Both the position numbers and the translations under genes were made by a program. The notes beneath the pieces were generated by a model. It was not told the origin of the DNA, searched no databases, and was given only the letters and a program-made list of their open reading frames with translations. From the NCBI GenBank assembly GCA_013824615.1, contig PNOC01000038.1:1-35791 (forward strand): a stretch of DNA of 35,791 nt, written 5' to 3'. Below are positions 1 through 35,791 of this stretch, one piece after another; within the stretch, counting starts at the first letter, position 1; each line of letters opens with the position of its first letter. Origin of the DNA: Thermodesulfovibrio sp. (GTDB lineage: Bacteria > Nitrospirota > Thermodesulfovibrionia > Thermodesulfovibrionales > UBA6898).

Positions 1-547
1 CCCCGGCAGGGTTGTCTATCCCAAAGAGGTTCTTTGTCTTATCCATGTCCTTTTTGCTGCCGCCGGCGAAGAATTCCACCGCACCCCTTACGTATCTCGT
101 TGGGAAGCCCGAGGCCCGCATAAGTGCGCTCAGAAGTGTCGCCTGGTCGCAGTCATTACCCGAGCCCTGCCTTAAGGTCTCTTCTGCCCCCTTCATACAG
201 CCCCAGTACCACTCGGTCTCGATATGGGTCATCATGTACTCGTAAATCAGGACCGGGCTCCACTTAAGCGCCTGGGCCTGCTCTGCTATCACGGCTGACA
301 ACGGGACATCCGCTGTACCCCCTGTATCCTCAGGGGTGACCGCCTTCGTACTGCCCCCTTTATAGGCTGGCCGTATAGCCGGACCGGCATAAGGTTCTCT
401 TGCGGGGTAGTTCAGATGCCGGTAGGGCAGACTCCCCGGCAATGCATGGTCTGCTGCAGATTCTCCCGGATTGAGTGTTATACTCAACGCCGTGAGGATA
501 AGAAGATACGTCAGTTGAGAACAGGTTATGCTCTTAAATACGATCAT
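1..547 (-). CDS. transglutaminase-like secreted protein, N-terminal part (runs off the window)
   Basis: Reading the minus strand from an ATG at 547 gives an uninterrupted frame of 182 codons that leaves the window at base 1. The ATG has a GGAGGG site about nine bases upstream. The N-terminus is basic then hydrophobic (MIVFKSITCSQLTYLLILTA), which looks like a signal peptide. After a low-complexity Pro/Gly linker comes YEYMMTHIETEWYWGCMKGA and then GSGNDCDQATLLSALMRA, followed by RYVRGAVEFF. This is the transglutaminase-like core around the nucleophilic Cys, of the type found in large secreted proteins of Geobacter and related bacteria. The His and Asp of the triad would lie beyond the edge. 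The substrate is unknown. It lies in the same orientation as the pseudopilin, with about 50 bases between them. The family call is good; the function and full length cannot be judged. Confidence 0.8.
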   Translation of the reverse strand, partial: MIVFKSITCSQLTYLLILTALSITLNPGESAADHALPGSLPYRHLNYPAREPYAGPAIRPAYKGGSTKAVTPEDTGGTADVPLSAVIAEQAQALKWSPVLIYEYMMTHIETEWYWGCMKGAEETLRQGSGNDCDQATLLSALMRASGFPTRYVRGAVEFFAGGSKKDMDKTKNLFGIDNPAG

Positions 548-600
548 GTTAAACAACCCTCCCTGCTTTTATGCTGCTCCTCAGGCACTCCCGCCGCTCT

Positions 601-1077
601 TCACTTCGCATTACATGCCCCTCCCTCATATTGGCCCACGACGATCCGTGATCGTGAAATCTTCATGCAGTCATAGTCCGGGTAGGTGGAAGAAGTGAAC
701 CAGAGTGTCCGTATTTGCGAAATCATGCCACGCTTGTCAAAAGTCAGTCCGTTACCAATGCCATTTTTGCAGAGGAGATGTGTAAGAGGTTTTGGGAAAT
801 TCGGCAGCAGCCGGTCCCCGCTGTCCCTGCTGCCGCTGTCGTTGGTATCCTCGGCAATCGAATAGGAAAAATCATTGAGGACCGCAAAATGATGACGGTT
901 AGTCTGTATCGCCAGCAGGCGCGCCTGCATAAGGTCGGTATAAAGTTCGCAGGTGGCTTTCTCGACCTTATATCTCCCCAACCACCCCTGATAGGCTAGG
1001 GCTGTTGTTGCGATAAGGACTCCGATAACCCCCAGAACCATTGAAAGCTCGATCAAGGTGGTCCCCTGTTCCCTCAT
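601..1077 (-). CDS. type II/IV pseudopilin (GspH/FimT-like prepilin)
   Basis: A 158-residue protein with a class III prepilin signal at the extreme N-terminus: MREQG followed by TTLIELSMVLGVIGVLIATT. Cleavage after Gly5 would leave a mature protein with Glu at position 5, the residue needed for pilus or pseudopilus assembly. The first 20 mature residues form the usual hydrophobic helix. The C-terminal part has three Cys residues and a beta-rich composition like GspH/FimT minor pilins. I chose the ATG at 1077 over the in-frame ATG at 1095 because GGGGAGGA lies about four bases before it and the leader is then only five residues. It would be inserted in the inner membrane and processed by a PilD-type peptidase, neither of which is in this window. 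It is an isolated minor pilin, so whether it serves a type IV pilus or a type II secretion system is open. Confidence 0.85.
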   Translation of the reverse strand: MREQGTTLIELSMVLGVIGVLIATTALAYQGWLGRYKVEKATCELYTDLMQARLLAIQTNRHHFAVLNDFSYSIAEDTNDSGSRDSGDRLLPNFPKPLTHLLCKNGIGNGLTFDKRGMISQIRTLWFTSSTYPDYDCMKISRSRIVVGQYEGGACNAK

Positions 1078-1126
1078 TGTTCCTCCCCAACACAAATGAT
1101 CTGGATATGATTTTCAGGGAAGAAAT

Positions 1127-1166
1127 AAAAAAAAGCACCTGTCAGAACTGACAGGTGCTTTTTTTG
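1127..1166 (-). terminator. rho-independent terminator after the Lon-like gene
   Basis: A perfect 11-bp stem (1135-1145 GCACCTGTCAG paired with 1148-1158) with a two-base gap, flanked by A8 on one side and T7 on the other. On the minus strand it ends the lon-like transcript with a U-rich tail. Its symmetry means it could also act on the plus strand. It lies about 50 bases upstream of the pseudopilin start, so that gene must have its own promoter or depend on readthrough. Confidence 0.9.
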
Positions 1167-1217
1167 TGAAAATATGGTTTAATATGCGGTTTTATGAATA
1201 TGGACCTGGTGAGGCCG

Positions 1218-3653
1218 TCAGTCTTTTTCCTGATTGCTATTGTTTTCTTTCCCATTATCCTTCTGGTCGTTTTTTTTGTCCTTTAGTGCTGCGGCTATCT
1301 CGTCCAGCCTTCTTTCGACCAGGTGGTAGAGAGTCCCTTCAGGGAATGTCCCGTCCTCCTGCATGACTCCCGCAGGCATACCCGTGAATATCTCAAGCCC
1401 TTCTTCAACCCGGTCAACAGGGTAGATGGTAAACTTCCCTTCCTTTACCGCGTCCACCACCTCTTTTCGCACCATGAGGTTGCGGACATTCTTGCGCGGC
1501 ATGACAATCCCCTGAGTCCCGTCCAGTCCCCGGGCCTTGCAGAGGTCGAAGAACCCCTCGATCTTTTCATTAATACCACCGATAGGCTGCACATCGCCGT
1601 TCTGGTCCATCGAACCGGTCACGGCAAGGTACTGCTTCAGGGGGACGTCAGCAAGACTGCTCAGCAGGGCATACAGCTCAGCGCAGGAAGCGCTGTCGCC
1701 CTCTACCATGTCATACAGCTGTTCAAAAGTTATCGACGCGGAAAAACTTATCTGTTTCTTCCTGGCAAAGGTACTGTTGATGAAATGCGAGATGATCAGG
1801 ACTGCCTTGTCGTGTATCTTGCCGCTCATCTTTATCTCGCGATCGATATTGATCACTCCCGCCTTGCCGATATACGTCCGGGCAGTAATCCGGGAAGGCT
1901 TGCCGAACTGATAGTCTCCGAGGCCGAGTACCGCCAACCCGTTTATCTGTCCGACTTTTGCCCCCTGGGTATCAACAATGATCATGCCTTCGACGATCAT
2001 CTCCTGAAGCCGTTCTTCAATCTTGTTCGAGCGGTAAACCTTTTCATGAAGCGCCTTTTCTACATGACTGTCGCCGACAATCTCACTGCCCGTTTTTTTG
2101 GCCCAATAATTGGACTCCCGCATCACGTCGGCAATGTCGCTGAAACGCGACGAAAGCTTCAACTGGTGCTCCGCAAGACGTGATCCGTACTCGACAATCT
2201 TCGACACGCCGGACCGGTCGAACGGCATAAGTCCGGCCTTACGGCAGGTGCTTGCTACAAATGCCGCATATTTGTTGATCGTCTCATTGTCCTTCATCAT
2301 TCTGCTGTCGAAGTCGGCCTTGACCTTGAAAAGCTCACGATACTCCTCATCAAGACTGTAGAGCATGTAATACAGATTAGGATTGCCGATCAGGATGATC
2401 TTGACGTTCAGCGGTATGGCCTCGGGTCTCAGGGTAGTCGTGGAGACCAGCCGGTACTGTTCCCATACATCCTCGATTCTGATCTCTCTGTTCCGGAGCG
2501 CCCGCTTCAGCGTATCGTACGACATCATGTTCCTGAGCAGGTCGAGGGCATTCAGGACGAGGTATCCGCCGTTGGCCTTATGGAGCGCTCCGGCCCTGAT
2601 CATCGAAAAATCTGTCACCGCGACCCCGTACTGGAATTTATACTCCAGTCTGCCGAAGAGGTTCAGATACGTCGGGTTGCTCTCAAAAATAAAGGGAGCG
2701 CCGCTGGCGTCTTTATTATTGACCAGCACATTCACCGCATACCGGGTAAAGGTCGGCTCCTGCCTCTGCATCCGGCCAAACGGCATCTGGGGCGCCTGTT
2801 CCTCCTGCGGTTTGAAATCATCCAGATGCAGCAGGATATCCTCGGTCATGGCGGCCAGATAAGAGGTTATTCGTTCATGGGTACTGTATTTGTTTTTCAA
2901 ATCTTCAAGCAGGTGACCTACCACGGATAGGGCTGCATCCCGCTCCAGCTGGGCAAGTGCTTTTTTGACGACCTTCTCATTCTCGCGGACTTCCCGGACC
3001 ACGTCGTTCAGCCGCTCCTGAAGTTCACGACCGATGTCATCGATTTTCGACTTGGTATTGGCATCCAGTGCCTCATACTCCTCTTCGGTGAGCGGCTCGC
3101 TGCTCTTCTTGACCGGAACGATCATCAGACCGCTTACGGCCTTCCGTATCGAGAACCCCTTGGCCTGAGCTTCTTCTTCAAGGCCGGAGAACATGGCCTT
3201 CTGTTTTTGCTGAAACCCTTCCAGCAGGACAAGCCTCTGTTTTTCGTATTCCTTTGACTCGAAGATTTTTGGAATCTCAATCTTCAGGACCTTGATCAAC
3301 TCCTCCATCTCCCGGTGGAAAACAACCGCAGTGCCGGGTTCCATGGCTATGGCGAGCGGGATGTCCGCGTCTTCAAAATTGTAGACATAACACCAGTCCG
3401 TCGGAACCGGCTCTGCTGCTGCTTTTTTGGCCAGGAGTGACCGAATCGTCGTAGTCTTGCCCGTCCCGTTCTCCCCGAGGACGAAAATATTAAAACCCTT
3501 GCTGTCCAGTTCAAGCCCAAAATCAATTGCGCTGAGCGCCCTCTCCTGTCCGATTGTCCCGGCCATTTCCGGGATATCGTCGGTTGTGGTAAACGTAAAG
3601 AGTCCAGGATCACAGCATGCGTATAGTTCGTCGCTTTTCAAAGGTTCAGGCAT
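1218..3653 (-). CDS. Lon-family ATP-dependent protease (AAA_32/LonB-like)
   Basis: An 811-residue protein with an N-terminal AAA+ module and a C-terminal S16 peptidase domain. Walker A is GENGTGKT at residues 60-67. A long charged insertion (about 140-260) probably forms a coiled coil. The protease domain holds the catalytic Ser654 in EGDSASCAEL and Lys697 in GGINEKIEGF. Their spacing of 43 residues equals that of the Ser679/Lys722 dyad of E. coli Lon. It lacks the LAN domain of classical Lon, so it belongs to the group annotated as ATP-binding Lon-like protease (PF13654 plus PF05362), a cytosolic quality-control protease of uncertain substrates. The C-terminus ends in a Lys/Asp/Asn/Gln-rich tail. 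The start is unusual: a TATAAT overlaps the ATG and only a G6 run lies upstream, so either the box is accidental or translation starts further in. Confidence 0.93.
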   Translation of the reverse strand: MPEPLKSDELYACCDPGLFTFTTTDDIPEMAGTIGQERALSAIDFGLELDSKGFNIFVLGENGTGKTTTIRSLLAKKAAAEPVPTDWCYVYNFEDADIPLAIAMEPGTAVVFHREMEELIKVLKIEIPKIFESKEYEKQRLVLLEGFQQKQKAMFSGLEEEAQAKGFSIRKAVSGLMIVPVKKSSEPLTEEEYEALDANTKSKIDDIGRELQERLNDVVREVRENEKVVKKALAQLERDAALSVVGHLLEDLKNKYSTHERITSYLAAMTEDILLHLDDFKPQEEQAPQMPFGRMQRQEPTFTRYAVNVLVNNKDASGAPFIFESNPTYLNLFGRLEYKFQYGVAVTDFSMIRAGALHKANGGYLVLNALDLLRNMMSYDTLKRALRNREIRIEDVWEQYRLVSTTTLRPEAIPLNVKIILIGNPNLYYMLYSLDEEYRELFKVKADFDSRMMKDNETINKYAAFVASTCRKAGLMPFDRSGVSKIVEYGSRLAEHQLKLSSRFSDIADVMRESNYWAKKTGSEIVGDSHVEKALHEKVYRSNKIEERLQEMIVEGMIIVDTQGAKVGQINGLAVLGLGDYQFGKPSRITARTYIGKAGVINIDREIKMSGKIHDKAVLIISHFINSTFARKKQISFSASITFEQLYDMVEGDSASCAELYALLSSLADVPLKQYLAVTGSMDQNGDVQPIGGINEKIEGFFDLCKARGLDGTQGIVMPRKNVRNLMVRKEVVDAVKEGKFTIYPVDRVEEGLEIFTGMPAGVMQEDGTFPEGTLYHLVERRLDEIAAALKDKKNDQKDNGKENNSNQEKD

Positions 3654-3673
3654 TATACCCCCCGTTAATTGTT

Positions 3674-3799
3674 GACGGCTTCGTAAAAAGTCCGTATGCT
3701 GCGTTGCGCTTCAAAACTCGTCACTGCGGCGTACCGGTAAGTACGCCTCATTCCTCATTTCTTGCGCGCCTTGCCTCCAGAGCTTTTTACAAACCCGTC
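3674..3799. repeat. 126-bp dispersed repeat with imperfect terminal inverted repeats
   Basis: The ends are GACGGCTTCGTAAAAAG (3674-3690) and CTTTTTACAAACCCGTC (3783-3799), which pair at 15 of 17 positions. The centre holds a second inverted pair, GGCGTAC (3728-3734) and GTACGCC (3741-3747). The whole element could fold into one long imperfect hairpin. It fills the gap between the Lon-like gene and hom and has no coding potential. It resembles the non-autonomous palindromic elements scattered in Geobacter and Nitrospirota genomes. A shortened copy lies at 11774-11823. Confidence 0.8.
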
Positions 3800-3858
3800 T
3801 CATTATGTTCTTATTTTCGCCGTATACTGCAGAATTATTGCAGTGTCTCTGTCTGCTG

Positions 3859-5157
3859 CTAAGCCCCATCTCGGCCTTCTACCCTGATACAGACCGCTTT
3901 GCCTTCAACAACCGGCAGGCGGTTAATCTCCCTGAGCGCCGAGGTCACATCCTTTTCGCGGGCCAGGTGCGTCAGGACAACCAGTGGCACCGCCTTTCCG
4001 CGATGACTGCCTTTCTGGATCACCGATATGATGCTGATATTATATTTCCCGAGGATCCCGGATATCGTAGAAAGAACGCCCGGACGGTCGAGAGCTGAAA
4101 ACCTGAAAAAGTACATTGAAATGACATCATCCATCTTCATCAAAGACTTCGGTTTCGGTGATACCGCACCCGGGGCAAACGGTTCAGTTGAACCGCTGAC
4201 AATTCCCCTCGCTATATCAGCGATATCGCTGACAACGGCACTTCCGGTCGGCATGTCACCGGCACCCCTGCCATAATAAAGGGTGGACCCGACAGCATCG
4301 CCCTCGACATAGACAGCGTTATAGACACCATCCACCTTCGATATCATATAGTCCTCCGGCACCATCGTCGGATGCACGCGCAGTTCCACCTTGCCGTCTG
4401 TTTCCTTGGCAATGGCGAGCAGCTTCAGCTTGTAGCCGAGCTCCCGTGCAAAATCGATATCCATCGGAGATATCTTTGAAATCCCTTCCACATAGACATC
4501 TTTGATGCTGAAAGACGAACCGTATGCCAGGGTGGCGAGGATAGCCAGCTTATGCGCGGAATCAATGCCGTCAATATCATACGTCGGGTCGGCCTCTGCA
4601 TAACCTAACTTCTGGGCCTCTTTCAGGACCTCCGCAAACTCGGCCTTCTCCTCGGTCATCTTGGTCAGGATGTAGTTCGTTGTCCCGTTGACAATGCCAT
4701 AGACCGCCTTGATCCGGTTTGCGACGAGCCCTTCCCTGACCACCTTGATGATCGGGATGCCACCTGCCACCGCCGCCTCAAAGCCGACCCGGACCTTGTG
4801 CTTGGCCGCAGTCCTGAATATCTCGCTGCCATAGGTGGCAAGAAGAGCCTTATTGGCGGTCACCACATGTTTGCCGGCCCTGAGAGCCATAAGCACCAGG
4901 TCCCTGGCGATCGTGGTCCCGCCGACAAGTTCTACGATAACATCGATTTCAGGGTCATCAATAACGGCATGCGCATCTGTCGTCAGGACGCCCTTCTTCA
5001 GTTTTATCCCTCTGTCTTTTTTAATATCCAGGTCAGCGATTTTTTTAAGGTTGATATCTATACCCGTCCGCTCCCTGATGACAGCGCGGTTATTGATGAG
5101 AATCTTCGCAGTCCCTGTCCCAACAGTCCCAAATCCGATTATGCCTACATTGATCAT
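3859..5157 (-). CDS. hom: homoserine dehydrogenase
   Basis: A 432-residue protein that reduces aspartate semialdehyde to homoserine with NAD(P)H, the branch point to threonine and methionine. The Rossmann nucleotide-binding motif GFGTVG is at residues 8-13. The family signatures [21 protein letters not shown] and [11 protein letters not shown] follow, with [18 protein letters not shown] in the catalytic region. The last 80 or so residues ([20 protein letters not shown]) form an ACT domain, so feedback control by threonine is likely. The length is typical of the monofunctional bacterial enzyme with an ACT tail. The ATG at 5157 overlaps the stop of the upstream aminotransferase by four bases (ATGA), so the two are translationally coupled within the lipA-aminotransferase-hom operon. 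Confidence 0.97.
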
Positions 5158-6329
5158 TTGTTCAGTACCCTCTTTATTCCGGCTACGGCCTGGCGTATCC
5201 TGTGTTCATTTTCGACCAGTGCAAACCGCACATAATCGTCTCCGCCCTCACCAAACCCGATGCCGGGGGAAACAGCCACGCCGGCCTCTTTTATCAGGTG
5301 CTTGCAGAATTCAAGTGATTTCATTTTTTTGAAGGGCTCGGGAATCTCTGCCCAGGCGAACATCGTTGCCTTCGGCGGCTCGATATTCCAGCCGGCCTGC
5401 CTGAGCCCCTTGATCAGGACATTCCTTCTGCGTTCGTAAACATGCCTGATCTCCTCGACACAGTCCTGCGGACCGCGCAGGGCGATGACACTCGCTATCT
5501 GAATCGGCTGGAACATGCCATAGTCCAGATAGCTTTTTATCTTGACCAATGCCCCGACGATCTCCCTGTTCCCGACGCAGAACCCGACCCGCCAGCCGGC
5601 CATTGAATAACTTTTAGTCAGCGAGTAAAACTCAACGCCGACATCCCTGGCGCCCGGGACCTGCAGAAAACTGGGAGCCTTGTAGTCGTCGTAAACGAGA
5701 TCGGCATAAGCCAGATCATGGATGACTATCATCTTGTTTTCTTTTGCAAAAGCGACCACTTTTTTAAAAAAATCAAGGCCGTGCACCACCTCGGTCGTGG
5801 GGTTATGGGGGAAATTCATGATCAGCATCTTCGGGCGCGGCCAGGTCGTTTTATACGCCTTTTCCATCTCGTCAAAAAAATCTATCCCCGGTCCCATGGG
5901 TACGGTACGCACCTCTCCACCGGCAATGATAACACTGTAGGGGTGGATCGGATAGGCCGGCGTAGGAGTCAGGACAACATCTCCCGGTCCGACGGTTGCC
6001 AGCACCAGATGAGAAAGGCCTTCCTTTGATCCTATAGTAACGCAGGTCTCCGTCTCCGGGTCCAGGTCAACATCATAGCGGTTTTTATACCATTCAGTGA
6101 TCGCCATACGCAGCTGGGTGATGCCCTTTGATGCCGAATAACGGTGGTTCTTTCCCTTTTTTGCCGCCTCGCAGAGCTTATCGACTATGTGCTTCGGCGT
6201 GGCACCATCGGGATTGCCCATACCCAGGTCTATGATATCTTCACCCTGTCTGCGGGCCTCCATCTTCAGGTTATTGACGATGGCAAAAACATACGGCGGC
6301 AACCTCTTGATCCTGTTGAACTCAAACAT
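5154..6329 (-). CDS. alaC: alanine transaminase-like class I/II aminotransferase (AlaC family)
   Basis: A PLP-dependent fold-type I aminotransferase of 391 residues. The Schiff-base Lys lies in [15 protein letters not shown] (Lys239). Also visible are GNPDGATP near the N-terminus, [20 protein letters not shown] for the PLP-ring contacts, and a C-terminal [16 protein letters not shown] with the carboxylate-binding Arg. The pattern fits the AlaC/YfdZ group, which transfers the amino group between alanine and 2-oxoglutarate. LL-diaminopimelate or aspartate aminotransferase activity cannot be excluded. I chose the ATG at 6329 (MFEFNRIKR) because GAGGAG lies eight bases before it; the ATG at 6350 has no ribosome site. 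The start overlaps the end of lipA by eight bases and the stop overlaps the start of hom by four, so this is the middle gene of a tight operon. Confidence 0.9.
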
Positions 6330-7173
6330 GTCCGTACATCTCCTCTGCATTCATGGAACTTCTGACCAGCGGGGCAGAAGCTGCATAGATAAAACCCATG
6401 CCGAGGGCCGTTTTCCGGAGGTCCTCGAATATTTCAGGTCTCACGTATTCTACCACAGGAAGATTATTTCTGGTGGGTCTCAGGTACTGTCCAATCGTCA
6501 CAAAATCGCAGCCTGCAGCCCTGAGGTCCTGCAGGAGAAGATGAACTTCAGCAACGGTTTCGCCAAGGCCGAGCATGAGCCCTGATTTCGTGCGGACAGA
6601 CGGACGTATCTCCTTTACCTGCTTAAGCACCGACAGAGAGCGGCGGTAGTCAGCTTCCGGTCTGACAGCAGCATAGAGCCGCCCGATTGTCTCGATATTA
6701 TGATTATAGACATCGGGCCCTGAGTCAAGCACCGCTTTTAAGGCAACTGAATCACCCCTGAAATCAGGAGTAAGGACCTCAATGCGCGCAGCAGCAGGAA
6801 GTCTTCTCCTGACTGCCCGGACAGTCGCTGCAAAATGGCCTGCTCCGCCATCAGGCAAGTCGTCCCGGGTGACAGAGGTTATCACCACATAGGTGAGCCC
6901 CATCTCAGCCGCTGCTGCTGCGACCTTCTCAGGTTCGGCCGCATCAACCGGCTCAGGCCCGCCGGAGTTCACCGCACAGAACCCGCAATTGCGGGTGCAG
7001 TTCGAGCCGAGGATCATGAAGGCAGCCGTCGGCCTCATAAAGCAGACTCCGCGGTTGGGGCAGCGGGCCTCTTCGCAGACCGTTGAAATCCCGTGTCTCC
7101 GGAAAAGGTGCTTTGTCCCATGCAGGCCGGGACGTTTTTCGGTCTTTAACCACTCTGGCAGTCTCATAGTCAC
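6322..7173 (-). CDS. lipA: lipoyl synthase
   Basis: A 283-residue radical SAM enzyme that inserts two sulfurs into protein-bound octanoyl groups to make lipoyl cofactors. Both iron-sulfur clusters are visible: the auxiliary cluster Cys33, Cys38 and Cys44 ([12 protein letters not shown]), and the radical SAM cluster Cys59, Cys63 and Cys66 (CTRNCGFC). The C-terminal RSSMNAEE (Arg271, Ser272, Ser273) supplies the conserved Ser ligand of the auxiliary cluster. [18 protein letters not shown] and [12 protein letters not shown] are further family motifs. It heads an operon with an aminotransferase and hom, with no lipB or 2-oxoacid dehydrogenase genes nearby. Two in-frame ATGs lie six bases apart (7173 and 7167). 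A TATAGT box ends four bases before the first, so the second may be the real start of a nearly leaderless mRNA. Confidence 0.97.
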
Positions 7174-7235
7174 TATATTTATGAGAATGCAGCGCCTTTG
7201 TCAACAGTACCTGCAACACATTTATTCGGACACTG

Positions 7236-7244
7236 TGGTAAAAT
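7236..7244 (+). promoter_or_regulatory. extended -10 promoter, near-leaderless
   Basis: TGGTAAAAT (TGn plus a TAAAAT hexamer at 7239-7244) ends seven bases before the ATG at 7252. No Shine-Dalgarno sequence fits between them. Transcription starting six or seven bases after the hexamer would begin at or next to the start codon. Confidence 0.55.
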
Positions 7245-7251
7245 CAGAACC

Positions 7252-8196
7252 ATGAAAAAATACCGCCCTGTTTCCCTGAAAACTGCCAAAACCTATGCGC
7301 TCTGCAGCAGAAAGAGCAAGGCCTCTATTACTGCCGCAGCGGGCATTCCTGAAAAAGGCGGCTCTTTTGATGATTTTCTCGGGACCCTGCCTGACGTCTT
7401 CGCCGTGCGCGACTTCAGGGGCGTGGTCAATGCGGTCGTCTCGGCACACAGAGCGGACCGGCCGGTCATTCTCGGCATGGGTGCCCATCCGGTGAAAGTA
7501 GGCCTCTCCCCGGTGATTATTGATCTGATGCAGCGGGGAATTATCAATGCCATCGCTACAAACGGTGCCTGCGCCATCCACGATTTTGAAATAGCCCTTG
7601 CAGGCCAGACTTCGGAAGACGTTGGCCCTGAACTCTGCAGGGGCACCTTCGGCATGGCCCGCGAGACCGGCCGGGGGCTGAACCTTGCCATCGGGCGCGG
7701 CGTGGCAAAGGGACAGGGTATCGGACAGGCAGTTGGAGAATGCATCAGCAAGGGTAAATTTCCGCATAAGGACGGCAGTATTTTTGCCGCTGCTGCCCGG
7801 CTCAAAATCCCCCTGACCGTGCATGTCGCTATCGGCACCGACATCATCCATATGCACCCTGAGGCTGACGGGGCAGTCCTCGGCAAGGGAAGTATGACCG
7901 ACTTCAGGCTCTTTGCCGCGGTTGTTTCTGATCTGAGCAAGGGCGTGTATATCAACCTCGGCTCTGCAGTCATTCTGCCTGAGGTCTTTCTGAAAGCGCT
8001 CAATATTGCCAGAAACCTCGGCAACAACGTTGAAAATTTCACCACGGTGAATATGGATTTTATCCAGCACTACCGGCCGCGGGAGAATGTCCTCAGGAGG
8101 CCTGTCGCCGCAGGCGGACAGAGCTATGCGCTGACCGGGCACCACGAGATCATGTTCCCGCTGCTCGCTGCAGCGATCAGGGAGGAGCTTGCATGA
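7252..8196 (+). CDS. deoxyhypusine synthase-like conserved protein
   Basis: A 314-residue protein. I do not recognise it with certainty. The central part (MGAHPVKVGLSPVIIDLMQ, then IATNGACAIHDFEIALAGQT) resembles the Rossmann-like core of deoxyhypusine synthase relatives, where a G-AH, GL, IDL and GA-HD pattern recurs. The bacterial substrate of such paralogues is unknown; bacteria have no eIF5A, so a different reaction is likely. A Gly-rich segment LNLAIGRGVAKGQGIGQAVG and HVAIGTDIIHMHPEADG follow and could bind a nucleotide. I chose the ATG at 7252 because a promoter-like TGGTAAAAT lies immediately upstream and the frame before it crosses that promoter. The stop overlaps the start of a ferredoxin gene by four bases, so the two are co-translated and may work together in a redox step. 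Confidence 0.55.
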   Translation: MKKYRPVSLKTAKTYALCSRKSKASITAAAGIPEKGGSFDDFLGTLPDVFAVRDFRGVVNAVVSAHRADRPVILGMGAHPVKVGLSPVIIDLMQRGIINAIATNGACAIHDFEIALAGQTSEDVGPELCRGTFGMARETGRGLNLAIGRGVAKGQGIGQAVGECISKGKFPHKDGSIFAAAARLKIPLTVHVAIGTDIIHMHPEADGAVLGKGSMTDFRLFAAVVSDLSKGVYINLGSAVILPEVFLKALNIARNLGNNVENFTTVNMDFIQHYRPRENVLRRPVAAGGQSYALTGHHEIMFPLLAAAIREELA

Positions 8197-8384
8197 ACGT
8201 TATTGTTGACCTGGACACCTGTATCGGCTGCGGCCGGTGCGAGGAGATCTGTCCTGCAGTATTCCATCTGGATGAGGCGACGGGGAAGTCGGTCGTTATT
8301 GACTCCGAAGCCTGTGAATTTGTCGGGTGCTGTGAGGCTGCTGAGGAAAACTGCCCGGTAGAGGCCATTTCCCTCGAAGAGTAA
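8193..8384 (+). CDS. mono-cluster [4Fe-4S] ferredoxin
   Basis: A 63-residue ferredoxin of the Thermotoga/Desulfovibrio single-cluster type. Cys10, Cys13 and Cys16 in CIGCGRCEEICP and Cys54 in ENCPVEAI should bind one [4Fe-4S] cluster. Cys20 and Cys46 or Cys47 are placed to form the disulfide that replaces the second cluster in this family. The extra Cys residues (41, 46 and 47) are one or two more than usual. It would be a low-potential soluble electron carrier. Its ATG overlaps the stop of the upstream gene (ATGA), which makes it the likely electron partner of that protein. It could also serve KorAB, encoded about 8 kb away. The gene ends six bases before the convergent HD-GYP gene, with no visible terminator. 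Confidence 0.92.
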   Translation: MNVIVDLDTCIGCGRCEEICPAVFHLDEATGKSVVIDSEACEFVGCCEAAEENCPVEAISLEE

Positions 8385-8390
8385 ACCCCG

Positions 8391-9515
8391 TTACTGTTCC
8401 CTCCCCATGACCTCGCCCAGGGAGACAAGAAAACTCCCGACCAGTTCAGGGTTGAAATCCTTGCCTGCGCCTTCCTGCAGCATCTTTGCAATCAGGGGAA
8501 CCTCCAGTGTTTTGCGGTAGGGCCTCTCGGTGCGAAGGGCATCAAAGAAGTCGGCAATGGCAACGATTTGGCTGACTATATGCTGTTTTTTCCCGATCCT
8601 TTTTGTATCGGGATACCCGCTTCCGTTGAATTTCATATGGTGCTCAAAAGCCACGATTGCGGCCAGAGGAGAGGCAGCTGAAAGTTTTGCAAGATACATC
8701 GCTCCATAGACGGGATGCTTCTTCATATCGTCCCATTCGCCTGCATCAAGCTTTCCCGGCTTGTCCAATATAGTGTTTGTTACAAATATCTTGCCCACAT
8801 CATGGAGCAGGCCGGCCAGACCGATGTCCCTGAGCGCCTCTCCGGTGAACCCAAGCACCTCGGCCTGGAATATGCTCAGGACGGAGACGTTCGTCGCGTG
8901 GACATAGGTATATTCATTATGTGACTTAACCGGACTCACGATCCTCAGGACATTCAATTCTTTTTTCAGTACCGCAAGAAAATCGACAACTGCGTCTTCA
9001 AGCCCGATCATGTCAAGCTGTCTGAACCTGGACACGCCGTGCAGCGTTTCCCTGACTTTCGAGATCCCGTCATCGAGCAGTGAGGCTGGGGTCGCATCTG
9101 CTCCCCTCAACCGCACCTCCACAATCCCGACTGATACATGCGCCGTTGAAGCCACCTTTTCCCGGGAGGCCATCCCGATAATAAAACCGGTCATCTCTTC
9201 CAGGTCCGGCGCTTTTTTAAATACAACCTTATCTATTTTCTTCTTCCTGAACCGTTTGATGAAATTTGCGATATGAAGACCTTTTTCCACAAAAGGCACG
9301 TCGTTGACAATAAAACTCTCACCGACGAGGGTGAAATTCAGGCTATCCTCTGCATAAAGCTCATCAGCCAGTGCAAGCATCTTGCCGGCAAACTCCGCGA
9401 CCACCGGATGTTTTTCCGAATAGAGACTGCAGCTGGATACCGCAGTCATCACGTGCGATATGAATTGAGATATCTTCTCTTGGGGAGTGTGAGATGAATC
9501 AGGCTGAAGTTCCAT
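8391..9515 (-). CDS. HD-GYP domain phosphodiesterase-like protein
   Basis: A 374-residue cytosolic protein. The C-terminal half is an HD-GYP domain, the family that hydrolyses cyclic di-GMP. Metal ligands and signature are intact: His206 (YVHATNVS), His238-Asp239 (GLLHDVGK), His267 (HPVYG), His292-His293, the GYP triplet in GSGYP (300-302), and Asp322 (ADFFDALRTERPYR). The N-terminal 120 residues form a separate module, also present in the adjacent HEAT-repeat protein (see findings). I prefer the ATG at 9515, which has GAAGGA seven bases before it, over the ATG at 9551, which has no ribosome site. The start then overlaps the end of the HEAT gene by 17 bases, so the two are coupled. It probably turns over c-di-GMP in response to something sensed by the shared module. 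Confidence 0.88.
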   Translation of the reverse strand: MELQPDSSHTPQEKISQFISHVMTAVSSCSLYSEKHPVVAEFAGKMLALADELYAEDSLNFTLVGESFIVNDVPFVEKGLHIANFIKRFRKKKIDKVVFKKAPDLEEMTGFIIGMASREKVASTAHVSVGIVEVRLRGADATPASLLDDGISKVRETLHGVSRFRQLDMIGLEDAVVDFLAVLKKELNVLRIVSPVKSHNEYTYVHATNVSVLSIFQAEVLGFTGEALRDIGLAGLLHDVGKIFVTNTILDKPGKLDAGEWDDMKKHPVYGAMYLAKLSAASPLAAIVAFEHHMKFNGSGYPDTKRIGKKQHIVSQIVAIADFFDALRTERPYRKTLEVPLIAKMLQEGAGKDFNPELVGSFLVSLGEVMGREQ

Positions 9516-11649
9516 GCAGGAGTCCTTCACAGATTTTTCTGATCTGCTCATTTTTTGACTGCAATCCCAATTTAAGCAACGCTGTTGCTGACCCGGCTGG
9601 ATAATGCTGGAGACTCCGGAACATCTCCTGCTTCAGCGCCTCACTCCCCGAGCGGTTGAAGAGAGAGGTCGTCCGCACTATAGCTTCAAGGGTCTTTAAT
9701 GCCGTCGGATCACCAATTTCCCCCAGCGCTCTGACAAGGAGAATCTTCAACTCGATATCCCCGCCAAAAAACCGCTGGCGCGCAAGCATCTTCAGAAGCG
9801 TCGGCACAACAATACCGAAGCGGTACATTCCGGAAAATCTGACAACCTGTTTCCGCATCTCGGCATCATCTCCCTCCAGGAACTGCTTTACAAACAATAT
9901 AGCATCAAGGGTCCTGTAATGAATCAGGGTCCTGATGGCTTCGAGAGAGATCTTTTTGTTCTTGTGTCTGGCAAAGCGTCTCACCTGGTCCAGATCCTTT
10001 GCGCTCCCCGCTTCCCTGAGGAGATAGAGCATGTTCCGCACAACATACCAGCGGCTGTCCCCGAGCCGGACCACAACGCTCGGAATAATATCACTGCCGA
10101 GACTGGCCAATATCTGCAGGAGGAAGCGCCTGATTGATGCGTCTTCCGCCTCGGTAAGGACGTTCAGAAGGGGGTCGGTCAAATGCCTTCGCTGGACTTT
10201 AACAAGCCGCTGAGCGCCCTCCCGGTCATACCTTCCCCATACTTTTAAGGATTCCACAAAAGGGTCGATAAACAGCCTGGAGTGGAAATAATAATCCAGC
10301 ACGCCGAGTGCTTCCTCCCTGAATCTGCCGGAGAGGCTGTGGGAGTATATCGTGTTGTAGATATCCGAGATTTCGAAAAATCTGCCTGTTCCAAGCATAT
10401 CATTAACGCTTTCCGTAATCCTGGTGAGCAGGCTGAGGTAGTCCTCACGCGTTGCAACTTCGGCCTCGAGCATTTCAATCATCAGGTCCGCGTATCTCTT
10501 AAACAGGACGCGTTCGGTGCAGGTCTGCAGTATAACGGCTTCCGGCCGGGCTGCTTTATTGAAATCACCCTTCAGCATCTTTTCCAGATCACCCTTATAC
10601 TCCTCAGAAACAAAGGTCCGGGAATTGTCCTCTTTCAGCAGCCGGATTACCTCTGTATCGATCTCGATGTCGTCAACCCGTGAACGGTCTTCGGACAAAT
10701 CCTCGAAAACCGGTTCCTTCAGGGCGGCCGTACTGAGCTTATCAATAATATTCCTGAGACTGTCGGGGATCAGAGATGTGTTCTCGTTGAAAATCCCCAT
10801 CAGCTTTTCGACATCTCCGGCAGACAGGCTTGAAACAAGGTGATCGATGTCCCCGACGTCAAGGAGCTGGTTATTGAAGGCCCGCTTCAAAAACTGCTGT
10901 TTGATCTCAGGGCTGAGGCCCTCGACCAGTTGAAGGAATCTTCCGAACAGCTCTGTCTTCACCCCTTTATATTCCTTGCGCTTCAGGTACGTCGTGATAA
11001 CCTTGTCGTACGTGACACCGGCAGACGGGGTTCCCGCTGCCTGCTGGTTCAGAAATGCGGAAAACTCATCAGGAGGAATGTACAACGCAATGCCTTCGGC
11101 ATCGGAATCGGCAAGATTCCCCTCCAGCAGGGCCTTGATATAATTCCCCCAGATATCCAGGTCGATATCCCCCTGCCGCTCGCCGCCCTCGGTGAACTTG
11201 AGCCTGGATATATCTATCGGGACAAGCTTTATGTGCCTGAGGTCCTTCTCTTCGGCAACCTTCAGCACCGCCTGTCCGATTACTTCGTCCCCGGTTATAA
11301 GAAGTTCATGGAACCCGATAAGCTCTTCAATCTCCAACCCCGAGGTAAAAATAAGGGCGACAATGCCCTTTCTGTAGAGGCTGAGTGCAAACTCCCTGAA
11401 TACAGGGTTTTTCTTGTCGAGAAGGTAATCATCAATCATGAGCACATCTTTTGCAATCCCCAGAGTAATCGTACTTCTTATCTCGAAAAGTCTCTGCATA
11501 AACCCGAAGGCCCGTTGGATCGATTCGCCGACAATCGGATGATCCCGGGGATACAGACTGACACTCCGCCGCGAAATATTCAGTTCTATAACCGCATCGG
11601 TCAGCAGCTTGGCGTCAATTGAAAATTTTTCTGTTTTTTCGTCGGTCAT
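9499..11649 (-). CDS. HEAT-repeat protein sharing an N-terminal module with the HD-GYP protein
   Basis: A 716-residue soluble protein with no signal peptide. The first 120 residues (VSLYPRDHPIV, then TLGIAKDVLMIDD, then LEIEELIGFHELL) match the N-terminus of the downstream HD-GYP protein position for position. The middle is helical and charged. From about residue 500 on, helical repeats of the HEAT type are visible (for example SIRRFLLQILASLGSDIIPS, ISLEAIRTLIHYRTLDAILF and LLVRALGEIGDPTALKTLEA), which usually form a protein-binding solenoid. Its role is unknown; the coupling to an HD-GYP gene suggests a scaffold or adaptor in c-di-GMP signalling. No clear Shine-Dalgarno site precedes the ATG at 11649. 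No enzyme motif was seen. Confidence 0.8.
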   Translation of the reverse strand: MTDEKTEKFSIDAKLLTDAVIELNISRRSVSLYPRDHPIVGESIQRAFGFMQRLFEIRSTITLGIAKDVLMIDDYLLDKKNPVFREFALSLYRKGIVALIFTSGLEIEELIGFHELLITGDEVIGQAVLKVAEEKDLRHIKLVPIDISRLKFTEGGERQGDIDLDIWGNYIKALLEGNLADSDAEGIALYIPPDEFSAFLNQQAAGTPSAGVTYDKVITTYLKRKEYKGVKTELFGRFLQLVEGLSPEIKQQFLKRAFNNQLLDVGDIDHLVSSLSAGDVEKLMGIFNENTSLIPDSLRNIIDKLSTAALKEPVFEDLSEDRSRVDDIEIDTEVIRLLKEDNSRTFVSEEYKGDLEKMLKGDFNKAARPEAVILQTCTERVLFKRYADLMIEMLEAEVATREDYLSLLTRITESVNDMLGTGRFFEISDIYNTIYSHSLSGRFREEALGVLDYYFHSRLFIDPFVESLKVWGRYDREGAQRLVKVQRRHLTDPLLNVLTEAEDASIRRFLLQILASLGSDIIPSVVVRLGDSRWYVVRNMLYLLREAGSAKDLDQVRRFARHKNKKISLEAIRTLIHYRTLDAILFVKQFLEGDDAEMRKQVVRFSGMYRFGIVVPTLLKMLARQRFFGGDIELKILLVRALGEIGDPTALKTLEAIVRTTSLFNRSGSEALKQEMFRSLQHYPAGSATALLKLGLQSKNEQIRKICEGLLHGTSA

Positions 11650-11714
11650 AGTCTATCGTTACTATCCATGATTTATCCCTTTTCAAATGATACGTTATGC
11701 CGGACAAAAACTCA

Positions 11715-11734
11715 ACACAGCGGCACACAGCGGC
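11715..11734 (+). repeat. tandem 10-bp repeat upstream of lgt
   Basis: ACACAGCGGC occurs twice head to tail, ending 20 bases before the TATAAT of the lgt promoter. It covers the place where a -35 box would be, so it could be a regulator site. There are only two copies. Confidence 0.5.
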
Positions 11735-11751
11735 ATGGGCAGGGAAAGAGA

Positions 11752-11760
11752 TGTTATAAT
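11752..11760 (+). promoter_or_regulatory. extended -10 promoter of lgt
   Basis: TGTTATAAT (TGn plus a perfect TATAAT at 11755-11760), with no convincing -35 box. A start near 11767 would give an untranslated leader of about 78 bases before the lgt ATG. That leader contains the shortened repeat copy. Confidence 0.65.
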
Positions 11761-11773
11761 GGAAATTAAACAC

Positions 11774-11823
11774 GACGGATTTGGATGAAGCTCTGGAGGC
11801 ATACGGACTTTTTACAAAGCCGC
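11774..11823 (+). repeat. internally deleted copy of the 126-bp repeat, in the lgt leader
   Basis: Compared with the reverse complement of 3674-3799, the left part GACGGATTTG...AAGCTCTGGAGGC matches one end (23 of 27 bases, the last 13 identical). It is followed directly by ATACGGACTTTTTAC and AAGCCG, the other end (one mismatch in about 22). About 75 internal bases are missing, with the junction at a short GC. The two ends are still complementary, so the leader RNA could fold into a hairpin before the lgt ribosome site. Confidence 0.75.
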
Positions 11824-11844
11824 AATATTTCTGAAGGAGAATTC

Positions 11845-12615
11845 ATGTATCCCGTGCTCATAAAAATCGGTCCCCTGACCATTCATACCTATGGCTTCCT
11901 GATTGCGATCGGGTTCCTCGTTGCGCTCTGGCTTGCAGTCAGAGAGGCAAGGAAAAATGATATTTCCCAGGACAAACTCATTGATCTGGCCTTCTACTGC
12001 CTGCTCGCTGCAATAATAGGATCTCGCCTCTTCTTTATTGCTACAAACTGGGGGTATTACCGGGGCCACCCCGTTGATATGCTGAAAATATGGGAGGGAG
12101 GGCTTGTTTTTTACGGGGGCCTCATCTTTGCCGTTCCGACGGCCCTCTGGTTTATCCGGCGGGCAGGACTGCAGCTCTGGAGGACCTTTGATCTCTTTGC
12201 CCCTTCAATCGCCATCGGCCATGCTATCGGCCGGCTGGGCTGCTTCTGCGCGGGCTGTTGCTATGGAAAACCTGCCGAAGGTCTTCCCTGGGCGGTCATA
12301 TTCACCGACCCTCATACCCTGGCCATTCGGGGGGTCCCGTTGCATCCCTCCCAGATCTATGAAGCAGCAGGGGAATTTATAAACTTTCTCCTGCTGATCA
12401 TGCTGAGAAAGCGTCAGACCTTTGAGGGTCAGCTGTTCTGGGTTTATATCATGAATTACGCAGTCATCCGTGCAGTCATTGAACTCTTCAGAGGAGATGA
12501 AGTGCGGGGCTTTATTGTGCGGGGCATATCGATATCGCAGGGTATCAGTTTTCTTCTGTTTGCCTCCGCAGCATTCATGCTGATAAAACTGCAGAAAGAA
12601 GCCCGGAAGCAATAA
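11845..12615 (+). CDS. lgt: prolipoprotein diacylglyceryl transferase
   Basis: A 256-residue inner-membrane enzyme that transfers diacylglycerol from phosphatidylglycerol to the lipobox Cys of prolipoproteins, the first step of lipoprotein maturation. It has about seven hydrophobic segments. The family motifs are HTYGFLIAIGF (His14 region), GGLVFYGGLI, GHAIGRLGCFCAGCCYG (Arg130 being the catalytic-region Arg) and HPSQIYEA. The Asn of the E. coli GRLGNF motif is Cys here, a change common in Lgt proteins outside the Proteobacteria. I chose the ATG at 11845 (MYPVLIKIG) because GAAGGAGAA lies directly upstream. The ATG at 11785 lies inside a repeat and would add 20 residues foreign to the family. 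Confidence 0.96.
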   Translation: MYPVLIKIGPLTIHTYGFLIAIGFLVALWLAVREARKNDISQDKLIDLAFYCLLAAIIGSRLFFIATNWGYYRGHPVDMLKIWEGGLVFYGGLIFAVPTALWFIRRAGLQLWRTFDLFAPSIAIGHAIGRLGCFCAGCCYGKPAEGLPWAVIFTDPHTLAIRGVPLHPSQIYEAAGEFINFLLLIMLRKRQTFEGQLFWVYIMNYAVIRAVIELFRGDEVRGFIVRGISISQGISFLLFASAAFMLIKLQKEARKQ

Positions 12616-12704
12616 CCAGCAGGCGGGAACACGTATTTCGGCAATACCTCTCATAAAAAAGCTGAACTTCAAGGTGCCGTTTACGGTGAATTTGACATTA
12701 TGCG

Positions 12705-12744
12705 CGTATATGATAAGCTTAAGGAATAAGCAGATTCATATACG
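12705..12744 (+). promoter_or_regulatory. perfect 9-bp inverted repeat upstream of the nitroreductase gene (possible operator)
   Basis: CGTATATGA (12705-12713) and TCATATACG (12736-12744) are exact reverse complements separated by 22 bases, with a TAAGCTTA palindrome between. The left arm overlaps a TATGAT that could be a -10 box. A consensus TTGACA lies at 12692-12697, but its spacing to that box is too short. The right arm ends just before the GGGAGG ribosome site. It could be an operator or a leader hairpin. Confidence 0.45.
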
Positions 12745-12768
12745 GCACTTTCGGGAGGTAATTATTTT

Positions 12769-13392
12769 ATGGATGCACTGCAGGCAATCAGGGAACGCCG
12801 GTCGATCAACTTTTTTGACCCGGACAGAACACTGGAGGATGCTACGCTCAGGGAACTGCTGGAGCTTGCAAACCTCTCCCCTTCATCGTTTAATCTGCAG
12901 CCGTGGAGAGTAATCGCCGTACGCACCCCGGAGCGGAAGAAGGTACTGAGAAAATGCGCCTTTGATCAGCCAAAGGTAGAAGAGGCCTCGGCTGTGTTCA
13001 TCATGATTGCCGACCCCCGCGGACTCGAACTGAATATTGACCGGATGCTCGACAGCTGGACTGCCTTGGGATATATGAAGCCGGAGATGCGGCCAACCTA
13101 CGATGGCATGGCGCGGGGCCTGTACGATGCCGAAGACAGTCTGAAGCGGAAGATTTTTGCGGTAAAAAACACCGCCCTTTTTGCAATGAATCTGATGCTG
13201 GGAGCAAAAGCGCTTGGACTCGAGACCCACCCGATGGACGGCTTTGACGAAGCCTGTATCAAAAAAGAATTCGGCATAGCTGATGATAAAATCATACCCA
13301 TGCTGGTTGCTGTCGGCTATCTGAAGCCCGGGATTACGTTGCTGCCACGCGCCTTCAGAAGAGATATCAGTGAATTTGTCACATTTGAATAG
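12769..13392 (+). CDS. nitroreductase family flavoprotein
   Basis: A 207-residue FMN-dependent oxidoreductase. The N-terminus MDALQAIRERRSINFFDP is the typical family opening, with the FMN-phosphate-binding Arg-Arg-Ser. LELANLSPSSFNLQPWRVIAV is the second FMN-binding segment, and GLETHPMDGFD plus LVAVGYLKPG complete the fold. Members reduce nitro groups, quinones or flavins with NAD(P)H; the physiological substrate here is unknown. GGGAGG precedes the ATG by about nine bases. The gene ends 38 bases before superoxide dismutase on the same strand, so the pair probably forms an oxidative-stress or redox operon. Confidence 0.9.
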   Translation: MDALQAIRERRSINFFDPDRTLEDATLRELLELANLSPSSFNLQPWRVIAVRTPERKKVLRKCAFDQPKVEEASAVFIMIADPRGLELNIDRMLDSWTALGYMKPEMRPTYDGMARGLYDAEDSLKRKIFAVKNTALFAMNLMLGAKALGLETHPMDGFDEACIKKEFGIADDKIIPMLVAVGYLKPGITLLPRAFRRDISEFVTFE

Positions 13393-13430
13393 ACAGGACT
13401 ACTATCAATTAATAAAGGAGGAAAAGAATT

Positions 13431-14009
13431 ATGGCGTATGCAGCAAAAGACTACAGCAAACTCATCGGAATGGAGGGGTTCAGTGAAACCCTCCTGAAAA
13501 ATCACTTCACGCTTTACGGCGGGTATGTAACCAATACAAACAAACTGGTTGATATCCTGGCTCAAATGCTCAAGGATGACAAGACAGCAACTCCTGAATA
13601 TGCCGAACTCAAGAGAAGGTTCGGGTGGGAGTTTAACGGGATGAGGCTTCATGAATATTATTTTGAGAACCTCGGCGGAAAAGGTGCTATTAACAAAGAA
13701 GGAAAGCTGGCGAAACAGGTAGCTGAATGCTTCGGAAGTTACGAGACCTGGGAAAAAGATTTCAGGGCCACAGGCGCTATGCGCGGCATCGGCTGGGGTG
13801 TACTCTATCAGGACCCCGCTAACGGTTGCCTGATGAACGTCTGGGTCAATGAACATGATGTTTCCCATCTTGCGGGCTGCAACCCTATTTTGATCATGGA
13901 CGTCTTCGAACATGCCTTCATGATAGACTACGGGCTCAAACGGCCGGATTACATTGCGTCTTTTTTCAAAAATATCGACTGGGCAGCAGTTGAATCACGC
14001 CTGAAGTAA
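13431..14009 (+). CDS. Fe/Mn superoxide dismutase, Aquifex-like
   Basis: A 192-residue enzyme that dismutates superoxide. The four metal ligands can be placed at His25 (KNHFTLYGGY), His74 (MRLHEYYFENLG), Asp157 and His161 (DVFEHAFMIDYGLKRPDY). The second ligand sits in RLHEYYFENL and not in the usual HNHxFYWN, and the C-terminus has YIASFFKNIDW. Both features match, from memory, the Aquifex type of superoxide dismutase. Metal choice between Fe and Mn cannot be read safely. A strong AAAGGAGG precedes the ATG. There is no signal peptide, so it acts in the cytoplasm. It follows the nitroreductase gene and ends at a strong bidirectional terminator. Confidence 0.93.
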   Translation: MAYAAKDYSKLIGMEGFSETLLKNHFTLYGGYVTNTNKLVDILAQMLKDDKTATPEYAELKRRFGWEFNGMRLHEYYFENLGGKGAINKEGKLAKQVAECFGSYETWEKDFRATGAMRGIGWGVLYQDPANGCLMNVWVNEHDVSHLAGCNPILIMDVFEHAFMIDYGLKRPDYIASFFKNIDWAAVESRLK

Positions 14010-14021
14010 TCTGCAGACCAT

Positions 14022-14066
14022 AGAAATAGAAAGAGGGGGTCATAAAGACCCCCTCTTTCTATTTCT
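14022..14066. terminator. bidirectional terminator between superoxide dismutase and the peptide gene
   Basis: A perfect 20-bp inverted repeat (AGAAATAGAAAGAGGGGGTC and its complement) with a five-base ATAAA loop. The arms are A-rich on one side and T-rich on the other, so it works for both converging transcripts: superoxide dismutase on the plus strand and the small peptide on the minus strand. Confidence 0.92.
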
Positions 14067-14079
14067 GACAACTAATCAA

Positions 14080-14142
14080 TCAGCAAGAACTCTTGCACTT
14101 GCAGGTCATCGCAACCTTTCTAGAAACTTTCGTTATCTTCAT
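14080..14142 (-). CDS. 20-residue Cys-rich peptide, probable precursor modified by the adjacent radical SAM enzyme
   Basis: The minus strand encodes MKITKVSRKVAMTCKCKSSC and then TGA. An AAAGGTGG site lies eight bases before the ATG. The peptide is strongly basic with three Cys in its last seven residues (CKCKSSC), a leader-plus-core look. It lies just downstream of a radical SAM/SPASM gene and just upstream of the bidirectional terminator. It has its own extended -10 promoter inside the end of the maturase gene, so it could be made in excess over the enzyme. The layout is like that of very short peptides beside SPASM maturases in Geobacter (I recall the name geopeptide, but cannot verify a match). 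The transcript leader (about 14143-14199) also holds two tiny overlapping frames of 10 and 13 codons and a small GGGC/GCCC hairpin. Its function is unknown. Confidence 0.65.
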   Translation of the reverse strand: MKITKVSRKVAMTCKCKSSC

Positions 14143-14201
14143 CCGTTGCACCACCTTTCATAGGGAAATCAGGGCTTCGTGCCCTTTCATGCTTTATATA
14201 G

Positions 14202-15335
14202 TTAAATTATACCATAAAAATGACACTTGTATAAGTCTTTGCTGAGTGGCCCACCCGCCTGCTCTGCCCGGAACCTGCAGCCGCCCCTGCAGACGTCCAG
14301 ATAGTCACAGTCGCAGGCCAGGGCAGAAAGTTTCACCGGCACGACCCTCTGCCAGCACTCCCGCAGCCCCTCCTCAATATGCCCTACGGCACGATCTGCA
14401 TAAAAAGTGCATTTTGATGCCCTTCCATCGGCTGACACCGACATAAGATGAAGACCGCAGCCGAAACCGGACGCGCTGCTGTGGATTCCGCCCCCGAACC
14501 CGTACCGGAGATAACTACCCCCGTCTTCGGGCATGACCTGTAACAGGCTGTTCTCCTCCATCCTGCCAGCCGGGCAGGGAATATCCACGGTCCAGTCCTT
14601 GATACCCAGCCCCCTGAAAAGATGGTCCATCTCGTCAAAATCTGCAAGATTTCCGGTATGAACCATCGTAGAGACAGAGACATCAATCCCCTTATCAGCG
14701 CAGAGCCGGACTGCGGCCATAGCTTTAGAAAAGGTTCCCTGTCCGCGCAGTAAGTCATGCGCTGCCTGCAGGCCATCAATACTGACCTGGATTTCGTGTA
14801 CGTTAAGTCCTGCCAGGCTTTTCTTCGAAACAAGGAGTCCATTGGTGAAAAGAACCTTGCGGAGAGAAAACTCGGGAAGAAGGGCATTGATTGCGTCAAA
14901 GCTGCCATGCAGGAGAGGTTCTCCCCCGGTAATGAGGACCCTTAATCCCTGCATCTGCTCAAATTCTCTGAGGATGTCCGTGATACTGGCCACAGAGAGT
15001 TCGTGAAACTCTGCGCATTCTCCAATATAACAGTGTCTGCATTTGAGGTTGCACCGATCGGTTATCTGGAGTTCCAGATAACGAAGCGAGGGAACCGGGG
15101 AGCTTACGACCGGGGGCCTTTTCCCAGCAGAACGCTCATCAGACAGGAGGTCTTCTTCGAGGCAAAAGCCCAGAAAATCCAGGCTATCGACCCTGCAGCC
15201 CTCTTCCCCGGCAGACGATTTCAGAAGAGCAAAGGCTTCGTCATCGAGTTCATAAAGTTCATCTTTTTTCAGATGATAGACTGCAGGCGTTTCGAGCCAT
15301 TTCAGGCAGGCGTCTCTTTTCAGAAAATACCGCAT
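14202..15335 (-). CDS. radical SAM/SPASM peptide maturase
   Basis: A 377-residue protein. Residues 1-70 (YFLKRDACLKWLETPAVYHL, then LDDEAFALL) look like a PqqD-type peptide-recognition domain fused in front. The radical SAM cluster is Cys95, Cys99 and Cys102 (ITDRCNLKCRHCY), with the GGEP motif in VLITGGEPLLHG. The C-terminal SPASM region has Cys293, Cys309, Cys327, Cys341, Cys343, Cys349, Cys353 and Cys371, enough for two auxiliary [4Fe-4S] clusters. The usual CxxC is shortened to CDC (341-343). Such enzymes modify ribosomal peptides, for example by forming thioether or C-C links. The natural substrate candidate is the 20-residue peptide encoded immediately downstream. A TATAAT ends six bases before the ATG with no ribosome site, so the mRNA is probably leaderless. 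Confidence 0.88.
   Translation of the reverse strand: MRYFLKRDACLKWLETPAVYHLKKDELYELDDEAFALLKSSAGEEGCRVDSLDFLGFCLEEDLLSDERSAGKRPPVVSSPVPSLRYLELQITDRCNLKCRHCYIGECAEFHELSVASITDILREFEQMQGLRVLITGGEPLLHGSFDAINALLPEFSLRKVLFTNGLLVSKKSLAGLNVHEIQVSIDGLQAAHDLLRGQGTFSKAMAAVRLCADKGIDVSVSTMVHTGNLADFDEMDHLFRGLGIKDWTVDIPCPAGRMEENSLLQVMPEDGGSYLRYGFGGGIHSSASGFGCGLHLMSVSADGRASKCTFYADRAVGHIEEGLRECWQRVVPVKLSALACDCDYLDVCRGGCRFRAEQAGGPLSKDLYKCHFYGII
14206..14214 (-). promoter_or_regulatory. extended -10 promoter of the small peptide gene
   Basis: On the minus strand TGGTATAAT (14214-14206) is a perfect extended -10 box. It lies within the last codons of the radical SAM gene (the GGT ATA ATT before its TAA). A start near 14199 gives a leader of about 57 bases before the peptide ATG, which fits the ordinary ribosome site there. 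Confidence 0.7.
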
Positions 15336-15341
15336 GGATTT

Positions 15342-15372
15342 ATTATACAGCAGCCGGAATTTCTGGTAATAT
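15342..15372. promoter_or_regulatory. back-to-back leaderless promoters of the maturase and the Cys-rich/cupin gene
   Basis: Only 44 bases separate the two divergent ATGs (15335 minus, 15380 plus). On the minus strand TATAAT (15347-15342) ends six bases before the maturase ATG. On the plus strand TGGTAATAT (15364-15372) ends seven bases before the cupin-protein ATG. Neither start has a Shine-Dalgarno sequence. The promoters share the same 31 bases, so RNA polymerase may not serve both at once. Confidence 0.6.
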
Positions 15373-15379
15373 CATAGGT

Positions 15380-16084
15380 ATGGACATCGCACCTGCCACC
15401 GGGGACAGACTCAGGGACAATCTCTGCAGGAATTTCTGCAGTTTTTATAAATTCGAAAAAAAAGAAGAAGTCACCTGTCTCGGGTATCAGGCAGCAGCGT
15501 GGCTCCTGGGCAGGAACCGGCAGATAGATTTAGTCCGCAGGGAGGCGCTTCCTGCTCCTGCACTGGAGGCGGTTCTCGAAACGCAGCTCTGCCCGGCATG
15601 TCCTTTTTTCGTGAAAGACTGCGATTATGCAGAAAAAAGAATTGAGGCACTGCCCTGCGGAGGCTTTTTGTTATTAAAGCAGCTGTTCGGCCAGGGAACG
15701 GTATCTATTGACGATATAAGAAATTTTAAACTAAACTTGAGGGCAACTATGAAAGTGTATGACCTGGCCGAACTGGCGCGCGAAAAAGGTGAATGTATAC
15801 TGGGAACAGAGGAACTGCAGACTCACGCCTGTTACATGGGTTTCGGCATTCTCACCCCTGGTGAGAAGAACAGGGAGATTAAGCCCGGAAGCGGACATGA
15901 AGAGATATGCTGTGTGGTAAGCGGCACCGTCACTTTGGGCTCAGGGGAGAACTCTTTTTTTGTTGGACCTGGACAGGCCTTTTATCTGAAGGGCGAGCAG
16001 GCCTGGCTCATGAGCAACGAAGGGCCGGGAGAAGCGGTCTATGTTCTTGCCGGCGGCCATAGCGATCACCAGGCAGATCACTGA
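15380..16084 (+). CDS. Cys-rich metal-binding domain fused to a cupin
   Basis: A 234-residue protein of two parts. Residues 1-115 hold a Cys pattern (Cys16, Cys20, Cys33, then CPACPFFVKDCDYA, then LPCGGF) that looks like a metal or iron-sulfur site; I know similar unnamed Cys-rich proteins from anaerobic bacteria but no defined function. Residues from about 127 (MKVYDLAELAREKGECILGT) to the end form a single cupin domain, with GSGHEEICCVVSGTVTLG and FVGPGQAFYLKGEQAWLMSN as the two cupin motifs. It is divergent from the maturase and shares its promoter region, so a role in that peptide system (regulation, metal supply or a second modification) is possible. An internal ATG at the cupin start could allow a shorter form, but a weak ribosome site makes that unlikely. 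Confidence 0.6.
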   Translation: MDIAPATGDRLRDNLCRNFCSFYKFEKKEEVTCLGYQAAAWLLGRNRQIDLVRREALPAPALEAVLETQLCPACPFFVKDCDYAEKRIEALPCGGFLLLKQLFGQGTVSIDDIRNFKLNLRATMKVYDLAELAREKGECILGTEELQTHACYMGFGILTPGEKNREIKPGSGHEEICCVVSGTVTLGSGENSFFVGPGQAFYLKGEQAWLMSNEGPGEAVYVLAGGHSDHQADH

Positions 16085-16137
16085 GTTTCTTGTGCCGCAA
16101 TATGGAATGACAGAAATTGAAAAAAAAGGAGATAGAC

Positions 16138-16605
16138 ATGGAAAAATATTCAGTAAGGGAAGTAGTTGAGCAGGCCGTGCGAACAGAAAAACTCGGCTTT
16201 GAGTTTTATACCTCGATGATGCAGCGGTTTATCGACAATCAACCGCTGCAGGAGTTCTTCGGCAGTCTGGCGGAGCAGGAAAAGGAACACGAACGGATAT
16301 TTCTGGCCCTTGAAGGGTCCATACAGGATGACGGGGCCACTGACTGGGAAGAGGTTTCCCTGTATCTGAGGGCCATAGTGGAATCAGAGTTTTTTCTCGG
16401 GAAAAATAAGTCTCTGCCTGCCCTGGAGCAGGTCAAAACCGTGCGCGACGCGGTGAAGTTTGCGATTGGCTTCGAGAAAGAGACCTTGCTCTACTTCTAT
16501 GCCGTAAAGGACACCGTGAAGGAAAAAGCCATCGTCGAGAAGATCATAGCAGAAGAAAGAAGCCATATTATTGCTCTTGGAAAATTCGAACTGGGTCTGG
16601 CATAA
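16138..16605 (+). CDS. rubrerythrin-like ferritin-fold di-iron protein
   Basis: A 155-residue four-helix protein with the carboxylate pattern of the ferritin-like di-iron family. Visible candidate ligands are in AVRTEKLGFEFY (helix 1), EQEKEHERIF (helix 2), FEKETLLYFYAV (helix 3) and IIAEERSHIIAL (helix 4). It lacks the C-terminal rubredoxin domain of full rubrerythrin. Members protect anaerobes against peroxide or oxygen, or handle iron. The ATG at 16138 has AAAGGAG seven bases before it and is preferred over the ATG at 16117. It sits 53 bases after the cupin gene and 15 bases before korA, so it is probably part of the same operon and may protect the oxygen-labile oxidoreductase. Confidence 0.85.
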   Translation: MEKYSVREVVEQAVRTEKLGFEFYTSMMQRFIDNQPLQEFFGSLAEQEKEHERIFLALEGSIQDDGATDWEEVSLYLRAIVESEFFLGKNKSLPALEQVKTVRDAVKFAIGFEKETLLYFYAVKDTVKEKAIVEKIIAEERSHIIALGKFELGLA

Positions 16606-16620
16606 CCGCGGAGCACGCTC

Positions 16621-18381
16621 TTGGACTACACGATCAGGATAGGGGGGGAGGCAGGCCAGGGAGTCCAGACGGTTGGTGACACCCTGTCAAAGGTCTTCGC
16701 TCGGGCCGGGTATCATGTCTTCACCCATCAGGACTATGAATCCCGCGTCAGGGGAGGGCATAACTTCTACCAGATACGTCTGGCGGACCAGCCAATCTCG
16801 GCCTCGCTTGACAGCGTCGATATCCTTGTCGCCTTTGATTCTGCGAGCATCCTTCTGCACGGGGGGGAGATCTCTGGCTCCGGACTGATAATTTACGACT
16901 CTGCCGCACTAACGCAGTCCCTTGAAAAGCCGGACGTTCTCCCGCACTTATTTGATGTCCCGTTTTCGAAACTGGCAACAGAACAGGCCGGCAACAAGAT
17001 CATGGCAAACTCGGTGGCGGTCGGGGCGGTCATGGGGATGCTCGGCCGGAAGTCCGGCACGCAGTCGGCAGCGCTTCTGGATATTGCATCCGGAATCATC
17101 CGTGAGGCCTTCTTGCCAAAGGGAGAGGATGTGGCAGCAGCAAATGTTAAGGCAGTCATGGCCGGTCACCTCTTTGCGATGAACCAATGCGAGAACTGTG
17201 CGTTCTCTCTTGCCCCGAATGCACCGGGAAAGATGCTCATCTCCGGAGTCGAGGCTATCGCCATCGGAGCACTCGCCTCGGGCTGCAGATTTTACGCGGC
17301 CTATCCCATGACCCCTTCAACCGGTATCATGAATTATCTTGCTGCCAGGGAGAGTGAACACCATGTCGTCGTTGAACAGGCTGAGGACGAAATCGCTGCC
17401 ATCAACATGGCTCTCGGGGCATCCTTTGCCGGTGTGAGGGCAATGACCGGCACCTCAGGCGGCGGGTTTGCCCTCATGGTCGAGGGGCTGTCTCTGGCCG
17501 GGATGACCGAGACGCCTGTTGTCATTGCGCTTGGACAGAGACCGGGTCCCGCCACCGGTCTGCCGACGAGAACAGAACAGGGAGATCTCCAGTTTGCCCT
17601 GTATTCTGCCCACGGTGAATTCCCGAGGCTTGTCTTTGCTCCGGGCACGCCGGAACAGGCTTTCCATCTGACGAACAAGGCCTTTGATCTTGCAGAGAAG
17701 TACCAGATACCGGCGATCATCATCTTTGACCAGTATCTCGCCGACACCTGCTGGACCTATGACCTCCTTGATATGAAAAGGTATGTACATACCGACTACC
17801 GGCTCCGGGGGGAAACCTTCAGCAGCCTGCAGGACTACAGAAGACATGCATTGACTGAAAGCGGGATATCGCCTCTGGGGATACCCGGTGAGGGCAGACA
17901 CCTGGTCGTCACCGACAGTGATGAGCATGATGAGGAAGGCCATATCATCGAGGATGCTGCGCTCAGAATAAAAATGGTCGATAAAAGACTTTTCAAAAAG
18001 ATGCCGCAACTGCAGCAGGAGATTGCGCCACCGGTCCTTTTTGGCCCTTCTGATGCAGAGATTGTGATCGCCGGCTGGGGCTCGACCTTGGGAATTATGC
18101 AGGAAGCCGTTGCCTCGTTTTCCGCAGAGACAAAAATAGCCGTGCTGCATTTCAGCGAACTGTATCCCTTCCCCTTCACAGAGAAATTTGACTACCTGTC
18201 ACTCCTGAAAAATGCGAAGCAGACGATCTGCGTAGAGCAGAATGCAACCGGTCAGTTCGCCCGTCTGCTCAGGGCCGAGACAGGATATGCGTTTACCGAC
18301 AACATCAACCGGTATGACGGTCGGCCGTTCACCAGGGAATCCCTGACAGGAGAGATTCGTGCCAAAATTGGAAGATTATAA
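16621..18381 (+). CDS. korA: 2-oxoacid:ferredoxin oxidoreductase, fused gamma-alpha subunit
   Basis: A 586-residue protein of the KorA type, where the gamma domain comes first (IGGEAGQGVQTVGDTLSKVF, then YESRVRGGHNFYQIRLAD) and the alpha domain follows from about residue 200 (ISGVEAIAIGALASGCRFYA, AYPMTPSTGIMNYLA, VVEQAEDEIAAINMALGASF, RAMTGTSGGGFALM). With KorB it would oxidise a 2-oxoacid, probably 2-oxoglutarate or pyruvate, to the acyl-CoA and reduce ferredoxin, or run in reverse in carbon fixation. The start is TTG at 16621 with GGAG seven bases upstream. The end overlaps korB by 23 bases. The substrate cannot be decided from sequence reading, and no ferredoxin-like delta subunit is encoded next to it. 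Confidence 0.92.
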   Translation: MDYTIRIGGEAGQGVQTVGDTLSKVFARAGYHVFTHQDYESRVRGGHNFYQIRLADQPISASLDSVDILVAFDSASILLHGGEISGSGLIIYDSAALTQSLEKPDVLPHLFDVPFSKLATEQAGNKIMANSVAVGAVMGMLGRKSGTQSAALLDIASGIIREAFLPKGEDVAAANVKAVMAGHLFAMNQCENCAFSLAPNAPGKMLISGVEAIAIGALASGCRFYAAYPMTPSTGIMNYLAARESEHHVVVEQAEDEIAAINMALGASFAGVRAMTGTSGGGFALMVEGLSLAGMTETPVVIALGQRPGPATGLPTRTEQGDLQFALYSAHGEFPRLVFAPGTPEQAFHLTNKAFDLAEKYQIPAIIIFDQYLADTCWTYDLLDMKRYVHTDYRLRGETFSSLQDYRRHALTESGISPLGIPGEGRHLVVTDSDEHDEEGHIIEDAALRIKMVDKRLFKKMPQLQQEIAPPVLFGPSDAEIVIAGWGSTLGIMQEAVASFSAETKIAVLHFSELYPFPFTEKFDYLSLLKNAKQTICVEQNATGQFARLLRAETGYAFTDNINRYDGRPFTRESLTGEIRAKIGRL

Positions 18382-19210
18382 AGGGCAGACACCGGCCTGG
18401 TGCCCGGGCTGCGGCAACTTCAGCATCCTGAAGTCCTTCAAGGAGGCCGTGCTCGAGCTCGGACTTGAACCCCATCAATTTACGATCGTATCAGGCATCG
18501 GACAGGCGGCCAAGTTTCCGCACTATCTGAGATGCCACACCTTCAACGGCCTGCACGGCAGGTCTCTTCCCGTGGCAACAGGCATACGACTCGCGAACCA
18601 TACCATGCCGGTCATTGCGGTCGCCGGCGACGGGGATTGCTATGGCGAAGGAGGCAACCATATCATGCATGCCATGAGACGGAACATCGGGGTGAAGCTT
18701 TTTGTACACGACAACCAGATTTACGGCCTCACCAAGGGGCAGGCCTCGCCGACCAGCATGGAGGGGATGAAGACAAAAACACAGCCCTTCGGTGTCTTTT
18801 CAGAACAGCTCAACCCGATGGTACTGGGCGTCGCGATGGATTGCAGTTTTGTGGCCCGGGGCTTTGCCGGTGAGCCTGACCACCTGAAGGAGCTGATCAA
18901 ACGGGCACTGGCACATAAAGGATTTTCGCTGGTCGACATCCTTCAGCCCTGTGTCACCTTCAATAAACTCAACACCTACGAATGGTACCAGAAGCGCGTC
19001 TATCATCTGGAGCCCGAATACACGCCATTTGACCGGGTCACGGCCTTCACGCGCGCCCTGGAATGGGGCGACCGCATCCCCCTCGGCGTAATATACCAGC
19101 ATGACCGTCCGCTCTATGAAGATCAGATCCCGGTCCTCAGGGATATGCCGCTGATAAAAAGACCGTTCACCCTTTCATCTCTGGAAGCATCACTCAAAGA
19201 ATTTTACTGA
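18359..19210 (+). CDS. korB: 2-oxoacid:ferredoxin oxidoreductase, beta (TPP-binding) subunit
   Basis: A 283-residue subunit that carries thiamine diphosphate and one [4Fe-4S] cluster. The TPP motif is AGDGDCYGEGGNH (residues 89-101) with HDNQIYGLTKGQASPTS after it. Cluster ligands include Cys15 and Cys18 (TPAWCPGCGNF), and a C-terminal Cys in ILQPCVTFN. The usual GIGC motif is GIGQ here, and a Cys lies nearby at residue 59 (YLRCHTFNG), which may take its place. The start is GTG at 18359, 23 bases before the end of korA, with AGGAGA just upstream. The complex is cytosolic and oxygen-sensitive. The gene ends 42 bases before the convergent FG-GAP gene. Confidence 0.92.
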   Translation: MPKLEDYKGQTPAWCPGCGNFSILKSFKEAVLELGLEPHQFTIVSGIGQAAKFPHYLRCHTFNGLHGRSLPVATGIRLANHTMPVIAVAGDGDCYGEGGNHIMHAMRRNIGVKLFVHDNQIYGLTKGQASPTSMEGMKTKTQPFGVFSEQLNPMVLGVAMDCSFVARGFAGEPDHLKELIKRALAHKGFSLVDILQPCVTFNKLNTYEWYQKRVYHLEPEYTPFDRVTAFTRALEWGDRIPLGVIYQHDRPLYEDQIPVLRDMPLIKRPFTLSSLEASLKEFY

Positions 19211-19252
19211 GTTCGTCGTCCCGGCCCGACCACCTGCAGAGACAGATCGTGG

Positions 19253-22200
19253 CTACTGTATCGAGACACGCTCCACAATGACCGAACCGTCACTGATCGT
19301 AAGCACCCCGGTTAAACCCGTATTCAGCAACGCATTGGTGCTGTAAATGCAGTCCCATCCTCCCCTGAGGATGATATCCTTGCCGAGGTTGAAGTCCGGA
19401 CTTTCGGTCATGTCGATTCCGAGCACATCGACGAATTCTCCGGGCCCTGCGTTGTCATATGCGTCCTGGATCAGGACATAGGGAGTAAACGTTCCGTTTC
19501 CTGCGCGGGCCTTGTTCTGGCAGTCAACCACGGTCACATAATTTCCTCTGGTGCTGCTGTACACATTGCCGTCTCCCCATGACACCAGGGAGACAGAGTA
19601 GAGTCCCGGTTCACGGTATACATGTATCGGGTTTTCGAGCGTATCCGACCAGCCGTCTCCATAGATCCATAGCCAGGCCGAGGAGGAGACAGAAGACTGG
19701 TCCGTAAAACTCACCACAAGGGGCGCCCCCCCGGAGAGAGGCGTTGCCGTAAAATCGGCCAGCAGATTAAATTGTGCCTGCACAACCCTGGGGCCCTCCA
19801 TCAAAACCTGGCAGGGATTCACGTTCCCGCTGCAGTTGCCGGTCCAGCCGCCGAAGTCCGAACCCGGGTTCAGCACCGCAGTCAGTTCCACGGAAGTCCC
19901 GTCATCATAGATCGCTGAACAGCCGGCACCGCAGGTTATTCCGGCCGGACTGCTGGTGACCATACCGCCGCCGTTGCCGAGCCGGGATACATCGAGAGCC
20001 CATTGTGACAAGGTGGCGCTTCCGCTCAGAGAAGACGAAAGGGGTGAACTGCTGCTGACTATATCCAGCGTCGCTGACTTCGGCCCGATCGTCGTGGGAT
20101 AGAATCGTACCGTAACGGTACAGGAACCTCCCGGTACGATGACCGACGCCGAGCACGTATCGGGCGCCAGGGAGAACATGGCGCTGTCGGCCCCGCCGAT
20201 GCTCACCGTATCGATCGTAAGATTATCCGCGCCGCTGTTATAGACCGTGACCGTCAATAAGCTTTCCGTATGCGTGCCGATCGTGCCGAATTCGCTCAAC
20301 GAAGGGCTCGCATTGATCGCAACGTTCGCGAAGGTCTGGAAATTCCACGTGTATGGTTGGGCAAGGTTGTTGCCGGCGGCATCCGTTATCCCTGTCCCCA
20401 CGGTGGCAGAATAAAGGGTCGCATGCGAAAGAGGCGAGGACGGGGTAAAGACAACACTGTTGTTTACGCCGTCATAACTTACCGCTCCGGCAACGGGATT
20501 TCCTCCGGCAGTAACCTCAAAGGTACCGCCTGTCACCGTTATGGGATCGAGTGGTTTATTGAAGAAGGCCTTGACCAGGGGATAATATGAGGCAGGCCCG
20601 AATTGCTGGACAGATACCGCAATATTGGTGCTGTCAGCAGGCGTCACCGAGGTTACCTGCGGCGGTGTCGTGTCAGCCGGTGATGGACTGATAACGATCG
20701 TCACGGTCGCAGGGTCGCTGACGGTCGTGCCGTTGTCCGCCGTGACCGTAAATGAATCGGCACCCGACAGCTCCAGATCACTCGTATACGTAAGATTCGG
20801 CGGAGTACCGGTGAGGGACCCCTTCGACGGCTGACTCGCTATGCTGAAGCTGAGAGGCTGGCCTCCCGGATCGCTGCCGGTGAGGATAATTCCGACCGGC
20901 AGACCGGAGATGGCCGCAACGGTTTGAGGAGCGGCACTCACAGGCTTGACCACAGAGAGGACTGCATTCGTCGGGGTGATTTCAGGAACGCTCGGAAAGT
21001 GAACTTTCGCTGTTCCGATTATCTCAGCCCCGATAGATGCGCCGGACTTGACCACCGCGGTAAATGAAACCGTGCCCCCCTGTCCTGCAGTCAGATCCCC
21101 GGTCTCCCAGAAAATCGTCCGCGTACCGGGGTGATAGATTCCCCCGTTTTGGATCAAAAGAGAGGTTTCATCCAGATAGGGGCTGACTGCACCCGTGACA
21201 AAGACTCCATAGGCAGTGCCGACACCCTCGTTCTGATATTCGATCGTGTACGTCAATGTCTGCCCCCTTGTTACGTCTCCTGAAGGGCCATGCAACAAAT
21301 TGGGGTCATGGGCCGTCACGACCTCTCCGGTATCGCAGGACTCGCCGTTCTGGGGCTGGCAGCAGCTGCACTGTCCGTTCCTGCAGACCTGCCCGTGAGC
21401 ACAAAGGGCACAGAAGGTTTTCTCTGTGCCGTAGGCCCATATCCCGCCAGCCGTACATCTGTTCGTGTAGATCACCACATCCTGCCCCAGTATGTTCTGC
21501 TCAAACCAGCTCCCCTTCGTGCAGTAGGTGTGATCCTGTGTGCACCGGTAGCAGTTTGCACCCGGGACCTGATCAGCGCAACGTCTGCAATCCTCGTTGC
21601 ACTGGACAATATCAATGGCCTCACCGACAAACGGAAGATCCTCTATAAGGCCGAGACAGTCGGTGCAGTCGCTGGGGTTCTGGTCGCTGCAGCCGCTGCA
21701 TTTGCTCCCGCCTATCACCTTACTGACAATATCACCACCATACTTGGACAACAGCCAGATGGGGATCTTTGGCAGAATGCAGCCCCACATACATTCGCCG
21801 TATGAGGGGCTGTGGATCTTCGCCCAGTCCCCCTGAATCTCGGTAGAAAACGAGTTGAAATTGAAGGCAACAGCACCATCGATTCCTCCCACGGCATACT
21901 TGTCCGCCTCGACATACTCCAGGAAGCTTCCCGTTGCATTAACGAGAACAGCGGCCACCTGTTTTGTCGAAGGGTTTATCATCAAAATGCGCTGTTCCTC
22001 TGAACTGTCGCTCAGAACATGAAACGTCCCGACACCATAGTCCCGGTATCCCTGGGCCAGGGCCTGATCATACAGTGCCTGGACAGCAGGTGCCCCGCCC
22101 AGGAGTGCGGCAATATCACCTGCATTCAGGGAACCCCTGGACGTAACCGTCCTGGGCGAGTAAGTGAGATATTCGGTTATGTCCTTGGGAGAGACCAGAG

Positions 22201-25200
22201 GGCCGCTCCAACCGATCCAGGCACTCAGGTGAAAGGGAGTATGGCCTGCAATGCCCCAGGGTACTTCGACCGTAGCAGTTAGATCCCCGCTGTAACCTGC
22301 CGGGACTGTGCCGAGCCTCCAGAACATCTGGTTATGCTTCTTGTGATAGATGCCGTCCTTGGAGGACTTGATCTTAAACGGAGGCAGGTCGAGGACTATG
22401 ACCACATTGTCCAGGGCTACGCCGGCAATGTTGGCGTAGCGGATGACATAATCGATCCTGTCACCAACCATCACCTGCTTCGGGCTGTAGAGCTTTATCC
22501 ATTCGGCATTTATCGTGGTTGATACGGAAGATCCGTTGTTGACGAAGTTCGACTCAACAGAGGTGCTGTGCCCGTCAACCGCGATCCAGAGCGGCATGCC
22601 GGCAACGAGGGGAACAGCGACAACGGTGATAGTAGTGCTGGCGCCATTGGCCAGATCACCAACACTGCATGATGCTGTATTAGTCCCAATGCAACTGCCC
22701 TGTCCAGAGATGATGGAGGTGATCATCCCGTTCAGGGGAACGGTCAGGTTCACCACGATCCCCGTTGAAGTGTCGGGCCCATCGTTTGTGACCGTGACGG
22801 TGAAGGTGACCGGCTGCCCGACATCGGTCGAGGAGGGATTCGCGGAAGTCGCGATCCTGAGGTCGGACCTTGGTCCGGAATTATTGATGAGAGGCGTGAT
22901 CGAGTATCTGCTCCCGGAGTTCTGGCCTGCCAGGATATCGGTCTTCCCGTCGCCGTTGAGGTCAGCGGTATCGAGTGCAAAGTTCGAAACATTGCCTGTG
23001 GCCAACCGCACGGCAGGGCCAAAGGTGCCGTCTCCCTTGCCGGCAAAGACGACGACGGACTGCCCTGTTACCGCAGCCATGTCGAGATTGCCGTCACCGT
23101 CGAAATCAACAAGCCGTATTTCGGCAGGATACGGCCCTGCGCCGTAAAACACCGGTACTGCAAACGTGCCGTCGCCGTTCCCGAGAAAGACATAGGCTCC
23201 ACCGCCTCCGAAACCGACGAGGTCAAGGTTCAGATCACCGTCGAGATCTGCCGAATGGAAGTCGTTCATCTCGGGCAGGTCATAACTTGCCGACGTCGGG
23301 GCAGCGAAGGTCCCGTCACCGTTTCCGCTAAAAAAAAGCAGCCGGTCGGGCGACCCGCCAGCCCTGGCATGCGCAATGATATCACTGTTCCCGTCATCGT
23401 CAAAATCACCGGTACCAAGGGCATACCCGGGATATCCGGGAAGAGGATCAAGAATTAGCGGAGTAAATCCCGCGGCACGGGCAAACGTCCGGGGAGAAGC
23501 AGTATTGTACAGAAACACTTCGATTCTTCCGTTATCACCTCCGGGATTGTCAGCCCAGATGGCGATATCCGGTGAACTGTCATTATTGAAATCCGCAACA
23601 GATATGTTTCTCCCTGCCCAGCTATCAGTATTGGCAAAGAGCGTGTACGAAGGGAACGTTCCGTCCCCGCTTCCAAAGGCAACGATATTTCTCGGTGCAG
23701 GTCCGCCCTGGACACCTCCTGTTGCAAGCCAGGCAACGTCGGGGTTGTTGTCCCCGTCAAAATCAGCGGCCTTCAGCGAATTGTAGAACTCGCCCGGTCC
23801 GGAAATGTGGCCAAGACCAACTGTCGAACCGGCAAAGGTCCCGTCCCCGTTGCCCCTCATGAAGTCCAGCGCATCGGTAATAAGGACAGCATCCGCCTTG
23901 CCGTCATTATCGAAATCTCCAGCTGCCAGGCTCTTCGTTGTGGTTGATAACCCTCTTGCAAGCTGAAAAAGACTAGGGGACCGAAACCGTCCCTGCGTGT
24001 CCCCGGGCAGGTACGAGAGGCTGCCGTTACGGGCGTTGTTGGAGGATTCGCCCACTACCATGTCCGGATTGCCGTCGGCGTCAAAATCCGCGAATATTAC
24101 GCTCGTGGGGTTTCCTCCGTCCACATTGACGCTGTTGTTTCCCGTCGTGGCTGCTGCAGCAGTATATACAAAGGGAGTGAAGGTCCCGTCGCCGTTGCCG
24201 AGGCCGACGAGGACCTCGTTCGAGCCGTTGCCAACAGGGACAATTATGTCAGGGTTCCCGTCGCTGTTGACATCCACGATCTCCTTCTGACTGTAACTCG
24301 ACGAGAGCCAATCGATCATGGGTGTGAAGTTGACGTCCGGAATCGGATCGAATGTCCCGTCACCCTTCCCTGGCACAAAGGCAAGACAGTTGGTGGAGCA
24401 GCCCGGTCCGCTATAGCCGTTGATTACGATGTCGCTGCTGCCGTCCTTGTTGAAGTCGCCGATGGAAAGGCCTATTACCTGCATTCTGGCTGGATACTGC
24501 GCAGAGGAAAAAACACCAAGTCCGTTGTTGCTGAACACCGTAAGATTATTGTCGTTATAGCTCCCCGCCACGATATCGGGGTTGCCGTCGTTGTTGAGGT
24601 CGGTAATAGCAAGGTCCTGGGGATTTGTGCCCGTGACATAATAGACAGGGGCGGCGAATGTCCCGTCACCGTTTCCAAGCAGCACCGCAATCCTGCTTTC
24701 GCTTATGTTGAGGGTGACGATATCGGGGATTGAGTCGTTATTGAGGTCACCCTCCTGCAGCTTGTACGGAGCGCCGTTCCCCGCCGTCGTGAGTGAGATC
24801 GGGACAAAAGTACTGAAGGTCCCGTCCCCCCTGCCCTTGAAAAAGAGGACATTGTTGCTCCCGTGAAAATCCGAGGATGCAACCGCCAGGTCGGGTACAC
24901 CGTCCATGTCGAAGTCCCTGGCAATGGTTCCCATACCAAAGGTGTTGTAGGCACCGGTAGGCAGGGTTATTTTTATCGGGGCCTTGAACTGGCTATTGCC
25001 CTCGCCGAGGAGCACGCCGATATATCCGACACTGCTTGCCGAATACGTGACAGCGATATCGGGCTTGCCGTCATTGTTGAAGTCGGCCTTTGCCAGACCG
25101 CCGACCGAGCCGTCGTTCGTAAAGGTCAGCGGCAACGTTCGGGGCTGCTCAAATGAGACCGCCCCATAGACCTCGCCGCAAAATAGAAGGCCAACAGCAA

Positions 25201-25231
25201 CAACAAGCGATAGAAGCCGTTTGCTGATCAT
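19253..25231 (-). CDS. giant secreted FG-GAP repeat protein with DUF11, Ig-like, Cys-rich and PKD regions
   Basis: A 1992-residue exported protein. It has a signal peptide (MISKRLLSLVVAVGLLFCGE, cleavage near VYG-A). Residues about 28-785 contain 14 FG-GAP/VCBS repeats, each with a DxDxDGxxD-like Ca site (for example DFNNDGKPDIAV), enough for two seven-bladed propellers. Then follow DUF11-like domains (about 787-1000), a globular part, a Cys-rich stretch with about 20 Cys (1137-1314), another DUF11-like domain, an Ig/cadherin-like domain (1432-1513), an SbsA-type Ig domain (1517-1633), a choice-of-anchor D-like domain (1637-1740), a GGWTGNC repeat domain, and a PKD domain (1823-1900). No C-terminal sorting signal is seen. 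The ATG at 25231 has GGGAGG before it and is preferred to 25249. It is probably a surface or released adhesin; the ligand is unknown. Confidence 0.88.
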   Translation of the reverse strand: MISKRLLSLVVAVGLLFCGEVYGAVSFEQPRTLPLTFTNDGSVGGLAKADFNNDGKPDIAVTYSASSVGYIGVLLGEGNSQFKAPIKITLPTGAYNTFGMGTIARDFDMDGVPDLAVASSDFHGSNNVLFFKGRGDGTFSTFVPISLTTAGNGAPYKLQEGDLNNDSIPDIVTLNISESRIAVLLGNGDGTFAAPVYYVTGTNPQDLAITDLNNDGNPDIVAGSYNDNNLTVFSNNGLGVFSSAQYPARMQVIGLSIGDFNKDGSSDIVINGYSGPGCSTNCLAFVPGKGDGTFDPIPDVNFTPMIDWLSSSYSQKEIVDVNSDGNPDIIVPVGNGSNEVLVGLGNGDGTFTPFVYTAAAATTGNNSVNVDGGNPTSVIFADFDADGNPDMVVGESSNNARNGSLSYLPGDTQGRFRSPSLFQLARGLSTTTKSLAAGDFDNDGKADAVLITDALDFMRGNGDGTFAGSTVGLGHISGPGEFYNSLKAADFDGDNNPDVAWLATGGVQGGPAPRNIVAFGSGDGTFPSYTLFANTDSWAGRNISVADFNNDSSPDIAIWADNPGGDNGRIEVFLYNTASPRTFARAAGFTPLILDPLPGYPGYALGTGDFDDDGNSDIIAHARAGGSPDRLLFFSGNGDGTFAAPTSASYDLPEMNDFHSADLDGDLNLDLVGFGGGGAYVFLGNGDGTFAVPVFYGAGPYPAEIRLVDFDGDGNLDMAAVTGQSVVVFAGKGDGTFGPAVRLATGNVSNFALDTADLNGDGKTDILAGQNSGSRYSITPLINNSGPRSDLRIATSANPSSTDVGQPVTFTVTVTNDGPDTSTGIVVNLTVPLNGMITSIISGQGSCIGTNTASCSVGDLANGASTTITVVAVPLVAGMPLWIAVDGHSTSVESNFVNNGSSVSTTINAEWIKLYSPKQVMVGDRIDYVIRYANIAGVALDNVVIVLDLPPFKIKSSKDGIYHKKHNQMFWRLGTVPAGYSGDLTATVEVPWGIAGHTPFHLSAWIGWSGPLVSPKDITEYLTYSPRTVTSRGSLNAGDIAALLGGAPAVQALYDQALAQGYRDYGVGTFHVLSDSSEEQRILMINPSTKQVAAVLVNATGSFLEYVEADKYAVGGIDGAVAFNFNSFSTEIQGDWAKIHSPSYGECMWGCILPKIPIWLLSKYGGDIVSKVIGGSKCSGCSDQNPSDCTDCLGLIEDLPFVGEAIDIVQCNEDCRRCADQVPGANCYRCTQDHTYCTKGSWFEQNILGQDVVIYTNRCTAGGIWAYGTEKTFCALCAHGQVCRNGQCSCCQPQNGESCDTGEVVTAHDPNLLHGPSGDVTRGQTLTYTIEYQNEGVGTAYGVFVTGAVSPYLDETSLLIQNGGIYHPGTRTIFWETGDLTAGQGGTVSFTAVVKSGASIGAEIIGTAKVHFPSVPEITPTNAVLSVVKPVSAAPQTVAAISGLPVGIILTGSDPGGQPLSFSIASQPSKGSLTGTPPNLTYTSDLELSGADSFTVTADNGTTVSDPATVTIVISPSPADTTPPQVTSVTPADSTNIAVSVQQFGPASYYPLVKAFFNKPLDPITVTGGTFEVTAGGNPVAGAVSYDGVNNSVVFTPSSPLSHATLYSATVGTGITDAAGNNLAQPYTWNFQTFANVAINASPSLSEFGTIGTHTESLLTVTVYNSGADNLTIDTVSIGGADSAMFSLAPDTCSASVIVPGGSCTVTVRFYPTTIGPKSATLDIVSSSSPLSSSLSGSATLSQWALDVSRLGNGGGMVTSSPAGITCGAGCSAIYDDGTSVELTAVLNPGSDFGGWTGNCSGNVNPCQVLMEGPRVVQAQFNLLADFTATPLSGGAPLVVSFTDQSSVSSSAWLWIYGDGWSDTLENPIHVYREPGLYSVSLVSWGDGNVYSSTRGNYVTVVDCQNKARAGNGTFTPYVLIQDAYDNAGPGEFVDVLGIDMTESPDFNLGKDIILRGGWDCIYSTNALLNTGLTGVLTISDGSVIVERVSIQ

Positions 25232-25316
25232 CGTTCCTCCCGGGGTCACCCCTGCCTTGTTGCGTCTGTTCTATCTGTTATGACGCGGGGCCGGATGTTG
25301 AGAATACATAACTATT

Positions 25317-25344
25317 TATTCGGCAGGCACGGGAAGAAACTTTA
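25317..25344 (-). promoter_or_regulatory. possible sigma-28 (FliA)-type promoter of the FG-GAP gene
   Basis: On the minus strand TAAAGTTT (25344-25337) is followed after 12 bases by GCCGAATA (25324-25317). The known sigma-28 consensus is TAAAGTTT, 11 bases, GCCGATAA, so the first box is perfect, the second has six of eight bases, and the spacer is one base longer. Transcription would start about 75 bases before the ATG. Confidence 0.4.
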
Positions 25345-25415
25345 GTCAGGACGGCAACTGTTCCATTATTAAACAGTCACTGTCCTCAAGCCCCGAACGG
25401 CAGCGAGGAACTGCA

Positions 25416-26159
25416 TCAGCCTTCAATTACCGCCGTTGCCTTCGGGTCCATCGGGTTCACCCGCACGGCCAAAGAAAAGAGATACGGGTAATCCTGCTTA
25501 AGGTGCTGCATGTAGGAGAGCCACTCAGCAAGCAGCTGCGTAAAGGCGCGCTTCATATCTCCGGAGAGGTGGTCATAATCAGCCCTGGGCAGATCGCTGA
25601 AATCGTCACGGGAAGTCAACTCCTCCAGAAGATGAAAAACGGCCCAGAGAAGGTCGGTAAAGGCATCATGTTCAAGCAGGTTCGGGTTCGCCAGCAGGCT
25701 CAGGAGAAACCCTCTCTTGCCTTCAAGAAATATTTTGAGTTGAGACAGGTCTGCGCTCCGGGAATCAAGATGCGGATTTACATGTCCTGCCAGAAAGCGC
25801 GCCCTGGCAAAATCCTCCGCAGACCACTGTGGTGTTACCAGCAGATGCCCGGACAGTTCTGACAGATCAGTACTGAACCGTGAGCAGCGCTTCATGAGGC
25901 CGGACCCGACTTCACTGTAAAAAGCTCCTACCAGCATATTCATCTTTTTCAGAAGCACTGTTTTTTCGCGCTCGTTCAGCAGCCGCTCAATAATCAGGGA
26001 GACAATCAGGACCTGTATCGGGACAAAGGCAATATCCTGAAGCATATAGAAAAAAGTGTCCTCGGTCTTCCGGAAGACCAGTATCTGTATGCTGTAGATG
26101 ACGGACGAGAGCAGAACAAGAGAAAGGGCCAGCAGCATGTACCAGTTTATACGTTTCAT
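25416..26159 (-). CDS. membrane protein of unknown function with two N-terminal membrane segments
   Basis: A 247-residue protein that I know only as a conserved hypothetical of anaerobic bacteria. Two hydrophobic segments (NWYMLLALSLVLLSSVIYSI, residues 5-24, and IAFVPIQVLIVSLIIERLL, about 43-61) are joined by a short loop. The remaining 185 residues are soluble, helical and charged, probably cytosolic. No catalytic motif is visible. It is transcribed divergently from a soluble histidine kinase, 70 bases away, so it might be a membrane partner or a target of that two-component system; this is inference from position only. A TAAAAT hexamer (26174-26169) ends nine bases before the ATG and no Shine-Dalgarno sequence is present. 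Confidence 0.7.
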   Translation of the reverse strand: MKRINWYMLLALSLVLLSSVIYSIQILVFRKTEDTFFYMLQDIAFVPIQVLIVSLIIERLLNEREKTVLLKKMNMLVGAFYSEVGSGLMKRCSRFSTDLSELSGHLLVTPQWSAEDFARARFLAGHVNPHLDSRSADLSQLKIFLEGKRGFLLSLLANPNLLEHDAFTDLLWAVFHLLEELTSRDDFSDLPRADYDHLSGDMKRAFTQLLAEWLSYMQHLKQDYPYLFSLAVRVNPMDPKATAVIEG

Positions 26160-26215
26160 GGTACCTGTATTTTACTATTTCCGGAGCGGTGTTTTCATGC
26201 CCGGACCCGGCAGTC

Positions 26216-26224
26216 TGGTATAAT
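26216..26224 (+). promoter_or_regulatory. extended -10 promoter, leaderless, of the histidine kinase gene
   Basis: TGGTATAAT (26216-26224) is a perfect extended -10 box, and only five bases (AACCC) separate it from the ATG at 26230. There is no room for a ribosome site, so the mRNA should begin at or inside the start codon. Confidence 0.7.
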
Positions 26225-26229
26225 AACCC

Positions 26230-27879
26230 ATGGAGTCTGCAAGCGAACAGAAAAACCTCGCAATATTCAACCTCATCAGCGAACTGAGCGGGATCATCAA
26301 TTCCAGCCTCAGTATCGGTACGGTCTTCAGGATCATGGTATCGGAGATCAGGAAACTGATCGGTTACAGCCGGGCAAGCCTGCTGCTCTTCAATGAGAAG
26401 GAAAACAACCTGCTTATCTTTGCGCTTGATACAGAGATGAATACGATCATGAAAAAAGGGGTAAAGGCCCCGGTGAAAGGCACCAGCGCCGGGTGGGTCA
26501 TCACCCATAACAAACCCTGGATCAACCGCAACCTGGATGAGCTTACCTTTCCCCTGGACAAAAAACTTCACGACGAGGGCATCCGCTCTACGATCAGCAT
26601 ACCGCTCGTCCATGACAAGATCCTGGGAGTTTTCAATCTCGACAGCACCGAGCCTGAGCAATATTCCGAAAAAGACCTCCAGGTGCTGCTGCCGGTTGCA
26701 AAGCATATATCCATTGCTCTGGAAAACGCACTCCTTTTTCAGGAGATTTCACGGGAGAAGAAAGAATGGGAGCGCACCTTTGATTCAATAACCGATATGG
26801 TCTGGATCGAGGACAGCAGGCAGCACGTTATCCGGGCGAACCATACCCTGCTGAAAAAAGTCGGATTGTCGGCGGTCGAGATTACCGGCAGGAAATGCGA
26901 CGAGATCTTCGCCCGCATCGGCATAGCGGTCAGGGAGCCTGCCTGTGCCGTGACAATCACCAGCAAAAGACAGTCCTTCCGCGAAATGAAGGGAACAGGC
27001 GGCAGTATATTCAATTTCTGGGCTTATCCCCTTACTGATGAAGAGGGCAGGCTGTACGCAGTCGTCCACTACCTCAAGGACGTTTCTTCACAGAAAGGAC
27101 TTGAGCAACAGCTGATCCGCTCAGACAGGCTTGCTTCCCTCGGCACCCTGGTAGCCGGTATTGCGCATGAGATCAACAACCCCCTGGGGATAATCGCGGG
27201 CTATGCAGAAGCTTTGCTGGAGCGCTCAGACAATGCAGATCTCCGCTCTCTGCCCGAGTTCGAGGACTTTCCTGAGTATCTCCAGACAATCCATAACGAG
27301 ATATTCAGGTGCAAGGATATCCTGAGCAGCCTGCTGGATTTTGCACGGCCCTCCAGCGGTACCTATCGTGAGATCGACATCAATGAGCTGATCAAGGAGG
27401 TTATCCTGCTGGTCAACCACCGGGCAAAGCGGCTCAAGCATACTATCGAACTGCGGTTGAACCGAGACCTGCCCAGGATTTACGCAGATCCCGGGAGCCT
27501 GCGGCAGCTCTTCATGAATATCATCATGAATTCCATGTACTATACGCCTGAGAGGGGGAGCATCATCATCATGACCGAAATGAGTACAGGAATTCGCGGG
27601 AAGAAATTTCTGGAGGACATACCGAGCATTACCGTCCTGGTCTCTGATACCGGCGCCGGTATCCCCGCAGACCTTGTCGATAAGGTCTTTGATCCCTTTT
27701 TCACGACCAAGCCTGTTGGTGAGGGGACCGGACTGGGTCTTTCGATCTGCCACAAAATAGTTGAGGACCACAACGGCAGCATAAACCTGGTCAGCGAGGA
27801 AGGGAACGGGACCACCTTCGATATCCAGCTTCCGGCTCAACTGCGCCCCAATTACGGCCCTAGCTACGACAATGATTAA
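26230..27879 (+). CDS. soluble sensor histidine kinase (GAF-PAS-HisKA-HATPase)
   Basis: A 549-residue kinase without membrane segments. Residues about 10-172 form a GAF domain, 176-290 a PAS domain (TFDSITDMVWIEDSRQHVIR), 296-370 the HisKA dimerisation domain with the phosphorylated His313 in LVAGIAHEINNPLG, and the C-terminal 150 residues the ATPase domain, with LFMNIIMNSMYYTP (N box), VSDTGAGIPADLVDKVFDPF (G1/F box) and GEGTGLGLSICHKIVEDHNG (G2 box). It should phosphorylate the response regulator encoded downstream, whose start overlaps its end by eight bases. The signal is a cytosolic small molecule or redox state bound by GAF or PAS; nothing in the sequence names it. Confidence 0.93.
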   Translation: MESASEQKNLAIFNLISELSGIINSSLSIGTVFRIMVSEIRKLIGYSRASLLLFNEKENNLLIFALDTEMNTIMKKGVKAPVKGTSAGWVITHNKPWINRNLDELTFPLDKKLHDEGIRSTISIPLVHDKILGVFNLDSTEPEQYSEKDLQVLLPVAKHISIALENALLFQEISREKKEWERTFDSITDMVWIEDSRQHVIRANHTLLKKVGLSAVEITGRKCDEIFARIGIAVREPACAVTITSKRQSFREMKGTGGSIFNFWAYPLTDEEGRLYAVVHYLKDVSSQKGLEQQLIRSDRLASLGTLVAGIAHEINNPLGIIAGYAEALLERSDNADLRSLPEFEDFPEYLQTIHNEIFRCKDILSSLLDFARPSSGTYREIDINELIKEVILLVNHRAKRLKHTIELRLNRDLPRIYADPGSLRQLFMNIIMNSMYYTPERGSIIIMTEMSTGIRGKKFLEDIPSITVLVSDTGAGIPADLVDKVFDPFFTTKPVGEGTGLGLSICHKIVEDHNGSINLVSEEGNGTTFDIQLPAQLRPNYGPSYDND

Positions 27880-29203
27880 TGTCCTTGTTGTAGACGACGA
27901 AGAACCGATACGCAGACTGCTCAAAAAAGAGCTGTCACGCAAGGGGTTCAGCGTAGAGACTGCCTCCGACGGACATGAAGCCCTGGCGCGGCTGAAAGAC
28001 CAGGTATTCGATGTCATCCTCCTGGACATCATGATGCCGGGCATGGACGGCATCGAGCTGATGAAGAAGCTGCACCGGGACCCTGCGTCCCCCGTAATCA
28101 TCGTCCTGACCGGAAGGGCAACGGTCGAAACCGCGGTCGATGCCATGAAGCACGGGGCCTATGACTATCTCGCCAAGCCGTATAAACTCGACGAACTGGT
28201 GATCATTATCAACCGTGCCTATGAGTACGGCAGGCTGAGCATCAAGAGTCAGCTCCTGGAGCAGGAACTGGTCAGGAAGGAATCACCCTTCGAGTTCATC
28301 TGCCGGAGCCAGCAGATGAAGGAGATCCTGGCGCTGATAAAAAAGATCGCCCCGACCGATTCCCCGGTCCTGATCCAGGGCGAAAGCGGCACCGGCAAAG
28401 AGCTGATCGCCAATACCGTATGGCACCATAGCAAACGTGAATCGTCCCCGTTTATCGCCCTGAACTGTGCCACACTTTCCGAAAACCTGATCGAATCCGA
28501 GATCTTCGGCCACGAAAAGGGCTCTTTCACCAGTGCCTATCAGACCAAGCACGGCATCGTCGAAGTCGCGGACAAGGGGACACTCTTCCTCGATGAGATT
28601 GGTGAAATGCCGATGGGTCTCCAGGCAAAGCTCCTGCGGTTTCTCGACTCCGGAGAGTTCAGGAGGATCGGCAGCAACAGGACCCTGAAGGTCGACGTCA
28701 GAGTCCTGGCCGCTACAAACAAAGACCTCTCAGAACTGGTGCGGACCGGTGCCTTCCGCGAGGACCTGTTTTACCGGCTTAATGTCATCACCATAACCAT
28801 TCCGCCGCTGAGGGACAGAACCGATGATATTTCTGAACTGGCAGCCTATTTCCTGAAAAAATACAGCCAGAAACTCTCGAAAGAGATCAGGGGCCTAGGG
28901 CCTGATGCACTCGATACGCTGAAGCGCTACCACTGGCCGGGGAACGTCCGGGAACTCGAAAACATCCTGGAGCGGGCAGTGATTCTGAGCGATACGGGAA
29001 AAATTTCTGCAGCAGATCTGGCAATGCCGGTCCGTTTTGCAGTCGAAGAAGCAAAGGAGCACTCCTCCCTTGAAACCATGGAGCGGGACTATATACTCAA
29101 GGTTCTTAAAGAAGTGAACGGCAACCAGTCAAAGGCCAGCCAGATCCTGGAGATCGACCGAAAGACTCTTTACCACAAGCTCAAAAAGTACGGGATAAGC
29201 TGA
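27872..29203 (+). CDS. NtrC-family sigma-54-dependent response regulator
   Basis: A 443-residue activator with a receiver domain (Asp52 in VILLDIMMPGMDG, Lys in YLAKPYKLDEL), a sigma-54 AAA+ domain (Walker A GESGTGKE, GTLFLDEIGEMP as Walker B, FREDLFYRLNVITI with the Arg finger) and a Fis-type helix-turn-helix at the end (GNQSKASQILEIDRKTLYHK). Once phosphorylated it should remodel sigma-54 RNA polymerase at enhancer-dependent promoters. The loop that touches sigma-54 reads GSFTSA where GAFTGA is the norm. The gene overlaps the kinase by eight bases, and its 3' end overlaps the convergent coaE by 23 bases. Its targets cannot be read from this window. Confidence 0.94.
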   Translation: MINVLVVDDEEPIRRLLKKELSRKGFSVETASDGHEALARLKDQVFDVILLDIMMPGMDGIELMKKLHRDPASPVIIVLTGRATVETAVDAMKHGAYDYLAKPYKLDELVIIINRAYEYGRLSIKSQLLEQELVRKESPFEFICRSQQMKEILALIKKIAPTDSPVLIQGESGTGKELIANTVWHHSKRESSPFIALNCATLSENLIESEIFGHEKGSFTSAYQTKHGIVEVADKGTLFLDEIGEMPMGLQAKLLRFLDSGEFRRIGSNRTLKVDVRVLAATNKDLSELVRTGAFREDLFYRLNVITITIPPLRDRTDDISELAAYFLKKYSQKLSKEIRGLGPDALDTLKRYHWPGNVRELENILERAVILSDTGKISAADLAMPVRFAVEEAKEHSSLETMERDYILKVLKEVNGNQSKASQILEIDRKTLYHKLKKYGIS

Positions 29204-29783
29204 CAAGCTGCGTATACACTGCTTCGACCTGTTTCTGCGTCTCTTCCGTGCTGCCGCTGTTGTCGATAACGTAGTCGGCGCGCCTGATCTTTTCACTGAT
29301 AGGCATCTGAACCTTCAGGCGGGCAAGGGCCTCTGCACGGCAAAAGCCCTTTTGGCTCAACCGCCGGATTGCTTCTTCTTCAGATGTATGCACCGTGATT
29401 GTTTTCTGGAATCTGCAGTCGGCTGAACTTTCAAAGAGGAGCGGCACCTCGACAATAATCACCCTGCCGGCATAGCCAGGATTGCCGGCGGCTGCATCAA
29501 TCTCCGCAAAAACCAGCGGATGCAGCAGGTCTTCGAGTTTCTTCCTCTGCTCAGGATCAGAAAAGACCTTGCTGGCAACAGTTTTTTTATTCAGGCGGCC
29601 ATCGTCACTGACAACCTCATCGCCGAACATCTTCCTGATCCTTTCAATCACCGTGGAATCTTCGAGCAAGCGGCTGACGATTGAGTCAGAACTGATCGTA
29701 ACCGCCCCCAGCCCCTCAAAAAATCCGAGAACAGAACTCTTCCCCATACCAAAATTTCCTGTCAGACCGGCAAGGACTGTCAT
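29181..29783 (-). CDS. coaE: dephospho-CoA kinase
   Basis: A 200-residue P-loop kinase that phosphorylates the ribose 3'-hydroxyl of dephospho-CoA, the last step of coenzyme A synthesis. The P-loop is GLTGNFGMGKSSV near the N-terminus. VTISSDSIVSRLL matches the substrate-binding segment, HPLVFAEI is the CoaE-typical LHP motif, and VEVPLLFESSAD is the conserved VPLLFE. The length is normal. It is cytosolic. A TATAAT ends six bases before the ATG with no ribosome site, so the mRNA is probably leaderless. The 3' end overlaps the convergent response regulator gene. Confidence 0.95.
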   Translation of the reverse strand: MTVLAGLTGNFGMGKSSVLGFFEGLGAVTISSDSIVSRLLEDSTVIERIRKMFGDEVVSDDGRLNKKTVASKVFSDPEQRKKLEDLLHPLVFAEIDAAAGNPGYAGRVIIVEVPLLFESSADCRFQKTITVHTSEEEAIRRLSQKGFCRAEALARLKVQMPISEKIRRADYVIDNSGSTEETQKQVEAVYTQLVSLSRTF

Positions 29784-29789
29784 GGAGTT

Positions 29790-29795
29790 ATTATA
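29790..29795 (-). promoter_or_regulatory. leaderless -10 promoter of coaE
   Basis: On the minus strand a perfect TATAAT (29795-29790) is followed by AACTCC and then the coaE ATG. There is no -35 box that I trust and no ribosome site. Confidence 0.6.
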
Positions 29796-29802
29796 CCCAA
29801 AA

Positions 29803-29832
29803 TTGACGCGTTTTCGGGTTCTGCGCTATTAT
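29803..29832 (+). promoter_or_regulatory. sigma-70-type promoter of the FmdB-like gene
   Basis: TTGACG (29803-29808) and TATTAT (29827-29832) are 18 bases apart. The start would be near 29839, leaving a leader of about 50 bases with a GAAAGGAG site before the ATG at 29890. It is back to back with the coaE promoter. Confidence 0.55.
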
Positions 29833-29889
29833 AAATATTGAACGTATTTTCCCCTGTTCTGTCAGGGTTGAGAAAGGAGAATTCACGAT

Positions 29890-30294
29890 ATGCCTATATA
29901 TGAGTACGGCTGCCTGAAATGCTGCAAACATCATGAGGTGATGCAGAAGATGAGCGATGAACCTCTGACAACATGCCCGGACTGCGGCGGGGAGTTGAAG
30001 AAGAAGATCTCGAACACCTCGTTCGTCCTGAAAGGGACCGGCTGGTATGTAACAGACTATGCCTCCAGTAACAAGAGCGGCCAGCAGAAATCTGCGGATG
30101 AAAAGAAGTCTGTTGACGCCAGATTCGAATCCACGGGTGCCGATGAAAAGAAAAAAGAGTCCAAGACCGAGGGTAAAACAGAATCCACTTCCGAGTCAAA
30201 AAACGAGTCGAAAGCAGAAACTAAATCTGAAGCAAAGTCCGAGGCCAGATCTGAAACTAAAGCCGACACAGGAAAAAAAGCGGCCTCTTCATAG
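29890..30294 (+). CDS. FmdB-family zinc ribbon protein with a long charged tail
   Basis: A 134-residue protein. The first 50 residues are the FmdB-type zinc ribbon: MPIYEYGCLKCCKHHEVMQK with the first Cys pair, then TTCPDCGGELKKKIS with the second pair, followed by FVLKGTGWYVTDY, the usual family continuation. From about residue 60 on it is low-complexity, made of Lys, Glu, Ser, Thr and Ala in near-repeats of the kind SKNESKAETKSEAKSEARSE, probably unstructured. The family is named for a regulator of formamidase but its real role is unknown; short versions are often encoded near metabolic or translation genes. It has a good ribosome site (AAAGGAG). The stop shares one base with the GTG start of the next gene. 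Confidence 0.88.
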   Translation: MPIYEYGCLKCCKHHEVMQKMSDEPLTTCPDCGGELKKKISNTSFVLKGTGWYVTDYASSNKSGQQKSADEKKSVDARFESTGADEKKKESKTEGKTESTSESKNESKAETKSEAKSEARSETKADTGKKAASS

Positions 30295-31106
30295 TGCAGT
30301 CACCGCATATCCATATCCCATACCACCGGCTGTCCGAACACCTCAGCTTCATCAGAGAAAACAGGCTGGACCTTGAGCTGTACTTCGGGGGCTCTGTCCT
30401 CGATGTCCTGACCTTGGACGCGGTGAGGGAGCTTGCCTCATTGCTGGACTACGGGCCGTCGCTCTCTTTTCATGCTCCTTTTATGGACCTGTCTCCGGGT
30501 GCGGTCGACAGCAGGGTGCGCGAGGCGACCATGGAACGCTTCCGGCAGACCCTTGATATTGCTGATATCCTTCGTCCCAAGGCAATCGTCTTTCACTCAG
30601 GATATGAGAAGTGGCGCTATGGTCTTAACATGGAACTCTGGCTGGAGAAAAGTCTGCAGACCTGGCAGCCGCTGAACAAGCTTGCGGTTGATATCGGCAC
30701 AAAGATTGCGATCGAGAATATCTTTGAGGAAGAACCGTCGAACCTCAAACTCCTGGCAGAGAGCATGGCCTCGGATAATTTCGGCATCTGCTTTGATACC
30801 GGACATTTCAACCTTTTTTCTAAAAGTCCGCTGGAAGACTGGATAGAAGCCCTCAGGCCCTATATCGTCGAACTCCATCTGCATGATAACCACGGGACAA
30901 CAGATGAGCATCTGCCGATGGGGGAAGGACAGTTCGATTTCATAAAATTTTTCAACTTACTGGATGATCGTGACTGTGTTCATACCCTGGAGGCGCATAC
31001 GCAAGAGCATGTGCTGCGGAGCATGCAGTATCACGCCAGAATTACAGGTATCATTACAGATATTTCATCTGGTTCCGCAGGGAGAAACCCCTCAGGACCG
31101 GCTTAG
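30294..31106 (+). CDS. sugar phosphate isomerase/epimerase-like TIM barrel protein
   Basis: A 270-residue protein of the xylose isomerase-like TIM barrel (AP endonuclease family 2) fold. Recognisable strand motifs with likely metal ligands are SLSFHAPFMDLSPG, IVFHSGYEKWRY, IAIENIFEE, GICFDTGHFNLF, ELHLHDNHGTTDEHLPMGEG and TLEAHTQEHV, the His/Glu/Asp pattern of the superfamily. The exact substrate (a sugar, an inositol derivative or DNA) is not clear. The start is GTG at 30294, sharing one base with the stop of the FmdB-like gene, so it is translated from the same mRNA. The last 53 bases overlap the 3' end of the convergent methyltransferase gene. Confidence 0.82.
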   Translation: MQSPHIHIPYHRLSEHLSFIRENRLDLELYFGGSVLDVLTLDAVRELASLLDYGPSLSFHAPFMDLSPGAVDSRVREATMERFRQTLDIADILRPKAIVFHSGYEKWRYGLNMELWLEKSLQTWQPLNKLAVDIGTKIAIENIFEEEPSNLKLLAESMASDNFGICFDTGHFNLFSKSPLEDWIEALRPYIVELHLHDNHGTTDEHLPMGEGQFDFIKFFNLLDDRDCVHTLEAHTQEHVLRSMQYHARITGIITDISSGSAGRNPSGPA

Positions 31107-32238
31107 CCGCCGGGTCCCCTCCACCTTTATACTGAAGCATGACCATGTGTGAGTCACCCATGCCCTGCGGCAGTACAAGCTTTTTTATCCGGGCGAGTTC
31201 GAACAGATAATCTTCAGATGCGGAAGAAAGCTTCCCGATCTCTTCATCAATACCGAGAGAGACAAGAAACGCCCCCTGACTGCTGAGTCCGACAGTCCTG
31301 AAGCCAGCCTCCTCACCCCATGTTTTCACCGCTGAAAAGTCTACATGGCAGGTAATATCCTGCATCCCGATATTCCGGAGAGGTTCTTCATTCGCCTGAT
31401 GCCGGTGATAGCAGATCAGCGTTCCCCTGTTGCGGTCTTCGCTGTAGTAGTCACGGCCAAGGTAGCCATAGTCGATAGTCAGGACAAAGCCTTCAGCCAG
31501 AATCCTGCTGACGTCCCCGAACCAGTCCCTGATGCGGATGTTTGCCTCGGTCCGGTACCCGCGGTCAAGAATAATCTTCATCCCGTTAAAGTAGTCGGCA
31601 ACGGCCTTTGAGCTCAGCGGACCAGATTCTTCAACCAGGCTGTCCTCCCGGACGGTAATGTAGATCTCCGTTAGTTCCTCCGCCATCTCAACAAGATGGA
31701 CAGGGAAGGCATCAAACAACTCGTTGGAGAATATGCAGCCGCAGGCGACGGCCTCGATTTCAGAGAGCGAGGAAGCCCATGCGACCTTGCCTGCAGGAAG
31801 AACCCCGGGCTGCCCGCCGGGAACACTCCCTTCCGTGGCTGCGGGGCTGCTGAGCAGGATTTTCTGTTTCTGCTGCATCGCCGGGTTTATCTCGACGATA
31901 ACATACCTGAGTGCATCAAAGAACGGACTACCCTGAAGATACATAAGCATGTCCCGGCAGATATGGCCCTCTCCCCCGCCAACCTCGATAATCGTGAACT
32001 CAGCAGGCCTGCCGAAAAATTCCCACATCTCCGCGATCTGCTTGCCAAGCATGCTGCCAAAAACAGGATGCAGATGAGCACTGGTATAGAAGTCGCCACC
32101 CTTCCCTATTACCAGGTCCGGCGACCGGTAATAGCCGAATTCAGGATCATACAGCGCCATTGCCATAAACTGTTCAAAGGTAATGCGCCCCTCTGCCTTT
32201 ATCCGGCTGATTATTTTATTTTCAAGCAGGGTTGCCAT
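31054..32238 (-). CDS. MidA/NDUFAF7-family SAM-dependent methyltransferase
   Basis: A 394-residue member of the Methyltransf_28 (DUF185) family. The N-terminus RITFEQFMAMALYDPEFGYY, then GKGGDFYTSAHLHPVFGSML, is the family hallmark, and IIEVGGGEGHICRDML (residues about 83-98) is the SAM-binding glycine loop. SNELFDAFPVHLVEM and LTIDYGYLGRDYYS are further conserved blocks. The mitochondrial homologue methylates an Arg of a complex I subunit; the bacterial role is not known. It is cytosolic. A TATAAT ends seven bases before the ATG with no ribosome site. Confidence 0.9.
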   Translation of the reverse strand: MATLLENKIISRIKAEGRITFEQFMAMALYDPEFGYYRSPDLVIGKGGDFYTSAHLHPVFGSMLGKQIAEMWEFFGRPAEFTIIEVGGGEGHICRDMLMYLQGSPFFDALRYVIVEINPAMQQKQKILLSSPAATEGSVPGGQPGVLPAGKVAWASSLSEIEAVACGCIFSNELFDAFPVHLVEMAEELTEIYITVREDSLVEESGPLSSKAVADYFNGMKIILDRGYRTEANIRIRDWFGDVSRILAEGFVLTIDYGYLGRDYYSEDRNRGTLICYHRHQANEEPLRNIGMQDITCHVDFSAVKTWGEEAGFRTVGLSSQGAFLVSLGIDEEIGKLSSASEDYLFELARIKKLVLPQGMGDSHMVMLQYKGGGDPAAKPVLRGFSLRNQMKYL

Positions 32239-32245
32239 GACAGTG

Positions 32246-32251
32246 ATTATA
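32246..32251 (-). promoter_or_regulatory. near-leaderless -10 promoter of the MidA-like gene
   Basis: On the minus strand TATAAT (32251-32246) is followed by seven bases and the ATG at 32238. The divergent fusion-protein frame begins only eight bases beyond this box, so its true start may lie further in. Confidence 0.55.
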
Positions 32252-32258
32252 GCCGCGC

Positions 32259-35078
32259 ATGCGTCTTGTTCTCAACCTTATCAGAAACAAACCCTCATTC
32301 CGGACCGGTACACGTTTTAGCACAGGATTCAGGTATTATAAAAGCATAAGCGATGGATCCGGCCACCCAGACCTGCCGGGAAAGGACCAGCAATTGTCAG
32401 GTATTGATGACAGCGTATCGTCGGATTCCGGGGCGAGAACAGAGCTGACCGGCTCACAGGCCGCTGCTGCAGAAACTGCGGCAGCACTTCGCAGTATTGA
32501 CCTTTTCTCCTCACTTTCGGAAAAACTTCTCAGCCGGCTCGCTTATGATTCAAGGCGTCTTACCTATAAAGCCGGCACCAGAATACTCTCTCACACTGAT
32601 AAAAATGAAGATTATTATGTAATTATCTCGGGCTCTGTCCGCGTGTACCAGGTGACTGACACCGGCGAGGAGGTAAGTTTTGCGACACTGGGCCCGGGCG
32701 AGGGGTTCGGGGAAATTGCCCTGCTGACGCAGGCGCCAAGATCTGCCTCGGTGGCCGCAGTGTCGGACAGCGACCTCCTTCTCATTCCCAGAGATGCATT
32801 AATACGTGTCATTTTTTCTAACGCGGAGGCCTCGATGCAGTTTGCCCGCGTTCTGGCCGAAAGACTTACCAGAGGGAATATACACCTGATAGAGGTTGCC
32901 AATACTGAACACTCCTACCGCCAGTTCATTTCTGAGCACCTGAGACCTCAAGAGCCGCAACTGCCGGGCGAAAGCCTGCAAGTTCTGAAATTGCACGAAG
33001 AAATAAGTGCACTGTCTGAGTGTTCTGACCGAGTGCTTGTGCAGGGAGAACCGGGCACCGAAGTCTGGGATGCTGCCAGTCTCATTCACCAAAGCGGGCC
33101 GGTGCGGCAGGGTATTCTGCTCGGCCTGGATGTCAGGACGCTGTCTGTTCCGCCTCATGCAGCCCTCGACCCTGAGATAATCCCCTACATGCTGGACATG
33201 GTCCAGAACAGCCTGCTGTACGGAAGAAAAATGAATGCCCTCTCTTTTGCCCCTGATTCCCGGCCCGGGCTGCTGCAGATGGCGGCTGCAGGCACACTTA
33301 TCATTGAGCATCTGGAACACCTGACGCCGGATGTACAGAAAAAACTCTTCAAATGCATTACTGAAGGGAGCTTTTCACCTGTAGGTGAGACAAAGCCCAT
33401 GGCAATGAATGCGCGCATAATATCTACGACAAATGCCGACCTTCAGGCCATGGTGGACGCCGGCACATTCGACAGAGGACTATTTGAACTTCTGGCCCAA
33501 AAAACGATCACGGTGCCCCCTTTGAGAAAACGGAAGAAAGACATCCGGGCAATACTCGACCGCCTTATTCTTCAAACCCAGAGCCAGACTGACAAAGCGG
33601 TCAGGGGAATATCCGGGGAGGCCTATAAAGCCCTGATGGCCTACGGCTGGCCGGGCAACCGTGACGAGCTTAATACAGTCCTGCGGCGGGCCATAAGCAT
33701 CAGCCGGGGAGAGGAACTCCAGATAGAAGATCTTTTTATCGGGCCGCCACCGGTCACCGGGAGGGTCGCTTTCAATCTGCTGAAGCTGGATTTTGTCCGC
33801 AAAGTTTTCAGCAATGCGACCCTGCGACGCGCGCTCCAGTTCTGCATTGGAGGCTTCATAGCGGCAATAATTATTTCAGGCATAGCAGGAAGCCAGCAGG
33901 CGGAGTCTAACAGCACGATCGTTCTGACCTGGGGACTGTGGGAACCGGCCCTGGTAATCAGCGCTTTCTTCGCGGCCCGGCTCTGGTGCAGTGCCTGCCC
34001 CATTGGAGCAGCCAGTTCCTTTCTCGGCCGCACTATCGGCCTGCGACGCAAGGTCCCGCAGTTTCTCAGGGAATATGGCATATATTTCAGTGCTGCCGGG
34101 CTTGCCCTGATATTCTGGTCAGAATCCGCCTCCGGCATGATCAGTTCCCCTCGCGCCACCTCTTTGCTCATTCTCTCGGTGGTCCTCGGAGCTCTCATCG
34201 TCGGCCTGCTCTACCGCAGACGGGCCTGGTGCAGGTTCCTTTGCCCCCTTGGGGGAATGGTAGGGCTTCTCTCCAGCTGTTCTGTAATCGAAATGAGGTC
34301 CAATTACAATATCTGCAACAACGATTGTAAAACACATGCCTGCTATGCCGGTGAAGGCGCCTACGAAGGCTGCCCCATGTATGAGGGACCGTTTTCCCTG
34401 AGTTCAAATCTTAACTGCATCCTCTGCGGAAAATGCATCGGCGCGTGCCCTAACAAGTCACCAGTTCTGAATCTTCGCCTGCCTGCACATGAACTCTGGA
34501 CCGCGAGAAGTCCTGAAAAAGGGCTCGTAGCCCTCGGCCTTACCCTCATAGCAACACAGCTGTTCAGAGGTCTTGAGATGGCGGGAGTCTTTGGCCTTCA
34601 TGCAACAGGGCCCGGCAACTGGTGGAAGGTCTCGATCCCGATTTTCCTGGGGCTGATGGCCCTGACCTATTTGGCTTTCCGTTATCTGGGCAGACTGGTT
34701 TTTCCCGCTGACAGCATTGAGAAAGGCAGATCTTTAGGCCTCTTCATCTACGGGCTTATTCCCCTGGCTGTAGCCTTTGAGATGGCTTTTCATACGGGCC
34801 GCCTGCTGACAATGGGAGGAAGTCTGCTGAATGTACTGGGAAGACAAATGGACTGGTCTTATGAATCTCCGGCACTGACCGTCCCGGGTGCTGTGGTAAA
34901 AGTATTCCAGATACTGTTTATCCTTCTGGGCTCTTTCGCTTCTCTGGGCGTTTTTTCGAAGCTCCTCAGGAGTGAAAGGCCTTGTGATAGTCCCCGCCCC
35001 TCCGGCATCAGACAGGCCTGGCCCCTGCTGATCCTTACCTTTGGCTACCTGCTTTTTTTTATGCGGGCAGCAGGCTGA
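32259..35078 (+). CDS. fusion of cNMP-binding domain, inactivated sigma-54-type AAA+ domain and membrane polyferredoxin
   Basis: A 939-residue protein with an unusual domain order. Residues 78-205 form a CRP-type cyclic-nucleotide domain with an intact phosphate cassette (FGEIALLTQAPRSASV, Gly151, Glu152, Arg161). Residues 240-495 are recognisable as a sigma-54 activator AAA+ domain (GTLIIEHLEHLTPDVQKKL, MNARIISTTNADLQ, VPPLRKRKKDIR, YGWPGNRDELN). However, Walker A reads GEPGTEVW without the Lys, Walker B has lost its Asp-Glu, and the GAFTGA loop is missing. In place of a helix-turn-helix there are membrane segments (from about 525) and a NapH/NosR-like part with CSACP (577, 580), CRFLCP (658, 662), a Cys cluster at 686-705 and CILCGKCIGACP (720-730). 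It is probably a membrane redox protein gated by a cyclic nucleotide. The N-terminal 75 residues look disordered; a TTG at 32394 with GGAAAGGA upstream is an alternative start. Confidence 0.85.
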   Translation: MRLVLNLIRNKPSFRTGTRFSTGFRYYKSISDGSGHPDLPGKDQQLSGIDDSVSSDSGARTELTGSQAAAAETAAALRSIDLFSSLSEKLLSRLAYDSRRLTYKAGTRILSHTDKNEDYYVIISGSVRVYQVTDTGEEVSFATLGPGEGFGEIALLTQAPRSASVAAVSDSDLLLIPRDALIRVIFSNAEASMQFARVLAERLTRGNIHLIEVANTEHSYRQFISEHLRPQEPQLPGESLQVLKLHEEISALSECSDRVLVQGEPGTEVWDAASLIHQSGPVRQGILLGLDVRTLSVPPHAALDPEIIPYMLDMVQNSLLYGRKMNALSFAPDSRPGLLQMAAAGTLIIEHLEHLTPDVQKKLFKCITEGSFSPVGETKPMAMNARIISTTNADLQAMVDAGTFDRGLFELLAQKTITVPPLRKRKKDIRAILDRLILQTQSQTDKAVRGISGEAYKALMAYGWPGNRDELNTVLRRAISISRGEELQIEDLFIGPPPVTGRVAFNLLKLDFVRKVFSNATLRRALQFCIGGFIAAIIISGIAGSQQAESNSTIVLTWGLWEPALVISAFFAARLWCSACPIGAASSFLGRTIGLRRKVPQFLREYGIYFSAAGLALIFWSESASGMISSPRATSLLILSVVLGALIVGLLYRRRAWCRFLCPLGGMVGLLSSCSVIEMRSNYNICNNDCKTHACYAGEGAYEGCPMYEGPFSLSSNLNCILCGKCIGACPNKSPVLNLRLPAHELWTARSPEKGLVALGLTLIATQLFRGLEMAGVFGLHATGPGNWWKVSIPIFLGLMALTYLAFRYLGRLVFPADSIEKGRSLGLFIYGLIPLAVAFEMAFHTGRLLTMGGSLLNVLGRQMDWSYESPALTVPGAVVKVFQILFILLGSFASLGVFSKLLRSERPCDSPRPSGIRQAWPLLILTFGYLLFFMRAAG

Positions 35079-35262
35079 GCGCAGCCTGTGCCTTGACGCC
35101 GATGATCCTGCCAAATGCGGCTACGGCAAGACGGTCAAGAAGGTCAACCTCAAGGGAACCGGGATATACTTCTGTAACTGCGGCGGGTCATGCACCTGCA
35201 ATACTGTTTCGAATAAGCCCGCCAAATGCAAATGCGGGATGGACCTGAAAAAGAGCGATTAA
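35041..35262 (+). CDS. small Cys-rich metal-binding frame, start uncertain (possible frameshifted tail of the fusion protein)
   Basis: The frame encodes up to 73 residues. The C-terminal part, GTGIYFCNCGGSCTCNTVSN then KPAKCKCGMDLKKSD, has a CxCxxxCxC...CxCGMDL pattern like small metal-binding domains and is surely selected. No good start is found: the frame opens at 35032, the first candidate (TTG at 35041) has no ribosome site, and it overlaps the previous gene by 38 bases. A T8 tract at 35053-35060 lies in the overlap. Losing one T would fuse this frame to the last membrane segment of the polyferredoxin. It may therefore be a C-terminal extension reached by slippage, a sequencing indel, or a separate gene starting at a non-standard codon. 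Confidence 0.5.
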   Translation: MATCFFLCGQQAERSLCLDADDPAKCGYGKTVKKVNLKGTGIYFCNCGGSCTCNTVSNKPAKCKCGMDLKKSD

Positions 35263-35289
35263 AAGACTGCTGAAGTGACCGGTTTTATG

Positions 35290-35320
35290 GGGGCAGAAGT
35301 TTATTCTGCCCCTTTCTTTT
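35290..35320 (+). terminator. rho-independent terminator after the Cys-rich frame
   Basis: A 9-bp perfect stem GGGGCAGAA (35290-35298) and TTCTGCCCC (35304-35312) with a GTTTA loop and a T-rich tail TTTCTTTT. It lies 27 bases after the stop at 35262, which supports that frame being the end of the transcript. Confidence 0.88.
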
Positions 35321-35469
35321 GACGTTTTCCTGCCACTGCTACGGCATCAATTGAATGAGAGAACCCGGCTCAGGCAGCGCAAGGACTAATGACAATTTCG
35401 CAACGAGATCCCCTGGCAGGCAGGTATTCTCCTCTGATTCCTCTCGGATTGAGAAGAGCTGCGGGGGAC

Positions 35470-35791
35470 CTAAGCCCTCCGCCTCGTTATCTGTAAGACC
35501 GCGGCAAGTCCGGCAATAAGCATAAAGAATATCATGCCCCACTCGTTCATCGTCGGCACCGCCGCCACGGCAGCCGTATTGACGGTGAGTGCGTAGCTGC
35601 TGCTGCCGCTGCAGTTGTTTGCATCCGAAGCGGTAACCGTAAAGTTGAAGTTTCCGCCCTGTATCGGCGTGCCGGACAATAATCCCGTTGATGACAGGCT
35701 CATGCCGGAAGGCAGTGCTCCGCCGGTTATCGCAAACGTCACGGTCCCGATGCCTCCTGATCCGCCAAACTGGATGTTTGGATAAGGGCTG
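35470..35791 (-). CDS. C-terminal end of an IPTL-CTERM surface protein with a putative Ig domain (runs off the window)
   Basis: The minus strand is open from the window edge to TAG at 35470 (106 residues visible). It carries a He_PIG-type putative Ig domain (VTFAITGGALPSGMSLSSTG, then LLSGTPIQGGNFNFTVTASD). The C-terminus VPTMNEWGMIFFMLIAGLAA plus a basic RRR end is an IPTL-CTERM signal: a PTxxEWG motif, a hydrophobic helix and a basic tail, the kind linked to exosortase-like surface sorting. It would be an exported, surface-attached protein. The beginning lies outside, so its size and role are unknown. The 35321-35469 stretch before it shows nothing I can identify. Confidence 0.85.
   Translation of the reverse strand, partial: SPYPNIQFGGSGGIGTVTFAITGGALPSGMSLSSTGLLSGTPIQGGNFNFTVTASDANNCSGSSSYALTVNTAAVAAVPTMNEWGMIFFMLIAGLAAVLQITRRRA

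Follow-up and report, generated by a model that had tools for sequence, protein, structure and literature searches.

In a stretch of 35,791 nucleotides of DNA from Thermodesulfovibrio sp. (hereafter the window), we identified a single open reading frame (32259–35078) that encodes, in this order, a cyclic-nucleotide (cNMP) binding domain, a sigma-54-type AAA+ domain with its lid, and a membrane part of about nine segments that contains 12 cysteines. The architecture is new and widespread, and it is built from known domains: 43 relatives with the same domain order were found in Nitrospirota, Desulfobacterota and on two cyanobacterial plasmids. No description of the combination was found in the literature searched, most subscription journals being outside reach. 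We propose, at what we judge to be about an even chance of being right, that the protein is a sensor-gated membrane electron-transfer protein composed of a NapH-like module and a dead AAA+ domain that acts as coupler. Electron transfer, quinone use, gating and the identity of the ligand are what we infer; the domains, motifs and conservation behind this reading are described below.

The frame lies on the plus strand, as do all features described here unless stated otherwise, and comprises 939 codons as listed, without internal stop. The listed start at 32259 is doubtful: a ribosome-binding site and conservation are both absent there, and profile similarity to the relatives starts only at 32412. 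Judged by its context, the TTG codon at 32394, preceded by GGAAAGGA, would be a better start candidate, in which case the product would have about 894 amino acids.

A profile search returned cNMP_binding, Sigma54_activat, AAA_lid_14 and Fer4_5, all above their curated Pfam cut-offs. More specifically, the cNMP-binding domain occupies residues 101–187 (32559–32819; PF00027, 2.1e-21), and its closest solved structures by sequence are protein kinase A regulatory subunits. The phosphate-binding cassette, FGEIALL-x4-PRSAS, matches the consensus, including FGE and the Arg of PRxA, and is intact as had been claimed. In CRP/FNR regulators an HTH follows the cNMP domain, whereas in the window protein none was found by Pfam and the AAA+ domain comes next. 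The sensors at the N-terminus differ among fused members, some having cNMP only, some cNMP with GAF (L133 and L134, where GAF domains are placed between cNMP and AAA+, and P0006/L025, judged by its length and sequence), and one (L140) an extra FHA domain with cNMP. Control by a cyclic nucleotide, the second part of the original proposal for this domain, is plausible for the window's clade, where Glu152 and Arg161 are both kept in 7 of 9 members, but it is not constant across the family, given these GAF and FHA variants and the retention of the cNMP Arg in 14/40 fused proteins by column scoring.

The AAA+ core (residues 237–417, 32967–33509; PF00158, 7.2e-22) is of the sigma-54-activator type. 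Its predicted fold superimposes on NtrC1 (1ny5) with a Z of 29.8 and an rmsd of 1.4 over 250 residues, and PspF and NtrC1 are its nearest solved relatives by sequence. The ATP site is degenerate at every motif. The P-loop within Walker A (QGEPGTEVW, 33042–33068) reads GEPGTEV against the consensus GxxGxGK, with the Lys lost and Glu268 in place of a P-loop Gly; Walker B (33291–33317) reads GTLIIEHLE against GTLFLDEIG, with Glu at the Asp position and His at the catalytic Glu position; and GAFTGA is absent from the former L1 loop (33213–33275, LLYGRKMNALSFAPDSRPGLL). The lid (residues 423–492, 33525–33734; PF25601, 1.6e-14) is the best conserved portion of the AAA+ third, with 44–57% identity to the full-length Nitrospirota relatives except the GAF-bearing one, and at its sensor II site (33639–33698) WPGNRDEL stands against WPGNxREL, the Arg being lost. 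Pfam and motif alignment together confirm the earlier description of an AAA+ domain that keeps its fold markers without Walker A Lys, Walker B acids or GAFTGA; the Arg fingers and the sensor II Arg, losses absent from that description, are missing as well. It had also been claimed that the DNA-binding end was replaced by membrane segments, and this holds: Pfam found no DNA-binding domain in the window protein, and about nine membrane helices take its C-terminal place.

Compared with sigma-54 activators (bEBPs, such as NtrC1 and PspF), the window protein therefore shares the AAA+ core and lid fold but is membrane-bound and lacks the Walker A Lys, Walker B Glu, Arg fingers, sensor II Arg, GAFTGA and the DNA-binding domain, the last of which is missing also from a few true bEBPs. 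TyrR, DhaR, HupR and VpsR, which are soluble DNA-binding regulators, resemble it in having an activator-type AAA+ domain that does not serve sigma-54 any more; the fusion protein differs from them in that its entire ATP site is gone and a membrane redox module forms its C-terminal end. All four have been described as activator homologues with a defective GAFTGA (PMC3162934).

The loss of ATPase residues extends across the family. The alignment comprised 42 fused proteins (window included) and, as controls, nine canonical activators, of which six come from the window's own genome and three are soluble cNMP activators. At the columns for the Walker A Lys, the Walker B Asp-Glu, sensor II and two Arg fingers, every control reads K/D/E/R/R/R. 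Among the fused proteins, the Walker A Lys is retained in 28/41, among them L039 and L040; the Walker B Asp is kept in 1/41 and the Walker B Glu in 0/41; the first Arg-finger column keeps its Arg in 2/41 and the second in 0/41, and the sensor II Arg is found in 2/42. No fused row contains GAFTGA, the nearest forms being GAFADA (L025) and GTFATA (L130). A homologue with a complete ATP site had been named as evidence against the original prediction. The complete residue set occurs in none of the 41 fused proteins scored by column, the set being incomplete even where the Walker A Lys is kept, and among the homologues it is intact only in three soluble proteins (L157–L159). By this alignment, the hydrolysis residues are missing throughout the sampled fused family, and many Desulfobacterota members may still bind nucleotide. 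All nine proteins of the window's clade (the window, L013, L014, L023, L024, L034, L035, L036 and L128) have Glu for the third P-loop Gly (GExG[TA]E), which would place a negative charge at the phosphate position; judged by sequence, the ATP site of the window protein is very probably really empty.

The C-terminal membrane part matches Fer4_5 (2.4e-9) and begins with a NapH/NosR-like membrane polyferredoxin core (33771–34568) made of TM1–TM4, CP motifs and a cytoplasmic ferredoxin-like loop, followed by the poorly conserved TM5–TM9 (34518–35069), which were placed by AF2 helices and hydropathy. Counts of K+R in successive loops (4/0/5/0/10/0/3/1/3) follow a positive-inside pattern, and the sensor, the AAA+ domain and every Cys motif are therefore predicted to be cytoplasmic. 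The cysteines are arranged in a CX2CP motif (WCSACP; C577, C580; 33984–34001), a CX3CP motif (WCRFLCP; C658, C662; 34227–34247), a first ferredoxin-like motif of unusual spacing, CX3CX4CX9CP (C686, C690, C695, C705; 34314–34373), and a second, CX2CX2CX3C (C720, C723, C726, C730; 34416–34448). All 12 Cys are present in 42/42 fused proteins, together with Arg574 and the membrane Glu622. The original prediction counted four iron-sulfur motifs. Two of them, CX3CX4CX9CP and CX2CX2CX3C, can hold two [4Fe-4S] clusters, but the two CX2-3CP motifs are of a kind whose Fe-S binding is unproven: in NosR, NapH and RdhC such binding has not been established for the CX3CP motifs, and at most 8 Fe were found per NosR (PMC5928378). 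Two [4Fe-4S] clusters rather than four would be the safer expectation despite the 12 Cys.

The window protein has the four-helix membrane core of NapH/MauN and the NosR/RdhC module, along with a pair of CX2-3CP motifs and ferredoxin-like Cys motifs on the cytoplasmic side; it differs in that its first ferredoxin motif is degenerate, that five further helices follow at the C-terminus and that cNMP and pseudo-AAA+ domains are fused to its N-terminus. Its best NCBIfam match is napH_ at 54.2 bits, far below the cut-off of 213. The periplasmic FMN-binding domain of NosR/RdhC was not found in the window protein by Pfam, and the NosR model gave 14 bits against a cut-off of 1000. AF2 models were of moderate confidence (mean pLDDT 68–70), with a low-confidence ferredoxin loop. 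A fold look-up of the membrane half returned low-Z helical matches only (best 6.4), and a PDB sequence search with the same half returned short ferredoxin matches only, results with which a known fold is still compatible.

The relatives were collected in several searches. Two full-length relatives came from the window's family, and a phylum search added three, together with one membrane-only protein. A first scan of genome contigs with a single protein as query gave no match; a second scan yielded nine full-length proteins from Nitrospirota and Desulfobacterota, of which one, from the Desulfobacterota member Desulfosediminicola flagellatus (L040), is encoded on a closed chromosome (NZ_CP050698.1). 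Profile searches located the fusion in 20 of 395 Desulfobacterota genomes, some with two copies, the membrane half only in 26 and soluble cNMP+AAA+ proteins in 3, and among 396 Nitrospirota genomes the fusion in 7 and the membrane half in 4. None of 398 Pseudomonadota genomes, a set without positive control, matched at E 1e-75. The two cyanobacterial plasmids carry full-length members with the family's AAA+ and lid (L184:5884-9521 and L185:5404-9095). Counting that of the window, the fused proteins number 44, of which a few are truncated at contig ends. In a close pair (L013/L014), dN/dS came to 0.16 in the cNMP domain, 0.21 in the dead AAA+ and 0.20 in the membrane part; on these ratios, every domain is under purifying selection and the dead AAA+ is as constrained as the rest. 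Public records name relatives 'nitrogen assimilation regulatory protein' or 'sigma 54-interacting transcriptional regulator', names that are probably misleading. Another Pseudanabaena plasmid (NZ_CP112876.1) holds a partial, broken-up copy with 95% identity over 25%. Stand-alone membrane halves of about 455–500 aa (L026, L147–L156, L166, L186 and L187) also occur in Nitrospirota and Desulfobacterota, as well as on one Deinococcus and one haloarchaeal plasmid.

With NosR-like paralogues of the window's family as root, the tree of the membrane domain unites all fused proteins and 11 stand-alone membrane proteins. These 11 form a clade that is placed with the window's subclade at 100/99 support, and a twelfth stand-alone protein branches outside. 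A quick tree of the AAA+ domain places the fused AAA+ parts on one side of a branch and all canonical activators on the other (SH-aLRT 100). The simplest reading of these trees would be a single old fusion followed by N-terminal loss in the stand-alone clade, though long branches leave doubt. The original view, in which an activator chassis came to be fused with a membrane redox protein, is supported. The soluble L157, L158 and L159 have, like the fused proteins, a cNMP domain ahead of an activator AAA+, with an HTH-like end in L157 and L158; they differ in keeping all ATPase motifs and GAFTGA and in having no membrane part. The AAA+ tree does not place them as sister to the fused clade, and they could be cNMP-responsive activators of separate origin. 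Elsewhere in the window's own genome (C45, L002:907-2952), a gene conserved in the family encodes a 681-aa NosR-like membrane Fe-S protein that is distantly paralogous to the membrane half, and the adjoining gene (L002:2949-3512) has a product that looks FMN-binding-like.

The redox module appears to be the conserved function of these proteins, because the 12 Cys, Arg574 and Glu622 are kept in 42/42 while sensors and ATP-site residues vary; the combination of varied inputs with an unvarying redox module points to this module as the output. NapH and NosR, the closest characterised modules, are described as taking part in electron transfer, and NapH has been proposed to oxidise quinol (PMC5928378). 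In our proposal, the NapH/NosR-like module would be the constant, working part, exchanging membrane quinone-level electrons with two cytoplasmic [4Fe-4S] clusters and then with a soluble partner. The variable N-terminal part, a cNMP-competent domain in the window member, would sense a cytoplasmic signal. The AAA+ third, derived from a sigma-54 activator, would have lost ATP hydrolysis and, in the window protein, probably ATP binding; it would serve as coupler, possibly as oligomerisation unit, and the first membrane helix would receive the state of the sensor through the lid and a conserved linker (GPPPVTG...FNLL). Supporting this reading, the window's genome encodes two class III cyclases, each with both metal-binding Asp present, and at one locus (L036) the gene at 10338-13850, directly after the fusion gene, encodes a class III cyclase + AAA_16 + TPR protein. 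Counting against it are the lack of a linked partner enzyme at the Nitrospirota and Desulfobacterota loci compared, the variable cNMP Arg, the lack of a clear solved-structure match for the membrane half and the moderate AF2 models. Rather more doubtful is the idea of a family of second-messenger-gated respiratory switches, in which the pseudo-AAA+ domain would couple cAMP or another ligand directly to quinone-linked electron flow, without transcription. If true, a membrane electron carrier under the direct control of a second messenger would offer a fast, post-translational means of steering anaerobic respiration. An AAA+ motor that lacks motor residues in every sampled fused member and is still selected can reveal non-hydrolytic roles.

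The main rival to sensor-gated electron transfer is a membrane redox sensor, in which the clusters or the quinone site would be the input and the cNMP/pseudo-AAA+ part would bind and control a partner protein by redox state. We consider this fairly unlikely: Fe-S modules can sense redox, signalling-type domains make up the N-terminal two thirds and no redox partner gene is linked, but the N-terminal domains are themselves sensors and are variable while the redox part is invariant, and Pfam found no output domain. A membrane-held inhibitor, whose dead AAA+ domain would join or block hexamers of true activators, could draw on the activator-like fold noted above and on more than 20 activator-type AAA+ proteins in the window's genome as pairing candidates. 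The GAFTGA loop for sigma-54 contact is lost throughout, however, and a sigma-54 role is further argued against because the cyanobacterial plasmids keep the full-length protein in a phylum reported to be without sigma-54 (sigma-54 and its activators were absent from 29/29 cyanobacteria examined; PMC3162934), which makes this explanation highly improbable. Scarcely credible is an assembly artefact or a decaying fusion: a broken ATP site and the origin of the contig in a 96-contig draft could speak for it, yet purifying selection acts on all domains and 43 other loci have the same architecture. These relatives, one of them in the closed chromosome, rule out the misassembly or frame fusion that had been put forward as the event that would overturn the original prediction, and the fusion is real.

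Gene neighbourhood bears on the partner of the protein. Among the 25 fused loci compared in Nitrospirota and Desulfobacterota, there were no conserved functional neighbours and no co-encoded partner enzyme, the sole shared neighbours being the Desulfobulbaceae housekeeping genes hisD, rsmG, leuB and prs. In both cyanobacterial plasmids, a cysteine synthase gene comes next after the fusion gene, at 5 and 17 bp, and DsrE, glutaredoxin and rhodanese genes lie near one of the two loci. The partner may therefore lie in sulfur metabolism. The same genes would also suit an assembly or maturation factor, that is, a signal-controlled redox helper, perhaps in sulfur or metalloenzyme metabolism; this we regard as improbable, since no such linkage turned up at the loci compared from Nitrospirota and Desulfobacterota, and the two plasmid loci may represent one transfer.

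A search for sigma-54 promoters across the window stayed at chance level. A possible intrinsic terminator lies downstream (35289–35313), found by a consensus scan only, such sites being about equally frequent in shuffles. On the minus strand, the window contains an open frame of 1998 aa at 19253-25249 and another ORF at 35339-35791, whose C-terminus (VPTMNEWGMIFFMLIAGLAAVLQITRRRA) resembles a cell-surface sorting signal.
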